From NCBI GenBank assembly GCA_017430325.1, contig JAFRNE010000028.1, positions 1 to 64,000 on the forward strand: a DNA stretch of 64,000 nt, read 5' to 3'. Origin of the DNA: Eubacterium sp. (GTDB lineage: Bacteria > Bacillota > Clostridia > Lachnospirales > Lachnospiraceae). This document shows positions 1 to 64,000 of the stretch, piece after piece. Positions within the stretch are counted from its first letter, which is position 1. The number at the start of each line of letters is the position of its first letter. Made by a program: the position numbers and the translations under genes. The notes beneath the pieces were generated by a model that worked only from the letters and a program-made list of their open reading frames with translations, did no database searches and was not told where the DNA came from.

Positions 1-61
1 AAATGAATACTAATTAAACTGTTTTTAAGAATCAACAAAAGAAATATACGCGCAAAATAAA

Positions 62-118
62 AAGAAACCAGAATTTACTCCTTTATTATGAAGGTAATTC
101 GGTTTCTTCTTATTTTTT
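62..118. terminator. Bidirectional intrinsic terminator
   Basis: An 8 bp outer stem (62-69 with 101-108) continues through an interrupted inner stem and has a T-rich tract on both sides. On the minus strand it lies just beyond the stop of the response-regulator gene; on the plus strand it would end a gene outside the window. Nothing else is recognised in bases 1-214. Confidence 0.7.
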
Positions 119-214
119 GTCGTCTTAACTTAATGACATTGCCCCGGAGGGCGTATTTTGTTACAACCGATGGGGTATGCTTTTTCATGCCGTTCGTTAT
201 TTAATTATTTAAAG

Positions 215-1789
215 TTACGAATGCTGTTTTCTGTATTCTGCCGGACTCATACCGGTATTTTTCTTGAACTTGATGTGGAAGTAATCAACGTTCTTATAGC
301 CGACCATCTCGGCAACCTTGTAAACCTGTATCTTACTTCGCTCAAGGATATCCTTTGCCTTGTCGATCCTTACGCTGTCGAGGTAGGAATTGAAGTTCGT
401 ACCAAGCTTCTTGCTGAAGATCTTACCGAGGTAAGAGCTGTTGTAGCCGAAGAGGGGTGCGATATTTTCAAGGGTTATATTTGATGAATAGTTATGCTCG
501 ATGTAATAGATAACGTCATCAATGATACTGTCTCTTGAGGAATAACCGATAGAGGTCATTACCATATCAGCCTGCTCTGAAAGGAACTGTATTATCTCGT
601 AGAGGTAATGGCTGTTTATGATGAAGCTGAGGGCTTCTGAGTTGGTCATAAACGGTATTTCAGTCTGACTGAAGAGTATTACGAGCTTCTCCTTGATCTT
701 GAGGTAGATATCCACCAGAAGGTCCTTTTCCTCGCGGATGGTGAGAGGAGCCTTGTAGAGGGCTGCCTGAAGCTCCTTGAGGGTTTCAGCTATCTTATTC
801 CTGTTAAATACCTGAATATTATTTACAAGGAGAGAAGAGTAGTTCTCAATCATTTCATCGCGCAGAGACTGCTTGTCGGCTGCACTCATCTTGTCCTCGT
901 CAGATAATACGGTCTGAGTGTTTTCTGAATACATCATGCTATGCTGGTTCTTATCGCAGAAGAAGCGGTGCATGAGAAGGCTCATGGCCTCCTTGTAGGA
1001 CTGAGGGATGTCGTCAGCTTCCGTGACTACGCTTCCGCAGGCCATAAATATCGAATCGAGAGGAGAGTTCTTCTCCGGTGGGAAATCGCCGCTGAACTTG
1101 TCCAGCATGAGATTCAGTTTCTCAATAGGATGAGAGCCCTTGAGGAGGATCACATTCCTGCCGTCCAGGGAAATATTTTCTATTTCATTTTCGTTCTTGT
1201 TGGTCACTCTGAGAAGATCGGAAAGCTCGTAGGCCTGATCCTCGATATCGTGGCTGTATTTTTCACAGAAGATAACCTGATAGCAGCTGTGATTAAGGCT
1301 GAGGTCATTCTTCTCGTTGTCGCTGAGCTTTATCTCGCCGGTCAGAAGACCGCGGAGAAGCTGCTTACGTGCCTTGGACATAAAGTCGTCCCTGGACTGT
1401 CTGGCTTCCTGCTCATTATCAAGCTCTTCCTTGATGCGTCCGAGCACCTCGATAAGCTTGTCTGTATCAACAGGCTTTGTGAGGTAGGAGGTTACATTAT
1501 AGTTAATGGCGGTCTGGGCATATTCGAAATCAGAATAGCCCGAAAGAACAATAAAGCGTCCGTTAAAGCCATCCTCGCGGAGCTGCTTTATGGCATCGAG
1601 TCCGCTGATCTTAGGCATACGGATATCAATAAGGACAACGTCCGGTGAAAGCTCACCTACAGCCCTTATGACCTCGCTTCCGTTTGAAGCCTCTCCGACT
1701 ATGGAAAAGCCTTGAGCTTCCCAGTCGATGACGCTGCAAAGTCCCATTCGTATTATCTTTTCATCGTCTGCTATAAGTACCTTATACAT
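215..1789 (-). CDS. YesN-type response regulator, receiver plus AraC HTH
   Basis: This is a cytoplasmic two-component response regulator of 524 residues. An N-terminal receiver domain (about 1-125) carries the acidic pair D8/D9, the phospho-acceptor D55 in 'VLIDIRMP' and K105 in 'YLTKPV'. A long middle region of about 290 residues of unknown fold follows, then an AraC/XylS double helix-turn-helix (about 425-524) ending 'GMSPAEYRKQ'. The architecture is that of YesN regulators, which usually control sugar-uptake or polysaccharide-use genes in Firmicutes. No histidine kinase is seen nearby. It lies 60 bp downstream of the hydrolase gene on the same strand and is probably cotranscribed with it. 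The start is supported by AGAGGG just upstream of the ATG. Confidence 0.93.
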   Translation of the reverse strand: MYKVLIADDEKIIRMGLCSVIDWEAQGFSIVGEASNGSEVIRAVGELSPDVVLIDIRMPKISGLDAIKQLREDGFNGRFIVLSGYSDFEYAQTAINYNVTSYLTKPVDTDKLIEVLGRIKEELDNEQEARQSRDDFMSKARKQLLRGLLTGEIKLSDNEKNDLSLNHSCYQVIFCEKYSHDIEDQAYELSDLLRVTNKNENEIENISLDGRNVILLKGSHPIEKLNLMLDKFSGDFPPEKNSPLDSIFMACGSVVTEADDIPQSYKEAMSLLMHRFFCDKNQHSMMYSENTQTVLSDEDKMSAADKQSLRDEMIENYSSLLVNNIQVFNRNKIAETLKELQAALYKAPLTIREEKDLLVDIYLKIKEKLVILFSQTEIPFMTNSEALSFIINSHYLYEIIQFLSEQADMVMTSIGYSSRDSIIDDVIYYIEHNYSSNITLENIAPLFGYNSSYLGKIFSKKLGTNFNSYLDSVRIDKAKDILERSKIQVYKVAEMVGYKNVDYFHIKFKKNTGMSPAEYRKQHS

Positions 1790-1849
1790 CTAATTCCCTC
1801 TAAATCCCTTAATTAAAACTGCGTAAATACGCATCGATAATCTTAAATC

Positions 1850-2827
1850 TTACTGCGGTATTGCGGCGAGTATCTTATCCTTATGACCGCTTATCTTGTC
1901 GATCCATTCGATGGAAAGGTCCATCCAGCTCTCGCAGTGAGGACATAACTGGTATTTGTCATTTGCGGTGATAAGGCTTCCAAGTGAAACTCCGTGACCG
2001 CCGCCGCTGTAGATATGCAGCTCGTAAGGTCTGCCTGCCTTCCTCATGGCCTCAGCAAAGCTGAGTGAGTTTGACGGGAAGATAAGTCCGTCATCACCGT
2101 TATGCCATATGAAGGCTTCTGAAGTATCACCGTTGACCTGATTCTGGAGACTGTAGAAATCCTCCTGTTCAGCTGTATACTGACCGTCAAATATATATGC
2201 GTTCATTGCCTTTTCAAAATCAATGAAGTATCTGCCTTCTGCTTCATCCATAACAAATATCTCTTCAAGAGGCATCTTAGGATGCTTCTGTCCAAAGTCA
2301 ATATTTTCAGGAAGAGCTCCCGGCTTGATACCGATATCAAGATGAGTCGCACTTGCGTGAAGATCCAGAACCGGATATCCAAGTATCATGCCTGCAGGGC
2401 GGATGTCCTCGTGTCTTCCGTCGTATTCAGGAAGCAGTTCATTGTTGTTCCAGAATACGCCAAGCTGTCCAGCAACATGTGCGCCTGCAGAAAAGCCACA
2501 TACAAATACACTGTCCTTATCTACACATCTTTCCTCAGAAAGACTCTTAACATATGCAACAGCAGCAGCGATGTCCTTAAGTGGGCCCGGCGCAACTGCA
2601 TATTCATTAATACCATATCTCAGCACTGCAGCGTGAAAACCTGCTGCAAGATATTTCATAGCAATCGGATCAGCCTCTCTGTCTGAAAGAAAAGCATATC
2701 CGCCGCCCGGACATATGATGACCATCGGGCGCTTTATCCCATGCTGAAACTCCGGAGAATCATCCAGAAAATAAGAAGTCAGAGTGACATTCCTCTCCGG
2801 AAATAAAGTTTTGATATCTGTGTACAT
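1850..2827 (-). CDS. Alpha/beta hydrolase, acetyl-esterase-like
   Basis: The product has 325 residues and no signal peptide, so it is probably cytoplasmic. It has the esterase/lipase layout: an oxyanion segment 'CPGGGYAFLSD' near residue 40, the nucleophile elbow G-F-S-A-G near residue 113, an acidic candidate in 'HNGDDGLIF' and a C-terminal His in 'SGGGHGVSLG'. These features fit the BD-FAE/acetyl-xylan-esterase-like branch, whose members deacetylate or de-esterify sugar-derived substrates. Being first in a unit with a YesN regulator suggests a role in carbohydrate breakdown, but that is inference and the substrate is unknown. AAAGGA lies before the ATG and a consensus promoter lies about 60 bp upstream. 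Confidence 0.88.
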   Translation of the reverse strand: MYTDIKTLFPERNVTLTSYFLDDSPEFQHGIKRPMVIICPGGGYAFLSDREADPIAMKYLAAGFHAAVLRYGINEYAVAPGPLKDIAAAVAYVKSLSEERCVDKDSVFVCGFSAGAHVAGQLGVFWNNNELLPEYDGRHEDIRPAGMILGYPVLDLHASATHLDIGIKPGALPENIDFGQKHPKMPLEEIFVMDEAEGRYFIDFEKAMNAYIFDGQYTAEQEDFYSLQNQVNGDTSEAFIWHNGDDGLIFPSNSLSFAEAMRKAGRPYELHIYSGGGHGVSLGSLITANDKYQLCPHCESWMDLSIEWIDKISGHKDKILAAIPQ

Positions 2828-2887
2828 ATTTACTATTCCTTTATAACTTTCTAAAGACTAGAAAAACGTTACAAATATATATAAACA

Positions 2888-2916
2888 ATTATATATTAAT
2901 AATATTTTTCCGTCAA
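2888..2916 (-). promoter_or_regulatory. Sigma-A-type promoter for the hydrolase-regulator unit
   Basis: Read on the minus strand: TTGACG, a 17 bp spacer, then TATAAT. It lies about 60 bp upstream of the hydrolase start. The rest of the 2828-3105 gap shows only AT-rich DNA and a weak plus-strand TATAAA at 3066. Confidence 0.7.
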
Positions 2917-3105
2917 AGAGTATATGCTATTATTTGCTGTTTATGGATAGGAATTTTTAGAGCTTTTTACCCATAAATCTTAGACATTCATTTTATAGCA
3001 TGAGGTATGCAATGCATGTACGATAGCGAGGCGTAAACAATTATTTGCATGTGCTTTTTGTATGGTATAAAATAGTAATATACATACACAGGAGGTGACA
3101 AACTT

Positions 3106-4239
3106 ATGGGAGGAATAAACGAAACCAGACCATTTGTCCCTTGGGATCAAATGAACGATTTTATGATAGAAGTATTTAAGGGTTATGGTGTTCCGGCGGA
3201 GGATGCAGCGATCTGTGCAGACGTCCTTCTTGAGTCGGACAGAAGAGGAATAGAAAGCCACGGCTGCAACAGATTTAAGCCGATCTACATCGACCGTATT
3301 GAGAAGGGAACCCTTCTTCCGGTGACGGAGCTGGAGATAATCAAAGAGACACCTACAACAGTGGTTATGGATGCTCATGACGGTATGGGGATGGTTGCGA
3401 GCTACCATATGATGAAGAAGCTGATCGAGAAGGCCAAGAACTACGGAATGGCAGGGGGAGCTATAAGGAATTCGACCCATTACGGAATAGCCGGATACTG
3501 GAGCTCAATGGCAAGTAAAGAGGGGCTGGTGGGCATCACAGGTACAAATGCGAGACCGTCCATCGCACCAACCTTCGGCGTGGAAAATATGATGGGTACG
3601 AATCCACTCACATTTTCGCTTCCAACGGATGAAGAGTTTGATTTCTGCCTGGACTGCGCAACTTCAATAGTCCAGAGAGGAAGGATAGAGTATTATGCCA
3701 GGGAGGGTAAGGAGTCGCCTAGAGGAACCGTTATTTCCGAAAACGGAGAGGCACTTACCGACAGTAAGGAAATACTTAAGGCACTGGTTGACGGAACTGC
3801 AGCTCTTGCACCCCTCGGAGGAATAGGCGAGGAGCTGGCAGGCTATAAGGGCTACGGTTATGCGGCGGTTGTTGAGATACTTTCGGCTGCGCTCTCGGGC
3901 GGTGAGTTCATGAAGGCTCTTTCCGGAGTTGATGAGAACGGCAAGCCGAGAATGTATCATCTCGGACATTTCTTCTTTGTCGTTGACCCTGAAGCATTTA
4001 TGGGCAGGGAAGAATTTAAGAAGATAGCAGGAGACATCTGCAGGTCACTCAGAGCTTCTAAGAAGGCTCCGGGCGCTGACAGGATATATACCGCAGGAGA
4101 GAAGGAATACGAGGTCTGGAAGTTCCGCAAGGACAAGGGCGTGCCTGTGGGAGAAGGTGTGCAGAAGGATATCATAGCCATAAGAGACAAGCTGGGACTG
4201 CCGTTCAGCTTTGATTTTGAAAAACAGCATGGTATTTAA
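3106..4239 (+). CDS. Malate/L-lactate dehydrogenase family (Ldh2) oxidoreductase
   Basis: This 377-residue protein belongs to the Ldh2/ComC NAD(P)-dependent 2-hydroxyacid dehydrogenase family, which has its own fold unrelated to classical LDH or MDH. Visible family signatures are 'RRGIESHGCNR' near residue 45, 'NSTHYGIAGYWS' near 125, 'GTNPLTFSLPT' near 170, and the Gly-rich 'GYKGYGYA' near 250. Length is slightly above the usual 330-360. Members oxidise malate, sulfolactate, ureidoglycolate or similar acids, and which one applies here cannot be read from sequence. A strong GGAGGTGA lies 10 bp before the ATG. It appears monocistronic: a separate promoter for murC follows within 15 bp. Confidence 0.88.
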   Translation: MGGINETRPFVPWDQMNDFMIEVFKGYGVPAEDAAICADVLLESDRRGIESHGCNRFKPIYIDRIEKGTLLPVTELEIIKETPTTVVMDAHDGMGMVASYHMMKKLIEKAKNYGMAGGAIRNSTHYGIAGYWSSMASKEGLVGITGTNARPSIAPTFGVENMMGTNPLTFSLPTDEEFDFCLDCATSIVQRGRIEYYAREGKESPRGTVISENGEALTDSKEILKALVDGTAALAPLGGIGEELAGYKGYGYAAVVEILSAALSGGEFMKALSGVDENGKPRMYHLGHFFFVVDPEAFMGREEFKKIAGDICRSLRASKKAPGADRIYTAGEKEYEVWKFRKDKGVPVGEGVQKDIIAIRDKLGLPFSFDFEKQHGI

Positions 4240-4250
4240 TAAATCATAAT

Positions 4251-4279
4251 TTGACTATGACAGGCCAGATGGCTATAAT
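4251..4279 (+). promoter_or_regulatory. murC promoter
   Basis: TTGACT, a 17 bp spacer and TATAAT, ending 54 bp before the chosen murC start. Confidence 0.75.
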
Positions 4280-4333
4280 ACATAAACTGGATAAAGCATT
4301 TATTAAAACGCAGTTTGCGGAAGGAGCATGATA

Positions 4334-5716
4334 ATGTTTCAGGTGGATTTTAAGAAGCCATGCCATATATATTTTATGGGTATAGGCGGAATAAGCATGA
4401 GCGGTCTTGCGGAAATACTCCTTAAGGAAGGTTTTCGTATTTCGGGCTCTGATATGAAAGAGTCGGATATAACAAAGATGCTTGAGGAAAGAGGCGCTCT
4501 TGTTAAGATCGGACAGGTTAAGGATAATATTGAAGATGATATAGATGTTGTAGTATATACTGCAGCCATCAGAGAGGACAATGAGGAGTTTATAGAGGTT
4601 AAGAGGAGAAATATACCACTTCTTACCAGAGCACAGCTTCTTGGCCAGATCATGGCATTCTATCCATATAGTATTGCTGTTGCGGGAACACACGGCAAGA
4701 CTACGACAACTTCCATGATGACAGGAGTACTTCTTAAGGCTGAGAAGGATCCTACTGTATCTATCGGCGGAATGCTTGATATGATCGGTGGAAATATACG
4801 TGTCGGCAGCTCAGACTATTTTGTTACAGAGGCCTGCGAATACACGAACAGCTTCCATTCCTTTGATCCGTATATCAGTATCATTCTGAATATCGACAAC
4901 GATCATCTTGACTTCTTCAAGAATCTTGATAATATCGTTGAATCCTTTAAGGTATTTGCAGGAAAGACTCTTCCAAACGGTATGGTGGTCATCAACGGTG
5001 ATATGGAATTCGTTGGCAGAGTAACAGAAGGACTCTCATGCAGAGTGACAACCTTCGGTCTTTCAGAGAAGAATGATTATTATGCTAAGGATATCGAGCT
5101 TGACGGAGCAGGTGCACCTACTTTTACTGTAGTTGAAAGAGGACAGGAGCTGGGAAGGATCAAGCTTAAGGTTACAGGCAGACACAATGCTGTCAATTCG
5201 CTTTCGGTCATTGCTGCGGCAAGAGAGCTTGGAATAGCTTTCGAGGATATCGTTGAAGGTCTCGGTCTCAGCAGCAGTGCAAAGAGAAGATTTGAATATA
5301 AGGGAACTACTGAGAAGGGGGCGATCGTAATAGATGATTATGCACATCATCCGACTGAGATCGCTGCAACTCTCAAGGTGGCTAACGAGGTTAAGAAGGG
5401 TGAGCTCTGGGTTGCATTCCAGCCTCATACCTACAGCAGGACTTATTCACTCCTTCCTGAATTTGCAGAGGCTCTTTCGTCTGCAGACCATGTTCTTCTT
5501 GCTGATATTTATGCTGCAAGAGAGAAGGATGACGGCAGAGTTTCCTCTAAGGATATCGAGAAACTTCTTCAGGAAAAGGGCTGTGATGCAGTATACCTTG
5601 GTGACTTTTTGTCAATAGAAAAATATTTTGAAAAAAATTCAAAAGAAAATGATGTGTTAATAACTATGGGTGCGGGAAATATAGATTCTGTCGGAGTTTC
5701 CCTGCTGAAAAAATAG
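4334..5716 (+). CDS. murC: UDP-N-acetylmuramate--L-alanine ligase
   Basis: MurC adds L-alanine to UDP-MurNAc in the cytoplasm, the first amino acid of the peptidoglycan stem peptide. About 460 residues show the three Mur-ligase domains: an N-terminal Rossmann part with 'YFMGIGGISMSGLAEIL', the ATP-binding 'GTHGKTTTTSMM' near residue 118, and the C-terminal domain with 'DDYAHHPTEI'. The ATG at 4334 is preferred to the one at 4328 because AAGGAG (4321-4326) lies 7 bp upstream of it and only 1 bp from the other. A promoter lies just upstream and a 12 bp-stem terminator just downstream, so the gene is probably transcribed alone. Confidence 0.96.
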   Translation: MFQVDFKKPCHIYFMGIGGISMSGLAEILLKEGFRISGSDMKESDITKMLEERGALVKIGQVKDNIEDDIDVVVYTAAIREDNEEFIEVKRRNIPLLTRAQLLGQIMAFYPYSIAVAGTHGKTTTTSMMTGVLLKAEKDPTVSIGGMLDMIGGNIRVGSSDYFVTEACEYTNSFHSFDPYISIILNIDNDHLDFFKNLDNIVESFKVFAGKTLPNGMVVINGDMEFVGRVTEGLSCRVTTFGLSEKNDYYAKDIELDGAGAPTFTVVERGQELGRIKLKVTGRHNAVNSLSVIAAARELGIAFEDIVEGLGLSSSAKRRFEYKGTTEKGAIVIDDYAHHPTEIAATLKVANEVKKGELWVAFQPHTYSRTYSLLPEFAEALSSADHVLLADIYAAREKDDGRVSSKDIEKLLQEKGCDAVYLGDFLSIEKYFEKNSKENDVLITMGAGNIDSVGVSLLKK

Positions 5717-5876
5717 TTTTCCACAATATCCACAAAATCATTCGCTGTTAAAAAGCGGATGATTTTGTTTTTATCAACAGTATATAAAAAGTCTGACTAA
5801 TCAGAGGAACTTATATACTATGCGGCCTCTTAAAAATAGTCAGTCAATTGGGAGGTATTTATCAACAGTTTCCACA
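5717..5876 (+). promoter_or_regulatory. Cluster of DnaA-box-like 9-mers
   Basis: Five same-strand 9-mers resemble the DnaA box TTATCCACA. They are TTTTCCACA (5717) directly abutting ATATCCACA (5726), a single TTATCAACA (5771), and TTATCAACA (5859) directly abutting GTTTCCACA (5868). Four differ from consensus at one base and the last at two. The cluster sits between murC and the promoter of the dnaD/dnaC-like pair, where DnaA could act as a regulator. DnaA binding is inferred. Confidence 0.45.
5735..5772 (+). terminator. murC intrinsic terminator
   Basis: A 12 bp stem (5735-5746 with 5754-5765, one G.T pair) with a 7-base loop is followed by TTTTGTTTTT. Confidence 0.85.
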
Positions 5877-5911
5877 AAATTTTGATAGATATCCTGACGG
5901 TGGATGAGCGG

Positions 5912-5939
5912 TTGCAAAAGAAATAAGCTGTGTTATACT
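5912..5939 (+). promoter_or_regulatory. Promoter of the primosome pair
   Basis: TTGCAA, a 16 bp spacer and TATACT, about 35 bp downstream of the last DnaA-box-like sequence and 83 bp before the dnaD-like start. Confidence 0.55.
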
Positions 5940-6022
5940 GTAAGAACCCTTGGAGAAAGTCTGTCGGGGGACGGATTGCTGAGGAATACTAAACATATGG
6001 GCGGAAGGTATATTTTACAGTT

Positions 6023-7198
6023 ATGAACATTACAATTTCTACAGAAAACAGAGAAACATTTTCAGAAATTTCCAACAATTTCATTGATTACTATATGGCT
6101 GATGCCAATGGTGATTTCGTTAAGGTTTATCTCTATCTTGTCAGGCTGTATTCGTGTGGGAGACCGGTTTCGGTTAGTGATATAGCCGACTATTTCAGAT
6201 GTACGGAGAAGGATGTATGCAGGGCCATCAGGTACTGGATATCAGTTGATGTGCTCAGCTTTATTTATGATACGAAGGGAAATATCTCAGGTATAGTTTT
6301 GAAGAATATCTCAGCTCCTGACAGAGGACTTGAGCTGAATAATTACTCAGCTTCCTTTGATAATGAGGAGGAAGAGGAAAGCAGCAATAATATGCTCCAG
6401 CTTGTGGAGAGAGACAAGCCTGTTAAGAGACAGAAGCAGGTTGAGAGGATCAATCATATTCCTGAGGTTGATGATATAGCGGGTGTTACAGAGGAACGTT
6501 CAAAGGCTCCTGTTAAGGAGAAGCTTGATGCGGCTGCAATTAATGAGAAGCTTGAGGATGAAAACTTCAGAGATCTGATGCTTCAGGCTGAGGCTTATTT
6601 CAAGAGAACACCTTCACAGACCGACACAGACATGCTCATCTATGTATATGATGATCTCGGTTTCGAGGTTGATCTTATCGAATACCTTCTTGAGTATTGT
6701 GCAACAATAGGTAAGACAAGACCAAATTACGTTCAGGCTGTTGCTGTTAACTGGTATGAAAGAGGAATAAGCGACAGAAAAGCTGCAAAGGAATATACAG
6801 ATTCGTTCAACTCGCTTTACAGAATGATATTTAAGGAACTTGGCATCACAAATCGTGCGGTTCCGACTCCTGCTGAGATGGGTTATATCAAGATGTGGCA
6901 GAATGATTTCGGCTACGGCGAGGACATAATCGGAGAGGCCTGCAGAAGGGCAATAATCACAAGACCTAACTCAGCAACTTTTGCATATGTGAACGGAATA
7001 CTTGACAAATGGCATAATGATAATGTAAAAACTCTTAAGGACATCGAAGCTGCTGATGACAGATATGAGAAGTCAAAAAAGAAGAGCACCGGAACGGAAG
7101 GACGTCTCGGAGCCTTCGGTAATTATAAGCAGAGCAGCACCGATGAAGAATGGGACGAGCTTACTAAGATGTATATCAAAGAGGTCAATAGAAAATAA
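6023..7198 (+). CDS. DnaD-domain replication/primosome protein
   Basis: The 391-residue product has an N-terminal winged-helix region (about 25-95; 'VSVSDIADYFRCTEKDVCRAI') and a C-terminal DnaD/DnaB-like helical domain (about 270-350, with 'YIKMWQNDFGYGEDIIGEACRRA'-type spacing). An acidic, low-complexity linker separates them. DnaD/DnaB proteins of Firmicutes remodel origin or fork DNA and recruit the helicase loader. The gene overlaps the helicase-loader-like gene by one base (TAATG), a tight coupling typical of this pair in clostridia. The ribosome site (GGAAGG, 14 bp upstream) is distant, so initiation may be modest. The name dnaD itself is not certain. Confidence 0.85.
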   Translation: MNITISTENRETFSEISNNFIDYYMADANGDFVKVYLYLVRLYSCGRPVSVSDIADYFRCTEKDVCRAIRYWISVDVLSFIYDTKGNISGIVLKNISAPDRGLELNNYSASFDNEEEEESSNNMLQLVERDKPVKRQKQVERINHIPEVDDIAGVTEERSKAPVKEKLDAAAINEKLEDENFRDLMLQAEAYFKRTPSQTDTDMLIYVYDDLGFEVDLIEYLLEYCATIGKTRPNYVQAVAVNWYERGISDRKAAKEYTDSFNSLYRMIFKELGITNRAVPTPAEMGYIKMWQNDFGYGEDIIGEACRRAIITRPNSATFAYVNGILDKWHNDNVKTLKDIEAADDRYEKSKKKSTGTEGRLGAFGNYKQSSTDEEWDELTKMYIKEVNRK

Positions 7199-8238
7199 TG
7201 AGTTATGCGTTTGACATGGACAGTATACTGAGAAAGATGGATCAGCGCAGGACCGCTGATAAAAGAGATCAGGATAAAAGACGCGAAGAGGTATATGGGC
7301 GCGTTCCGGAAATAAAAGAAATAGATGATGAGCTGAGGGAAGGAACACTTCTCGCTATCAGAAAGAATTTCCGTGAGGATGCGGAGGGTGATAAACGTCC
7401 GGCGGACAATATCGCTACACTTGCCAGACTTCAGAAGAAAAATGAAGAGCTTACGGAAAAGAAAAAAGCACTTCTTCTCAAAAACGGTTATGATGAGGAT
7501 TACCTGGAAAGAAGGTATTTCTGCCCGATATGTAAGGATGAGGGCTACGTTGACGGAGGAAGATGCAGGTGCCTCAAGCAGCTTATGACAGAGGAGAGAT
7601 TCAGACAGTCGAACCTCAGTCAGAGACTTTCGGAGGAAAACTTCGAAACCTTTGATATCAGCTATTACAGTATGGAGAAGCAGCCGGGACAGGATGTTTC
7701 ACCATATGATAATATAAAAAATATACTTGAACGTGCGAAGGCTTATGTACGTAATTTCGATAAGGAAAGAGGAAATATAATCATCTTCGGCGAGAGTGGA
7801 AGAGGCAAGACATTCCTCACAAACTGTATCGCAAAGGAAATACTTGAGTCGGGACATAGTGTATTTTACCTTTCGGCAGGAGAGCTGGTGGATGATATCA
7901 TCAACAGCTATCTCTTCAGAAGGGATGACGGAGAGGATGACACGGATAAGAGAGAACGCTATGATTTTGTATTTGATGCGGAGCTTCTTATCATCGACGA
8001 TCTGGGAACCGAGCCGCTTAACAGGCAGAGCGTAACGCAGATGTTCAGAGTCATCAACACACGTATCTCAAGCGGAAGGGCAACGATCATCTCATCAAAC
8101 CTTGATATCAAGGACATCAAGGATACCTATACCGAGCGTTTTGCGGGAAGGCTGGCCGAGAATTATGATTTCTATAATATCTTCGGTTCAAACATAAGGA
8201 TGATCAAGAAGAAGCGTATGCTTCAGAAGGCACGTTAA
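7198..8238 (+). CDS. DnaC/DnaI-like helicase loader ATPase
   Basis: A 346-residue AAA+ ATPase of the DnaC/DnaI/IstB group, expected to load the replicative helicase onto DNA. Residues 90-130 hold a zinc-binding motif with CPIC and CRC clusters, as in DnaI. The Walker A 'GESGRGKTFLTN' is near residue 197, Walker B 'LLIIDDLGTEP' near 263, and a sensor-like 'IISSNLDIKDI' near 300. The start codon overlaps the stop of the DnaD-like gene, so the two are translationally coupled. Length and domain order fit a genuine helicase loader better than a transposon-encoded IstB, and no transposase is nearby. Confidence 0.9.
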   Translation: MSYAFDMDSILRKMDQRRTADKRDQDKRREEVYGRVPEIKEIDDELREGTLLAIRKNFREDAEGDKRPADNIATLARLQKKNEELTEKKKALLLKNGYDEDYLERRYFCPICKDEGYVDGGRCRCLKQLMTEERFRQSNLSQRLSEENFETFDISYYSMEKQPGQDVSPYDNIKNILERAKAYVRNFDKERGNIIIFGESGRGKTFLTNCIAKEILESGHSVFYLSAGELVDDIINSYLFRRDDGEDDTDKRERYDFVFDAELLIIDDLGTEPLNRQSVTQMFRVINTRISSGRATIISSNLDIKDIKDTYTERFAGRLAENYDFYNIFGSNIRMIKKKRMLQKAR

Positions 8239-8320
8239 ATAAAGCTGCGCCGTTACGGCAGGGCATTATATAAGGTCATAAAAGTTTTAATATATATTTC
8301 ATTTTACGGAGGAAAGAAAA

Positions 8321-9520
8321 ATGCCAGATGCAAGTAAACTCAGTACGATCCCTGTAGGTCAGTTAGGCCTGCTGCCACTTGAAAGCAGCTTCTCTTTAGG
8401 GAAGAAGGTAGACAACTATTTGGTTAAGTGGAGAAAGGAAAGACTTGCCAAGGAACCGAAGGAGAGTATTATATTTGACGGCTACGAGCAGGATACTTAC
8501 ATCCTTAATTCAAGCTGCCCAAGATTTGCTTCAGGTGAGGCTAAGGGAACTCTTAAGGGTTCAGTCCGCGGTAAAGATATCTTCATTATGGTGGATGTCG
8601 GAAACTACAGCATAGAGTATACACAGAGCGGTATCAAGAAGCCAATGTCACCGGATGATCATTATCAGGATCTTAAGAGGATCATCGCAGCAGTCGGAGG
8701 TAAGGGAAGAAGAATAAATGTCATCATGCCTTTCCTCTATGAGAGTAGACAGCACAAGCGTACAAGCCGTGAGTCTCTTGACTGTGCACTCGCACTTCAG
8801 GAGCTTATAGGAATGGGCGTTGAAAATATAATCACTTTTGATGCACACGATCCAAGAGTTCAGAATGCAATTCCTCTCAGCGGATTTGAAAATGTTATGC
8901 CAACATATCAGTTCATCAAGTGTCTCCTCCGTACGACACCTGATCTTCAGCTTGATTCAGAGCATCTCATGATCATAAGCCCGGACGAGGGAGCTATGCA
9001 CAGAGCTATCTACTTCGCTAACCACTTCGGTGTTGATGTAGGTATGTTCTACAAGAGAAGAGATTATACAAGGATAGTTAACGGAAAGAATCCTATCGTT
9101 GCACATGAATTCCTTGGTGATGATGTTGCAGGCAAGGATGTTATCATTATCGATGATATGATCGCTTCAGGCGAGAGTATGCTTGATGTTGCAAAAGAGC
9201 TTAAGAACAGAAAGGCAAGAAGAGTTTACTGCCTTGCAACCTTTGGTCTCTTTACAGCAGGACTTCAGATCTTCGACGAAGCAAAGAAGGATGGCATCAT
9301 CGAGAAGGTTATCACAACAAATGTAACCTATCAGAAGCCTGAACTTTTCGATAGAGATTGGTATGAGTCAGCAGATATGAGCAAATATATCGCTTACCTT
9401 ATCGATCACATCAACCATGATGCTTCTATCAGTGATCTCCTTGATCAGTCTGAGAGAATACAGGCACGTATCAGCGAGTATAAAGTTAAACATACTATCT
9501 CAGACAACTACGAAGGCTAA
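8321..9520 (+). CDS. prs: Ribose-phosphate pyrophosphokinase, long form
   Basis: The enzyme makes PRPP from ribose-5-phosphate and ATP for nucleotide, His and Trp synthesis. The PRPP-binding loop 'DVIIIDDMIASGESML' lies near residue 270, and the 'SRQHKRTSRESLD' segment near 145 matches the flexible-loop/ATP region. At 399 residues it is about 80 longer than the usual ~315, owing to an N-terminal extension and insertions. It is therefore a divergent long form, still with the catalytic signatures present. AGGAGG precedes the ATG. It stands alone between the dnaC-like gene and the ilvE promoter. Confidence 0.9.
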   Translation: MPDASKLSTIPVGQLGLLPLESSFSLGKKVDNYLVKWRKERLAKEPKESIIFDGYEQDTYILNSSCPRFASGEAKGTLKGSVRGKDIFIMVDVGNYSIEYTQSGIKKPMSPDDHYQDLKRIIAAVGGKGRRINVIMPFLYESRQHKRTSRESLDCALALQELIGMGVENIITFDAHDPRVQNAIPLSGFENVMPTYQFIKCLLRTTPDLQLDSEHLMIISPDEGAMHRAIYFANHFGVDVGMFYKRRDYTRIVNGKNPIVAHEFLGDDVAGKDVIIIDDMIASGESMLDVAKELKNRKARRVYCLATFGLFTAGLQIFDEAKKDGIIEKVITTNVTYQKPELFDRDWYESADMSKYIAYLIDHINHDASISDLLDQSERIQARISEYKVKHTISDNYEG

Positions 9521-9598
9521 TTATTTTAAGAAAAACAGAACCTCATGAAAAAATATTAGGGGAATCTTCTTATTTTTGAAAAAATGTAAGGTTTTGTC

Positions 9599-9626
9599 TT
9601 GACGAAGGTAAAATAAAGAGTAAAAT
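9599..9626 (+). promoter_or_regulatory. ilvE promoter
   Basis: TTGACG, a 16 bp spacer and TAAAAT. The start codon follows about 63 bp later. Confidence 0.6.
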
Positions 9627-9689
9627 ATATTTTATTCACGTGCTGGATAAAAACAGCCGCAAAAAACGATTGATGGGAGATGAACTGAA

Positions 9690-10712
9690 ATGGCAAAGAA
9701 AGATATTGACTGGGGAAGCCTTGGATTCGGATATATGGAGACAGATGTAAGTTATGTTTCCAACTTTAAGAATGGTGCATGGGATGATGGTGTCCTTACG
9801 GATAATCATACTATCACAATGAGTGAGTGTGCATGCGTGCTTCACTATTCACAGTCATGCTTTGAGGGACTTAAGGCATATACAACAGAAGATGGACACA
9901 TTGTAACATTCCGTCCTGACCTTAACGCACAGAGAATGATGGATACATGTAAGAGACTGGAAATGGCTGTATTTCCTGAGGAGAGATTCATCGATGCAGT
10001 TGAAAAGGTAGTTAAGGGAAATATCGACTGGGTTCCACCATATGGTTCAGGCGCAACACTTTATATAAGACCTTTTATGTTTGGTTCTAATTCCGTTATC
10101 GGAGTTAAGCCAGCTGATGAGTATCAGTTTAGAATTCTTACAACACCTGTAGGTCCTTACTTCAAGGGCGGCGCAAAGCCAATCTACATCAGAGTAAGTG
10201 ATTTCGACAGAGCAGCACCTCATGGTACAGGTCACATCAAGGCCGGTCTTAACTATGCAATGAGCCTTCATGCAATTGTTGATGCTCATAAGAACGGTTT
10301 CGATGAGAATATGTATCTTGATCCTGCTTCAAGAACTAAGGTTGAGGAGACCGGTGGAGCAAATATGATCTTCATCAAGGGTAATAAGTTTATTACTCCA
10401 AAGTCAAGCAGTATCCTTCCTTCAGTAACACGTCGTTCACTTGAGGTTGTTGCTAAGGATTACCTCGGTATGGAGGTTGAGGAGAGAGAAGTTTATCTTG
10501 AGGAGCTTGATGGCTTCGATGAGTGCGGTCTCTGCGGTACAGCTGCAGTTATCTCACCTGTTGGCAAGATAAATGATCATGGCAGAGACATCTGCTTCCC
10601 AAGCGGAATGGAAGAGATGGGACCTACAACCAAGAAGCTTTATGATACTCTTACAGGTATCCAGATGGGCAGGATCGAAGCTCCTAAGGGCTGGATCAAG
10701 GTTATTGAGTAA
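9690..10712 (+). CDS. ilvE: Branched-chain amino-acid aminotransferase
   Basis: A fold-type IV PLP aminotransferase of 340 residues that interconverts Leu, Ile and Val with their 2-oxo acids. The family signatures are 'CFEGLKAY' near residue 60, 'LYIRPFMFGS' near 125, the PLP-lysine region 'SRTKVEETGGANM' near 215, and 'GTAAVISPVG' near 285. Length matches the longer (about 340-360 residue) branch common in clostridia. It has its own promoter upstream and a hairpin terminator right after the stop, so it is probably monocistronic. Confidence 0.94.
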   Translation: MAKKDIDWGSLGFGYMETDVSYVSNFKNGAWDDGVLTDNHTITMSECACVLHYSQSCFEGLKAYTTEDGHIVTFRPDLNAQRMMDTCKRLEMAVFPEERFIDAVEKVVKGNIDWVPPYGSGATLYIRPFMFGSNSVIGVKPADEYQFRILTTPVGPYFKGGAKPIYIRVSDFDRAAPHGTGHIKAGLNYAMSLHAIVDAHKNGFDENMYLDPASRTKVEETGGANMIFIKGNKFITPKSSSILPSVTRRSLEVVAKDYLGMEVEEREVYLEELDGFDECGLCGTAAVISPVGKINDHGRDICFPSGMEEMGPTTKKLYDTLTGIQMGRIEAPKGWIKVIE

Positions 10713-10730
10713 TATTAAATATGTTTATGG

Positions 10731-10759
10731 ATCACCTCGGTTTATCCGGGGTGATTTTT
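10731..10759 (+). terminator. ilvE intrinsic terminator
   Basis: A 10 bp stem (10731-10740 with 10746-10755, one G.T pair) with a 5-base loop, followed by TTTTTA. Confidence 0.8.
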
Positions 10760-10764
10760 ATAGT

Positions 10765-10944
10765 ATGGTGAATATGAAAAATAAAGAGAAAAATAAAAAA
10801 CTAGTTGGGAAAGCTGCAGCGATAGGCACTGTTGGCAGTGCTGTATTTCTTGCTCTGGGCTGGCCATTCTTTCATTTCATTGCATATGCGGCGAAGGAGT
10901 TTTATGAGAGCAAGCTGGAAGAGTTCTTTGCAAAAACCAAGTAA
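10765..10944 (+). CDS. Small membrane protein, unknown
   Basis: A 59-residue (or 56-residue, from ATG 10774) ORF with a Lys-rich N terminus, one hydrophobic segment (about residues 18-42, 'GSAVFLALGWPFFHF') and a charged C-terminal helix. Codon use looks coding and a clean terminator lies 50 bp downstream. Against it, no convincing ribosome site precedes either ATG, and the first start lies directly behind the ilvE terminator. No family is recognised. Confidence 0.45.
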   Translation: MVNMKNKEKNKKLVGKAAAIGTVGSAVFLALGWPFFHFIAYAAKEFYESKLEEFFAKTK

Positions 10945-10953
10945 TAAAAGCAA

Positions 10954-11289
10954 TTATAAATAACGACTGATCAGAGTCGGTTGGTATGAATGATAATAAG
11001 AGTGCTGTGCAGGCACTCTTATTTTTATGCTCTGATGAAGAACGTGATCGATGTTAGCAGTGTTTTTCTCCATAAGTGAAAATATGTCTTTGATGGTCTT
11101 ATCCTCGGCTGCATTTATCAGCGCGGGGATATTTTCATAATGATTATAAAAGGTACTGCGGACGATGCCGGCCTTCTTGATAACATCCGAAACGGTTATC
11201 TTCTCAAGATCCTTCTCCTTAAGGAGCAGGAAGAAAGCTTCGTATAAAGCGTCCTCAGCAGTGCTGTAGCGTTCATCTGATTCGTTCAT
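10954..11289 (-). pseudogene. Truncated TetR-family regulator
   Basis: The first 60 or so residues are a standard TetR DNA-binding domain: 'EKDLEKITVSDVIKKAGIVR', then 'STFYNHYENIPALI'. TetR regulators normally run to about 190 residues with a large ligand-binding domain; this one stops at 111. Its last roughly 25 codons are encoded by an intrinsic terminator hairpin (10995-11026) and the spacer beyond it, so the true coding part probably ends near 11025. It could be a decayed gene or a stand-alone DNA-binding fragment. No frame continuing the ligand domain was found downstream. Confidence 0.6.
10995..11026. terminator. Strong intrinsic terminator inside the TetR reading frame
   Basis: A perfect 11 bp stem (10995-11005 with 11013-11023) is followed by ATTTTTAT on the plus strand. 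It would end the small membrane-protein transcript. Confidence 0.8.
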
Positions 11290-11380
11290 GTAAAACTTCT
11301 TTAATATAATATAGACGTTATTATATCAGATTACGCCCTTAAATAATATATTTTTTTGAGGTATTAATCTGCTCCTTAAT

Positions 11381-11409
11381 TTGACATAAATACCTTCGGG
11401 TAGTAGAAT
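11381..11409 (+). promoter_or_regulatory. Promoter of the exporter operon
   Basis: TTGACA, a 17 bp spacer and TAGAAT, ending 28 bp before the permease start at 11438. Confidence 0.75.
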
Positions 11410-11437
11410 GTGCCTTGAATATTTAAGGAGTATCTGC

Positions 11438-12205
11438 ATGAAGGAAAGCCTTGGACAGGATATTTTCATAATGAAGGAGTTGGTCAGAAAGGGGATAAGG
11501 CTGAAATACAGAAGGTCTTACCTCGGAATACTCTGGTCGTTGCTTGAACCGCTGCTTACTATGGTTGTTCTGACCATAGTTTTTGGCACGCTCTTTAACG
11601 TGAAGGAGAAGACCTTCCCGGTATATATCCTGACAGGAAGACTGCTTTACGGTTTCTTCTCCCAGGGCAGCAAGGAAGCTCTTCGTTCAATCAGAGCGAA
11701 CGGTTCCATGATCAAGAAGGTATATGTAAATAAGCTGCTTTATCCGATCTCGGGAGTGTTTTTTAATTACATCATCTTCCTTATCTCGCTGGTGGTCCTT
11801 GCGGCAGTGGCACTGTGCTTCAAGGTTTATCCGACGGTTTATCTGGTACAGATAATCGTGCCGCTTATGAATCTGCTGATACTTACTATAGGAGTCGGAC
11901 TGATGCTTTCGACGATAGGAGTATTCTTCAGGGATATGGAATATCTGTGGAATGTATTTCTGATGTTGATAATGTATACCTGCGCGATATTCTACAAGCC
12001 GGAGAAGCTTCTTACGAGTGATTATGCGCTGATACTTAAAGCTAATCCACTCTACTGTATCATATCGAATTTCAGAAGCTGCATATTCGGCGAGGCGATG
12101 AATATGAATTATGTGCTGTATTCCTTTGGCTTTGGAGTTGCGACAGTGGTGATCGGGCTTCTGATGTTCAAGAAACTTGAGGATAGATTTATTCTTAATA
12201 TATAA
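11438..12205 (+). CDS. ABC-2 polysaccharide/teichoic-acid export permease
   Basis: A 255-residue integral membrane permease of the ABC-2 type (TagG/Wzm/RfbA group) with about six hydrophobic segments. The N-terminal 'RKGIRLKYRRSYLGILWSLL' pattern is characteristic of exporters of undecaprenyl-linked polysaccharides or teichoic acids. The ATG at 11438 is chosen because AAGGAG ends 7 bp upstream; the earlier ATG at 11408 would lie within the -10 box. The ATPase gene follows after 17 bp and uppP after that, so transport and lipid-carrier recycling are grouped. The exported glycan is not identifiable. Confidence 0.88.
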   Translation: MKESLGQDIFIMKELVRKGIRLKYRRSYLGILWSLLEPLLTMVVLTIVFGTLFNVKEKTFPVYILTGRLLYGFFSQGSKEALRSIRANGSMIKKVYVNKLLYPISGVFFNYIIFLISLVVLAAVALCFKVYPTVYLVQIIVPLMNLLILTIGVGLMLSTIGVFFRDMEYLWNVFLMLIMYTCAIFYKPEKLLTSDYALILKANPLYCIISNFRSCIFGEAMNMNYVLYSFGFGVATVVIGLLMFKKLEDRFILNI

Positions 12206-12222
12206 ACAAGAAAGACATAATT

Positions 12223-12996
12223 ATGGGAAACACAAAAGAAAAAATCCATAATGATGCCCTGGGTAAAACGCTGGTGGTGGATAATGTCGGCATGCGCTTC
12301 AATCTCAGTAAGGAAAAGGTCGACAGCCTGAAGGAGTATTTTATCAAGTTTGCAAAACGTGAGCTGAAATACGATGAATTCTGGGCGCTTCGCAATGTGA
12401 GCTTTTCACTGGAGAAGGGTGACAGACTCGGAATACTCGGACTGAACGGTGCAGGAAAGAGTACGCTGCTGAAGGTTGTTGCAGGCGTATTTAAGCCGAC
12501 TGAAGGAACGGTTGAGCGTGAGGGCGTGCTTGCGCCGCTGATCGAACTCGGTGCGGGCTTCGATATGCAGTATACCGGGCGTGAAAATATATATCTCTAC
12601 GGTGCGGTTCTGGGCTACAGACGAAAGTTTATCGATGAGAAGCTGGATGAGATAATCGACTTTTCTGAATTAAGAGACTTTATTGATGTTCCTCTTAAGA
12701 ATTATTCCTCAGGTATGAGGGCGAGACTGGGCTTCTCGATAGCGACGGTGGTGGAGCCGGATATTCTGATCCTGGATGAGATACTTTCTGTCGGCGATGC
12801 AAAGTTCAGAAAGAAGAGTGAAGCGAGACTGATGAATCTGATCGATAAGGGAGTGACGGTGCTGTTTGTTTCACACAATACCGACCAGGTCAGGAGAATA
12901 TGCAATAAAGCACTTATCCTTGAAAAGGGAACAGTCACGGCGATCGGTGATGTAAATGAGATCGCTGATAAATATGATGAGCTGACTGCCAAATAA
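12223..12996 (+). CDS. ABC exporter ATPase, TagH/Wzt-like
   Basis: A 257-residue nucleotide-binding subunit pairing with the permease upstream. Walker A 'GLNGAGKSTLLK' lies near residue 75, signature 'NYSSGMRARLGFS' near 162, Walker B 'ILILDEILSVGDAKF' near 182, and the switch His in 'VLFVSHN' near 218. 'LIELGAGFDMQYTGRENIYLYG' spacing is typical of the polysaccharide/teichoic-acid subfamily. It lacks the extra C-terminal carbohydrate-binding domain of some Wzt proteins, so cargo is probably not selected by a terminal glycan cap. Confidence 0.92.
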   Translation: MGNTKEKIHNDALGKTLVVDNVGMRFNLSKEKVDSLKEYFIKFAKRELKYDEFWALRNVSFSLEKGDRLGILGLNGAGKSTLLKVVAGVFKPTEGTVEREGVLAPLIELGAGFDMQYTGRENIYLYGAVLGYRRKFIDEKLDEIIDFSELRDFIDVPLKNYSSGMRARLGFSIATVVEPDILILDEILSVGDAKFRKKSEARLMNLIDKGVTVLFVSHNTDQVRRICNKALILEKGTVTAIGDVNEIADKYDELTAK

Positions 12997-13016
12997 ATAA
13001 AAGAAGAGGTTAAAAG

Positions 13017-13850
13017 ATGGACATTATTGAATTGATCAAAGTTATTATTCTGGGAATAATCGAAGGTATCACCGAGTGGCTGCCAATAAGCAGTACCGGA
13101 CATATGATACTTGCCGATGAGTTTATCAAGCTTAAGGCTGCACAGGAATTTAAAGATATGTTCTTCGTGGTAATACAGCTGGGCGCGATACTTGCGGTGG
13201 TTGTAATATATTTCAAGAAATTGTGGCCTTTCGGTATGAAGGATGGCAGAGTCATCGCCAAGAAGAATACATGGATCATGTGGTTTAAGGTTATTGTCGC
13301 ATGTATTCCGGCGTCTGTGCTGGGAATACTCCTTGATGACTGGATGGATGAGAACCTTCATACACCGGTCGTTATTGCGATCATGCTTATAGTTTACGGT
13401 ATCTGGTTTATCGTTATTGAGAAGAGAAATAAGGGCAAAGAGTTCGAGGTGAACAGCATCGATGAGCTTTCATATAAGAAGGCCTTCGGAATAGGTGCAT
13501 TTCAGGTGCTGTCGCTTATACCGGGAACCTCAAGATCAGGTTCGACCATAATCGGTGGTCTTACCCTTGGTGTTGCCAGACCGGTTGTTGCAGAGTTCAC
13601 ATTCTTCCTCGGAATACCGATCATGTTCGGGGCAAGCTTTGTGAAGATAATGAAATTCGGCTTTGATTTCACAAGCACAGAGCTTGTATGGCTGGCAGTC
13701 GGAATGGTTGTTGCGTTCCTTGTTTCACTCCTTGTTATCAAGCTCCTGATGAGCTATATCAGAAAGCATGATTTCAAGGTATTCGGTTACTATAGAATAG
13801 CGCTGGGTATCATCGTACTTGCTTACTTTGGAATCAAGACATTGGTTTAG
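13017..13850 (+). CDS. uppP: Undecaprenyl-diphosphatase
   Basis: An integral membrane phosphatase (BacA/UppP) of 277 residues that converts undecaprenyl diphosphate to the monophosphate, recycling the carrier for peptidoglycan and other surface polymers. Both family motifs are present: '[17 protein letters not shown]' at residues 11-27 and '[14 protein letters not shown]' near 172. About eight hydrophobic segments are visible. It starts 20 bp after the ABC ATPase and ends at a terminator, so it is the last gene of the exporter operon. Bacitracin tolerance is a known by-product of this family. Confidence 0.96.
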
Positions 13851-13854
13851 GATT

Positions 13855-13896
13855 AAAGCTTTCTGCGTGAGGTTTTTCGCGCAGGAAGCTTTTTTC
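13855..13896 (+). terminator. uppP operon terminator
   Basis: A 13 bp stem (13855-13867 with 13880-13892, one wobble) and a run of six T. Confidence 0.85.
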
Positions 13897-14031
13897 ATAA
13901 ATGAAAATGATTTATGAAGACACCCATATGTGTTATGATGAAGCTGTAAAATAAATACTGTAGTGATATGATGATTATTATGATGCAGTGACATTGATCT
14001 TATTTTAAATTTTAAAAATGGAGCGGTAGAT

Positions 14032-14898
14032 ATGTTGATACGATTAGATAAATATCTTGCCGACACCGGCTTCGGAACTAGAAGTACGGTTAAGCAGCTG
14101 ATAAAGAAAAATGCGGTAACGGTTGATGGAATAACAGCGAAGTCGCCGGATGCAAAGGTTGATACAGAGAAGTCGGTTGTTACGGTTAATGGCAAGGCTG
14201 TAGAATATGAGACATTTGAATATTATATGCTGAATAAACCGGCTGGAATCATCTCTGCATCGACAGATGTGAGAGAAAAAACGGTGGTCGACATAATCTC
14301 AGAGAAGAAAAGGCGTGACCTTTTTCCTGTTGGAAGGCTGGACAGGGATACAGTGGGACTGCTTCTAATAACTAATGATGGAGGCCTGTCGCAGAAACTG
14401 CTTGCTCCGGGTAAGCATGTTGAGAAGGTTTATCTTGTCAGGGTCACCGGAAAGGTTGATGAAGAAGATATCAAAGCTTTCGAGGAAGGCATGGATATCG
14501 GAGACGAGAAGCTGACTAAACCGGCGAGACTAATGATAAAACGCATCGGTATGTACAATACCGCAGCACAGCGCTTTGTTAAGAATGATGTATTTGATCC
14601 GGAGGCGAACACTGAGGTCGGTGTAGATACGATTTTGAAGGATGATGGTAAAACAGCTTCTGTAACGGACATGGGAGCTAACCTGCAGACGATAACGGAA
14701 CTTGTGTCAGAAGCAGAGGTTACGCTTACAGAAGGCCGCTTCCACCAAATTAAAAGGATGTTCTCGGAAAGAGGTCACGAGGTAGTTTATCTGAAACGAA
14801 TCCGTATGGGAAGTCTTCAGCTTGACGAAACGCTTAAGGAAGGCGAATACAGAAAACTGACAGAGGAAGAACTTAAAGTGTTGACCGGATGTAACTAA
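14032..14898 (+). CDS. RsuA/RluB-family pseudouridine synthase
   Basis: A 288-residue rRNA pseudouridine synthase with an N-terminal S4 RNA-binding domain (residues 3-50, 'RLDKYLADTGFGTRSTVKQLI') and a catalytic domain with the invariant Asp in 'FPVGRLDRDTVGLLLITNDG' near residue 105. 'EGRFHQIKRMF' near 240 is the C-terminal family motif. It exceeds the usual ~240 residues because of an insertion of about 45 residues at 170-215. The target site, 16S or 23S rRNA, cannot be decided. It stands alone, with the accessory island starting right after. Confidence 0.9.
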   Translation: MLIRLDKYLADTGFGTRSTVKQLIKKNAVTVDGITAKSPDAKVDTEKSVVTVNGKAVEYETFEYYMLNKPAGIISASTDVREKTVVDIISEKKRRDLFPVGRLDRDTVGLLLITNDGGLSQKLLAPGKHVEKVYLVRVTGKVDEEDIKAFEEGMDIGDEKLTKPARLMIKRIGMYNTAAQRFVKNDVFDPEANTEVGVDTILKDDGKTASVTDMGANLQTITELVSEAEVTLTEGRFHQIKRMFSERGHEVVYLKRIRMGSLQLDETLKEGEYRKLTEEELKVLTGCN

Positions 14899-14973
14899 TA
14901 CTATGTTTTAGCGAAAAGTTTGATCAAAACGAAACGAAAACGAAATTTTAAATAGCATATTTCGGTTAGGCGT

Positions 14974-16767
14974 GTGCAGCAGCTTTGTAAGGAAGGGGCA
15001 ATAGAAGGTTCTTTCAAAGAAGGTAAAAGCTGGATGATACCGGAGGATAGTATCCTAGAAGAGAAAGCTTCATACAATGTCAATCGAAGAGCTGGCCGTA
15101 AAGATAAGAAACCGCTCCCAATCGGTGTGTCAAGTTATATCGAGGCTGTAGAAAGATATTATTATGTCGATAAAACACTAATGATAAAGGATTTCATTGA
15201 TACGCTTCCGAAGGTTTCTCTTTTTACCAGACCGAGACGTTTTGGTAAAACGCTTAATATGGATATGCTGCGGGTGTATTTTGAAAAGCGTGAAGAAGAT
15301 AATTCTGTTTATTTCAAAGATAAAGCCATATGGAAGTGTGGAACAAAATATCAGGAGTATCAGGGAAAGTTTCCTGTAATATGTCTATCGTTTAAGGATG
15401 TGAAATATAATGGGTGGGAAAATGCACTGAAGGATATTTCTGAGTTGATAAGATATGAGTATCTGAGGCATGAAGAACTGTTTCGAAGCGATGCCTGTAG
15501 TAGCGCAGAAAAGGAATTCTACAGCAAGATAGCAAATGGATCGATGGATGAGGTTGAACTTGCGCATTCTCTATCATATTTATCCGTAATGCTTCATAAA
15601 CACTATGGAAAAGAAACGATCATTATCATAGATGAGTATGATACTCCTATTCATCAGGGCTTTATTAATGGATATTATGATGAGGCGGTGAGTTTTATCA
15701 GAAAGCTATTTTCAGGAGCGTTTAAAGATAATAAAAGTCTTGCATATGGATTTCTTACCGGAATTCTTCGAGTTGCGAAAGAGAGTATTTTTAGTGGGAT
15801 GAATAATCTTAAGGTCAATACTATTATGGAAGACCGTTTCAGCTCCTATTTTGGATTCACCAGACAGGAAGTGCATGACATGCTGAAATACTATAATATG
15901 CAGGATAAGATGACTGAGGTCAGGGAATGGTATGATGGTTATAGATTTGGAATAAGTGAGATTTATAACCCATGGTCAGTTATTAATTACGTTGATGAAA
16001 GGTGCGTAGCTAAAGCATTCTGGCTTTCGACAGGCAGTAATGATGTTATAGGGGATATTATTTCGGCTGCTTCAACTGATATTCTTGAGAAACTTAGAAG
16101 ACTGTTACAGGGAGAATCTGTTGTTACGTATGTTGATGTCGGAGTTATTTATCCGGAGATCAGTAACAACCCTTCGAGTATATTTAGCTTTTTGCTTGTT
16201 ACCGGATATCTGAGGAATGATGAGATCAGTCCGCAGGCAGATGGAAGCTATATGTGCAGGGTAAAGATACCAAACAAGGAGATTTCGCTGGTATATACAA
16301 GAGAAATCATTTCTAAGATTAAAGGTGATCAGGGAGAACCTGTTGCACTTCAAATAGCGCAGGCTATATTTGAGAGAAATATCAGTAAGCTTTCAGATGC
16401 TATAAATAGATATCTTACTCAGACGATAAGCTGTTATGATACTTCAAGCGAAGCGTTTTATCAGGGACTTCTTATTGGATTCTGTGCAATGCTTAGCCAT
16501 AAATATATAATAAGATCGAACCGCGAGGCGGGGCTTGGAAGATTTGATATTGAGATGAAACCGATGGTTAGTGAACTTCCGGCTTATATATTTGAGTTAA
16601 AAAACAGTAAAAACAGTAAAGAGAGTTTAGATAAGCTCGCCGAGAAGGCGTTAGAGCAGATCTGTGATAAAAAATATGATACAGATTTAAAAGCGGAAGG
16701 AGTAAAAGATATAATCAGAATCGGTATTGCTTTCCGCAACAAAGAAGCTGCAATGAAAATACTATGA
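14974..16767 (+). pseudogene. AAA-ATPase-like/PD-(D/E)XK protein, 5'-truncated
   Basis: From the GTG at 14974 this frame gives 597 residues of the AAA-ATPase-like plus PD-(D/E)XK family common in gut Firmicutes and Bacteroidetes. It has a P-loop 'RPRRFGKTLNM' near residue 83, Walker B 'IIIIDEYDTPIH' near 210, and C-terminal nuclease-like residues in 'GRFDIEMKP' and 'YIFELKNSK'. The function of the family is unresolved. The N terminus starts inside an excisionase-like HTH ('VRRVQQLCKEGAIEG'). Upstream in frame 'HIS' is preceded by TAG at 14953, with no ATG or ribosome site. The gene has therefore lost its 5' end, though the rest is open and intact. Confidence 0.72.
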
Positions 16768-16914
16768 GTTTTCCTGCTCGGAAATATGTTTCTTTAATAT
16801 CATATTAATATACTGGCTGAAGTTGCGATCGTCTTCTTCAGCCAGTTCTTTTATGCGCTCTATAACATTCTCATCCAGAGAAATACTAACCTTGATCTTA
16901 TATGGTTTCTGCAT
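16762..16914 (-). CDS. Ribbon-helix-helix DNA-binding protein (50 aa)
   Basis: A 50-residue protein starting M-Q-K-P-Y-K-I-K with the CopG/Arc ribbon-helix-helix pattern: beta strand 'KIKVSISLD', helix 'ENVIERIKELAEED', turn 'RNFS', helix 'QYINMILKKH'. Such proteins bind operators as dimers and often serve as antitoxins or autorepressors. The stop overlaps the last sense codon of the convergent AAA-ATPase-like gene. No clear ribosome site is seen before the ATG, which lowers confidence in expression but not in the fold. A link to the HipA-like pair is possible but not shown; no toxin is on the same strand. Confidence 0.65.
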   Translation of the reverse strand: MQKPYKIKVSISLDENVIERIKELAEEDDRNFSQYINMILKKHISEQENS

Positions 16915-17107
16915 GTACAATCTTGAATATAGCTACAATTATGAGCAATATTGGCTAAATATGCCGATAAATGGAAGTAAAGACTCAGCAACATGTGTTG
17001 GGGACTATCGATATAAGATAATAGGCCGGTGGTGCCGTAGTGAAACGTATATACCTGAAGATGACTAGTTAACATATAACGATACGGAGTGTAGGAAAAA
17101 ACAATTG

Positions 17108-17136
17108 TTGACACATCAAATCACATAACCTATAAT
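17108..17136 (+). promoter_or_regulatory. Consensus promoter of the HipA-like operon
   Basis: A perfect TTGACA, a 17 bp spacer and a perfect TATAAT, 32 bp before the start at 17169. The remaining gap from 16915 shows no other feature. Confidence 0.8.
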
Positions 17137-17168
17137 ATATACAAATACATACGGATTGAGGTTATGAA

Positions 17169-17990
17169 ATGAGATATGTATATACCTTACAAAAGTATAA
17201 GAAGAGGATGCAGCGCCAGCTTTATCAAAAGACGGCGTTGCTTGATCGTTATGCGTTAAAAGGGTATATAAGCAAAAAAATCATAGATGATAGAGAATAC
17301 AAATATCTTCAATACCACAACGAGGTTGGTGAATTGATATCTGTATTCCTCAATGATACCAATTATGAATTATTTTTGGAAGCCTCAAGGAGCAGGGAAC
17401 AGATAGAAAGACGTATCAAGTCTATAGCAGGCGCACTTGCCATGATGAAAAGTGTTCCAACTGTTGATGAAAATAACAATGATGAAAAAGGTATTTCAGG
17501 CAAGATATATGGTTTTCGTCTGCTTGATAAAAGTGTAGGGATAAGCAATGTATACCACGTGTTATATAGAATAGTTCCGAAAGAACAGCTTTCGGTATAT
17601 GAGATTGTGGGTACGTATAAAAAGAAAAAATATTGTATTCCGATGATTTATGTTAATGAAAGAATGGTCGGAAAGATAGATGAATATATGAAATATGCAG
17701 GTTATGCTATAGATGAGGCGGTTTCCAAAGATTATCCCAAAGAGGATGAGAGATCAACAAAAAAAATCCATGGTATTACCGGTGATGGTACAAAATACGT
17801 GGCCAGAAAAGTTAATGATAGATATGATGTTCGGTTCACGCATAAACAGAAAGAATTTAAAATAGAATATAAACCTGAAAAAGAATACACGTATTTGAGA
17901 AAACAGATATACCAGATGCACATAGAACGTCTTGTTGAAGATTATATCAATGAACAGAAACTGAATGAAGCGTTACGGAGGTTATCGTGA
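17169..17990 (+). CDS. Unknown protein coupled to a HipA-like kinase
   Basis: A 273-residue, Lys/Tyr-rich basic protein that I do not recognise. Residues 1-95 look helical and partly coiled-coil. A middle region (about 110-185) of alternating hydrophobic strands includes 'IYGFRLLDKSVGISNVYHVL' and 'SVYEIVGTYK'. The end is helical and highly charged. There is no membrane segment or obvious HTH. The last four bases overlap the next gene (GTGA), so the two are translated as a unit from a consensus promoter. By position it could be a substrate, adaptor or antitoxin of the HipA-like protein. That is inference from gene order only. Confidence 0.8.
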   Translation: MRYVYTLQKYKKRMQRQLYQKTALLDRYALKGYISKKIIDDREYKYLQYHNEVGELISVFLNDTNYELFLEASRSREQIERRIKSIAGALAMMKSVPTVDENNNDEKGISGKIYGFRLLDKSVGISNVYHVLYRIVPKEQLSVYEIVGTYKKKKYCIPMIYVNERMVGKIDEYMKYAGYAIDEAVSKDYPKEDERSTKKIHGITGDGTKYVARKVNDRYDVRFTHKQKEFKIEYKPEKEYTYLRKQIYQMHIERLVEDYINEQKLNEALRRLS

Positions 17991-19177
17991 ATATGGATAC
18001 ATTCATTTTACGGCAAAAAGATCATAACGTTGCGCTTCTGTTGATCGATAAGGACGGAGAGATACATAGCGGTAAACTGCTTGATGGGGTTAGAGCACCT
18101 CTTTGCAGTACTGATGATATAAGATCCGTATATAAATGGTGGAAGGACAGGGCAATTCCGGAAGGACGTGAGAGATTATCAGAGTTGCTTAAACAATTTG
18201 GCTGTATTAGTCCCAAAGAACTTTTGCTTAAAAACTTGGGACTCAGTCTGACAGATACTTACTGGATATGTCCTGAGTACTATGGTGAACTTGAGTTTAA
18301 AGATGTGAATCTATTTGAGCATGGAGGTGACTCTTTGGGCTTTCATGATGCCGAGGGACGCATACACTATGGTACTTCGCCTAATGCTGCTGTTGGTGGA
18401 TCGTTGGATAAAGAGGCGGTAAAGAAAGATGGGAACTGGTATCTTGAAAAACGCTTCAATAGTAAATATCCTGATGGCCAGCAGAATATAAATGAGGTGT
18501 TTGCCTCCAGAATAAGTGAACTCCAGGGATGGCGAGAATTTGTACCGTATTCAACTAAAGTCTCTGAACGAGGAGTGTGTGAGAAGGCAGTTTGTAAGTA
18601 TTTCACATCCATTAACGCAGAATTGATCTCAGCTTATGATATCACGGGTGGAAGCGGACTGAGAAAAGATTATAACACTGAAGAAGAGTTGGAACGATTT
18701 GTAGGTAGGTGTGTATCCGGGGGGCTTGATGAAGAATATGTGCGCCATTTTCTGGATTATATGATTGCGCTCGACTATATTACTACAAATTCTGACAGAC
18801 ACTGGCGGAATTTTGGATTATTGCGTGATCCGGAAAGTTTGAAATATATCTCATTTGCTCCGATATTTGATAATGGGAACTCAATGTTTTTTGATTCACC
18901 ATATGTGATGAAAAGAACGGCGCTGGTTAGGTTGAAAAATACAGGTTTGGCTGAATGGGAGATTGACAGGCTTAAGCTTATTAAAGATAAAAATGTTATT
19001 AAATATGATCTGCTTCCTTCGCCTGAAGAAGTAAAAAGTTTTTATATGGAATATGGACTGAATGAATATAGGGCAGACCAGATTAGCGAATCATATAATA
19101 ATAAACTTCAACTCTTTTCTGATTTCCAACATGGTGTTCGTATCAGCTTTGCTCACGAGATGGGTGATGACCTATAA
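17987..19177 (+). CDS. HipA-like (HipA_C fold) protein kinase
   Basis: A 396-residue protein (394 if it starts at the ATG 17993) with the HipA/PI-kinase-like catalytic pattern. 'DYITTNSDRHWRNFG' around residues 265-277 supplies the catalytic Asp270 and metal-ligand Asn275, and 'IFDNGNSMF' supplies the second metal Asp295. HipA kinases phosphorylate proteins such as aminoacyl-tRNA synthetases and can arrest growth. No HipB-type HTH partner is adjacent; the upstream gene is unrelated to HipB in appearance. GGAGG at 17977 serves either start. Toxin activity is possible but unproven. Base composition looks more AT-rich than neighbouring housekeeping genes. Confidence 0.82.
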   Translation: MNMDTFILRQKDHNVALLLIDKDGEIHSGKLLDGVRAPLCSTDDIRSVYKWWKDRAIPEGRERLSELLKQFGCISPKELLLKNLGLSLTDTYWICPEYYGELEFKDVNLFEHGGDSLGFHDAEGRIHYGTSPNAAVGGSLDKEAVKKDGNWYLEKRFNSKYPDGQQNINEVFASRISELQGWREFVPYSTKVSERGVCEKAVCKYFTSINAELISAYDITGGSGLRKDYNTEEELERFVGRCVSGGLDEEYVRHFLDYMIALDYITTNSDRHWRNFGLLRDPESLKYISFAPIFDNGNSMFFDSPYVMKRTALVRLKNTGLAEWEIDRLKLIKDKNVIKYDLLPSPEEVKSFYMEYGLNEYRADQISESYNNKLQLFSDFQHGVRISFAHEMGDDL

Positions 19178-19216
19178 ATACGGTCGGAAAATGTTGATAA
19201 ACAAACAAAAATCCCC

Positions 19217-19245
19217 TTGACTTACGTATACCCATATGCTAATAT
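19217..19245 (+). promoter_or_regulatory. Promoter-like sequence directly before a terminator
   Basis: TTGACT, a 17 bp spacer and TAATAT. Transcription would start near 19252, inside or just before the terminator at 19257, giving at most a very short RNA unless it reads through to rpmG. Confidence 0.4.
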
Positions 19246-19256
19246 GATTCCTGCGT

Positions 19257-19276
19257 AAGCCTTCGGGGCTTTTTTT
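19257..19276 (+). terminator. Intrinsic terminator after the HipA-like operon
   Basis: A short GC-rich stem AAGCC/GGCTT (19257-19261 with 19267-19271) closed by a TTCGG loop and followed by T7. Confidence 0.65.
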
Positions 19277-19397
19277 GTTGTGCTACCAGCAAATATATAG
19301 CCCGGCATATGAAGTGGTGAAAATAAAGCATCCCCAACAATGCATTTCGCCCATTAGTTGTGCGTAACTAGTATATAGTCTGCCCGATACAGACGTG

Positions 19398-19427
19398 TTG
19401 AAAGAAGGGCAGATATACCCGTATTAT
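19398..19427 (+). promoter_or_regulatory. Candidate promoter of rpmG-secE-nusG-rplKA
   Basis: TTGAAA, an 18 bp spacer and TATTAT. It would give an untranslated leader of about 105 bases before rpmG. Confidence 0.5.
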
Positions 19428-19454
19428 ACAGTTACATTTTGAAGTAAGAGTTGA

Positions 19455-19515
19455 TCGACCGGGGACCCTGAGGGGTTCGGGCGGTACTGCACGAGGTTTC
19501 TTGTGCAGCAGTATC
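19455..19515 (+). promoter_or_regulatory. Structured leader of rpmG operon
   Basis: Two hairpins can form: an ACCC/GGGT stem near 19465-19476, and a 9 bp stem (19487-19495 with 19500-19508). No T tract follows, so this is not a terminator. It may be an untranslated control region, but no ribosomal-protein-binding motif is recognised and it is not a tRNA. Confidence 0.4.
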
Positions 19516-19538
19516 AAAATAGTATGGAGGTATAGATC

Positions 19539-19688
19539 ATGCGTGTTAAGATTACATTGGCATGTACGGAATGCAAGCAGCGTAATTACAATATGACTAA
19601 GGAGAAGAAGAATCATCCTGAAAGACTTGAGACAAAGAAGTATTGTAAGTTCTGCAAGGCGCACACAACTCATAAGGAAACAAAGTAA
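19539..19688 (+). CDS. rpmG: 50S ribosomal protein L33, zinc form
   Basis: A 49-residue ribosomal protein beginning M-R-V-K-I-T-L and carrying two Cys pairs, C-T-E-C and C-K-F-C. This is the zinc-binding (C+) form of L33; a C- paralogue used under zinc limitation often exists elsewhere. GGAGG lies 7 bp before the ATG. secE follows after 24 bp, the usual bacterial arrangement. Confidence 0.96.
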
Positions 19689-19712
19689 TTTATTTACGGA
19701 ACGGAGTTAAGA

Positions 19713-19919
19713 ATGGCAGATAAGAAAGAAAATACACCTGCACTTAAGAGAAGCTGGTTCCAGGAGCTCAAGGCCGAGTTCGGAAAGATCACATGGCCGA
19801 CAAAGAAGAATCTCTTCAGACAGTCGGTAGCAGTTATTGTAGTAGCTGTGCTTTTAGGCGTTATGATCGTATTACTTGATTACCTTATCACATTCGGTTT
19901 AGGGTATATACTTGTATAG
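19713..19919 (+). CDS. secE: Preprotein translocase subunit SecE
   Basis: A 68-residue single-span membrane protein, the short Gram-positive type of SecE that clamps SecY in the general secretion channel. An N-terminal cytoplasmic segment contains the conserved 'ELKAEFGKITWPTKKNL', followed by one transmembrane helix (about 36-62, 'SVAVIVVAVLLGVMIVLLDY'). It lies between rpmG and nusG with short spacers. Confidence 0.96.
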   Translation: MADKKENTPALKRSWFQELKAEFGKITWPTKKNLFRQSVAVIVVAVLLGVMIVLLDYLITFGLGYILV

Positions 19920-19930
19920 GCGGTGAGAAT

Positions 19931-20527
19931 ATGGCAGATATAAACAACGAAGAAGCAGTTGAAGTACCTGTTAGGACATCGACCAGTTTTAAGCAGGTTG
20001 AGGATACTGAGCCTCACTGGTACGTAGTACATACATATTCCGGTTATGAGAACAAGGTCAAGGCCGATATTGAGAAGACCATTGAGAACAGAAAACTTCA
20101 GGGACAGATGCTTGAGGTTATGGTTCCTCTTCAGGATGTTGTCGAGACTAAGTCTAACGGCGAGAAGAAGACTGTTTCCAAGAAGCTTTTCCCGGGTTAC
20201 GTACTCGTTCACATGATCAAGAATGACGTTACATGGTACGTTGTTCGTAATACAAGAGGTGTTACCGGCTTTGTAGGACCGGGATCAGAGCCAGTTCCGC
20301 TTACAGAAGCAGAGATGAGAAAGCTTGGTGTTAAGACACCTGATGAGGTATTTGATATTGACGTTGAAGTAGGAGATGCTATCAAGGTTATATCAGGAGC
20401 CTGGGAAGGTACAGAAGGAAATATCAAGAGTATCAACGCAGGTAAGCAGACGGTTACAATTGATGTGGACATCTTCGGCAGAACAACTTCTGTTGAGATC
20501 AGTCTGGGTGACATTGAAAAATTTTAA
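19931..20527 (+). CDS. nusG: Transcription antitermination/pausing factor NusG
   Basis: A 198-residue cytoplasmic factor that binds RNA polymerase and links it to ribosome or Rho. The NGN domain starts with 'HWYVVHTYSGYENKVKADIE' and includes 'LFPGYVLVHM' and 'TRGVTGFVG'. The C-terminal KOW domain includes 'VISGAWEGTEGNIKSIN'. An extra acidic stretch of about 30 residues precedes the NGN core. The start lies 12 bp after secE and rplK follows. Confidence 0.96.
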   Translation: MADINNEEAVEVPVRTSTSFKQVEDTEPHWYVVHTYSGYENKVKADIEKTIENRKLQGQMLEVMVPLQDVVETKSNGEKKTVSKKLFPGYVLVHMIKNDVTWYVVRNTRGVTGFVGPGSEPVPLTEAEMRKLGVKTPDEVFDIDVEVGDAIKVISGAWEGTEGNIKSINAGKQTVTIDVDIFGRTTSVEISLGDIEKF

Positions 20528-20608
20528 AAATAGCCTGAAAAGGCATAAAATGTGGAAGGGATACTGAGACAGTATTCCGCTAATACCACTTATAGGAGGT
20601 ACGCTAAA

Positions 20609-21034
20609 ATGGCGAAGAAAGTAACAGGATACATTAAATTACAGATACCTGCAGGCAAGGCAACTCCGGCACCACCTGTCGGACCAGCACTTGGTCAGCA
20701 CGGTGTAAACATCGTACAGTTTACAAAGGAATTCAATGCGAAGACAGCTGATATGGGCGATACTATCATTCCGGTAGTTATCACAGTTTATGCTGACAGA
20801 AGCTTCAGCTTCATCACAAAGACCCCACCTGCTGCCGTTCTTCTTAAGCAGGCTTGCAACCTCAAGTCAGGTTCAGGAAAGCCTAACAAGGATAAGGTTG
20901 CTAAGATCTCTAAGGATAAGATCAGAGAGATCGCTGAGAAGAAGATGCCAGATCTGAATGCCGGTTCTATCGAGGCTGCTATGAGCATGATCGCAGGAAC
21001 TGCACGTTCAATGGGTATCGTTGTAGAAGATTAA
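20609..21034 (+). CDS. rplK: 50S ribosomal protein L11
   Basis: A 141-residue ribosomal protein of the GTPase-associated centre with the typical start M-A-K-K-V-T-G-Y, the Pro-rich '[15 protein letters not shown]' segment, and the C-terminal RNA-binding region ending '[12 protein letters not shown]'. The ATG at 20609 is preferred to the upstream frame opening because AGGAGG lies 9 bp before it and the protein then has the family length. Confidence 0.97.
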
Positions 21035-21095
21035 TCGCAAAATAAATTAGAGTGGAAGAGAGTTATCTCTCGATAAAACCACAGGAGGATTCGTA

Positions 21096-21794
21096 ATGAA
21101 AAAAGGTAAAAGATATCAGGAAGCTGTAAAGCTTGTAGAGAAGACAAAATTATATGATCTTGATGAGGCTGTTGCTATACTCAAGAAGTCAGCAAGCGCT
21201 AAGTTTGATGAGACAATCGAGGCTCACGTAAGACTTGGTGTTGATGGACGTCATGCAGATCAGCAGGTGCGTGGTGCCGTTGTTCTTCCTCACGGAACAG
21301 GTAAGACTGTTAAGGTTCTCGTTTTCGCTAAGGGTGACAATGTAGATAAGGCACTTGCTGCAGGCGCTGATTACGCAGGTGGTGACGAGCTCGTTCCAAA
21401 GATCCAGAATGAAGGATGGCTTGATTTCGACGTAGTTATCGCTACTCCAGACATGATGGGCGTTGTTGGACGTCTCGGACGTGTTCTCGGTCCTAAGGGA
21501 CTTATGCCAAATCCAAAGGCTGGTACAGTTACAATGGACGTTGTAAAGGCTATTGAGGATGTTAAGGCTGGTAAGATTGAGTACAGACTTGACAAGGCAA
21601 ACATCATCCACGTTCCAGTTGGTAAGGCTTCTTTCTCAGAGGCAGATATCGCTGACAACTTCAGTGCTCTTATGGGCGCTCTTATCAAGGCTAAGCCATC
21701 AGCTGCAAAGGGACAGTATCTTAAGAGTGTAACAATCACTTCTACAATGGGCCCTGGAATCAAGCTTAACCCTGTTAAGTTCTCAGACAAATAA
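21096..21794 (+). CDS. rplA: 50S ribosomal protein L1
   Basis: A 232-residue primary rRNA-binding protein of the L1 stalk and often a translational repressor of its own operon. Signatures are '[15 protein letters not shown]', '[32 protein letters not shown]'-type spacing in the middle, and 'GPGIKLNPV' at the end. AGGAGG precedes the ATG. A strong terminator follows within 30 bp; rplJ, rplL and rpoB, which follow in many bacteria, are absent here. Confidence 0.97.
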
Positions 21795-21820
21795 TTGGTC
21801 TGGATCAGAATAGATAAATA

Positions 21821-21868
21821 AAAGATCTCATTTTTCGCAAGTCGGGAAATGGGGTCTTTTATTTATAT
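21821..21868 (+). terminator. rplA operon terminator
   Basis: A long stem (21821-21836 with 21849-21864, containing G.T pairs) followed by a T-rich tract. Confidence 0.75.
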
Positions 21869-21875
21869 TTTTATA

Positions 21876-21904
21876 TTGATTTTACTCTTGTATTTTAGTA
21901 CAAT
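21876..21904 (+). promoter_or_regulatory. Promoter of the carrier-protein cluster
   Basis: TTGATT, a 17 bp spacer and TACAAT, 60 bp before the carrier-protein start. Confidence 0.55.
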
Positions 21905-21964
21905 AAAGCTATGAAAAATTGTATATAATAGCTAAAAAATAATGTATGGAAGGGGAGCGAATAA

Positions 21965-22219
21965 ATGGAAAAAGAACAAGTCGAGATGGAACTTAAAGAA
22001 CTTATAGGCGAAGTAATGCCGGAGATCGAAGACGTGGATTTCAGCAAGGATATTGAGCAGGAATATGGGGTTAACTCAATATCTATCATCAAGCTGATCG
22101 TAGCGGCTGAGCATAAATTTAATGTAGAGTTCACAGACTATGAATTAGCTTTGGATAATTATTCTACATTCCAGAATTTCGCTGATCTGCTTAGCAAGAA
22201 GCTCGATGATCTTGACTAA
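21965..22219 (+). CDS. Acyl/peptidyl carrier protein
   Basis: An 84-residue acidic four-helix carrier protein. Ser38 in 'YGVNSISIIKL' aligns with the phosphopantetheine-attachment Ser of the usual DSL motif, here N-S-I, which marks it as a divergent carrier rather than the fatty-acid AcpP. A phosphopantetheinyl transferase gene lies 1.3 kb downstream with one gene between. No synthase modules or adenylation domain are in the window, so the loaded acyl or aminoacyl group is unknown. Confidence 0.88.
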   Translation: MEKEQVEMELKELIGEVMPEIEDVDFSKDIEQEYGVNSISIIKLIVAAEHKFNVEFTDYELALDNYSTFQNFADLLSKKLDDLD

Positions 22220-22239
22220 TATGGAGGAGGCATAAGAAT

Positions 22240-23301
22240 ATGGCAAATATCAAAAAATTACCGGTTACTTACCCTATGATCACCTCGTGGCAGTGGCATG
22301 CTACACTTTTCTCAATCCTTTCGGATGATGATAATGCAAAAAAGTGGATATTCAGTAACTATATACAGTTAAGATGCTATAATATCCAGGAGATATTTAC
22401 TGGTGATGATATGCTCCTTGCAGATATTATGCCGGGAAGCAGCTCACTTAAGGAATGTCCTTATCTCATCACATCGATCATGACAAAGCAGCAGATCGAG
22501 AGCTACACAGGAAATATCATTGATTTCATCATCAAGACTATCGATCTTGACGGATATATCTATGGTGTATTTGATGAGGCAAGAATCCTCAGTGATTATG
22601 ATGTTGATTACAAGTTCCCTCATGAGCTTTTCATCTATGGCTATAACATGGACGAGGAAGTATTCTATGTAGGCGACTTCACATTCAAGGATCATTATTC
22701 ATACAATACTGTTTCCTTCGCAGATATCGAGAAGGGCTACAGTGTTATTTCAGCCGGTGAAGATCATATGTTCAAGGATGACTATAAGGGAACAAGAGGT
22801 CTTTATGTTATCTTCAAGAACAGTGATACACCTTACTATGATGTTGATCTTTCATACATCAGAGATACACTTCGTGAGTATCTTAACTCAATGGATTCTA
22901 AGAACCATTTCAGAATGATGAGAAACAGATTCACGGATACAACTTTCGGAATCAATGTTTATGATCGCGTTCTTAACAGAATAAATGAGCAGACATCAAA
23001 GGATGAGCCTGACTTCGATATCAGAGCGCTTCATCTTATGTATGATCACAAGGTGCTTATGTATGAGAGAATCAAATATCTCATGGCAAACGGATATCTT
23101 GATTACAATGAAGATATCCTCAAGTCTTATTCTGTAGTAGTTAAGAATATGCTTGCTGCACGTAATCTTCTTATCAAGATCTCTATCAACGGTAATGTTG
23201 GTGAGGCACAGAAGTTTAAATCATACTTCGCAATAGCTAAAGAGAAAGAGCTTGGCGTTCTTCTTGAGATTCTTGCAGAGCTCGACAGAAAACTCAGCTA
23301 A
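22240..23301 (+). CDS. BtrH/C39-like protein next to a carrier protein
   Basis: A 353-residue soluble protein. Residues 10-175 have the strand-helix rhythm of the BtrH-N/C39 papain-like fold: 'TSWQWHATLFSILS' at the N-terminal helix, then 'HELFIYGYNMDEEVFYVGDF', which resembles the catalytic-His strand of that fold. The rest is helical. BtrH is the acyltransferase that moves an acyl group from its carrier protein in butirosin synthesis, so a partner role with the carrier gene 20 bp upstream would make sense. However, no Cys is found at the expected N-terminal catalytic place, so it may be inactive or use another residue. The fold assignment is my inference. Confidence 0.55.
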   Translation: MANIKKLPVTYPMITSWQWHATLFSILSDDDNAKKWIFSNYIQLRCYNIQEIFTGDDMLLADIMPGSSSLKECPYLITSIMTKQQIESYTGNIIDFIIKTIDLDGYIYGVFDEARILSDYDVDYKFPHELFIYGYNMDEEVFYVGDFTFKDHYSYNTVSFADIEKGYSVISAGEDHMFKDDYKGTRGLYVIFKNSDTPYYDVDLSYIRDTLREYLNSMDSKNHFRMMRNRFTDTTFGINVYDRVLNRINEQTSKDEPDFDIRALHLMYDHKVLMYERIKYLMANGYLDYNEDILKSYSVVVKNMLAARNLLIKISINGNVGEAQKFKSYFAIAKEKELGVLLEILAELDRKLS

Positions 23302-23320
23302 TAACAAATAATATGTGATG

Positions 23321-23350
23321 CAGACCGGGAGCCTTCTCGGTCTGTACTCT
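23321..23350 (+). terminator. Hairpin after the BtrH-like gene
   Basis: A 9-11 bp GC-rich stem (23321-23331 with 23336-23344) with a short loop and a weak T-rich tail. Confidence 0.5.
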
Positions 23351-23391
23351 TGTTAGGGGGATGATTTTTCTGTGATCAGGCGGATCATGCG

Positions 23392-23463
23392 GTGGAGTCC
23401 TGCGTGATATAAAACATCGTCGGGTGGAATGCTGCGTGATATAAAACATCGTCGGGTGGAATG
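23392..23463 (+). repeat. Tandem 32 bp repeat, 2.25 copies
   Basis: Units at 23392-23423 and 23424-23455 differ at about three bases (the GTGGAGTCC/GTGGAATGC part); a third copy of 8 bases (23456-23463) ends on the first possible ATG of the phosphopantetheinyl transferase gene. The common core is 'TGCGTGATATAAAACATCGT'. Confidence 0.9.
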
Positions 23464-23481
23464 TGGATTATCGGAGACCAA

Positions 23482-24255
23482 ATGGATACGAAAATATATA
23501 TTTACAGGATTGAAAAAGAATATATAGAAGAGCATCTTGATGAGATAGCTTCAGCACTTCCGGAGTGGAGGAGAAAAAAGATCGAGAAGCTCCGTCGGAT
23601 TGACAGTAAGGTGGTTTCTGCTGCGGCAGGAAGCCTTCTTTATCATGTCCTGGATAAGGAGTACGGGATCAACCCTGAGGAACTTGATATAAAAGAAGGA
23701 ACCAAGGGGAAACCTGAAAGTGATAAGCTGTTCTTTAATATTTCTCATTCCGGAGAATATATAGCACTGGCGGTTTCGGATAAAAATATCGGTGTTGATA
23801 TAGAATACAAGGATGACCGTGGTGGACGGATAGCAAAACGTTTCTTTACGGAAGAGGAGATACGGTTTATTTCGGAAGAAGGATTAGGTGAAGAATCAAT
23901 TAAAGGAGACAGTGGCATGGTGGGATATGCTGCCGATGCTGAATCTGCTGAAAGGGTAGATGGCGGCGCAGAGACTCAGAAGAGGTTCCGGAAGATATGG
24001 ACCATGAAGGAGAGCTGCATCAAGCTTCTGGGGGCCGGGCTCTCGATACCGCTGAACAAGATACCGGTGGATCCGATAGAGTGTACCGCTGATGTGTCGG
24101 GCTTTCCTGAATATAAAATGGATAAAGTGCATTTTATGTGCTTTGATTTTACGGGGGAGGACGAAAAAGGCTATTCTGTATCGGTTTGTACGGAAAATAT
24201 CCTAAAAAATGCGGTAAAATATATACAATATTATGGATGTATATTTTCTGAATAA
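23482..24255 (+). CDS. 4'-phosphopantetheinyl transferase, Sfp type
   Basis: A 257-residue Sfp-type enzyme that moves phosphopantetheine from CoA to a carrier-protein Ser. Motifs in order: 'LFFNISHSGEYIALAVSD' near residue 90, 'IGVDIEYKD' near 110 (metal-binding D and E), and 'IWTMKESCIKLLG' near 180. A Glu/Gly-rich insertion of about 35 residues lies between the last two. The ATG at 23482 has GGAG 5 bp upstream; the ATG at 23461 lies in the tandem repeat and lacks a good site. It is probably the activator of the carrier protein upstream, given the clustering. Confidence 0.9.
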   Translation: MDTKIYIYRIEKEYIEEHLDEIASALPEWRRKKIEKLRRIDSKVVSAAAGSLLYHVLDKEYGINPEELDIKEGTKGKPESDKLFFNISHSGEYIALAVSDKNIGVDIEYKDDRGGRIAKRFFTEEEIRFISEEGLGEESIKGDSGMVGYAADAESAERVDGGAETQKRFRKIWTMKESCIKLLGAGLSIPLNKIPVDPIECTADVSGFPEYKMDKVHFMCFDFTGEDEKGYSVSVCTENILKNAVKYIQYYGCIFSE

Positions 24256-24385
24256 ATGTTATAATTAATATACTGGAAGTATATGTTTATGCGCCGCGAT
24301 GATGTCGGCAAAGCATGATATTTCCTAATGATTCAGACAAATGATCAAAATGATATTATTGATATAGAAAAGAGAGAAGATTGTA

Positions 24386-25015
24386 ATGAAAGATGCAGCC
24401 GGAAAAACTAAAAAATACAATACGGGAACATACATTATCGGTATGTCTGTATTTTTTGTGATCATGGTTCTGGTTGTTATTATTGATTTCAACAGACTCT
24501 TTGTTAAACCTGAGAATCTGAACAGTATAGTGAAAAAAGGCGGCAAACCTCACGTTGGTGATTATGTGTCAGTTGAGGTCGCTATGTATGATGATCCTAT
24601 GGCTTATGCAGAGGCTGATTATAATCTGTATGGTGTTATCCCATCGGGTAAGGAGTATTATTACATATTCAAGCTTGATAACGGTGCTTATATATCACTT
24701 TCTGTAAGAAAGGATGTTGCGGATAAGTTGGAGGGCTTCTCAAATGGCAAGGCCCGCGGAACAGTTACCGTAACCGGAGAAGTAGAAAAGCTGAATGATA
24801 ATATTCAGAGCTATTATACAAAGACTCTCGGTTATTTCGGAGTTGGCGACGAAGGAGCTACAACAGTTTATAATCTTACGATCGATGCTACGGATTCAGT
24901 TCTTTCAGCTTGGATAATCATAATCGTCTCTCTGATATTTATGCTTGTATTTGCATTTATGTTTGTCAGAGCTATCAACTTCAAGAAAAGAATGGCGGAA
25001 GAGGAAGAACAGTGA
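24386..25015 (+). CDS. Two-span membrane protein, unknown
   Basis: A 209-residue protein with hydrophobic helices at about 16-36 ('VFFVIMVLVVIIDF') and 176-200 ('AWIIIIVSLIFMLVFAFMF'). They enclose a domain of about 135 residues that is probably extracytoplasmic, and a short charged tail lies inside. The enclosed domain is strand-rich with 'GTVTVTGEVEKL', reminiscent of an OB-like barrel, but no family is recognised. A terminator follows the stop. It is on the same strand as the carrier-protein cluster 130 bp upstream; membership in it is uncertain. Confidence 0.82.
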   Translation: MKDAAGKTKKYNTGTYIIGMSVFFVIMVLVVIIDFNRLFVKPENLNSIVKKGGKPHVGDYVSVEVAMYDDPMAYAEADYNLYGVIPSGKEYYYIFKLDNGAYISLSVRKDVADKLEGFSNGKARGTVTVTGEVEKLNDNIQSYYTKTLGYFGVGDEGATTVYNLTIDATDSVLSAWIIIIVSLIFMLVFAFMFVRAINFKKRMAEEEEQ

Positions 25016-25030
25016 TAAGCAGTATTTAAC

Positions 25031-25078
25031 CGACCACCAATAGTTAGACTAAAACTAATTATTGATGGTCGTTTTTAT
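25031..25078 (+). terminator. Terminator after the two-span membrane protein gene
   Basis: A 12 bp stem with one mismatch (25031-25042 with 25060-25071) and TTTTTAT. Confidence 0.8.
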
Positions 25079-25217
25079 ATGTTGCGCTTTTGTTATGCCT
25101 GCTAATGTAGAATGAACATGTTGAACATAGATAATAGCGTACTGCGGTACGATCACCGTATACCGCGATGATGATAGAGATAAAGTGTTTTGACGAAAGC
25201 TGCAAAGGAGAGATAAT

Positions 25218-27698
25218 ATGGCTGATAATACTATCATAGGAAAGAGAAAAGATGCATACAGAAATGCTGAGAAGAAATATAAAGCTGATAATGCTATCAG
25301 AGCGGCTCTCAGGGCGCTGAATAATGCTATTCCTCCGAGAAAGAGGAAGACTCCGCTCTCTCAGGAAGAACTTGAGACTCTCCGCACTCAGTATAAAAAT
25401 GCGATCACTGTTCTTACAAAGAAGATAGAAAAGCTTGATGAGGATTATGCAAAACTTGTGACTCAGGGGAATAGTCTGGCCAACAATGCAGCGAGTAAGG
25501 CCAATAACAAGCTTAAGGCTAGGAATAAGTCCGATAAGGAGAAGAATAAAGCTGAATTCGAATATTTTTCAAAGCTCAGAAAGACTATGAGTAAGGATCT
25601 TAAAGTACTTGAGCTTTCATTAAAGTCGGCTAAATATCCGACTGTAACACAGCTTTATGAACTGTCGAGATCAAATACAGCAGAATACAAAATGTCCGAA
25701 GCCAGAAAATACGGCGGCGGAATGAGCGAGCGCTATAAGATATCCATAAAGGGCGAGAAAAACAAAAAGATCGATGGCTTCTTTACTGCTTCGAGAAAGG
25801 GAAAGAAGCTTATGGATGCAGTAAGTGATTTCAATAAGCTTCAGATAGAAAGGTATGGAGCCAAAGCGGAAAGCTTCAATGATGCTGATGGACGTTACCT
25901 GATAGAATCGATTATGGTATTTAACAGGGAGTTTACCAAGGAGGCTATTTTCAATTCCGGCAAGCTTATCATTGATGGTGCAGATTATATGACGATGATG
26001 CTGAAGATAAATGCACTTAAGGATTTTTTTGATAAATGTGAAGATACCAGATTAACCCAGGAACGCAGAGATAAGTGTAAAAACATACTGAATGACAAAA
26101 TTAAAAATACTGATGATTATATGGCGTTTATAGACATACTGGGAGGCGTTTCCAAGCTTAGTAATGCTTATGGCATAATGAAGGACGCAGGAGTTAATTC
26201 GCTTTCAAAGGTTGACAGGAGAAATTCTGCCATGTCGATGATGGCGGATGCTATTGGCTGTGGCAAGCTACTCGCCAGATCCACAAATCTTCGTGTTAAG
26301 GACAAGGATACAGGTAAGGTTATTTCAGGAACCTTTATGGAAAACGCAGAGGGTGTAGACGGCAATGGAACAAATATTGACGGCATCGAAAAGATGAAAA
26401 ATCTTAGCCCGAATAAGGCTGAAGGTATGAATCAGCTTGTGAAGGATATCGCAAATCTTCAGATCCTTGACTGGTTATGCGGTAATGTTGACAGACATTC
26501 CGGTAATATTTTCTATAAATTCGATGAAGAAGGCCGTCTGTGCGGTATCGTGGGTATTGATAATGATACATGTTTCGGAAGAAACCGCATAAACAGTGTT
26601 CAGAGTGCGATCAATCTTGAAAATATGATGATCATTCCTAAGGAAACTGCACAGCTGATCGAAGCTATGGATGAAGAGCAGATCAAGCTGATGCTTTACG
26701 GTTATGACATAAATAGTGTTGAGGTTAAGAATGCTCTGGGCAGATTTAAAGAGCTGAAGCAGAAGCTGAAGGAAGATAAAGAGTATTTCGCAGATAAAGA
26801 GATGGGTTATATTGAAGAAGGAAGGATCAAGATCGTTACGGATGATGAGATCGGCAAGCTTTCCCTCTTTACCGGGCTTAGCAATGGAAAGCCGCTTCCG
26901 AGTAAGGATGGCGTAGTTCAGGGGAATAAAATAAAGAATCTGTTTCAGACTATCAGCGGAGTATGTTCCTTTGGGTTCGGTCTGACAAATAGTATGAGAT
27001 GTCTCAAGAAAGAGGCATATGATCTGAGTGCAGATCTTCTTAAGGCATCAAAGTTTGACCTTAAGAAGCTTGATGATGCTATGAATACGAGCAACCAGAA
27101 GACTATAAATGGTTCAGATGCTTTCAATCAGATGAAGAATTCTGTAAAGAAATGTGCTGATACGATCAAGAATTCTATATCGATGCTTGTCAGTAATGGA
27201 AGAGGTGGTACGCTTCAGTGCCAGAATTTCGCCTGTAATGAGATAAATGACAAGCTGGATACAGCGCTTAAAAAAGTTGATGATTATCTTAAGACCAAGA
27301 ATGCTGCCAAGATTTTGAAAAAATCAAAAACAAGCAATGCATATATCAGATATAAGCTTGCGGTTGATACAAAGAAGCAGCTTGAAAGTTATCAGAAGAA
27401 ATTTAATAAAGTATTGGAAAATGTGGATAAATATAATGAGCTGAATTATGATAGAGAAGCTGCCATAGACACATATAATAAAGAAATAAATGAGATAAAG
27501 GAAAGAAACGGAATAAAGGTTGAGCCTGTTAAGGAAGAACCTCAGAAGGGAACTGTCATACAGAATAATGCTTCGGCTGCATCTAATTCAGTTGAAGAGT
27601 CATATAAGATAGAGGTGAATGGCAGTGTGCTTAACAAGAGTGTCGGCAGTCAGCAGAAGCAGGAGGGCAGATCTGTAAAGAGTGGTATGCATAAATAA
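25218..27698 (+). CDS. Large protein with HipA/PI-kinase-like catalytic signature
   Basis: An 826-residue soluble, Lys-rich protein with no assigned family. Residues 1-140 are charged helices. From about 165 to 470 it resembles the HipA/PI3-4-kinase fold: 'RYKISIKGEKNKKIDGFF' strands, 'MMADAIGCGKLLARST', 'GTFMENAEG', then 'WLCGNVDRHSGNIF' with catalytic Asp425 and Asn430, and 'VGIDNDTCFG' with metal Asp448. The remainder is helical, ending in a Ser/Asn-rich tail. AAAGGAGAG precedes the ATG. Kinase activity and target are inference. It lies between a membrane-protein gene and two tRNAs, with no obvious partner, and the 25079-25217 gap shows no clear promoter. Confidence 0.75.
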   Translation: MADNTIIGKRKDAYRNAEKKYKADNAIRAALRALNNAIPPRKRKTPLSQEELETLRTQYKNAITVLTKKIEKLDEDYAKLVTQGNSLANNAASKANNKLKARNKSDKEKNKAEFEYFSKLRKTMSKDLKVLELSLKSAKYPTVTQLYELSRSNTAEYKMSEARKYGGGMSERYKISIKGEKNKKIDGFFTASRKGKKLMDAVSDFNKLQIERYGAKAESFNDADGRYLIESIMVFNREFTKEAIFNSGKLIIDGADYMTMMLKINALKDFFDKCEDTRLTQERRDKCKNILNDKIKNTDDYMAFIDILGGVSKLSNAYGIMKDAGVNSLSKVDRRNSAMSMMADAIGCGKLLARSTNLRVKDKDTGKVISGTFMENAEGVDGNGTNIDGIEKMKNLSPNKAEGMNQLVKDIANLQILDWLCGNVDRHSGNIFYKFDEEGRLCGIVGIDNDTCFGRNRINSVQSAINLENMMIIPKETAQLIEAMDEEQIKLMLYGYDINSVEVKNALGRFKELKQKLKEDKEYFADKEMGYIEEGRIKIVTDDEIGKLSLFTGLSNGKPLPSKDGVVQGNKIKNLFQTISGVCSFGFGLTNSMRCLKKEAYDLSADLLKASKFDLKKLDDAMNTSNQKTINGSDAFNQMKNSVKKCADTIKNSISMLVSNGRGGTLQCQNFACNEINDKLDTALKKVDDYLKTKNAAKILKKSKTSNAYIRYKLAVDTKKQLESYQKKFNKVLENVDKYNELNYDREAAIDTYNKEINEIKERNGIKVEPVKEEPQKGTVIQNNASAASNSVEESYKIEVNGSVLNKSVGSQQKQEGRSVKSGMHK

Positions 27699-27714
27699 CT
27701 TTTTAAAATAGCTC

Positions 27715-27743
27715 TTGACATTATCATAAAGAGTTGTTACAAT
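27715..27743 (+). promoter_or_regulatory. tRNA-Arg promoter
   Basis: TTGACA, a 17 bp spacer and TACAAT, starting 17 bp after the stop of the large kinase-like gene. Confidence 0.8.
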
Positions 27744-27771
27744 AACAAGGCTGTCAGGAAAACTGACAAAT

Positions 27772-27845
27772 GTGCGTTTAGCTCAGCTGGATAGAGCGTT
27801 TGGCTACGGACCAAAAGGTCGGGGGTTCGAATCCTCTAACGCACG
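27772..27845 (+). tRNA. tRNA-Arg (anticodon ACG)
   Basis: A cloverleaf with acceptor GTGCGTT/AACGCAC, a D arm, an anticodon stem TTTGG/CCAAA closing loop CTACGGA (anticodon ACG, read as ICG), and a T arm GGGGGTTCGAATCCTC. CCA is not encoded. Confidence 0.97.
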
Positions 27846-27858
27846 TTAAAAAAATTGC

Positions 27859-27887
27859 TTGCATTTTTTATCGGGTTGTAATATAAT
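27859..27887 (+). promoter_or_regulatory. tRNA-Gln promoter
   Basis: TTGCAT, a 17 bp spacer and TATAAT between the two tRNA genes. Confidence 0.7.
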
Positions 27888-27916
27888 CCGTTTTGTTGCA
27901 AAAAGTAATTCAATAT

Positions 27917-27989
27917 TGGGCTATCGCCAAATGGTAAGGCACTGGACTCTGACTCCAGCATTTTCAAGGTTCGAATCCTTGTAGCCCAG
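27917..27989 (+). tRNA. tRNA-Gln (anticodon CTG)
   Basis: Acceptor TGGGCTA/TAGCCCA and anticodon stem CTGGA/TCCAG around loop CTCTGAC give anticodon CTG, which reads CAG. The gatCAB operon in this window would supply the Gln by amidating Glu-tRNA(Gln). CCA is not encoded. Confidence 0.97.
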
Positions 27990-27993
27990 CTTC

Positions 27994-28030
27994 AAGATCC
28001 TCGGGAAATATTTCCGAGGATCTTCTTTTT
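27994..28030 (+). terminator. tRNA-Gln terminator
   Basis: An 11 bp perfect stem AAGATCCTCGG/CCGAGGATCTT with an A/T extension in the loop, then CTTTTT. Confidence 0.9.
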
Positions 28031-28049
28031 GCGTAGATAATGAATCGAG

Positions 28050-28080
28050 TAACCGTGCCGTATTTATACGGGCACGGTTA
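28050..28080. repeat. 14 bp imperfect palindrome with GC-rich flank
   Basis: 28050-28063 pairs with 28066-28080 with a single extra G. A GC-rich stretch of about 70 bases follows (28081-28150). It is unlike the AT-rich surroundings and is not followed by a T tract. Confidence 0.65.
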
Positions 28081-28144
28081 TTCGACGAATGTCCGACACC
28101 GAGCCGACAGGCGAGGGGCGGCGCATCGAAGATTCGCTCTACGC

Positions 28145-28429
28145 AGTAGTAGATATGTGTTTATCTATATAAGGTTGGAGGAGATAGCTTCGGGTGAGTT
28201 TGTTCAGACTCTGGTATCTAAGAATGATCCGAAAAGGCTTATAGCGCCGTCAAAGGTTGCAAAAATGGCAGAGAACGAAGAACAGATGAAAGAGATCGTG
28301 AAAACTGTCGGTAAGGAAAGAGCGAGCATGAATAATAATATTATTAATAATGCTACGAGGAAGACTACAGGTACTAAGAAAAACAATGCAGATAATGAAA
28401 AGGTCAGAAGAAATTCGTCGCTTGGATAG
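28145..28429 (+). pseudogene. 3' remnant of an unknown gene
   Basis: An open frame of about 90 codons, readable from near 28145, encodes a helical charged segment ('LEEIASGEFVQTLVSK', 'VAKMAENEEQMKEIVKTVG') and an Asn/Lys-rich tail. There is no ribosome site, and no proper start: the frame extends back into the palindrome and GC-rich DNA that do not look coding. It resembles the C-terminal end of a longer protein, with a tail like that of the 826-residue protein 700 bp upstream. It could be a leftover of a duplicated or deleted relative. Confidence 0.4.
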
Positions 28430-28461
28430 ATGTTTTACAGGTTTTTTGTAATATGAAATAG

Positions 28462-28499
28462 AATCCTCGGGGAGGTTCCGGGGATTTTATTTTGTTTTA
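28462..28499 (+). terminator. Terminator before the S1-domain gene
   Basis: A 9 bp stem (28462-28470 with 28479-28487, one wobble) and TTTTATTTTGTTTT. Confidence 0.75.
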
Positions 28500-28568
28500 A
28501 TGCTGATAATGTGTTATCATGTAAAAATAAAATACAGTATATATGAATATACAGAAATGGAGGACGGC

Positions 28569-29390
28569 ATGGTACTTGGAACATGGAATGAATTAAAGTT
28601 CACTAAGAGAACTGATTTTGGAATCTATTTATCTGATGGAGAGTCGGATGTGCTTCTGCCACAGAAACAGGTTCCGGCAGGGCTTAAGGAGGGAGATAAG
28701 CTTAGCGTATTTCTCTACAGGGATTCTTCGGACAGGCTTATTTCAACGGTCAACAAACCGCTTATCGAGCTTGGTCAGATAAAGAAGCTTACTGTGAAGA
28801 ATGTGACCGATCACGGTGCATATCTTGACTGGGGGCTTGAGAAGGATCTGTTACTTCCGTATAAGGAGCAGACAGCAAAGGTCGTTGAGGGCAGAAGCTA
28901 TCTGGTTAGACTTTACGAGGATAAGACAAACAGGCTCTGTGCTTCGATGAGGCTTTATGGCTTCCTGAAGCAGAATGATAAATACGAAAAGGGTACTCAC
29001 GTTACCGGAACAGTCTATGAATACAGGAAAGGACTTGGAGCCTTTGTTGCAATAGATGATGAGTTTTACGGAATGATACATGAATCGGAAATATTCAGCC
29101 GGGTAGAGGTTGGAGATGAGGTTCATGCAAGAGTTGTAAAGCGTCGCCCGGATGGCAAGACCGATCTTGCACTCCGCGAGGAGGTCTATGTCCAGAGAAT
29201 ATCTGATTCTGAGATGGTATTCGATATCATAAAGAGCTACGGCGGTACGCTTCCTTTCGATGATAAGGCTGATAAGGAGCTTATCAGGACAGAATTCGGT
29301 ATCAGTAAGAATGCATTTAAAAGAGCGGTCGGACATCTTCTGAAGGAAAAGAAGATTGAGATCAGAGATGGCAAGATCGTCAGCTTATAA
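28569..29390 (+). CDS. S1-domain RNA-binding protein, CvfB-like
   Basis: A 273-residue cytoplasmic protein of the CvfB/YitL family: repeated S1-type OB domains ('KNVTDHGAYLDWGLEKDLLLP', 'GTVYEYRKGLGAFVAIDDEFYGM') followed by a C-terminal winged helix ('RTEFGISKNAFKRAVGHLLK'). CvfB affects expression of virulence and other genes in staphylococci through RNA binding; the role here is unknown. The ATG at 28569 is chosen because GGAGG lies 5 bp before it, whereas upstream ATGs lack a site. ridA follows after 21 bp. Confidence 0.85.
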   Translation: MVLGTWNELKFTKRTDFGIYLSDGESDVLLPQKQVPAGLKEGDKLSVFLYRDSSDRLISTVNKPLIELGQIKKLTVKNVTDHGAYLDWGLEKDLLLPYKEQTAKVVEGRSYLVRLYEDKTNRLCASMRLYGFLKQNDKYEKGTHVTGTVYEYRKGLGAFVAIDDEFYGMIHESEIFSRVEVGDEVHARVVKRRPDGKTDLALREEVYVQRISDSEMVFDIIKSYGGTLPFDDKADKELIRTEFGISKNAFKRAVGHLLKEKKIEIRDGKIVSL

Positions 29391-29411
29391 ATAAATGGAG
29401 GATTTAAAGAA

Positions 29412-29789
29412 ATGAAAGAGATAATCAGTACAGACAAGGCACCGGCAGCAATCGGACCATATTCACAGGCAGTTAAGGTTGGGAACCTTTTATTCACATC
29501 AGGTCAGATTCCTATCGATCCTGCAACAAATACACTTGTAGAAGGCGGTATCGAGGTTCAGGCCCGCCGCGTAATGGAGAACGTTAAGGCAATCCTTTCA
29601 GCAAGCGGAGCAGGCATGGACAACGTTGTTAAGACAGTTGTATTTATCAAGGACATGAATGATTTCGCTAAGATCAATGAGATCTACGCAGAGTATTTCA
29701 CAGGTAACTTCCCTGCGCGCTCATGCGTTGAGGTTGCCCGCCTCCCTAAGGATGTCCTCATTGAGATGGAAGCAATCGCAGAAGTTTAA
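29412..29789 (+). CDS. ridA: RidA family enamine/imine deaminase
   Basis: A 125-residue trimeric enzyme that hydrolyses reactive 2-aminoacrylate and related enamines from PLP enzymes. The conserved start '[21 protein letters not shown]' and the signature '[24 protein letters not shown]' spacing, including the Arg that binds the carboxylate, are present. GGAGG precedes the ATG. It lies between the S1-domain gene and the rpsF promoter. Confidence 0.95.
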
Positions 29790-29797
29790 TTTAGTGC

Positions 29798-29826
29798 TTG
29801 CATATATCAATGAAGTATGTTAAAGT
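29798..29826 (+). promoter_or_regulatory. Promoter of rpsF-ssb-rpsR
   Basis: TTGCAT, a 17 bp spacer and TAAAGT, about 130 bp before rpsF. Confidence 0.6.
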
Positions 29827-29858
29827 AAATGCTCGTGATATATTCAATTATATTCCTT

Positions 29859-29936
29859 GCTCCTGAAAGCACTCGGTTTGAGTAACGAATATGAAGTTGC
29901 GGAGACTGGTGAAAATCCGGTCACTCAGGAGCCATT
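29859..29936 (+). promoter_or_regulatory. Structured rpsF leader, S6:S18-type candidate
   Basis: A perfect 8 bp closing stem (29859-29866 with 29925-29932) encloses about 58 bases containing CCGGTCAC, directly before the rpsF ribosome site. Bacterial rpsF leaders are known to bind the S6:S18 complex through a CCG-containing bulge near such a stem. The location and CCG element fit, while the exact fold is inferred. Confidence 0.6.
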
Positions 29937-29958
29937 AGTCCATAAGGAGGTGCAAGAC

Positions 29959-30249
29959 ATGAACAAGTATGAGATAGCGTTAGTTATCAGTACAAAGCTC
30001 GAAGATGATGCCAGAGTAGAAGTGCTCGAGAAGGTTAAGAGACGTGTTTCCAGAGCGGGCGGCACAATCACAAACATTGATGATTGGGGCAAGAAGAGAA
30101 TGGCATACGAGATTCAGAAGATGAAGGATGGTTATTACTACTTCATCCAGTTCGAAGGCGATTCTGAATCACCAGCTAAGCTTGAGGCTAATCTTCGTAT
30201 CATGGATAACGTGTTAAGATATCTTGTTGTTAAGCAGGATGTTGAGTAA
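29959..30249 (+). CDS. rpsF: 30S ribosomal protein S6
   Basis: A 96-residue protein starting M-N-K-Y-E-I-A-L, with 'ITNIDDWGKKRMAYEIQKMKDGYY' spacing and 'NLRIMDNVLRYLVV' near the end. AAGGAGG lies 8 bp before the ATG at 29959; the longer frame upstream runs through the leader and is rejected. It heads the conserved rpsF-ssb-rpsR operon, in which S6 pairs with S18. Confidence 0.96.
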   Translation: MNKYEIALVISTKLEDDARVEVLEKVKRRVSRAGGTITNIDDWGKKRMAYEIQKMKDGYYYFIQFEGDSESPAKLEANLRIMDNVLRYLVVKQDVE

Positions 30250-30309
30250 TCAGATCCATGTACTTAGTACTCGGAGAAAAACGCTGAGTAATGAAACGGA
30301 GGTTCCAGC

Positions 30310-30768
30310 GTGAATAAGGTTATTTTAATGGGTAGACTGACTCGCGATCCTGAGGTTAGATATTCACAGGGTCAGAACGGCGAGCAGATGGCTATTGCAA
30401 GATACTCAATTGCAGTAGACAGAAGATTTGCAAGAAGAAATGGCGGGGATGAGCAGACAGCTGATTTCATCAATTGCGTTGCATTTGGTAGACAGGGCGA
30501 GTTTGCTGAGAAGTATCTTAAAAAAGGTACAAAGATTGCCGTTACAGGTCGTCTTCAGACCGGAAGCTATACAAATAAGGATGGTCAGAAGGTTTATACG
30601 ACAGACGTAGTGATAGAGGAACAGGAATTTGCTGAGAGTAAGGGAAGTGCTGATGGCAGCACAGGCGGTTACACTCCTAGAGAGAGTGCTCCGGCTCCAT
30701 CATCAGCTGATGCAGCAGGGTTCATGAGTATCCCTGAGGGCATCGAAGGTGACCTTCCTTTCAAGTAA
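30310..30768 (+). CDS. ssb: Single-stranded DNA-binding protein
   Basis: A 152-residue SSB with an N-terminal OB fold ('VILMGRLTRDPEVRYSQG', 'DFINCVAFGRQGEFAEKYLKKG') and a disordered tail. The tail ends G-D-L-P-F-K rather than the common D-D-x-P-F; this retains the acidic-Pro-Phe character but adds a final Lys. The start is GTG with GGAGG 7 bp upstream. Its place between rpsF and rpsR is standard. A small hairpin (30790-30805 region) lies in the spacer before rpsR. Confidence 0.95.
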   Translation: MNKVILMGRLTRDPEVRYSQGQNGEQMAIARYSIAVDRRFARRNGGDEQTADFINCVAFGRQGEFAEKYLKKGTKIAVTGRLQTGSYTNKDGQKVYTTDVVIEEQEFAESKGSADGSTGGYTPRESAPAPSSADAAGFMSIPEGIEGDLPFK

Positions 30769-30822
30769 ATCGAGGTTCGGGAGTTCACGTAGTAACGTGA
30801 GACTTTATGAAGGAGGAGAAAA

Positions 30823-31086
30823 ATGCCTTATAATAAGTCAGAGCAGGGTGCTGCTCCAATGAAGAGAAGAACAGTACGCAGAAGAAAGAAAGTTTGCGTT
30901 TTCTGTGCTGATAAGAACAACATCATTGACTACAAGGATATGAACAAGCTTAGACGTTACATCTCTGAGCGTGGTAAGATTCTTCCAAGAAGAATCACAG
31001 GAAACTGCGCAAAGCATCAGAGAGCTCTTACAGTTGCTGTTAAGAGAGCTAGACATATCGCACTTATCCCATACGTAGTTGAGTAA
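30823..31086 (+). CDS. rpsR: 30S ribosomal protein S18
   Basis: An 87-residue protein with the S18 core '[20 protein letters not shown]' and '[23 protein letters not shown]'. The N-terminal part has Cys residues in '[11 protein letters not shown]' plus a later Cys and His, suggesting the zinc-binding form. GGAGG is 9 bp before the ATG, and a strong terminator closes the operon. Confidence 0.96.
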
Positions 31087-31109
31087 ATCGTATTTTAAAG
31101 AAGCGATAC

Positions 31110-31142
31110 AGAACCCGGATGAATGATCCGGGTTCTTTTTTG
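31110..31142 (+). terminator. rpsR operon terminator
   Basis: A perfect 11 bp stem (31110-31120 with 31126-31136), 5-base loop, then T6. Confidence 0.9.
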
Positions 31143-31292
31143 CTTTAAAATCCTTTATTTTTCGTTGTTTTATGTAACTTTTCCTTTTATTGTCTACGAT
31201 ATTATGTTATAATATTACAGATTTTGTTTGTTACGAAAGTATTACGTTATAAATGAAACTTCCTACAGGGAAATATAAGGAGGACCTAAGAC

Positions 31293-32510
31293 ATGTTTAG
31301 AGTTAATGAGGATTATTTAAAGCTTCCGGGAAGCTATCTTTTTTCTACGATCGGAAAGAAGGTTGCGGCCTATACAGCTGCCAATCCGGATAAGAAGATA
31401 ATAAGACTTGGTATAGGAGATGTAACCCAGCCACTTTGCCCGGCAGTTATCAAGGCACTTCACAACGCAGTTGATGAGATGGCTGATGCTTCAACCTTCA
31501 AGGGTTATTCTCCGGACCTCGGTTATGATTTCCTGAGAAATACAATTGCACAGAAGGATTACAAGGACAGAGGCTGCGATATAGCTGCTGATGAGATATT
31601 TGTAAGCGATGGTGCTAAGTCTGATTCGGGAAATATTCAGGAGATATTCTCAAAGGATACAAAGGTTGCTGTATGCGATCCTGTATATCCTGTTTATGTT
31701 GATACAAATGTAATGGCAGGCAGAACCGGTGTATATGACAGTGAGACAGGCCTCTGGAGCAATGTGATCTACATGCCATGTACAGCTGAGAATGATTTCT
31801 CACCTGAGCTTCCAAAGGAAGTGCCTGATCTTATCTATCTCTGCTATCCAAACAATCCTACAGGTGCATCAATAACAAAGGATGCTCTCCAGAGATGGGT
31901 TGATTACGCAAACAAGAACGGTTCGGTTATCGTTTATGATGCGGCTTATGAAGCATATATTTCAGAGGATAATGTTCCTCATTCTATATATGAGTGCGAG
32001 GGTGCAAGAACCTGTGCGATAGAGATCAGAAGCTTCTCTAAGAATGCAGGCTTCACCGGAACACGTCTCGGCTTTACGGTTGTTCCTAAGGATATCAAGA
32101 CTGCTGAAGGTGTTACACTTCACCAGCTCTGGGCAAGAAGACATGGAACCAAGTTCAACGGTGCTCCATACATCGTTCAGAAGGCCGGCGAGGCTGTTTA
32201 CTCAGCTGAGGGACGTGCTGAGACACAGCAACAGATAGCTTATTATATGAATAATGCAAAGTGCATCTATGAAGGACTTAAGTCAGCAGGCTACAGCGTT
32301 TACGGCGGCGTAAATGCACCATACATCTGGCTCAAGACTCCTGATAAGATGACATCATGGGAGTTCTTTGACTTCCTTCTTGAGACCGCAAATGTTGTTG
32401 GTACTCCTGGTTCAGGCTTCGGTCCAAGCGGAGAAGGATATTTCAGACTGACAGCATTCGGAAGCTATGAAAATACAGTAGAGGCAATCGACAGAATTAA
32501 GAAACTCTAA
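31293..32510 (+). CDS. dapL: LL-diaminopimelate aminotransferase
   Basis: A 405-residue fold-type I PLP enzyme that makes LL-diaminopimelate directly from tetrahydrodipicolinate with Glu, the short route to the peptidoglycan cross-linker and Lys. Family marks are the N-terminal '[20 protein letters not shown]', '[12 protein letters not shown]', '[10 protein letters not shown]', and the PLP-Lys motif '[16 protein letters not shown]'. Length fits DapL. AAGGAGG precedes the start. A TATAAT box lies at 31208 but no good -35 was found. Confidence 0.95.
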
Positions 32511-32566
32511 TAATTGTTTTGGGGATTTATAAACGTTTATAAGGTTATACAAGGAGAAACGTGTAA

Positions 32567-34216
32567 ATGAAGTTATTCAGAGGGTTAAGAAGATCGGTTA
32601 TCGCATTTGTTATATGTGTGATAGTGATGTTGAACGAGACAGGTGTATTGGCGGCCTGTCCGATAGCAGAACAGCAGTATAGAGTACATCATGCTCCAAA
32701 ATATCTTGGAGTTGAAAAACTTGATGGTATTGATGTTTCAGAGCATCAGGGAGACATTGACTGGGCAAAGGTTAAGAAGGCCGGTATCCAGTTTGCTTTC
32801 ATCAGAATAGGTGGACGCGGATGGGGTTCTTCCGGAAATATGTATTTCGACAGTAATTTTGTTCAGAATGTCAAGGGAGCTCTTGCAAACGGTATCCAGG
32901 TTGGACTGTATTTTTACTCGCAGGCACTCACAGTTACAGAGGCTAGGGATGAAGCCCAGAGAGTACTGACTTACATGAGACCTCAAAAGGGTACTGATCT
33001 TTATAACCAGCTTAAAGGTGGTATCTGGGAATATAAAGATAAGATTACTCTTCCTATAGTTATGGATTATGAATACAGTCCGTCGCCATACGGAAGATTT
33101 GTTGCAGGAACGATCTCGAGAGAGCAGGCAACAAGAAATGCAGAGGCCTTCATCGGAGAGATCAAGGCAGCAGGCTTCGATGCATGCGTTTACGGCAGTG
33201 CATGTTTCCTGGAGGATCAGCTTGATGTGAATAAGCTTTACAATACATCATCTATCTGGCTGGCTCATTTTACGGATTATACAGACTACGAGGGTGAATA
33301 CACCTGGTGGCAGTATTCGGAAAGAGGACATGTTGACGGTATTTCAGAAAACGTTGATATGGATGTCTGGTACAAGAAAGAAAAGATAGATACAGAATAT
33401 CACTGTGTCAAGACAACCTACAATGGTGAGACTGGCTGGTACTGTGTACGTGGAGGAAAGGTTGTTCCGAATTTCACAGGCTTCGTTGAGAACGAGAACG
33501 GCTGGTGGTACATAGTTAACGGAAAGGTTGATTTTAATCATACAGGCGTTTATAAAGGAACCCTCGGAAATACAGAGGGCTGGTGGAATGTAAAGGGTTC
33601 CAAGGTTTCCTTTGGCAGCGGTTTTGCCCAGAATGAAAATGGCTGGTGGTATATAATTAACGGTAAGGTTGATTTTTCGGTTTCCGGTGTTATAAAAGGA
33701 ACTGTTAACGGTCAGAACGGCTGGTGGACAGTTCGCGGCGGTAAAGTGTATTTTGATAATACAGTTGCCAAAAATGAAAACGGCTGGTGGTACTGCAAGC
33801 AGGGTAAGGTAGACTTTAGTTATACCGGTATCGCCAAGAACCAGTACGGCTGGTGGAGAATAGAAGGCGGAAAGGTCAACTTCAACAGTAATACCATAGC
33901 AAAGAATGAAAATGGCTGGTGGTATCTGAAAAACGGCAAGGTTGATTTCAGCTTTAACGGTATTGCTCAGAATGAGAACGGCTACTGGGTATGCAGAGGA
34001 GGTAAGGTCGATTTCAGTTTTACCGGACTTGCAAAGGGAACCTATGGCTGGTGGTACTGCAGAGGCGGCAGAGTTGATTTCAACTATAAGGGCATCGTTG
34101 AGAACCAGTACGGAAAGTGGTACGTACTTGATGGTAAGGTAATGTTCGACTATTACGGGTACCTCACAATAAACGGCAGTCAGTATTATATCAGAGGCGG
34201 AAAAGTTGTTGAATAA
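32567..34216 (+). CDS. GH25 lysozyme with Trp-rich wall-binding repeats
   Basis: A 549-residue secreted muramidase. A signal peptide (about 1-30, Arg-rich start then 'VIAFVICVIVML', cleavage after 'GVLA') precedes a GH25 catalytic domain (about 52-260) with 'GIDVSEHQGDIDW', the acidic 'IVMDYEYSP' and 'WWQYSERGHVDGI'. Twelve C-terminal repeats of about 20-24 residues follow, each built on G-W-W-Y...G-K-V-D-F. Such repeats are common in Lachnospiraceae surface and wall enzymes and presumably hold the protein on the cell wall. It probably remodels or lyses peptidoglycan. AAGGAG is present 10 bp upstream. Confidence 0.92.
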   Translation: MKLFRGLRRSVIAFVICVIVMLNETGVLAACPIAEQQYRVHHAPKYLGVEKLDGIDVSEHQGDIDWAKVKKAGIQFAFIRIGGRGWGSSGNMYFDSNFVQNVKGALANGIQVGLYFYSQALTVTEARDEAQRVLTYMRPQKGTDLYNQLKGGIWEYKDKITLPIVMDYEYSPSPYGRFVAGTISREQATRNAEAFIGEIKAAGFDACVYGSACFLEDQLDVNKLYNTSSIWLAHFTDYTDYEGEYTWWQYSERGHVDGISENVDMDVWYKKEKIDTEYHCVKTTYNGETGWYCVRGGKVVPNFTGFVENENGWWYIVNGKVDFNHTGVYKGTLGNTEGWWNVKGSKVSFGSGFAQNENGWWYIINGKVDFSVSGVIKGTVNGQNGWWTVRGGKVYFDNTVAKNENGWWYCKQGKVDFSYTGIAKNQYGWWRIEGGKVNFNSNTIAKNENGWWYLKNGKVDFSFNGIAQNENGYWVCRGGKVDFSFTGLAKGTYGWWYCRGGRVDFNYKGIVENQYGKWYVLDGKVMFDYYGYLTINGSQYYIRGGKVVE

Positions 34217-34240
34217 CTTACGAAATACGGTATAATACTC

Positions 34241-34269
34241 TTTACAAATATTGTACGATACCTTATAAT
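34241..34269 (+). promoter_or_regulatory. Promoter of the T-box/aspS-gatCAB operon
   Basis: TTTACA, a 17 bp spacer and TATAAT, 25 bp after the lysozyme stop and just ahead of the T-box leader. Confidence 0.8.
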
Positions 34270-34287
34270 GTGCGAAGATAATTACAA

Positions 34288-34533
34288 ATAAAGGCTGTGA
34301 AGGAGACGGAACTTAGAAAGACATCACAGGGACCGATGGTCGTGGACTGAAAGCTGTCGGATGAAAAACTATGTGGCCTAACACTCCGGAGCCGGTATGA
34401 AGAAAAGCGTACCCGTCAGTAACGCGTTAAGTGCAGAGAGAGACCGTATTTTATACGGTAATGCGGGTGGTACCGCGGAAAAAGAAGTTTCCGTCCCGAA
34501 GTGTCATTAATGATGCTTCGGGACGTTGTTTTT
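34288..34533 (+). promoter_or_regulatory. T-box riboswitch with apparent Asn (AAC) specifier
   Basis: The hallmark T-box 'GGGTGGTACCGCGG' lies at 34465-34478, before a terminator with a 9 bp stem (34493-34501 with 34516-34524) and T-rich tail. Stem I can close through GGAG (34302-34305) and CTCC (34384-34387), with CACA/TGTG above. This leaves the 3' internal loop GCCTAACA, so the triplet before the purine and CTCC is AAC (34380-34382), an Asn codon. A GAC at 34345 is an alternative but lies in distal Stem I. Uncharged tRNA would favour antitermination into aspS. Confidence 0.85.
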
Positions 34534-34558
34534 AATAAGAATCAGGAGAGATGTGAAG

Positions 34559-36304
34559 ATGAAAAACATTTACAGAGACAAAACGATCGATAAGATGACA
34601 GAGGCAGACGTAGGAAGTAACGTAAGACTTGCCGGCTGGGTTGAGAATATCCGTGATCACGGCGGAGTTTCATTCATCGACCTCAGAGATATGTACGGAG
34701 TAATGCAGGTTGTTCTCCGTGACACAACACTTCTTGATAATATTTCCAAGGAGCAGGCTATTTCAGTTGAAGGACTTGTTGAGCATAGAGATGAGGAGAC
34801 CTACAATCCGAAGATCCCTACAGGAACTATCGAGCTTGAGGCTCATTCCATAGATATCCTCGGAAAGGTTTATGAGCAGCTTCCTTTCGAAATCATGACT
34901 TCTAAGGAAGTTCGTGAGGATGTAAGACTTAAATATCGTTTCCTTGATCTTCGTAACGAGAAGGTTAAGGATAATATCCTTTTCAGATCAAAGGTTATCA
35001 GCTTCCTCAGAAGAAAGATGGAGGATATGGGCTTTGTTGAGATCCAGACACCTATCCTCTGTGCTTCATCACCTGAAGGAGCAAGAGATTATATAGTTCC
35101 ATCAAGAAGATATAAGGGTAAGTTCTATGCCCTTCCACAGGCACCTCAGCAGTATAAGCAGCTGCTCATGGTGTCAGGCTTTGATAAATATTTCCAGATC
35201 GCACCTTGCTTCAGAGATGAGGATGCGAGAGCAGACCGTTCACCAGGAGAGTTCTATCAGCTTGACTTTGAGATGAGCTTTGCAACTCAGGAGGATGTAT
35301 TTAAGGTTGGTGAGGAAGTGCTCACAGAAACCTTCAAGAAGTTCGCTCCTGAAGGTTTTGAGGTAACAGAGGCACCTTATCCTATCATCAGCTATAAGCA
35401 GGCGATGCTTGAGTTCGGTTCAGATAAGCCGGACCTCAGAAACCCACTCAGAATAATCGATCTCTCAGAGTTCTTTGAGAGATGTACCTTTAAGCCATTC
35501 CATGGCAAGACAGTACGTGCTATAAATGTTCCAAGAAAGCTTTCAAAGGGTCAGCATGAGAAGATGCTTAAGTTCGCTACAGGCATCGGTATGGGCGGAC
35601 TCGGATACCTTGAAGTACTTGAGGATGGAAGCTACAAGGGACCTATTGATAAGTTCATCCCTGATGAGCTTAAGGAAGAGCTTCGCGAGAAGGCAAAGCT
35701 TAATATCGGAGATACTATCTTCTTTATCGCTGATAAGGAAGCACAGGCTGCAAACTTTGCAGGTCAGATAAGAAATGAACTTGGTGCAAGACTCGAGCTT
35801 GTCGAGAAGAATGCATACAGATTCTGCTATGTAAATGACTTCCCAATGTACGAGATCGACGAGGAGACCAAGAAGCCGGGCTTCACACACAATCCGTTCT
35901 CTATGCCACAGGGCGGACTTGAGGCACTTGAGAATAAGAACCCTCTTGATATCCTTGCATATCAGTACGATATCGTATGTAACGGTGTAGAGCTTTCAAG
36001 TGGTGCCGTTAGAAATCATGATATGAAGATCATGGAGAAGGCATTTGAGATAGCAGGCTATTCAAAGGATGTTCTTGAAAAGAAGTTCGGAGCTCTCTAT
36101 ACTGCATTCCAGTTCGGAGCACCTCCACACGCAGGTATGGCACCTGGTGTTGACCGTATGATCATGCTTCTTCGTAACGAGGAAAATATCCGTGAGGTTA
36201 TCGCTTTCCCAATGAGCGGAACAGCTCAGGACCTTATGTGCGGCGCACCAAATGAAGTTACCGAGATGCAGCTTCGTGAGACACATATCAAAGTTAGAGA
36301 TTAA
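34559..36304 (+). CDS. aspS: Aspartyl-tRNA synthetase, probably non-discriminating
   Basis: A 581-residue class IIb synthetase with an N-terminal OB domain ('VRLAGWVENIRDHGGVSFIDLRD'), motif 2 near 'FRDEDARADRSPGEFYQLDFEM', a GAD-type insertion (about 285-415), and motif 3 'GMAPGVDRMIMLL'. Followed by gatCAB under one T-box, it probably also charges tRNA(Asn) with Asp for later amidation; that is inferred from context. The ATG at 34559 has AGGAGAG upstream, whereas the earlier frame opening runs into the T-box terminator. Confidence 0.95.
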   Translation: MKNIYRDKTIDKMTEADVGSNVRLAGWVENIRDHGGVSFIDLRDMYGVMQVVLRDTTLLDNISKEQAISVEGLVEHRDEETYNPKIPTGTIELEAHSIDILGKVYEQLPFEIMTSKEVREDVRLKYRFLDLRNEKVKDNILFRSKVISFLRRKMEDMGFVEIQTPILCASSPEGARDYIVPSRRYKGKFYALPQAPQQYKQLLMVSGFDKYFQIAPCFRDEDARADRSPGEFYQLDFEMSFATQEDVFKVGEEVLTETFKKFAPEGFEVTEAPYPIISYKQAMLEFGSDKPDLRNPLRIIDLSEFFERCTFKPFHGKTVRAINVPRKLSKGQHEKMLKFATGIGMGGLGYLEVLEDGSYKGPIDKFIPDELKEELREKAKLNIGDTIFFIADKEAQAANFAGQIRNELGARLELVEKNAYRFCYVNDFPMYEIDEETKKPGFTHNPFSMPQGGLEALENKNPLDILAYQYDIVCNGVELSSGAVRNHDMKIMEKAFEIAGYSKDVLEKKFGALYTAFQFGAPPHAGMAPGVDRMIMLLRNEENIREVIAFPMSGTAQDLMCGAPNEVTEMQLRETHIKVRD

Positions 36305-36452
36305 GCCACGGGATTGCGCGAGTGAAACGAGTGAGGGACCCATGGTCCGAACGAAGTGAGGATACGGCGTGTCAAAACACGCCCACGGATGCGAAGCATC
36401 CGGGCAGGATTCTGCGAAGCAGAAGACTGGTACAAGAAGCCACGGGATTGCG
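36303..36452. repeat. Hairpin mosaic bounded by 16 bp direct repeats
   Basis: The identical 16-mer AAGCCACGGGATTGCG occurs at 36303-36318 (overlapping the aspS stop) and 36437-36452. Between lie four short palindromes: GGACC/GGTCC (36336-36348), GGCGTGT/ACACGCC (36366-36383), CGGATGC/GCATCCG (36386-36402) and TTCTGC/GCAGAA (36410-36424), the last two with GAA loops. No coding capacity is seen. Confidence 0.85.
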
Positions 36453-36470
36453 TATTAGAAAGGATAAATA

Positions 36471-36758
36471 ATGCAGATCACAGACGAAACAATAGATTAT
36501 GTAGGTATTCTTGCTAAGCTTTCCCTTTCTCCGGAAGAGAAAGAGCAGGCTAAGAAGGATATGTCAGAGATGCTTGATTATGTTGGTAAATTGGATGAAC
36601 TTGACGTTTCCGGCGTTGAGCCAATGAGCCACAGCTTTCCTGTATCAAATGTTATGCGTGAGGATGAGGTTACAAATACTGACGACAGAGAGAATATGCT
36701 GAAGAATGCTCCTGAGCGTTCAGACGACAGCTATATTGTTCCACATACATTTGATTAG
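36471..36758 (+). CDS. gatC: Asp/Glu-tRNA amidotransferase subunit C
   Basis: A 95-residue belt subunit that wraps and stabilises GatA and GatB. It shows the family pattern 'VGILAKLSLSPEEKEQAKKDM', 'DELDVSGVEPMSHSFPVSNVMREDEV' spacing and the C-terminal 'IVPHTFD'. Length is normal. It starts after the hairpin mosaic with GAAAGG upstream, and gatA follows in 14 bp. Confidence 0.96.
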   Translation: MQITDETIDYVGILAKLSLSPEEKEQAKKDMSEMLDYVGKLDELDVSGVEPMSHSFPVSNVMREDEVTNTDDRENMLKNAPERSDDSYIVPHTFD

Positions 36759-36772
36759 TTAAGGAGAAAAAT

Positions 36773-38314
36773 ATGAAATTAACCAACGACGAAATAATCG
36801 CGCTTTCTGCGGTTGAGCTCGGTGCTAAGATCAAAGCCGGCGAGCTTACCTCTGTCGATGCTGTTACAGCTTATCTCGAGAGAATAGAAGCGGTTGAAAA
36901 GGATATAAATGCATTTATCACCCTCGACAAAGAGGGCGCTCTTGCAGCGGCAGCCGAAGCTGATAAAAGAATAGCTGCAGGCGAACTGACAGGACCTCTT
37001 GCAGGTGTTCCTGTTGCTATTAAGGCAAATATGTGCATTGAAGGAAAGCTTGCTTCATGCGCATCACATATACTTGACAATTTTTATCCGACTTATACAA
37101 GTACAGCTGTTGAGAAGCTTCTTGCAGCAGGTGCTGTAAATCTCGGAAGTACAAATATGGATGAGTTTGCCATGGGAAGTACGACAGAAACCTCGTATTT
37201 CGGAGCAACTCACAATCCATGGGATATAGAAAGAGTACCAGGCGGTTCTTCAGGCGGTTCTGCAGCGGCAGTTGCAGCTGATGAATGTGCAGTGGCACTC
37301 GGTTCAGATACAGGCGGATCTATCAGACAGCCTGCATCCTTCTGCGGCGTAACAGGTATCAAACCAACCTACGGAAGAGTTTCACGTTACGGACTTATTG
37401 CTTACGGTTCATCACTTGATCAGATCGGACCTCTCGGCAAGAATGTTACCGACTGTGCAACCATCCTTGAGATAATCTCAGGTAAGGATCCTAAGGATTC
37501 TACAAGTGTAGGTGCTACAGGCGAGACTGCAGATGATAAGATGAAAACAGACTTTACATCAGCACTTGTTGAGGATGTAAAGGGTATGAAGATAGGTGTT
37601 CCTAAGGATTATTTCCTTGAGGGAATCGATGAAGATGTTAAGGCTTCAGTACTTGCTGCAGCTGATAAGTTTAAAGCTCTCGGAGCTGAGGTTGAGGAGT
37701 TCGACCTCGGTATGGTAGAGTATGCCATCCCGGCTTACTACATCATCGCCTGCGCAGAGGCTTCTTCAAACCTTGAAAGATTTGACGGAGTTAAATACGG
37801 CTACAGAACAAAGAACTATGATGATCTTCATGATATGTATAAGAAGACACGTTCAGAGGGCTTTGGTCCTGAGGTTAAGAGAAGGATCATGCTTGGTTCC
37901 TTCGTGCTTTCTTCAGGTTATTATGATGCATATTACGTTAAGGCTCTTAGAGTTAAGGCCCTTATCAAGCAGGCCTTTGACAAAGCATTTGAGAAATACG
38001 ATGTTATCCTCGGACCTGTTGCTCCGACAACTGCGCTTAAGTGCGGCGAGTCGCTTTCAGATCCGATAAAGATGTATCTTGGTGATATTTACACGGTAGC
38101 TGTAAACCTTGCAGGTCTTCCGGGTATATCACTTCCATGCGGTTATGATAAGAACGGTCTTCCAGTAGGACTTCAGCTTCTTGGACAGACCTTTGACGAG
38201 AAGAAGATCATAAGAGCTGCATATACCTTCGAGCAGAGCTTCAAGGCTGAAGCTAAGAAGGCGGCTTTTGTGAATGCTTCAGAAGATGTTAATAAAAACT
38301 TAAATGGTAATTAG
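36773..38314 (+). CDS. gatA: Asp/Glu-tRNA amidotransferase subunit A
   Basis: A 513-residue amidase-signature enzyme that releases ammonia from Gln or Asn for the amidation of misacylated tRNA. The catalytic Lys is in 'GVPVAIKANM' near residue 83. The Ser-cis-Ser core is in 'GGSSGGSAAAVA' and 'GSDTGGSIRQPASFCG' (about 155-190). The C-terminal 'LPVGLQLLGQTFDEKKI' is standard. It sits between gatC and gatB. Confidence 0.97.
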   Translation: MKLTNDEIIALSAVELGAKIKAGELTSVDAVTAYLERIEAVEKDINAFITLDKEGALAAAAEADKRIAAGELTGPLAGVPVAIKANMCIEGKLASCASHILDNFYPTYTSTAVEKLLAAGAVNLGSTNMDEFAMGSTTETSYFGATHNPWDIERVPGGSSGGSAAAVAADECAVALGSDTGGSIRQPASFCGVTGIKPTYGRVSRYGLIAYGSSLDQIGPLGKNVTDCATILEIISGKDPKDSTSVGATGETADDKMKTDFTSALVEDVKGMKIGVPKDYFLEGIDEDVKASVLAAADKFKALGAEVEEFDLGMVEYAIPAYYIIACAEASSNLERFDGVKYGYRTKNYDDLHDMYKKTRSEGFGPEVKRRIMLGSFVLSSGYYDAYYVKALRVKALIKQAFDKAFEKYDVILGPVAPTTALKCGESLSDPIKMYLGDIYTVAVNLAGLPGISLPCGYDKNGLPVGLQLLGQTFDEKKIIRAAYTFEQSFKAEAKKAAFVNASEDVNKNLNGN

Positions 38315-38331
38315 AAGGGAGGCATATTAAA

Positions 38332-39777
38332 ATGGGTAAAGAATACGAAGTTGTAATAGGCCTCGAGGTTCATGTTGAACTTAATACCAAGACCAAGATC
38401 TTCTGCGGCTGCTCAACAGCCTTCGGAGGAGCACCAAATACACATGTATGCCCGGTCTGCTCAGGTATGCCGGGAAGCCTTCCTGTACTTAACAGAGAGG
38501 TTGTAAATAAAGCTATTTCGGTTGGTCTTGCAACAAATTGCGATATAACAAGAAACAGTAAATTCGACAGAAAGAATTATTTCTATCCGGATAATCCGCA
38601 GAACTATCAGATATCACAGCTGTATTATCCAATCTGCAGAAACGGAAAGGTTGAGATAAACCTTCCGGATGGAAGTACAAAATACGTAAGGATCCATGAG
38701 ATCCACATGGAAGAGGACGCAGGAAAGCTTGTTCATGACAGTTTTACGGATGAGACCTACGTTGATTTCAACCGTTCGGGTGTTCCTCTTATCGAGATAG
38801 TTTCAGAACCTGATATGCGTTCGGCTGATGAGGTTATTGCTTACCTTGAGAAGCTTCGTGAGACTATCCAGTATCTTGGTGCTTCAGACTGCAAGCTTAA
38901 CGAGGGTTCAATGAGAGCTGACGTTAACCTTTCCATCAGAGAGAAGGGCGCTGAGGAATTCGGTACAAGAACAGAGTCAAAGAACCTCAACTCTTTCAGA
39001 GCGATAAAGAGATGTATCGAGAACGAGACAGCCAGACAGATAGACCTTATCGAGTCAGGCGAGGGCGTTACTCAGGAGACAAGACGCTGGGATGATAACA
39101 AGGGTTATTCATATCCTATGCGTTCCAAGGAGGATGCTCAGGATTACAGGTATTTCCCTGATCCGGACCTTGTTCCTATCATCGTTTCTGATGAGTGGAT
39201 CGATGAGATCAAGAAGGCAGAACCTGAATTCAGAGCTGCCAAGAAGGCAAGATATAAGGAAGAATACAACATTCCTGATTATGATATAGATCAGATAACC
39301 GCTGAGAAGCATATGGCGGATATATTTGAGGAGGCTATCAGTCTCGGGGCTGATCCTAAGAAGGTTTCAAACTGGCTGATGGGCGAGACTATGCGTCTCA
39401 TGAAGGAGAAGAGTGTAGATGCTTCTGACCTTTCCTTCAGCGCTGAGAATCTTGTAAAGCTTATAAAGCTCAATGATTCAAAGGAGATCAACAATGCAGT
39501 GGCTAAGGAAGTATTTGAGAAGGTATTTGCCGAAAATATCGATCCTGAAGCCTATGTTAAGGAAAATAATCTTTCGACCAAGGCAGACAGCGGAGAGCTT
39601 CTCGGTGTAGTTAAGAAGGCTATCGAAGCTAATCCTAAGGCGGTTGAGGATTATAAGGCCGGAAAGAAGAAGGCTGCCGGTGCTATGGTAGGCTTCGTTA
39701 TGAAGGAAATGAAGGGTAAATGTGACCCTGCAACAGCTAATCAGATGATCACTGAAGAGCTTGACAAGATGTTGTAA
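38332..39777 (+). CDS. gatB: Asp/Glu-tRNA amidotransferase subunit B
   Basis: A 481-residue subunit that binds the misacylated tRNA and catalyses kinase and transamidase steps. It begins 'YEVVIGLEVHVELNTKTKIFC', has the CGC...CPVC zinc-type cysteines (residues 24-44), the signature 'DFNRSGVPLIEIVSEPD', and a C-terminal tail (YqeY-like) domain. With GatA and GatC it makes Gln-tRNA(Gln), matching the tRNA-Gln gene here, and possibly Asn-tRNA(Asn). Confidence 0.97.
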   Translation: MGKEYEVVIGLEVHVELNTKTKIFCGCSTAFGGAPNTHVCPVCSGMPGSLPVLNREVVNKAISVGLATNCDITRNSKFDRKNYFYPDNPQNYQISQLYYPICRNGKVEINLPDGSTKYVRIHEIHMEEDAGKLVHDSFTDETYVDFNRSGVPLIEIVSEPDMRSADEVIAYLEKLRETIQYLGASDCKLNEGSMRADVNLSIREKGAEEFGTRTESKNLNSFRAIKRCIENETARQIDLIESGEGVTQETRRWDDNKGYSYPMRSKEDAQDYRYFPDPDLVPIIVSDEWIDEIKKAEPEFRAAKKARYKEEYNIPDYDIDQITAEKHMADIFEEAISLGADPKKVSNWLMGETMRLMKEKSVDASDLSFSAENLVKLIKLNDSKEINNAVAKEVFEKVFAENIDPEAYVKENNLSTKADSGELLGVVKKAIEANPKAVEDYKAGKKKAAGAMVGFVMKEMKGKCDPATANQMITEELDKML

Positions 39778-39795
39778 AACTTATGAAAAATAATC

Positions 39796-39819
39796 TCCGG
39801 ATCTGTATCGTGATCCGGA
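39796..39819 (+). terminator. Hairpin after gatB
   Basis: A perfect 8 bp stem TCCGGATC/GATCCGGA with an 8-base loop but no T tract. It may be a weak terminator or processing site. Confidence 0.4.
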
Positions 39820-39844
39820 ATAGAAAAGAGAAACTGTAGTTACT

Positions 39845-40615
39845 ATGGAAACACTGGTAGAAAATAGAGATAATAAAACAGTAGACAGTCTTGCGGTCGT
39901 AATGCCGGTCTATAATGAAGGAGAGAGGATATATGATAATCTTCTCGAGGCATCAAGGATAGTAGGACGTTTTGCGGCGGATTATGAGATAATCGCAGTA
40001 AATGACGGAAGTACTGATAACAGTCTTGATGAGATAAGACGTGCCATGAAGGCGGACGATCATATCAGAGTTGTTTACTATGACAAGAATCATGGCAAGG
40101 GTTATGCAGTAAAGCTCGGAATGACAACCTCGTCAAAGAAGCTTACAGCCTTCTGCGATTCGGATCTTGAGCTTACACCGAAGATGTTGAAATCTTATGC
40201 CAGAGCTCTTTCTCAGAGCGGCGCGGACATAGTCATCGGTTCGAAGATGCATAAGAATTCAAGAATAGAATATCCTTTCATCCGCAAGGTGATGAGCTAT
40301 GGATATTATATGTTCCTGAAGCTTCTCTTCAGGATGAGCCTTAAGGATACACAGACCGGTATCAAGCTTTACAAGACGGAATGTATCAAAGAGGTTCTGC
40401 AGCATGTTGAGACTGAAGGTTTTTCCTTCGATATCGAGGTGCTTGCATTTGCACATTCGCTGGGCTACAGGATAATCGAAATGCCTGTTGTTCTTTCCTT
40501 CAGCAGGAAGGCAGGGAACAGATCTAAGATAAAGATCAGCAGTATTTTCAATATGATCTCTGATACTTTGAAGATACGTAAGAGAGTCAGAGAGTTTGCG
40601 AAGACTGAAAGGTAA
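39845..40615 (+). CDS. Family 2 glycosyltransferase, DPM1/DesD-like
   Basis: A 256-residue GT-A fold transferase without obvious membrane helices. It opens with 'LAVVMPVYNEGERIYDNL', has 'IIAVNDGSTDNSLDEI' near residue 50, the acidic metal motif 'AFCDSDLELTP' near 100, and 'DTQTGIKLYK' near 178, a pattern of polyprenyl-phosphate mannosyl/glucosyl transferases. It probably loads a sugar on a lipid carrier or surface polymer. It ends 8 bp before the LCP gene, suggesting a shared wall-polymer role. Confidence 0.88.
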   Translation: METLVENRDNKTVDSLAVVMPVYNEGERIYDNLLEASRIVGRFAADYEIIAVNDGSTDNSLDEIRRAMKADDHIRVVYYDKNHGKGYAVKLGMTTSSKKLTAFCDSDLELTPKMLKSYARALSQSGADIVIGSKMHKNSRIEYPFIRKVMSYGYYMFLKLLFRMSLKDTQTGIKLYKTECIKEVLQHVETEGFSFDIEVLAFAHSLGYRIIEMPVVLSFSRKAGNRSKIKISSIFNMISDTLKIRKRVREFAKTER

Positions 40616-40623
40616 TAAGTATT

Positions 40624-41703
40624 ATGGAAGAAAAGAAAAGATACTCAAATGGTAAATGGGCAATAGCATTTCTGTGCGAGCTTATCATGATAATCCTTCT
40701 TGTGTGGGCTAATATACGAGTTTACATAAGTAATAAAATGGCCCTTGTAAAACATGCGGACAATTTTCAGGTTACTGTCAATGATGGTGTCGGTAAGGCT
40801 CAGAAGGGCTACACAAATATAGCTCTTTTCGGTCTGGATGCACGTGATCAGAGCTCTGAGTCTCTTGAAAACGGTACAAGAAGCGATTCCATCATCATTG
40901 TGAGCATCAACAATTCTACAGGTGATATCAAGATGGTATCGGTTTACAGAGATACACTGCTTCGTATAAGCGACATGGATGGTATGACCACAAAGGTAAA
41001 TGCAGCATATGCTTATGGCGGACCGCAGATGGCTGTAAATACGCTTAATGAGAATCTTGATCTTAACATAACCGAATTCGTATCAATAAACTGGACCGGA
41101 CTAACCAAGGCGATCGATGCACTGGGCGGGATCGAAATCGAGATCAAGGAGAATGAGATCGAGAAGCTGAATGAATATATCGCTCACGTTATCGAGACGA
41201 CCGGTATTTATTCTGATGGTGTATTCGAGGCAGGAAAGCAGACACTGAATGGTGTTCAGGCTACAGCTTACGCGAGAATAAGAAGTACCGATCAGGGTGA
41301 TATCACGAGAACTGAGCGTCAGAGGACCATCATCAATGCTATGGTCAAGAAGATGAAGAGTGCAAGCTGGTCAACAGTTGATAAGGCTATCGAAGCTGCG
41401 CTTCCATGCGTATATACAAGTATGGATGAGGATGATATCTATTCGCTTGCCAAGAAGATACTGAAATACGATATGGCAGGAAACGAAGGCTTCCCGTTCA
41501 GATATGAGTTCTACAGCTCAGATAGCAAGGGTTCATGCATCTCGGCAGCAAACCTCAGTGAAAATGTTTCTGCACTTCATGAATACCTCTTCGGTAAGAA
41601 GGGCTATGTTCCTTCCTCAACAGTTCAGTCTATCAATTCTATGCTCACGGATGAGACAGGAACAGGCAGCTGGGGAGACATAGATCTGTCAGAGGACGAC
41701 TGA
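40624..41703 (+). CDS. LytR-CpsA-Psr (LCP) family wall-polymer ligase
   Basis: A 359-residue protein with an N-terminal membrane anchor (about residues 11-32, 'WAIAFLCELIMIILLVWANI') and an extracellular LCP domain. Family marks are 'GTRSDSIIIVSINNSTGDIKMVSVYRDTLLRI', read in pieces, with the conserved Asp and Arg residues, 'NAAYAYGGPQMAVNTLN', and 'YARIRSTDQGDITRTERQR'. LCP enzymes attach teichoic acids or polysaccharides to peptidoglycan from undecaprenyl donors. It is paired with the glycosyltransferase upstream. A terminator lies 57 bp downstream. Confidence 0.92.
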   Translation: MEEKKRYSNGKWAIAFLCELIMIILLVWANIRVYISNKMALVKHADNFQVTVNDGVGKAQKGYTNIALFGLDARDQSSESLENGTRSDSIIIVSINNSTGDIKMVSVYRDTLLRISDMDGMTTKVNAAYAYGGPQMAVNTLNENLDLNITEFVSINWTGLTKAIDALGGIEIEIKENEIEKLNEYIAHVIETTGIYSDGVFEAGKQTLNGVQATAYARIRSTDQGDITRTERQRTIINAMVKKMKSASWSTVDKAIEAALPCVYTSMDEDDIYSLAKKILKYDMAGNEGFPFRYEFYSSDSKGSCISAANLSENVSALHEYLFGKKGYVPSSTVQSINSMLTDETGTGSWGDIDLSEDD

Positions 41704-41759
41704 TATTTTGCATGAGAAATACCGGAAACAGGGCCGGAAAATTTAAGAGTTAACGACGA

Positions 41760-41791
41760 AAAGAGACTCACGAAAATGGGTCTCTTTTTTT
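41760..41791 (+). terminator. Terminator after the LCP gene
   Basis: An 8 bp stem AAAGAGAC/GTCTCTTT with a 12-base loop and a T7 tail. Confidence 0.85.
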
Positions 41792-41824
41792 GAATGTATT
41801 TTGGAAAATAGAGGGCATCCGCAA

Positions 41825-41853
41825 TTGATATTTTTGCATGTTTATAGTAGAAT
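41825..41853 (+). promoter_or_regulatory. Promoter of the hydrogenase operon
   Basis: TTGATA, a 17 bp spacer and TAGAAT, about 97 bp before the first gene. Confidence 0.65.
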
Positions 41854-41950
41854 TATAATGTCTGTTTATGCGGAAAATATGGAACAGACATGCTTACTTG
41901 ATAAAGTATAAATGTATTTTTCAATATAATGCAAAGGGAGGAAAATGTTA

Positions 41951-42451
41951 ATGCAGAAACTAAACGCAGCGGCTCTTTCGGAGATAGACCGCATAGTGCA
42001 GGAGCATAAGGATAAACCGGGTCCGATAATCGTTATGCTGCATGACGTTCAGGAGAAGCTGGGCTACGTTCCGTTCGAAGCAATGGAGAAGATAGCTGAT
42101 GCGACAAACAGCAGCGTTGCTGAGGTTTATGGGGTTGTAATGTTTTATGCCCAGTTCACAACAGAGCCTAAGGGCAAGCACGTGATAAATGTATGCTTAG
42201 GTACGGCATGCTACGTTAAGGGCGGCCAGAAGCTTATCGACCAGGCAGTTGAGCTTACAGGAGCTCCGTTGAATGGAACAAGCGCTGACGGTATGTTCTC
42301 ACTTGATGCCACACGTTGCCTCGGTGCCTGCGGACTTGCGCCGGTAGCCGTTATCGACGGTCTGGTTTACGGTGATGCGACCAAGGACGGTAAGATGATG
42401 AAGGCTATCAAACTCATCATTGAAGAAGAGAAAAAACACGGAAATATGTAA
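41951..42451 (+). CDS. NuoE-like subunit of [FeFe] hydrogenase (HydC type)
   Basis: A 166-residue thioredoxin-fold [2Fe-2S] protein of the NuoE/HydC/HndA family. Four Cys ligands lie in 'NVCLGTACYVKGG' (C...C, near 83-88) and 'DATRCLGACGLAPV' (near 119-123). In trimeric electron-bifurcating hydrogenases it is the small electron-relay subunit. The ATG at 41951 is 9 bp from GGGAGG; the one at 41945 is only 3 bp away. The NuoF-like gene follows in 11 bp. Confidence 0.9.
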   Translation: MQKLNAAALSEIDRIVQEHKDKPGPIIVMLHDVQEKLGYVPFEAMEKIADATNSSVAEVYGVVMFYAQFTTEPKGKHVINVCLGTACYVKGGQKLIDQAVELTGAPLNGTSADGMFSLDATRCLGACGLAPVAVIDGLVYGDATKDGKMMKAIKLIIEEEKKHGNM

Positions 42452-42462
42452 AGGAGGCTGTT

Positions 42463-44364
42463 ATGAAGAGCGTACAGGAACTTAAGGAATTACGTGAACG
42501 CAGCCTCGTTAAGGTTGCGCTCCGCGAGAAGGATGAGGAATATGTCCTCGCGAGAGAGAATAAGGCGCCGATATATTATACGGTTCTTTATTGTGCAGGA
42601 ACAGGTTGTACAGCTTCAGGTTCACCGGAGATCGGTAAGGAGCTTGCAAAATCCTGTGAGGCACATGGTATAGCAAATAATGTTACTGTTGTTAAGACAG
42701 GCTGCTTCGGTCTCTGCCAGAAGGGACCTATCGTTGCAGTATATCCTGATGAGGTGTTTTATAATCACATCAGACTTGAGGATGTTGAGAGGATAGTAAC
42801 AGATCACCTTATCGGTGGTGAAGTCTGCAAGGATCTTCAGATGAAGGATATCGATCCTGAGACCAAGAAGGAAATATTTGATATCAACAAGATCAAGTTC
42901 TACGAGAAGCAGAGACGCATAGCACTTAGAAACTGTGGTAAGCTGAATCCTGAAGACATCTACGAATACATAGCTGTTGACGGATATCAGGCGCTGGGCA
43001 AGGCTCTTACAGAGATGACTCCACAGGAGATCATCGATGTTATGAAGGCTTCAGGCCTCAGAGGACGTGGAGGCGCAGGCTTCCCTACAGGCGTTAAGTG
43101 GCAGTTCGAGAAGGATCAGCCGGGTGATGAGAAATACGTTATCTGTAATGCTGACGAGGGCGACCCCGGTGCATTCATGGACAGATCCATCCTTGAAGGT
43201 GATCCACATGCGATCATCGAGGGCATGGCTATCATGGCTTATGCAGTTGGTGCTCACAAGGGCTATGTTTATATCCGTGCGGAGTATCCGATCGCGGTTA
43301 ACAGACTTCGTATAGCTCTTGATCAGGCGAGAGAGCTTGGCTTCCTCGGAACAAATATATTTGACTCTAACTTCGATTTCGATATCGAGATAAGACTTGG
43401 CGCGGGCGCATTTGTATGCGGTGAGGAGACAGCGCTTATAGCTTCCATCGAAGGAAAGCGTGGTATGCCTTCACCTAAGCCGCCATTCCCTGCAGTTGCG
43501 GGTGTATGGGGCAAACCGACCTCTATAAATAACGTTGAGACTCTTGCAAACGTTGCACAGATCATTAACAAGGGTGCTGAGTGGTATTCTGCCATCGGTA
43601 CTGAGAAATCAAAGGGAACCAAGGTGTTTGCTCTTGGTGGAAATATAGTAAATACAGGTCTTGTTGAGGTTCCTATGGGAACAACACTTCGTGAGATCGT
43701 ATTTGATATCGGTGGCGGATGTCCGAACGGCAAGAAGTTCAAGGCTGTTCAGACAGGTGGTCCTTCAGGTGGATGTCTGACTGAAAGAGAGCTTGATACA
43801 CCGATCGATTATGAGAACCTTATAGCTGCCGGCTCTATGATGGGTTCAGGTGGTATGATCGTCCTTGATGAGGACAATTGTATGGTTGATGTTGCGAAGT
43901 TCTACATGGAGTTCATCTGTGATGAGTCCTGCGGAAAGTGCTCACCTTGTCGTATCGGTACAAAGCGTCTTCTTGAGATGCTTACCAAGATCACTGAGGG
44001 TGAAGGCACTATGGAAATGCTCGACGAGATGGAAGAGCTGTGTGCTGAGATCAAGGATACTGCACTTTGCGGACTTGGTCAGACTGCTCCAAACCCTATC
44101 CTTTCGACGCTCAAGAATTTCCGTGAGGAATATGAAGCTCATATCCTCCAGAAGAAGTGTCCTGCAGGTGTCTGCAAGAAGCTTCTTGAGTATCATATCA
44201 ATCCTGAAAAATGTAAGAAGTGTTCACTTTGTGCACGTAACTGTCCGGTTAACTGTATCAGCGGTGTTCCTGGAAAGGAGCCATATTCTATCGACCAGAG
44301 CAAGTGTATCAAGTGTGGAACATGTATAGCAGCCTGCCGCTTCGCTGCGGTTGAGAGAAAGTAA
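42463..44364 (+). CDS. NuoF-like NADH/FMN subunit of [FeFe] hydrogenase (HydB type)
   Basis: A 633-residue flavo-iron-sulfur subunit. An N-terminal thioredoxin-like [2Fe-2S] domain (about 40-125, with 'GTGCTASGS' and 'TGCFGLCQKG') precedes the NuoF core with NADH/FMN loops 'GRGGAGFPTGVKW' and 'CNADEGDPGAF'. An SLBB region and the [4Fe-4S] motif 'CGKCSPCRIGTKR' follow. The C terminus adds two ferredoxin-type [4Fe-4S] sites ('CKKCSLCARNCP', 'CIKCGTCIAACR'). This is the architecture of HydB in NAD- and ferredoxin-dependent bifurcating hydrogenases, where flavin-based bifurcation occurs. Confidence 0.93.
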   Translation: MKSVQELKELRERSLVKVALREKDEEYVLARENKAPIYYTVLYCAGTGCTASGSPEIGKELAKSCEAHGIANNVTVVKTGCFGLCQKGPIVAVYPDEVFYNHIRLEDVERIVTDHLIGGEVCKDLQMKDIDPETKKEIFDINKIKFYEKQRRIALRNCGKLNPEDIYEYIAVDGYQALGKALTEMTPQEIIDVMKASGLRGRGGAGFPTGVKWQFEKDQPGDEKYVICNADEGDPGAFMDRSILEGDPHAIIEGMAIMAYAVGAHKGYVYIRAEYPIAVNRLRIALDQARELGFLGTNIFDSNFDFDIEIRLGAGAFVCGEETALIASIEGKRGMPSPKPPFPAVAGVWGKPTSINNVETLANVAQIINKGAEWYSAIGTEKSKGTKVFALGGNIVNTGLVEVPMGTTLREIVFDIGGGCPNGKKFKAVQTGGPSGGCLTERELDTPIDYENLIAAGSMMGSGGMIVLDEDNCMVDVAKFYMEFICDESCGKCSPCRIGTKRLLEMLTKITEGEGTMEMLDEMEELCAEIKDTALCGLGQTAPNPILSTLKNFREEYEAHILQKKCPAGVCKKLLEYHINPEKCKKCSLCARNCPVNCISGVPGKEPYSIDQSKCIKCGTCIAACRFAAVERK

Positions 44365-44376
44365 GGGGGGACGGAA

Positions 44377-46146
44377 ATGGCAACAGTTAAATTCAAAATA
44401 AATAACAGAGAAGTAACTGCCGAAGCCGGAAGCACCATCCTTGAGGCTGCCCGTCAGAACGGCATTCATATTCCTACACTGTGTTATCTGAAGGACGTAA
44501 ATAAGTCCGGAGCCTGCCGTGTATGCCTTGTTGAGGTTAAGAATGGCCGTGCGCTCCTGTCAGCCTGCACAACTCCGGTTTCAGAGGGCATGGAAATATT
44601 TGTCAATTCGGAGCGTGCTATCAGAGGACGTAGAACCTCTGTAGAGCTGATCATGTCAAATCATAACAAGAACTGCCTGTCCTGCAAGCGTAACAAGAAC
44701 TGCGAGCTGCAAACTCTTTGCGAGGAGATGGGTATCAGAGAAAATAGATTCGAGGGTGCGCATACAAAGCCTTCCTTCGAAGATGCAAGTCCGGGAATCG
44801 TAAGAGATACCAGCAAGTGCGTACTCTGCGGACGCTGCATCGAAACCTGCAAGAAGGTTCAGGGACTTGGTGTTCTCGGCCTTCAGAACAGAGGCTTCAA
44901 TACAATAGTTGGACCTGCTTATGATAAGGGCTTTAACGATGTTAACTGTATGCAGTGTGGTCAGTGTGTTATCAACTGTCCTGTCGGTGCACTTACAGAG
45001 AAGGAGGATATCCACAGTGTTATCATGGCTCTGAATGATCCTGAGAAGACAGTTATCATTCAGACTGCACCTGCAGTAAGAGCTTCTCTCGGTGAGGAGT
45101 TCGGTATGCCGATCGGCACGAGAGTTACCGGTAAGATGGCAGCTGCTCTTAAAATATGTGGTTTTGACAGAGTTTATGATACAAATTTCGGTGCGGATCT
45201 TACTATTATGGAGGAGGGCACAGAGCTCCTGAAACGTATTGAGAAAAAAGGGGTGCTTCCGATGTTCACATCATGTTCACCGGGATGGATAAGATATATT
45301 GAATATCAGTATCCTGAGCTTCTTCCGCATCTCTCTTCAGCTAAGTCGCCTCATATGATGTTTGGTGCTATTGCTAAGAGCTATTGGGCAGAGAAGAACG
45401 GAGTTGATCCTAAGAATATATTTGTTGTTTCCGTAATGCCTTGTATCGCTAAGAAGTCAGAAATACAGAAGCCTGAAAACAATAAGGGTGAATATCCTGA
45501 TGTTGATGCGGTTCTCACAACAAGAGAGTGCGCAAGACTTATCAAGATGTATGGTATTGACTGGGAGAATCTTCCTGATGAAGAGTTTGATCAGGATTTT
45601 CTCGGAGAATACACAGGTGCCGGCGTGATCTTCGGAGCTACCGGTGGTGTTATGGAAGCTGCTATCCGTACAGTTAAGCAGAAGCTTGACGGCAAGACCT
45701 TAGAGGATGTTGATTTCAAGGCCTGCAGAGGTATGGAGCAGGTTAAGGAAGCTGAGGTTGAGGTTGGCGGAAAGAAGCTTAAGATAGCGATCGCTTCAAG
45801 TATGTCAGCTGCGAAGCCGCTTCTTGAGGATGTTAAGGCAGGAAAGTCACCTTACATATTTATCGAGATCATGGGCTGTCCTGGCGGATGTATCAACGGC
45901 GGCGGTCAGTCTATCATTCCTTCTTCGGTTAAAAACGGAAAGCTTGGCTATGGTTATAAGGAGTTGAGAATGAAGGCACTTTATGACGAGGACGAGCTGA
46001 TGCCGAAGAGAATTTCGATGGACAATGCACAGATCCAGCAGCTGTATAAGGAGTTCCTGGGTGAGCCGGGTTCTGAGAAGGCTGAAGAGCTGCTGCACAC
46101 GACTTACAGTCCAAAGCAGAAGTTCCATATACTTGATGAAGAGTAA
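44377..46146 (+). CDS. [FeFe] hydrogenase catalytic subunit (HydA, trimeric type)
   Basis: A 589-residue catalytic subunit. The N terminus has a plant-ferredoxin [2Fe-2S] domain ('SGACRVCLVEV'), a His-Cys3 cluster site ('HNKNCLSCKRNKNC'), and two [4Fe-4S] sites ('CVLCGRCIETC', 'CMQCGQCVINC'). The H-cluster motifs are intact: 'TSCSPGW' (L1), 'MPCIAKKSE' (L2) and 'MGCPGGCINGGGQS' (L3). It ends with the small-subunit-like domain. With the two genes upstream it should couple H2 formation to NADH and reduced ferredoxin oxidation. The maturases HydE, HydF and HydG are not in the window. Confidence 0.95.
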   Translation: MATVKFKINNREVTAEAGSTILEAARQNGIHIPTLCYLKDVNKSGACRVCLVEVKNGRALLSACTTPVSEGMEIFVNSERAIRGRRTSVELIMSNHNKNCLSCKRNKNCELQTLCEEMGIRENRFEGAHTKPSFEDASPGIVRDTSKCVLCGRCIETCKKVQGLGVLGLQNRGFNTIVGPAYDKGFNDVNCMQCGQCVINCPVGALTEKEDIHSVIMALNDPEKTVIIQTAPAVRASLGEEFGMPIGTRVTGKMAAALKICGFDRVYDTNFGADLTIMEEGTELLKRIEKKGVLPMFTSCSPGWIRYIEYQYPELLPHLSSAKSPHMMFGAIAKSYWAEKNGVDPKNIFVVSVMPCIAKKSEIQKPENNKGEYPDVDAVLTTRECARLIKMYGIDWENLPDEEFDQDFLGEYTGAGVIFGATGGVMEAAIRTVKQKLDGKTLEDVDFKACRGMEQVKEAEVEVGGKKLKIAIASSMSAAKPLLEDVKAGKSPYIFIEIMGCPGGCINGGGQSIIPSSVKNGKLGYGYKELRMKALYDEDELMPKRISMDNAQIQQLYKEFLGEPGSEKAEELLHTTYSPKQKFHILDEE

Positions 46147-46181
46147 ATTGCTTTTTATATACGAATAAAAGTGGGAGACTT

Positions 46182-46222
46182 AAAAAGGAGATGGGCGATT
46201 GTCCATCTCCTTTTAGGTCTTT
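46182..46222. terminator. Bidirectional terminator between hydA-type and pfp genes
   Basis: A perfect 12 bp stem (46183-46194 with 46203-46214) with T-rich sequence on the plus side and A-rich on the other, between convergent genes. Confidence 0.85.
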
Positions 46223-46235
46223 TCATATAATAATA

Positions 46236-47447
46236 CTATATAAGGTGCGATATGTTCATGTAATCCGGTAAGCCGTTCTTGTAGGTTGGGAAAGCTTCGC
46301 CCTGGATAAGCGGCTTGATGTAGGTGATGAGGTCATCGGTTACATCATTTCCTTCCGGTGTGATCCACTCAACAGGAACGTTTGATTCCTTGTTGGCTAC
46401 CTGAGTAGTATCTACTGCATCAATGTGGTAGGTGTAAGGCGAATCGCTTTCACGGATGATAGCAGGCATGAGGCCTGTCTTTCCATCAGCTGCAAGAGCA
46501 GCAGCTGCTTCGCCAAGCTCAAAGCTTTCCTTAAGATCTGTTGAGGATGCAACATGAGCTGCACAGCGCTGAAGGATGTTCATCTCTACGGAACGGCATT
46601 TAACACCGATTTCCTTTTTGACAATGATCTCAAGAGCTTTACCTGCACCACTCAGCTGTGCGTGACCGAACTTGTCGGCTGCGGCAGCAGTAGAAGTGAT
46701 ATAGATTCCGTTCTCATCACGGATGCCTTCAGAAACAGCAACAACAAGATTGTTGTGTGCCTTGAGCTTTTCTTTAACATCTTCTATGAACTTTTCTATA
46801 CTGAACGGAACCTCGGGAAGATATATCAGCTGAGGTGTTTCATTGTATTCATTACGCGCGAGAGCGGCGGCAGCTGTAAGCCAGCCTGCGTCACGTCCCA
46901 TTATCTCAACGATGGTAACGCATGGAATGCCGTAAATATAAGTATCATGAGCAATCTCAAGCATTGAGGTTGCAATGTATTTTGCGGCTGATCCATAGCC
47001 GGGTGTGTGATCTGTAAGAACGAGGTCGTTGTCGATCGTTTTCGGAACACCGATGAAGCTTATGTCACTGCCGAGGATACGGCCATATTCTGAAAGCTTT
47101 GCAGCCGTGTCCATCGAATCATTTCCTCCGATGTAGAAGAATGCTTCTATGTCAAGTTTGTTAAATACTTCGAACAGCTTGTTGTAATCTGAAGGGTCCT
47201 TCATAGGATCGGTCAGCTTGTAACGGCATGAACCGAGATACATTGCTGGAGTTGAGATGAGCTGTGTAAAATCACTCATATCAGTAACGTCTATGAATTT
47301 CTCTTCAAGAACACCGGTTACTCCGTGGAGTGAGCCGTAAATCTTTCCAAACTTACCGCTTTTTCTTACACCGCTGATCACACCGGCGAGAGAAGCGTTA
47401 ATTGCAGAGGTAGGACCTCCGGACTGAGCTATGATCACGTTTTTCAT
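46236..47447 (-). CDS. pfp: PPi-dependent 6-phosphofructokinase
   Basis: A 403-residue phosphofructokinase that phosphorylates fructose-6-phosphate. The PPi-type signatures are visible: 'YIGGNDSMDTAAKL' near residue 103 (GGND, where ATP enzymes have GGDG) and 'GVPKTIDNDLVLTDH' near 130 (Lys after Pro, where ATP enzymes have Gly). 'EIMGRDAGWLTAA' near 185 binds the sugar phosphate. A PPi-linked step saves ATP in fermenters. It starts alone on the minus strand, with AAAGGA upstream, and converges on the hydrogenase operon. Confidence 0.92.
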   Translation of the reverse strand: MKNVIIAQSGGPTSAINASLAGVISGVRKSGKFGKIYGSLHGVTGVLEEKFIDVTDMSDFTQLISTPAMYLGSCRYKLTDPMKDPSDYNKLFEVFNKLDIEAFFYIGGNDSMDTAAKLSEYGRILGSDISFIGVPKTIDNDLVLTDHTPGYGSAAKYIATSMLEIAHDTYIYGIPCVTIVEIMGRDAGWLTAAAALARNEYNETPQLIYLPEVPFSIEKFIEDVKEKLKAHNNLVVAVSEGIRDENGIYITSTAAAADKFGHAQLSGAGKALEIIVKKEIGVKCRSVEMNILQRCAAHVASSTDLKESFELGEAAAALAADGKTGLMPAIIRESDSPYTYHIDAVDTTQVANKESNVPVEWITPEGNDVTDDLITYIKPLIQGEAFPTYKNGLPDYMNISHLI

Positions 47448-47530
47448 GGTATTGTTCCTTTCCTGTTATTTAGAACAGGTATAATTTATCATTTATTATG
47501 TAGTTATGCAAGTGCGAGAAAATATTTATC

Positions 47531-47573
47531 AAAAAAGCAGTTATGCCGGTGAGCATAACTGCTTTTTTGATTT
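47531..47573. terminator. Strong terminator after the ATP-grasp gene
   Basis: A perfect 16 bp stem (47531-47546 with 47553-47568) with A6 and T6 at its ends. On the minus strand it directly follows the ATP-grasp stop. Confidence 0.9.
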
Positions 47574-47576
47574 TCA

Positions 47577-48590
47577 TTATACAGGGATTCCGAGATCCTG
47601 CAGCTGCTTTAAGAGACCTTCTCTCTTCTGGCTTCTGTCAGGAAGCTGTGGGAAGTCGTAAGCTGCGTAATTGTTTCCTTCGATGATAAGCGGACCATTT
47701 TCGCTTATTGCAACGTCCCAGCCGATGTAACGAACCTGAGGGACAACCTTTGATGCTTCCATAACAAGCTTCTTTGCTTCTTCGAAATAAGGAATCTTGA
47801 ATCCTTCGAATTTAACGCCGGTCATCGGATGCTCTTCAACGATATCGAGCTCTGATGTATGTCCCGGTCCGACAACTACACCTGTATTTATATCTACGTG
47901 GCAGGCATAACCGCCATTCTCAAGGTTGTCTACAAACTTCTTGTTATTACCGGTTTTAAATACAGCATAGAGAACGTGTGGCTGCTTCTTCCAGTAAACA
48001 GTTACCATTCTGAGGCAGTTGATTGAATATGGATAGATAGCAGAAACTGCCGGGTGCTGGATAACACGATCCTCTATAACTCCGAAACCATTTTCCGGCT
48101 TACGGATGTATGCAAGTGCTTCATCGATAGAAGAGAAGTCAGGGATATGGATCAGCTCGATACCGTGACCGCATTCACCAAGACTTGGCTTTGCGATGAT
48201 GTATTCTCTGTTTTTGATGAAATCCTTGATATCTTCATCAGATACAACCGAAAGATCCTGGAAATCTCTCTTGATAAAGCTCTTGAAGTTCGCATAGAAC
48301 TGATTCTTGTAATCGAAGATATTTGTCTTTGAAGGATCGTTCAGGAGCTGGTGCAGACGCTTGTTCTTTACACGCGTCATGTAGGTCTTTCTTTCCTTTC
48401 TCTTCATGTTGTAATACTCGAAGATAAGATAATCATGGAAGCCTGCACCGTATTTGATAGCACAGCCGATCATGTCGAGAAGGATGAGATTCCTGCTCTT
48501 TCTGCCTGACTTTTTCTTTACTTCATTAACGCACTTCGCGATCCTCTTCAGACTGAGACCGCGAAATATTCGGAGTAGATATTTGAACAT
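47577..48590 (-). CDS. ATP-grasp protein, sugar-transfer-associated type
   Basis: A 337-residue soluble protein with an ATP-grasp layout. The N-terminal helical part (about 1-85, Arg/Lys-rich) is followed by 'EYIIAKPSLGECGHGIELIHI' near residue 130 (ATP-binding Lys and Gly-rich loop), a central region, and the C-terminal metal-binding 'IGWDVAISENGPLIIEGNNYA'. It fits the sugar-transfer-associated ATP-grasp group found in capsule and surface-polymer loci, whose chemistry is mostly unknown. AAGGGGA precedes the ATG. It has its own strong terminator and no cotranscribed neighbours. Confidence 0.82.
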   Translation of the reverse strand: MFKYLLRIFRGLSLKRIAKCVNEVKKKSGRKSRNLILLDMIGCAIKYGAGFHDYLIFEYYNMKRKERKTYMTRVKNKRLHQLLNDPSKTNIFDYKNQFYANFKSFIKRDFQDLSVVSDEDIKDFIKNREYIIAKPSLGECGHGIELIHIPDFSSIDEALAYIRKPENGFGVIEDRVIQHPAVSAIYPYSINCLRMVTVYWKKQPHVLYAVFKTGNNKKFVDNLENGGYACHVDINTGVVVGPGHTSELDIVEEHPMTGVKFEGFKIPYFEEAKKLVMEASKVVPQVRYIGWDVAISENGPLIIEGNNYAAYDFPQLPDRSQKREGLLKQLQDLGIPV

Positions 48591-48819
48591 TTTATTTCCC
48601 CTTATATAAAAATTTCCCCGGAAATATTGTGGGGATAGGTTCGGAAAAGCTCTGAAAAACGTGTTTTTTGAAACCTCACAAACTGCAAGAATTTTAGCAT
48701 ATTATCAAGTGAATGTCTATATACAATTCCTGATGACGGTCATAAAATAGTCTTTGTTTTTTTTGTAAAAATAAGTCATAATCAATATAGATGATATTGA
48801 CATATAACATTAAACAGAT

Positions 48820-49239
48820 GTGGAAATACAGGAGGAAAAGAAGAATCCTAAGCTGGCAGATAATCCGAAGATGTTTTATGAAGAATGGGATAAGGCTGCG
48901 CTTGATAATATTGATATGAAAAAGGTTAAGGAAGGGCTTGCCACAAACTATCCTGAGGAGCTTAAGGATGGTTTAGAGATCGATAAATATACTTATTCGG
49001 CAGAGAGGATACCGGATGAGGTATACTGGCTCAGCTGGAGAGTTGCTTTTTACAGCTATCCTGATATGACGCTTCTTGGCTGGGAGACAGCCCAGAGACC
49101 TTATGCCAAGCCTGAAAGTATGTCGTATGACAGAACACATCCGGACGGCAATAAGAGAAGAGTATATATCTATGATGATAACGGTTCGAGAATCGATGTT
49201 ATGGATGTAACAATGAAGCTGATCTATGGTGATAAATAA
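48820..49239 (+). CDS. Hypothetical protein
   Basis: An open frame of up to 139 residues of a small acidic protein with Trp- and Tyr-rich stretches ('EVYWLSWRVAFYSYPDMTLLGWETA') and a strand-rich end. I do not recognise a family. The start is unclear: the GTG at 48820 has no ribosome site, while AGGAGG at 48830 lies inside the frame without a close downstream start codon; the next ATG is about 40 bp further. The 48591-48817 gap holds only AT-rich DNA with weak promoter-like boxes. Confidence 0.6.
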   Translation: MEIQEEKKNPKLADNPKMFYEEWDKAALDNIDMKKVKEGLATNYPEELKDGLEIDKYTYSAERIPDEVYWLSWRVAFYSYPDMTLLGWETAQRPYAKPESMSYDRTHPDGNKRRVYIYDDNGSRIDVMDVTMKLIYGDK

Positions 49240-49272
49240 TACGACGTACATGATAAAACCTTCAAAAATTAA

Positions 49273-49302
49273 TTGTACGATGAGGGCTGTTTTTGGTATA
49301 AT
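49273..49302 (+). promoter_or_regulatory. Promoter of the racemase gene
   Basis: TTGTAC, an 18 bp spacer and TATAAT, 38 bp before the start codon. Confidence 0.55.
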
Positions 49303-49340
49303 TAAACAGTGATGGAATAAATACCAAAAAGGACAGGACA

Positions 49341-50045
49341 ATGGAAAGAAAGATGCTTGGAATACTCGGTGGAATGGGCCCCGAGGCGACAGAAATATTA
49401 TATAAAAAGATCATAGAGAAGACAGCGGTTTCGGGAGACAGAGACCATCTGGATATTGTTATCTTCTCACATGCAACGATACCGGACAGAACAGAATGCA
49501 TACTCTGCGGAAAGCAGGATTATCTCTGGGATATCCTGAAGAAAGATATAGAGATGCTGAAGAATGCCGGCTGCGAGTTTTTTGCAGTACCGTGTAACAC
49601 CTGCCATTTCTTCGCAGATAAGTTTAATGAACTTACAGGCGGAGGTTTCATCAATATGATTGAGGAGACTGCAAGCTATGCGGCAGCCCGCCACGTTAAG
49701 AAGGTTGGCGTTATGGCTACGGACGGAACGGTTCAGAATGATATGTACGGCAAGGCTCTAAGAGCTCACGGAATTGAGACTGTATATCCGGATGAGGAAG
49801 GACAGAAGAAGGTCATGTCCATCATCTATGATGAGATAAAGGCCGGCGAGAAGGGTGACAGACATAAGTTTATGGATGTTGTCGCACCCCTCAGAGATAA
49901 GGGCTGTGAGGCAGTGATACTTGCCTGTACAGAGCTTTCTGTATTTAATGTAAACTACGAGCTTGGTGCGGATTATTATATTGATGCACTGAATGTTCTT
50001 ACCAGGGCGTGTATCGAAAAATGCGGCGCGAGATATCTGATCTAG
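49341..50045 (+). CDS. Aspartate/glutamate racemase family protein
   Basis: A 234-residue cofactor-independent racemase. The start 'MLGILGGMGPEATEILYKKI' and the two catalytic Cys motifs, 'VPCNTCHFF' near residue 85 and 'LACTELSVF' near 195, are those of the Asp/Glu racemase (YgeA/RacX-like) group rather than MurI. It may make D-Asp or D-Glu or act on other amino acids. AGGACAGG precedes the ATG. The next gene starts 44 bp later. Confidence 0.9.
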   Translation: MERKMLGILGGMGPEATEILYKKIIEKTAVSGDRDHLDIVIFSHATIPDRTECILCGKQDYLWDILKKDIEMLKNAGCEFFAVPCNTCHFFADKFNELTGGGFINMIEETASYAAARHVKKVGVMATDGTVQNDMYGKALRAHGIETVYPDEEGQKKVMSIIYDEIKAGEKGDRHKFMDVVAPLRDKGCEAVILACTELSVFNVNYELGADYYIDALNVLTRACIEKCGARYLI

Positions 50046-50089
50046 ATATTTATGTAACTATTGATATACCTGCATAAAAGGAGGTTTCT

Positions 50090-50728
50090 ATGAAGAAAAA
50101 GATCATCATTACTATTGCCAGAGAGCACGGCTCGGGCGGCCTTAAGGTTGGTAAGCGCCTCGCCGAAGATCTTGGTATTAACTGCTACGACAGTGAGATG
50201 TTCCAGCTGGTTTCTGACAGTAAGAATTTAAGAGACAATCATGTCGCACACGATGACAGGATCAAGGGAACCTCTCTTTTTAATGTTGCACAGGATCAGT
50301 ATAAGAGCCATGAGGGCGAGGAGTTTCCGGTTGAAAGCGATGATTTCCTTTCGATGAGGGATCTCTTTGAATATCAGTCTGAGATTATCAGAGCTCTTGC
50401 GGACAGGGAGTCCTGCGTTATAGTCGGAAGATGTTCAAATTACATCCTTAAGGACAGAGATGATGTTGTGAGTGTATTTATCCATGCTTCCATCGAATAT
50501 CGTGCAAGAAGGATTTCTTATGTTCATGATATGCCGGAGAAGGAACTGGTTTCCTACATCAACAGCAGAGACAGACACAGAGCTGATTATTATAAATATT
50601 ACACAGGACACGACTGGAAGAATGCAAGATATTACGACATTTCCCTCAGTACTGAAAAGTTTGGTATAAGCGGCTGTGTGGAAGAGATAAAGAAATTCAT
50701 CAACTGCAGATACGGGGACGTTATCTAA
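50090..50728 (+). CDS. Cytidylate-kinase-like P-loop protein
   Basis: A 212-residue P-loop kinase of the cytidylate-kinase-like family. The nucleotide loop is 'IAREHGSGGLKVGKRLAEDL', a variant of the canonical Cmk loop, followed by 'CYDSEMFQL'. 'CVIVGRCSNYIL' lies near residue 115 and basic lid-like residues near 150 ('ARRISYVHDM'). It differs from the true Cmk of about 220 residues in its core motifs, and such paralogues are common in clostridia with unknown substrates. AGGAGG is upstream. It may be cotranscribed with the racemase. Confidence 0.82.
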   Translation: MKKKIIITIAREHGSGGLKVGKRLAEDLGINCYDSEMFQLVSDSKNLRDNHVAHDDRIKGTSLFNVAQDQYKSHEGEEFPVESDDFLSMRDLFEYQSEIIRALADRESCVIVGRCSNYILKDRDDVVSVFIHASIEYRARRISYVHDMPEKELVSYINSRDRHRADYYKYYTGHDWKNARYYDISLSTEKFGISGCVEEIKKFINCRYGDVI

Positions 50729-50935
50729 TGTAAAATATCAATCGTAAATATGTAATTTCAAGGGCATATAGCAGTAGTATAAAGCAATATGTTTTCATTG
50801 AAGAAAAAGCATATTTATGATAAAATTGATATGTTGGGTTTATGGTTAAATAAAGTATTTTTGGGGACGTATTTCCGGTCGATACGGATGACTTGGCCGG
50901 ATTAATAAATATAGAGAAACCTGGAGGGGTTGCAG

Positions 50936-52372
50936 ATGAAAAAAATAGCTTATATTGCTTCAGAATGTGTTCCTTTTATCAAGACAGGAGGTCTTGCCGA
51001 CGTAGTTGGAACGCTCCCTAAGAAGTTTAATAGAAAAGAGTATGATGTCAGGATCATCATGCCAAACTATATGTGTCTTCCTGATAAATACAGGAACAAG
51101 ATGAAATACATCACTCATTTCCAGATGGACATCGGCTGGAAGCAGCAGTATGTCGGAGTTATGTACCTGGAGTATGAAGGCGTTCCGGTATATTTTATCG
51201 ATAATGAGTATTACTTCAACGGATTCAATATCTATGGTGATGTTAAGTGGGATATCGAAAAGTTCTGCTATTTCAGTAAGGCGGCTCTTTCAATCCTTCC
51301 AAGCATCGGCTTCCAGCCTGATATAGTTCATTGTCATGACTGGCAGTCAGGTATGGTTCCTGTATACCTCAAGACACTTTTTGCAAGCAATCCTTTCTAC
51401 AGCAATATGAAGTCTGTTATGACTATTCATAACCTTCAGTTCCAGGGAAGATGGGATATTAAGACACTTATGGAGTATTCAGGACTTCCGGGATATCTCT
51501 TCACACCTGACAAGCTTGAGATCGATAAGGACGGCAGTATGCTGAAGGGCGGACTTGTTTACGCTGATAAGATCTCTACAGTTTCAAATACCTATGCACA
51601 GGAGATCCAGACACCATACTACGGCGAAGGACTTGACGGACTTCTTCGTGCAAGATGGCAGTCACTCTGGGGTATCGTAAACGGTATCGATTATCAGGTA
51701 TGGGATCCGAATACAGACAGAAAGATATTTAAGAATTACAACATTGATAATTATAAGACAGATAAGATTACAAATAAGCTTGCTCTTCAGAGAGAGCTTG
51801 GACTTCCTGAGGATCCGAATGCATATATGATCGGTCTTGTATCAAGACTTACAGATCAGAAGGGTCTCGACCTTATCGACAGGATCATGAATGATATCAT
51901 GACCGATGGTACACAGCTTGTTGTTCTCGGAACCGGAGACAGACGTTATGAGGATATGTTCAGATATTATCAGGGTATCCATCCAGCAAAGATATCTGCA
52001 AATATCTATTTCAGTGATGATCTGTCTCACAGGATCTATGCATCCTGCGATTCTATGCTTGTTCCTTCAAGATTTGAGCCTTGCGGACTTACACAGCTTA
52101 TGGCTCTCCGTTATGGTACACTTCCTATCGTCAGAGAAACAGGCGGTCTGAAGGATACTGTAATACCTTACAACGAGTATGATGGATCGGGCACAGGCTT
52201 CTCATTCGCCAACTATGATGCATTTGATCTTCTGAATACAATTAACTACTCAAAGAAAGTATTCTTCGATGACAAGAATGCATGGGCAGAGCTTCAGAAG
52301 CATGCTATGGAACAGAATTACAGCTGGGATACTTCTGCTAAGATCTATGAGCAGATGTACAATGAACTGTAG
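50936..52372 (+). CDS. glgA: Glycogen synthase (ADP-glucose)
   Basis: A 478-residue GT5 enzyme that extends alpha-1,4-glucan from ADP-glucose. It has the N-terminal substrate loop 'IKTGGLADVVGTLPK', 'VHCHDWQSGMVPVYLK' near residue 135, and the C-terminal 'SRFEPCGLTQLMALRYG' and 'ETGGLKDTV' of GT-B fold synthases. The ATG at 50936 has GGAGGGG 6 bp upstream, better than the TTG at 50930. No other glycogen genes are adjacent. The 50729-50929 spacer shows no clear promoter. Confidence 0.95.
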   Translation: MKKIAYIASECVPFIKTGGLADVVGTLPKKFNRKEYDVRIIMPNYMCLPDKYRNKMKYITHFQMDIGWKQQYVGVMYLEYEGVPVYFIDNEYYFNGFNIYGDVKWDIEKFCYFSKAALSILPSIGFQPDIVHCHDWQSGMVPVYLKTLFASNPFYSNMKSVMTIHNLQFQGRWDIKTLMEYSGLPGYLFTPDKLEIDKDGSMLKGGLVYADKISTVSNTYAQEIQTPYYGEGLDGLLRARWQSLWGIVNGIDYQVWDPNTDRKIFKNYNIDNYKTDKITNKLALQRELGLPEDPNAYMIGLVSRLTDQKGLDLIDRIMNDIMTDGTQLVVLGTGDRRYEDMFRYYQGIHPAKISANIYFSDDLSHRIYASCDSMLVPSRFEPCGLTQLMALRYGTLPIVRETGGLKDTVIPYNEYDGSGTGFSFANYDAFDLLNTINYSKKVFFDDKNAWAELQKHAMEQNYSWDTSAKIYEQMYNEL

Positions 52373-52394
52373 AATAAAAGAGTTTAACTACGAC

Positions 52395-52428
52395 AACGCC
52401 GTCTGTTTCACAGATGGCGTTTGTTGTG
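52395..52428 (+). terminator. glgA terminator
   Basis: Stem AACGCC/GGCGTT continued by a G.T pair and TCTG/CAGA around TTTCA; the tail is TTGTTGTGTT. Confidence 0.7.
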
Positions 52429-52461
52429 TTAAGTGGAACTTAAAACAAAAGAGGTTATAAA

Positions 52462-54237
52462 ATGGCTTACGATGGAATTACGATAAACAGTATAGTGAAA
52501 GAGCTTCGCGGCAAGCTGCTTGGCGGAAGAGTTTCCAAAATACAGCAGACCGACGATCAGGAACTTTATCTTACGATAAAGGGCAGTGAGAATGTGAAGC
52601 TCATCGTAACGGCAGATGCCTCGCTGCCGCTTATTTATATTACAGATGAGAATAAAACGGCGCCTCTTACGGCACCAAATTTCTGTATGCTCCTCAGAAA
52701 ATACATCGGAAACGGAAGGATCATCGACATCAGACAGCCTTCCTTTGAGAGAATAGTTGAGATCATAATCGAGCATAGAAATGAGATGGGCGATATAGAG
52801 GAGAAGAGACTCATAACTGAGATCATGGGCAGGCACAGTAATATCATCCTTGTGGATAAGGACAACCGGGTGCTTGACAGTATCAAGAGGATACCTGGTG
52901 ACGTGAGTTCAGTCAGAGAGGTGCTTCCTGGAAGAGATTATTCATATCCGCCTGCAGAGGGTAAGAGTGATCCGCTGGAGATAACAGAGGAGGGCTTTAA
53001 GGCGGCACTGACCTCTAAGAAGGGTGCGGCAGTAAAAGCTATCTATACTTCTCTGAATGGTTTCTCACCGGTTATAGCAGAGGAAATATGTTTACGTGCA
53101 GGAGTTGAAGCAAGGAAGTCTGCAGCAGAGCTGAGTGATGATGAGATCAGCAGCATATGGACAAGCTTCTGCAGCATCAGGGATATCATTACCGGAGGCG
53201 ATTATCAGCCGGTTATTTATTCGGAAAACGACAGTCCGGTGGAATATGCTGTATTTCCGCTTAAATTATATGCGGGAGATGAGGCAGAGGAGTTCAGCAG
53301 TGCCTCTGAAATGATACACAGTTTTTACAGGGCTAAGGCTGCGAAGAACCGCATAAGCACAAGGTCTGCAGACCTTCGCCACCTTCTTTCGACCGCGGTT
53401 GAGAGGGCGGCCAGAAAATACGACCTTCAGAGGGATCAGCTGAAGGATACCGAGGACAGAGAGAAATACCGTATATACGGCGAACTGATAAATACCTATG
53501 GCTACAGTGCATCAAAGGGCGATAATACACTTGTCTGTACGAATTATTATGACGGTAATGAGATTACTATTCCCCTTGATGAGATGCTGACACCTTCAGA
53601 GAATAGTGTGAAGTATTATGCAAAATATAACAAGAAGAAGAGAACCTATGATTTCCTTTCGGGTATGATAGAGGAGACGAAGGCTGAGCTGGATTATTTA
53701 AGATCCGTTCAGACTGAGCTTGCTCTTGCTGAAACAGAGGAGGAGCTTGCTGATATCAGGCTTGAGCTGGTACAGACCGGTTATGCAAAGCTTGGAAAGA
53801 GCATGAAGCTTTCGGGACAGAAGAAGAATGGGCAGACGAAGCTGGTCCAGAGATCAAAGCCGCTGCATTTTGTATCGTCGGATGGCTATGATATGTATGT
53901 GGGCCGAAATAATATTCAGAATGACGAGTTGTCCTTCAAAATATCAGGCAAGGATGATATGTGGTTCCATGCTAAGAATATGCCGGGCTCTCATGTAATA
54001 GTGAAGAAAAAGGATGAGAAGGATATTCCGGACAGAACCTACGAGGAGGCGGCAAGCCTTGCAGCTTATTATTCTTCAGGTAAGGATGCTCCGAAGGTTG
54101 AGATCGACTACACAGAGAGAAGGAATCTGAAGAAACCACCACATGCCAATCCGGGCTATGTTATCTATCACACAAATTACTCTATGATGGCTGCACCGGA
54201 CATAAGTAAGCTTAAACAGATAATTGACAGTGTATAA
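52462..54237 (+). CDS. rqcH: Rqc2/RqcH-type NFACT protein
   Basis: A 591-residue NFACT protein (older name FbpA, fibronectin-binding). RqcH binds stalled 50S-peptidyl-tRNA complexes and adds C-terminal Ala tails, marking nascent chains for degradation. The N-terminal NFACT-N domain starts 'YDGITINSIVKELRGKLLGGRV'. A coiled-coil region spans about 285-430, and the C-terminal NFACT-R domain has 'DDMWFHAKNMPGSHVIVK' and 'PPHANPGYVIYHTN'. Length fits. AGAGG precedes the ATG. It follows the glgA terminator. Confidence 0.92.
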   Translation: MAYDGITINSIVKELRGKLLGGRVSKIQQTDDQELYLTIKGSENVKLIVTADASLPLIYITDENKTAPLTAPNFCMLLRKYIGNGRIIDIRQPSFERIVEIIIEHRNEMGDIEEKRLITEIMGRHSNIILVDKDNRVLDSIKRIPGDVSSVREVLPGRDYSYPPAEGKSDPLEITEEGFKAALTSKKGAAVKAIYTSLNGFSPVIAEEICLRAGVEARKSAAELSDDEISSIWTSFCSIRDIITGGDYQPVIYSENDSPVEYAVFPLKLYAGDEAEEFSSASEMIHSFYRAKAAKNRISTRSADLRHLLSTAVERAARKYDLQRDQLKDTEDREKYRIYGELINTYGYSASKGDNTLVCTNYYDGNEITIPLDEMLTPSENSVKYYAKYNKKKRTYDFLSGMIEETKAELDYLRSVQTELALAETEEELADIRLELVQTGYAKLGKSMKLSGQKKNGQTKLVQRSKPLHFVSSDGYDMYVGRNNIQNDELSFKISGKDDMWFHAKNMPGSHVIVKKKDEKDIPDRTYEEAASLAAYYSSGKDAPKVEIDYTERRNLKKPPHANPGYVIYHTNYSMMAAPDISKLKQIIDSV

Positions 54238-54318
54238 TAAAGAAGAGTAAAATATTTATGCTGCTTTTTATGCCGCTCAACTATATTTGGCGGTAGTTTC
54301 TACAACTGAGGTATTTAT

Positions 54319-54681
54319 ATGAAGTTTTGTATTTTTTGTGGAAAACAGTTAAATGATGACGATCAGTTCTGCATGTTTTGCGGAAAGCCGCAGGGAACAC
54401 AGAATAAACCTGCAGAACAGGAAAATAATCCGACTGAAAAAAATGCTGCACAGGAAAGTGTTCAGAGTGATAATTCGCAGAAGGCGCCTCAGACACAGGA
54501 TGGTGTTGTGCAGGATAAACCTGAAGAAAATAAGGATGCTCAGAATTCTCAAGCTGAGAGTAATCCAGTAATAAATGGTCAGTCACAAAATGGTCAGATG
54601 CCAAATAGTCAGAATATGCAGATGAACCAGACTGCCCAATACAATGCACAGATGAATTATGCTCAGATGCCATATGATTAG
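54319..54681 (+). CDS. Zinc-ribbon segment of interrupted surface-protein gene
   Basis: A 120-residue open segment. C4, C7, C18 and C21 form a zinc ribbon ('FCIFCGK', 'FCMFCGK') followed by a Gln/Asn-rich linker. It ends at TAG (54679-54681), at a place where the repeat that follows has CAG (Gln). The next open segment continues in the same frame without a gap. If translation stops here, the product is a soluble zinc-ribbon protein with no membrane anchor. GAGG lies 9 bp upstream of the ATG. Confidence 0.75.
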   Translation: MKFCIFCGKQLNDDDQFCMFCGKPQGTQNKPAEQENNPTEKNAAQESVQSDNSQKAPQTQDGVVQDKPEENKDAQNSQAESNPVINGQSQNGQMPNSQNMQMNQTAQYNAQMNYAQMPYD

Positions 54682-54978
54682 AATATGATGAACGGTCAGA
54701 TGCCATACAATCAGAATATGATGAACGGTCAGATGCCATACAATCAGAATATGATGAACGGCCAGATGCCGTATGGTCAGAATATGATGAATGGTCAGAT
54801 GCCGTATGGTCAGAATATGATGAATGGTCAGATGCCATATAATCAGAATATGATGAATGGTCAGGTGCCATACGGTCAGAATATGATGAACGGCCAGATG
54901 CCGTATGGTCAGAATATGATGAATGGTCAGATGCCGTATAATCAGAATATGATGAATGGTCAGATGCCATATGGTCAG
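54682..54978 (+). repeat. Nine tandem 33 bp coding repeats
   Basis: Exactly nine 33 bp units (297 bp) encode N-M-M-N-G-Q-M-P-Y-(N/G)-Q. The unit bordering the first TAG encodes Y-D-stop where others have Y-N-Q. Slippage could change copy number. Confidence 0.95.
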
Positions 54979-56493
54979 AACATGCAGATGAACCAGGCTG
55001 CTCAATACAATATGCAGATGCAGAACGGCCAGATGCCATATGGTCAGGTTCAGAATCCGCAGATGAGTGGTGGTACGAATAAAAAGAATAACGTTCAAAA
55101 GCCGCCTAAAAAAGAAAAGAAACAGGGTGGTAAGAAGAAAAAGATCATCATCATTTCTTCTATAGCAGCAGCTCTTTTAATCGCCTGTGCGGTTGTATTT
55201 TTCCTTGGTTTCAAGAAACCGACAGAGAAATATCTGAAGGATTATTTTACAGGACCGGATCCAAGTAATGAGAATGTTGCAGGCGTACCGGAGTATTACC
55301 ATTTATGGTACTATATTCAGCATCTGACAGGTGAAAGTGGTGTTTACTGCAAGATCACAGATGTTGAGATAGTAAAATCGGAATACAGCTTTTTCAGTGG
55401 TAAGGCATCTGTCATCCTCACAACGGAAGATGAGTACATGACAAGAAAGGTATATGCCGACCTGGAGCTTTCGGGTATTGCCGGCAGCTGGAGTATAGAT
55501 AAGGTGGAGCTGGCACCGCTTGATAATAAAGATAATAAGATAATAGCCTTAAATGAAGGATTCATAAAGCGTGTTGTCGAATATAATCTCGGTTCTAACA
55601 ATAAATACGGACTTGATGGATATGACAAAGACAGGGTACTGGCTTTTGAAACCAATTCAGTCGGCAGGCTTAGTGATGACGAGATTGATTATTTCACTAT
55701 AAAATATGATATCTCCAATACAACAAGTGAAGGTGTCTATGATGGATACATTGTGATATATGGTGGTATTGATGTTGATCCTGATTACAGAGATACTGAC
55801 TATGAGTTGGATCTTTCGACTGATTCAGTAAATGTTGACTTCAAGTTGTTTGACAGCAATGAGCCCGGAAATAACACCGGTAACAATGATGGAAATAACA
55901 CCGGTAACAATGATGGAAATAACACCGGAAACAATACCGGTAACAATGATGGTAACAACACCGGAAACAATACCGGCAGCAATGATGGAAACAACAGCGG
56001 AAATAATACCGGTAACAACGGTACCGAAAATCCTATCGCCGGACTTCCGCCTATCACAGATGATAAGATATATCTCTATTCATGGAATGATGAATTCGGT
56101 ACTCTGGTAGAGGCATTTAAGAAAAAGTATCCTGAGTACAGTGATCTGGTGGAGTTTGTGAATCTGGGAATGAGTGGAAACTCACAGGATTATTTTGATG
56201 CTGTTTTATCAAGGATCACGCATCACACACAGCCGCTTTCCATGGTAATGTATGATGGTGAATGTGCTTCTCAGCTTTTTGACAGCAGATTCATTTCTAT
56301 GGATAAACTTGGCGTGGAACAGTATTATAAGGATGCATACGAATATACAAAGACTGATGCGACCTTTAACGGTGAGCTTAAGGGTATGGCTCCGTATGTA
56401 TGTCCTATGGGCTTTATTTACAGAAAGGATATTGCTGAGCAGGTTCTTGGAACAAGTGATCCGGCAGAGGTCTACAAATATATTTATACATAG
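54685..56493 (+). CDS. Middle segment: repeats, membrane anchor, half solute-binding domain
   Basis: A 602-residue segment between the two TAG codons. It begins with the 11-residue Met/Gln repeats. A basic stretch follows, then one transmembrane helix (about residues 155-178, 'IIIISSIAAALLIACAVVFF'), a strand-rich domain of about 200 residues, a G-N-N-T/D linker, and the first half of a family-1 solute-binding domain ('KIYLYSWNDEFGTLVEAF', 'GMAPYVCPMGFIYRKDI'). No ribosome site precedes its first ATG, so independent translation is unlikely. The order implies cytosolic N terminus and extracellular C terminus. Confidence 0.7.
   Translation: MMNGQMPYNQNMMNGQMPYNQNMMNGQMPYGQNMMNGQMPYGQNMMNGQMPYNQNMMNGQVPYGQNMMNGQMPYGQNMMNGQMPYNQNMMNGQMPYGQNMQMNQAAQYNMQMQNGQMPYGQVQNPQMSGGTNKKNNVQKPPKKEKKQGGKKKKIIIISSIAAALLIACAVVFFLGFKKPTEKYLKDYFTGPDPSNENVAGVPEYYHLWYYIQHLTGESGVYCKITDVEIVKSEYSFFSGKASVILTTEDEYMTRKVYADLELSGIAGSWSIDKVELAPLDNKDNKIIALNEGFIKRVVEYNLGSNNKYGLDGYDKDRVLAFETNSVGRLSDDEIDYFTIKYDISNTTSEGVYDGYIVIYGGIDVDPDYRDTDYELDLSTDSVNVDFKLFDSNEPGNNTGNNDGNNTGNNDGNNTGNNTGNNDGNNTGNNTGSNDGNNSGNNTGNNGTENPIAGLPPITDDKIYLYSWNDEFGTLVEAFKKKYPEYSDLVEFVNLGMSGNSQDYFDAVLSRITHHTQPLSMVMYDGECASQLFDSRFISMDKLGVEQYYKDAYEYTKTDATFNGELKGMAPYVCPMGFIYRKDIAEQVLGTSDPAEVYKYIYT
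55867..56022 (+). repeat. Thirteen G-N-N-x linker repeats
   Basis: Thirteen 12 bp units encode G-N-N-(T/D/S/G), a flexible linker between the two extracellular parts of the protein. Confidence 0.9.
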
Positions 56494-56496
56494 GAT

Positions 56497-57060
56497 ATGT
56501 TTGAAGATACAGCAGCAAAGATGAAGGACAACGGATATTATATGCTGTCTACAAAGGAAGATCTTGCAAGAGGCTACGGCGGCACTATCTGGGAAGGAAC
56601 TGTTCCCGATGCATGTGTTCAGCAGGCAGACAGATTCGCAGCTAATGGTTATCTGGCTTATAGTGAAGAGTCCGCGTGGTCAGCAGCATGGTATGAAGGA
56701 TTTGATTCCAATGTATTTGGATATTTCGGCGGCGACTGGTTTGTAAACTATACAATGCCGGATTATACCACAAAGGAATGGTGCTTCTGTCCGGGACCGG
56801 AGTACCATCACTGGGGCGGCGCGTATGCTGGAGTGACTGAAACATGTCCGAATAAAGGACTTGCAGCTCTTATACTTGTAACTATCTGCTGTGATGAGGA
56901 TATCCAGTATGATTATGCGGTAAAGAATCACTACACTCCAAATAACAGGAGTGCAGCGTCAAAGCTTATTTCATCAGGAGAGATCAGTTATGACTCAAAT
57001 GTTATGAAAACGCCTATGGCGGAATATAACGATGAAATAGCTGCAAATACAGAAAGATAA
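56497..57060 (+). CDS. C-terminal half of the solute-binding domain
   Basis: A 187-residue segment in the same frame as the two preceding ones, beginning four bases after the second TAG. It holds the C-terminal lobe of a family-1 extracellular solute-binding protein: 'WYEGFDSNVFGYFGGDWFVNY' spacing and 'HHWGGAYAGVTETCPNKG', regions that close over a sugar-like ligand. It lacks a signal peptide and a ribosome site, so alone it cannot be exported. It makes sense only as part of the longer protein. yicC starts 12 bp after its stop. Confidence 0.7.
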   Translation: MFEDTAAKMKDNGYYMLSTKEDLARGYGGTIWEGTVPDACVQQADRFAANGYLAYSEESAWSAAWYEGFDSNVFGYFGGDWFVNYTMPDYTTKEWCFCPGPEYHHWGGAYAGVTETCPNKGLAALILVTICCDEDIQYDYAVKNHYTPNNRSAASKLISSGEISYDSNVMKTPMAEYNDEIAANTER

Positions 57061-57072
57061 CAGGAGAAGAAA

Positions 57073-57951
57073 ATGATCAGGAGCATGACAGGCTTCGGAA
57101 GAAGCGAATTGTTAGACGAAAACAAGAAGATCGTTATTGAGATCAAGTCGGTTAATCACAGATATTCCGACATCAGCATCAAGATGCCACGCAAATTCAA
57201 CCAGTTTGAGCCGGCGATGAGAAATGTCCTTAAGGACTACATCATAAGAGGCAAGGTTGATGTATTTGTAACCTACGAGGATTTTGCAAAATCAAACCTT
57301 ATGGTAAAATACAATAAAGAGATCGCTTCGGAGTATATCAATTATCTCGAGCAGATGAGAGATGATTTCGGACTTAAGGAGGAGCTTAAGCCTACAGTTG
57401 TGGCTGATTTCCCTGAGGTATTTTCTCTTGAAGAAAAGGCTGATATAGATGTGAGCCTTTATGAGGATATCGAGAAGACCTTGAGGGAGGCCGGAGAGAG
57501 CTTCTCAAATGCGAGAGCCATGGAAGGTGAAAACCTGAAGAACAATCTTCTTATCAAGCTTGATGAGATGTCTGCAATGGTAAACGAGATCGAGAGAATG
57601 TCACCTGAGCTTATCGCGGCATATAAGGCAAAGCTTTCCGAGAAGGTTAAGGAGCTTATCGAGTCCGGTGCGGTTGATGAGCAGAGGATAGCAGCAGAGG
57701 TTGTTATCTATTCGGATAAGATCTGTGTTGATGAAGAGATAGTAAGACTTAAGAGTCATATCGATGCTGTCAGAAAGATCCTGAATGACGGCGGTGATGT
57801 GGGAAGAAAGCTTGATTTCATAGTTCAGGAAATGAACAGAGAGTCAAATACGATTCTTTCAAAGTCGGATTCTCTTGCTGTGACAGATATCGGTATTGAA
57901 ATGAAGACCTGTATCGAGAAGATACGTGAGCAGATTCAGAACTTAGAGTAG
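57073..57951 (+). CDS. YicC/YloC family endoribonuclease
   Basis: A 292-residue protein of the YicC/YloC family. The start 'IRSMTGFGRSEL' and 'EIKSVNHRYSDISIKMPRKF' and the C-terminal 'KLDFIVQEMNRESNTILSKS' are the family signatures. E. coli YicC is an endoribonuclease affecting small-RNA turnover. In Firmicutes it precedes gmk, rpoZ and priA, as here, at the head of a housekeeping operon. AGGAGA is upstream; gmk starts 11 bp downstream. Confidence 0.93.
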   Translation: MIRSMTGFGRSELLDENKKIVIEIKSVNHRYSDISIKMPRKFNQFEPAMRNVLKDYIIRGKVDVFVTYEDFAKSNLMVKYNKEIASEYINYLEQMRDDFGLKEELKPTVVADFPEVFSLEEKADIDVSLYEDIEKTLREAGESFSNARAMEGENLKNNLLIKLDEMSAMVNEIERMSPELIAAYKAKLSEKVKELIESGAVDEQRIAAEVVIYSDKICVDEEIVRLKSHIDAVRKILNDGGDVGRKLDFIVQEMNRESNTILSKSDSLAVTDIGIEMKTCIEKIREQIQNLE

Positions 57952-57962
57952 GAGGCAGAGAT

Positions 57963-58577
57963 ATGGAAGGTAAAGGAAAACTTATAGTTATTTCAGGCTT
58001 TTCCGGTGCAGGAAAAGGAACAGTTGTTAAGGGCCTTGTAGAAAAATACGGCTACAGCCTTTCGGTTTCTGCTACAACAAGACAGCCGAGACCGGGCGAG
58101 GTTGACGGAAGAGAATATTATTTCAAGTCCGTTGCTGATTTCAAGAATCTTATAGATTACAACGGATTTATCGAGTGGGCTCAGTATGTAGATAATTATT
58201 ACGGAACACCAAGAAAGTTCGTTGAGGATGAGCTTGATGCAGGCAGAGATGTTATCCTTGAGATAGAGGTTCAGGGCGCTATGAACGTTAAGAGCCAGTA
58301 TCCTGATGCTATACTTATATTTATAACAACTCCTGACAGAAATACTCTTGAGGAGAGACTCAGAGGTCGTGGTTCAGAGGATGATCAGACCATCGCAAAG
58401 AGACTTAAGAGAGCGGCTGAGGAATCAGAGAGCATCGACTCATATGAATATATTGTCGTAAATGATGATATAAACACTTGCATTGATATGGTAAATTCTG
58501 TTATATTAAGCAGGAAGTGTGCGAAAGAGAATAATCTTTCGTTCATTGCCGCGCTGAAAGAGGATTTCAGACGGTAA
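57963..58577 (+). CDS. gmk: Guanylate kinase
   Basis: A 204-residue enzyme phosphorylating GMP to GDP. The P loop 'SGFSGAGKGTVVKGL' lies near residue 9 and the GMP-binding 'TTRQPRPGEVDGREYYF' near 38. 'DVILEIEVQGAMNVK' is near 95 and the lid Arg residues in 'RLRGRGSEDDQTI' near 135. AGGAGG precedes the ATG. It keeps the Firmicutes order before rpoZ. Confidence 0.96.
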   Translation: MEGKGKLIVISGFSGAGKGTVVKGLVEKYGYSLSVSATTRQPRPGEVDGREYYFKSVADFKNLIDYNGFIEWAQYVDNYYGTPRKFVEDELDAGRDVILEIEVQGAMNVKSQYPDAILIFITTPDRNTLEERLRGRGSEDDQTIAKRLKRAAEESESIDSYEYIVVNDDINTCIDMVNSVILSRKCAKENNLSFIAALKEDFRR

Positions 58578-58632
58578 TAATGTTTATGATAATACCTGTA
58601 TGGTAAATACGGTATTTGGAAGGAGATAAAAT

Positions 58633-58866
58633 ATGTTACATCCATCGTATTCAGATCTTATGGCAGTTGTTAACAGTGAGGTTGAACCGGGTGAGCAGCC
58701 TGTAGTACAAAGCAGATATTCAATCGTGCTTGCAACAGCTAAGCGTGCCAGACAGATAATCGGAGGAAAGGAACCTCTTGTAGGTAATACGGAAGGTCAG
58801 AAACCACTTTCGATTGCTGTTGAAGAATTATATCAGGGCAAGGTTAAGATAGTCGGAGAAGATTAG
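58633..58866 (+). CDS. rpoZ: RNA polymerase omega subunit
   Basis: A 77-residue omega subunit with 'LHPSYSDLMAVVN' at the start, 'SRYSIVLATAKRARQII' in the middle and 'KPLSIAVEELYQGKVKI' at the end, as in clostridial RpoZ. It assists assembly of the beta-prime subunit. GGAAGGAG lies upstream. It is flanked by gmk and priA. Confidence 0.94.
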   Translation: MLHPSYSDLMAVVNSEVEPGEQPVVQSRYSIVLATAKRARQIIGGKEPLVGNTEGQKPLSIAVEELYQGKVKIVGED

Positions 58867-58884
58867 GATTATTTTATGACATGT

Positions 58885-58917
58885 CAGGCGGGCTTATCAG
58901 TCCGCCTGTATTGTTTT
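58885..58917 (+). terminator. Hairpin between rpoZ and priA
   Basis: A perfect 7 bp GC-rich stem (58885-58891 with 58902-58908) followed by TATTGTTTT. It could attenuate transcription into priA. Confidence 0.55.
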
Positions 58918-58926
58918 GGAGACGAC

Positions 58927-60969
58927 ATGGAAGGAAAATATGCTGACGTCATAATCGACATCTCGCATGAGAAGGTCGACAGGGTATTTCAATACAAAAT
59001 ACCGGACGGTTTGAAAGAAAAAGTGAATATCGGAACGCCGGTAACCATACCTTTCGGTCGTGGAAATACAAGAAGACAGGGCTATGTTGTCGGTATATCG
59101 GACGAGGCACAGTGGGAAGAGGATAAGATCAAGGAAATACTTGAGGTTCCTCCTAAGCAGCTGTCCATAGAAAGCAGGCTGATCGAGCTTGCCGGATGGA
59201 TGAAGGAGCATTATGGTTCCACTATGATAGCGGCCCTTAAGACTGTAACTCCTGTAAAGGAGAAGGTTAGGAAGGTCAGCAGGAAGGACAATGATTCCGA
59301 AGAAAAAGAGGACACTCCGGATAATGATATGGCTTCGGAACCGATAGAGTTAAACAGTGAACAGAAGGAGATAGTTGAGGAGTTCTGCGACGCCTTCGAA
59401 ACTGGTGTCAGAGGAAAATACCTCCTGCATGGTGTTACCGGCAGCGGAAAGACCGAAGTTTATATCGAACTTGTAAAAGAGGTCGTAAGCTGCGGAAAGT
59501 CAGCTATAGTACTTATACCTGAGATATCACTTACACTTCAGACGGTTGAAAGATTTGAAGCGGCCTTCGGAGACAGAATATCGATAATCAATTCGAGACT
59601 CAGTAAGGGTGAAAAATATACCGAGTTTGAAAGAGCAAGAAAGGGAGAAACGGATCTTATCATAGGACCGAGATCGGCTCTCTTTGCACCGTTTTCAAAT
59701 CTCGGACTTATAATAATAGATGAAGAGCATGATACGGCCTATAAGAGTGAGACTACTCCGAAATATCATGCGAGAGAAACAGCGATGAAACGCGCTGAAC
59801 TGGAGGATGCGGCGGTTGTTCTCGGTTCTGCGACACCATCGATAGAAAGCTATCACAGAGCTCTCTCGGGAGAATATAAGCTTTGGAGCCTTCCGGACAG
59901 AGTTATGGGAAGAGCTCTTGCTAAGACAAGCATAGTTGATCTTAGAGAAGAGCTGAAGAGTGGTAACAGAAGCATCATAAGCAGAGAACTTGCCGAAAGA
60001 ATGGAGCAGGCATTTGCTGCGGGCGAGCAGGTGATGCTATTTATAAACAGACGAGGCTACAGCAGCTTTGTTTCCTGCAGAAGCTGCGGACATGTTATAA
60101 AATGTCCGAAATGTGATGTAACCCTGGCGCTGCATGGAAAGAGCAGGCTCATGTGTCACTACTGCGGTTATCAGGCTGAGATGCCGGATAAATGCCCGGC
60201 CTGTTCATCAAAGCTGATCGGAGGCTATGGAACGGGAACCGAGAAGGTTGAAGCGGCGGTTAAGAGTATATTTCCGAATGTGAGAACTCTCAGGATGGAT
60301 AAGGATACCACCACGAGAAAGGATTCACATCAGAGGATAATCGACAGCTTCAAGAAGCATAAGGCGGACTGCCTGATAGGAACCCAGATGATAGTCAAGG
60401 GACATGATTTCGGAAATGTGACTGTTGTGGGAATAGTGCTTGCGGATCTTAGCCTCTTTGATAATGATTACACATCGGCGGAAAGAACCTTTGATCTTTT
60501 GACCCAGGCGGCTGGACGCGCCGGAAGAGGTGAGAAGCCGGGATATGTTGTTATCCAGACCTATCAGCCGGAGCATTATACCATAAGTTCGGCGGCTGAG
60601 CAGGATTATAACAGCTTCTATCAGCAGGAAATATCCTACAGAAGGCTGATGAAGTATCCGCCTGCATCTCATATGCTGGGAATACTTATTACCTCTAAGG
60701 ACGAAGAGCTGGCTGACAGATTGGCAGCTTTGATCGCCGATAAGGTGAGGGAGATACTTTCGGAATGTAAGGAAGCGGTTGTTACGGGACCGGGACCTGC
60801 CTATATCGGAAGGATCAATGAAAGCTACAGAAGAGTAATCTATGCACGTGATGAAAAATATGATAAACTTACCATGGTCATCGATAAGATCGATGCGGTT
60901 TTCGGTAAGCTTTCCGCTGATACCGATGCTGAGATCCAGTTCGATATGGACCCGATGAACGTGGTGTAG
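58927..60969 (+). CDS. priA: Primosomal helicase PriA
   Basis: A 680-residue 3'-5' helicase that restarts collapsed replication forks. The N-terminal DNA-binding part ('YADVIIDISHEKVDRVFQY') is followed by a helicase core with Walker A 'GVTGSGKTEVYIEL' near residue 172 and 'LIIIDEEHDTAYK' near 263. The zinc-binding insertion carries four Cys pairs ('CRSCGH', 'CPKCD', 'CHYCG', 'CPACS'), and motif VI is 'QAAGRAGRG'. The ATG at 58927 has GGAG 5 bp upstream; the frame opening at 58876 spans the hairpin and is rejected. Confidence 0.95.
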   Translation: MEGKYADVIIDISHEKVDRVFQYKIPDGLKEKVNIGTPVTIPFGRGNTRRQGYVVGISDEAQWEEDKIKEILEVPPKQLSIESRLIELAGWMKEHYGSTMIAALKTVTPVKEKVRKVSRKDNDSEEKEDTPDNDMASEPIELNSEQKEIVEEFCDAFETGVRGKYLLHGVTGSGKTEVYIELVKEVVSCGKSAIVLIPEISLTLQTVERFEAAFGDRISIINSRLSKGEKYTEFERARKGETDLIIGPRSALFAPFSNLGLIIIDEEHDTAYKSETTPKYHARETAMKRAELEDAAVVLGSATPSIESYHRALSGEYKLWSLPDRVMGRALAKTSIVDLREELKSGNRSIISRELAERMEQAFAAGEQVMLFINRRGYSSFVSCRSCGHVIKCPKCDVTLALHGKSRLMCHYCGYQAEMPDKCPACSSKLIGGYGTGTEKVEAAVKSIFPNVRTLRMDKDTTTRKDSHQRIIDSFKKHKADCLIGTQMIVKGHDFGNVTVVGIVLADLSLFDNDYTSAERTFDLLTQAAGRAGRGEKPGYVVIQTYQPEHYTISSAAEQDYNSFYQQEISYRRLMKYPPASHMLGILITSKDEELADRLAALIADKVREILSECKEAVVTGPGPAYIGRINESYRRVIYARDEKYDKLTMVIDKIDAVFGKLSADTDAEIQFDMDPMNVV

Positions 60970-61076
60970 ATACAGTATGATATTTATCTGATGAATGCTG
61001 TGTTTGACAGATGTTAATGATGTTGTGGCAGATATAGATATGTTTATTGTGAAGAGTATTTAGAAGGAGCGTAAAA

Positions 61077-61592
61077 ATGGCGATCAGAAATATAAGAGTT
61101 GATGGAGACGATATACTTAGAAAGGTTTGCAAGCCTGTTACAAAGATGAATGACAGGACACTTATGCTTATTGATGATATGTTTGATACCATGTATGAAT
61201 CAAACGGTGTGGGACTTGCTGCGCCTCAGGTTGGTATCCTTAAGAGAATAGTTGTTATCGATGTTATGGATGATAATCCGCTCGTACTCATCAATCCTGA
61301 AATAATCGAGGCAGATGGAGAGCAGGTGGGTGAAGAGGGCTGCCTCAGCCTTCCGGGACTTTCGGGAGAGGTTGCAAGACCGGCACACGTTGTCTGCAAG
61401 GCGCTTGATGAGAATATGGAGGAATATACCATAGAGGCTGAAGGGCTTCTTGCAAGATGCATCTGCCATGAGCTTGATCATCTTGATGGCATATTATATA
61501 AGGATAAGGTTACGGAGGGAACACTTCACAGGATCGATATTCCACCTGTAGAGGATGAAGAAGCAGATTCAGAGGAAGAGGCTGAAGAATAA
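61077..61592 (+). CDS. def: Peptide deformylase
   Basis: A 171-residue metalloenzyme removing the formyl group from nascent N-terminal Met. All three motifs are present: 'GVGLAAPQVG' near residue 43, 'EEGCLSLPG' near 85 (metal Cys), and 'CHELDHLDG' near 130 (two metal His, catalytic Glu). A Glu/Asp-rich tail of about 15 residues is extra. AAGGAG precedes the ATG. It is followed by fmt, the enzyme that adds the formyl group. Confidence 0.96.
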   Translation: MAIRNIRVDGDDILRKVCKPVTKMNDRTLMLIDDMFDTMYESNGVGLAAPQVGILKRIVVIDVMDDNPLVLINPEIIEADGEQVGEEGCLSLPGLSGEVARPAHVVCKALDENMEEYTIEAEGLLARCICHELDHLDGILYKDKVTEGTLHRIDIPPVEDEEADSEEEAEE

Positions 61593-61636
61593 GTAAGAAT
61601 TATTGGACGATGTAACGATGAAAGGAATGATCATCC

Positions 61637-62584
61637 ATGGATAAGAAGGATATTAAGGTAGTATATATGGGAACTCCGGAGTTCGCTGTGGATCCCCTTG
61701 AGGCCATAGTAAAGGAAGGCTACAACGTTGCGGCATGCTTTACACAGCCGGACAAGATGAAGGGTAGAAGCGGAAAGCTTGTGCCTTCTCCGGTCAAGGA
61801 ATGTGCGGTGAAATACGATATTCCTGTATTTCAGCCAGACAGACTGAGAAACAGTGAGAACGCTGAAATAATCAAAGATATTGCGCCGGATATGATAATC
61901 GTTGCTGCCTATGGACAGATCCTTCCTGAGGAAATACTGAATATTCCGAAATACGGCTGCATCAATATCCATGCATCACTTCTTCCAAAATACAGAGGTG
62001 CTGCGCCTATCGAATGGTGTGTTATAAACGGCGAGAAGGAGACCGGAGTAACGACCATGTTTATGGCTAAGGGACTTGATACCGGTGATATGATCGAGAA
62101 GATCGTAACTCCGATTGGTGAGACTGAAACAGCTGAGGAACTGAGGAAGCGCCTTACGGGACTTGGTGCCGAGCTTATCATAAGTACCATGGAGAAGATC
62201 GTTTCGGGCGATTATACGAGAACTCCACAGAAGGATGAGGAGTCAAATTATGCAGTGATGCTGAAGAAGGAAATGGGTCAGATAGACTGGAACCTTCCGG
62301 CAGAGAATATAGACAGGCTGATCAGAGGCCTCAGACCATGGCCTACAGCATTTACAAGCTTTCAGGGAAAGAGTCTTAAGCTGTTTAAGGCTGTACCGCT
62401 TGCTGATGAGGCGGAAGGTGCTCCGGGAGAGGTTATCGCAAGGACCAAGAAGGATTTCACGGTCAAATGCGGAAGCGGTGCGCTGAAGATCCTTTCGGTT
62501 CAGCCGGAGGGTAAGAAAGAGATGGATTCGGTGGCATTCCTTAACGGAAACAAGGTTGAAATAGGAATGAAGCTCGGAGAGTGA
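61637..62584 (+). CDS. fmt: Methionyl-tRNA formyltransferase
   Basis: A 315-residue enzyme formylating initiator Met-tRNA with 10-formyl-THF. The N-terminal domain has 'VYMGTPEFAVDPLEAI', the catalytic segment 'INIHASLLPKYRGAAPIEW' (Asn, His) and 'KGLDTGDMI' (Asp); the C-terminal domain starts near 205. AAAGGAATG lies before the ATG. rsmB follows 9 bp after the stop. Confidence 0.96.
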   Translation: MDKKDIKVVYMGTPEFAVDPLEAIVKEGYNVAACFTQPDKMKGRSGKLVPSPVKECAVKYDIPVFQPDRLRNSENAEIIKDIAPDMIIVAAYGQILPEEILNIPKYGCINIHASLLPKYRGAAPIEWCVINGEKETGVTTMFMAKGLDTGDMIEKIVTPIGETETAEELRKRLTGLGAELIISTMEKIVSGDYTRTPQKDEESNYAVMLKKEMGQIDWNLPAENIDRLIRGLRPWPTAFTSFQGKSLKLFKAVPLADEAEGAPGEVIARTKKDFTVKCGSGALKILSVQPEGKKEMDSVAFLNGNKVEIGMKLGE

Positions 62585-62593
62585 CGTAACAGG

Positions 62594-63940
62594 GTGAAAA
62601 CAGTGAGTAATAACAGATCGGATAACAACAGACAGGTAGTGCTGGATATACTTCTTGATATGGAAAAGACAGGGACCTTCCTTGGGGATGCTCTTGATAA
62701 GGCCCTTAGGAAGATGCAGTTTTCAGACAAGAAGGACAGAAGCTTTATCACAAGAGAGGCTGAAGGTATAAGTGAATATATGCTTTCTATCGACAAGATA
62801 ATCGGCAGCTTTTCGAAGACACCTGTGAAAAAGCTTAGACCGGTCATCAGAAATATACTGCGTCTCGGTGTATACGAGATGCTTTTTATGGATTCTGTTC
62901 CTGCAAGAGCAACGATCAATGAATGCGTAAATATGACGAAGGCTCACAATATGATGAAGCTTTCGGGCTTTGTAAATGCGGTGCTCAGAAATGTAGACAG
63001 AAAGCTTGACGGGATCGATACCGAAGATGATCTGGAAAGACTCGGAAAGATCGCGGAAGTATTTGAATTTAAGACACTTTCGGAAAAATACTCGGCTCCG
63101 GAATGGCTGGTTGAAAAGCTGGTTAGTATTTACGGGGTAGAGAAGACTGAGAAGATATTGTCAGCTTCATTCATGAAAAAGAAACTGACTATAAGATATA
63201 ACAGTACTCTTACGACAAAGGAAGAGTTGAAAGACAGACTGGTTGAGAAGGGCGTATCTGTTGCTGATGGTAGTTACAGTGATTCGGCGCTTCTTATCAG
63301 TGATATAGATTTTGTAAGAAGGCTTCCAGGATATAAGGAGGGGCTTTTTTCGGTTCAGGCGGAGAGCTCGATGCGTGCTGTTGAGGCACTTGATATAAAG
63401 GAAGGCATGAGAGTGCTGGATCTTTGTGCGGCACCGGGTGGAAAGAGCCTGTATGCGGCGGAGATTATGAAAGGGACCGGAGAGGTTGTTTCTAGAGATA
63501 TTTCCGATGATAAGATAGAAAAGATAAGTGATAATAAAGAAAGACTGAGACTTGAAAATATTACGGTCGTAAAGGCTGATGCGGCTGAATATGATGAAGA
63601 GCTTGCCGAAGGCTTTGATATCGTTATCGCTGATGTTCCATGCTCGGGAATCGGAGTTATGGGAAGAAAGAGTGATATAAAATACAGGCTTAAGCCGGAG
63701 GATATTTCTTCGCTGGCTGAGCTTTCACGAAGCATCCTGAAGAATGCTGTGCGTTATGTGAAAAAGGGCGGAAAGCTTCTGTTCTCTACCTGCACCATAA
63801 TGCCTGAGGAGAATGAGGAGAACCTGAAGTGGCTGCTTCTTGAAAATAAGGGAGTGCTTGAATTGGTAACAGAAAAACATTTTGTTCAGGGAATAGATGA
63901 TACGGACGGATTCTTCTATTCTGTATTATGTAAACTGTAA
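62594..63940 (+). CDS. rsmB: 16S rRNA m5C967 methyltransferase
   Basis: A 448-residue SAM-dependent rRNA methyltransferase with an N-terminal NusB-like RNA-binding domain (about 10-145) and a C-terminal Rossmann domain. The SAM loop is 'VLDLCAAPGGKSLYAA' near residue 275. The two catalytic Cys motifs are 'IADVPCSGIGVM' near 350 and 'LLFSTCTIMPEENEEN' near 398. The start is a GTG (62594 or 62603). It closes the yicC-to-rsmB housekeeping run. Confidence 0.95.
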   Translation: MKTVSNNRSDNNRQVVLDILLDMEKTGTFLGDALDKALRKMQFSDKKDRSFITREAEGISEYMLSIDKIIGSFSKTPVKKLRPVIRNILRLGVYEMLFMDSVPARATINECVNMTKAHNMMKLSGFVNAVLRNVDRKLDGIDTEDDLERLGKIAEVFEFKTLSEKYSAPEWLVEKLVSIYGVEKTEKILSASFMKKKLTIRYNSTLTTKEELKDRLVEKGVSVADGSYSDSALLISDIDFVRRLPGYKEGLFSVQAESSMRAVEALDIKEGMRVLDLCAAPGGKSLYAAEIMKGTGEVVSRDISDDKIEKISDNKERLRLENITVVKADAAEYDEELAEGFDIVIADVPCSGIGVMGRKSDIKYRLKPEDISSLAELSRSILKNAVRYVKKGGKLLFSTCTIMPEENEENLKWLLLENKGVLELVTEKHFVQGIDDTDGFFYSVLCKL

Positions 63941-63976
63941 GCTTTATAAATAAAACATGATCATATTGAATCGTAT

Positions 63977-64000
63977 CCGGAAACACTGAAGTGTTCCGGT
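63977..64000 (+). terminator. Hairpin at window end, probable rsmB terminator
   Basis: Stem CCGGAAACAC/GTGTTCCGG with one bulged A and a TGAA loop; the T tract would lie beyond the window. Confidence 0.6.

Follow-up and report, generated by a model that had tools for sequence, protein, structure and literature searches.

A gene for a predicted membrane-anchored zinc-ribbon protein in Eubacterium sp. was probably inactivated recently by two amber mutations

UAG-to-Gln recoded crAss-like phages have suppressor tRNAs together with a large number of recoded genes. Solute-binding proteins of the SBP_bac_8 type are free lipoproteins found beside ABC permeases. Belinky et al. 2021 (PMC7918605) describe in-frame stops in bacterial genes as common and short-lived, with dN/dS below 1, and carbohydrate-transport-type genes are frequent among their cases. 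They argue that purifying selection keeps many of these stops in place, and note that a considerable share of the apparent ones may be artefactual.

In this study, we analysed a gene with two in-frame TAG codons in a window of Eubacterium sp. DNA (the whole stretch analysed, 64,000 nucleotides of contig JAFRNE010000028.1). Compared with the nonsense pseudogenes and stop polymorphisms of Belinky et al. (PMC7918605), the likeness lies in point nonsense codons as the sole damage to the frame, a dN/dS below 1 and a short life; the differences are two stops in one gene and a single assembly. The likeness to the SBP_bac_8 proteins and to the cellobiose-binding protein 8bfy lies in the C-terminal domain of this family, but here that domain ends a zinc-ribbon protein with an internal transmembrane helix. 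With the recoded phages, the locus has in common an in-frame TAG at a Gln codon, at one of its two sites, whereas neither suppressor tRNAs nor many recoded genes were seen here.

Translation of the forward strand from 54319 to 57060 gave a single frame without a frameshift, 913 codons long when sense and amber codons are counted. TAG alone interrupts it, at 54679-54681 (residue 121, site 1) and 56491-56493 (residue 725, site 2), and the frame is closed by TAA at 57058-57060. The segments contain 120, 603, and 188 sense codons, respectively. The features of the locus are as follows.

54319..54681, + strand: segment 1, zinc ribbon (residues 3-24; Zn_Ribbon_1, 29.8 bits vs cut-off 25) and a Gln/Asn-rich stretch, up to the first TAG
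54667..55053, + strand: tract of 33-bp repeats rich in Gln/Asn/Met (NMMNGQMPYxQ)
54679..54681, + strand: site 1, first in-frame TAG, inside the first 33-bp repeat copy (by translation and repeat comparison)
54682..56493, + strand: segment 2, with the remaining repeats, a Lys-rich stretch and the transmembrane helix, then a conserved extracytoplasmic domain, an Asn/Gly linker and the N-terminal half of the solute-binding-like domain (domain names partly via orthologs)
56491..56493, + strand: site 2, second in-frame TAG, where relatives have a conserved Trp
56494..57060, + strand: segment 3, C-terminal half of the solute-binding-like domain, to the TAA
52462..54237, + strand: upstream gene, presumably NFACT/RqcH-like, 91% identical in C6A11
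57073..57951, + strand: downstream gene, presumably yicC-like, ending in TAG, 97% identical in C6A11
27917..27990, + strand: tRNA-Gln(CUG), an ordinary isoacceptor; tRNA-Gln(TTG) lies elsewhere in the genome

The names of the two flanking genes were assigned from general knowledge. The integrity of coding frames was examined in 464 kb of the genome, consisting of 400 kb taken as stretches and the window. In this sample, this gene was the only place in which a TAG divides two segments of one frame, each with a coding score, and the pattern is thus more than chance.

Homologs were searched in 61 genomes of the genus. Lachnospiraceae bacterium C6A11 (G061:C17, JNKY01000019.1) has a stop-free open frame of 918 aa with 67% identity over residues 1-912. 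The neighbourhood and domain order are the same as in the window; the C6A11 ortholog differs by having no internal stop and another repeat tract. The locus is syntenic: the same NFACT/RqcH-like and yicC-like genes flank it, and next come gmk (96%) and the gene at 58876 (87%). Relative to C6A11, the start with its ribosome-binding region (GAGGTATTTATATGAAGTTTTG) is kept, as is a promoter-like site upstream. Homologs in two further genomes, G084 and G014, are partial, both beginning at contig edges, and are open over the part present. Since the C6A11 ortholog is a single open frame, the three ORFs are fragments of one gene. An earlier note on this DNA had described one frame broken only by TAG at 54679 and 56491, without a frameshift, and both the translation and the open 918-aa ortholog bear this out.

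The SBP_bac_8 profile (PF13416) matched the G084 ortholog with 38.1 bits against a gathering cut-off of 27 bits, and the window and C6A11 proteins scored below the cut-off. In a structure search, the C-terminal domain of the C6A11 protein matched the cellobiose-binding protein 8bfy_A (E = 1.3e-7). The second TAG appears to lie inside this domain, as the earlier note had placed it, with the halves falling in segments 2 and 3. The ancestral protein would have had about 915 residues and a membrane anchor, with a predicted topology. Its order would have been a cytosolic zinc ribbon, variable Gln/Asn-rich repeats, a transmembrane helix, an extracytoplasmic domain, an Asn/Gly linker and the solute-binding-protein-like domain.

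The identity to the C6A11 ortholog is 67%, compared to 87-97% for the flanking genes. The solute-binding-like domain is nearer to G084 than to C6A11, and yicC shows the reverse. This divergence relative to the neighbours may reflect fast evolution or local recombination, and would be expected of a variable surface protein. The 33-bp tract at 54667-55053 varies in length and sequence between species and is a likely site of copy-number change.

More distant members of the family with internal stops were also observed. The stop is TAG in L066 (G017:C58, 2564-3541) and L067 (G024:C290, 855-2006), TGA in L087 (G034:C104, 1501-2502), and TAA in a member from G011. The TAG of the G017 member sits where its relative L087 appears to have Trp. 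None of these internal stops is shared with the gene in the window, and the single stops of L066, L067 and L087 are at positions unrelated to its two TAGs.

We then compared the residues at the two sites. At site 1, most other copies of the 33-bp repeat have CAG where the first copy has TAG; that neighbouring repeats carry CAG had been stated before, and it was seen in nearly all of them. Judged from the sister repeats, the codon was most naturally CAG before a C>T change, in a tract that aligns unreliably between species. Site 2 had been suggested to be CAG as well, but all four relatives aligned there have Trp (C6A11, G084, G014, and the G027:C27 copy at 815901), so that guess was wrong. The context in the two nearest relatives is YKYI[Y/C]TWDLFEDTAAK, which points to a single G>A change from TGG to TAG. 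Each TAG is thus one transition away from its inferred ancestral codon. None of the relatives compared has a stop at either site, with the comparison at site 1 resting on the sister repeats. These results suggest that the two ambers replace different amino acids, Gln and Trp.

The selection acting on the region after the second stop was examined by dN/dS. The window and G084 gave a value of 0.16, the two intact relatives C6A11 and G084 one of 0.15, and the bootstrap interval of the difference (-0.09 to 0.12) spans zero. The low dN/dS after stop 2 suggests that the stops are young relative to the species divergence, or that a product is still made. Among positions conserved in three relatives, the window has changed at 14 of 94 after stop 2, compared to 3 of 85 in the half before it (Fisher p ~0.01, uncorrected). 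The count for C6A11 was 7 of 87, and its difference from the window was not significant (p = 0.17). Several of the window's changes beyond stop 2 alter more than one base and are conservative. The region after stop 2 may be beginning to decay, and the excess of changes is weak.

The gene was probably inactivated recently by double nonsense mutation. This reading is preferred because of the intact syntenic ortholog, the Trp and CAG ancestral codons, the standard code and the low dN/dS, and it is the best fit among the three options that the earlier note had raised. Two independent transitions would have produced the ambers, at site 1 from a Gln codon within the repeats and at site 2 from a Trp codon midway through the binding-like domain. 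Translation would now most likely end after 120 residues, ahead of the membrane helix. Restart at the ATG two codons past the first TAG is possible, and the resulting membrane protein would contain one half of the binding-like domain. Since such a product would be without the other half, the native protein would be lost in this case as well. The second mutation plausibly followed once the first had removed selection. Both the loss of function and this order of events are our reading of the sequence comparison.

It is unlikely that either TAG, or both, arose through an error of sequencing or assembly, with the gene intact in the living strain. The near-perfect coding quality elsewhere in the gene is compatible with an error, site 1 falls among tandem repeat copies, the kind of sequence for which a consensus of short reads is least dependable, and artefactual in-frame stops are a recognised possibility in PMC7918605. 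However, two independent substitution errors in one gene would be needed, and the 464 kb sampled from the same assembly held no other TAG-split frame. Both changes are also clean transitions without a frameshift, and site 2 lies in unique sequence.

It is quite unlikely that the stops lower dosage while function is kept, by low-level expression through leaky UAG readthrough or restart at an ATG. An ATG lies two codons past each TAG (54685 and 56497), but neither is preceded by a ribosome-binding site, and ATG is frequent in the repeats anyway. The dN/dS of about 0.16 after stop 2 is as for a gene still translated, and the retention of many bacterial in-frame stops under purifying selection is argued in PMC7918605. 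However, neither stop is common to any relative and nothing shows retention here, and for a product made across both UAGs two low probabilities would multiply. As a programmed UAG readthrough gene, the locus was rejected, no relative keeping a stop at either position.

It is very unlikely that the ambers act as tolerated switches. In that case, trace amounts of full-length or split protein would be made by low readthrough or restart, the stops would regulate a variable surface protein by dosage or in a phase-like manner, and the first stop could be removed by slippage of the 33-bp repeats.

The decoding of UAG was examined in the genome. The release factors RF1 (an open frame of 363 codons) and RF2 (351) are both present, one with RF1-type sequence including GNGGQ and the other with the SPF motif of RF2. 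TAG ends 54 of the 293 gene-like ORFs in the 464 kb sampled (~18%), and three TAG-ending genes lie nearby (50930-52372, 57073-57951, and 58876-60969). No tRNA with a CUA anticodon, which the earlier note had proposed to look for as a suppressor, was found among the 34 tRNA genes detected, in an assembly whose gaps may hide some, such as rRNA-linked tRNAs. Only the CTG and TTG genes matched in a search for a suppressor derived from tRNA-Gln. The TIGR02367 profile for PylS had no match in the genome, and pyrrolysine at the ambers was ruled out with PylS absent. This genome uses the standard code, with UAG as an ordinary stop. The suggestion that tRNA-Gln(CUG) reads UAG as a decoding system is not supported, with Gln and Trp at the two sites, RF1 present and TAG in regular use as a stop. 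With Gln at one site and Trp at the other, it is less likely that one suppressor tRNA would restore both residues. Genome-wide or dedicated recoding of UAG as Gln, Trp or pyrrolysine has a negligible probability: two ambers do lie within one otherwise open gene, but the residues in relatives and sister repeats differ between the sites, RF1 is present with neither a CUA tRNA nor PylS found in the genome searched, TAG is the terminal stop of 18% of the sampled genes, and no other gene in the 464 kb is split by TAG.

Inactivation of the nonsense type is an already known kind of event in bacteria. On the best reading, the finding is an ordinary one, and any readthrough or restart is incidental. 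Automated calls of a 602-aa or a 187-aa protein at this locus would mislead annotation. The locus is a clean example of a double amber mutation in which the ancestral residues can be identified, and one lineage of the Lachnospiraceae loses a candidate for UAG recoding.
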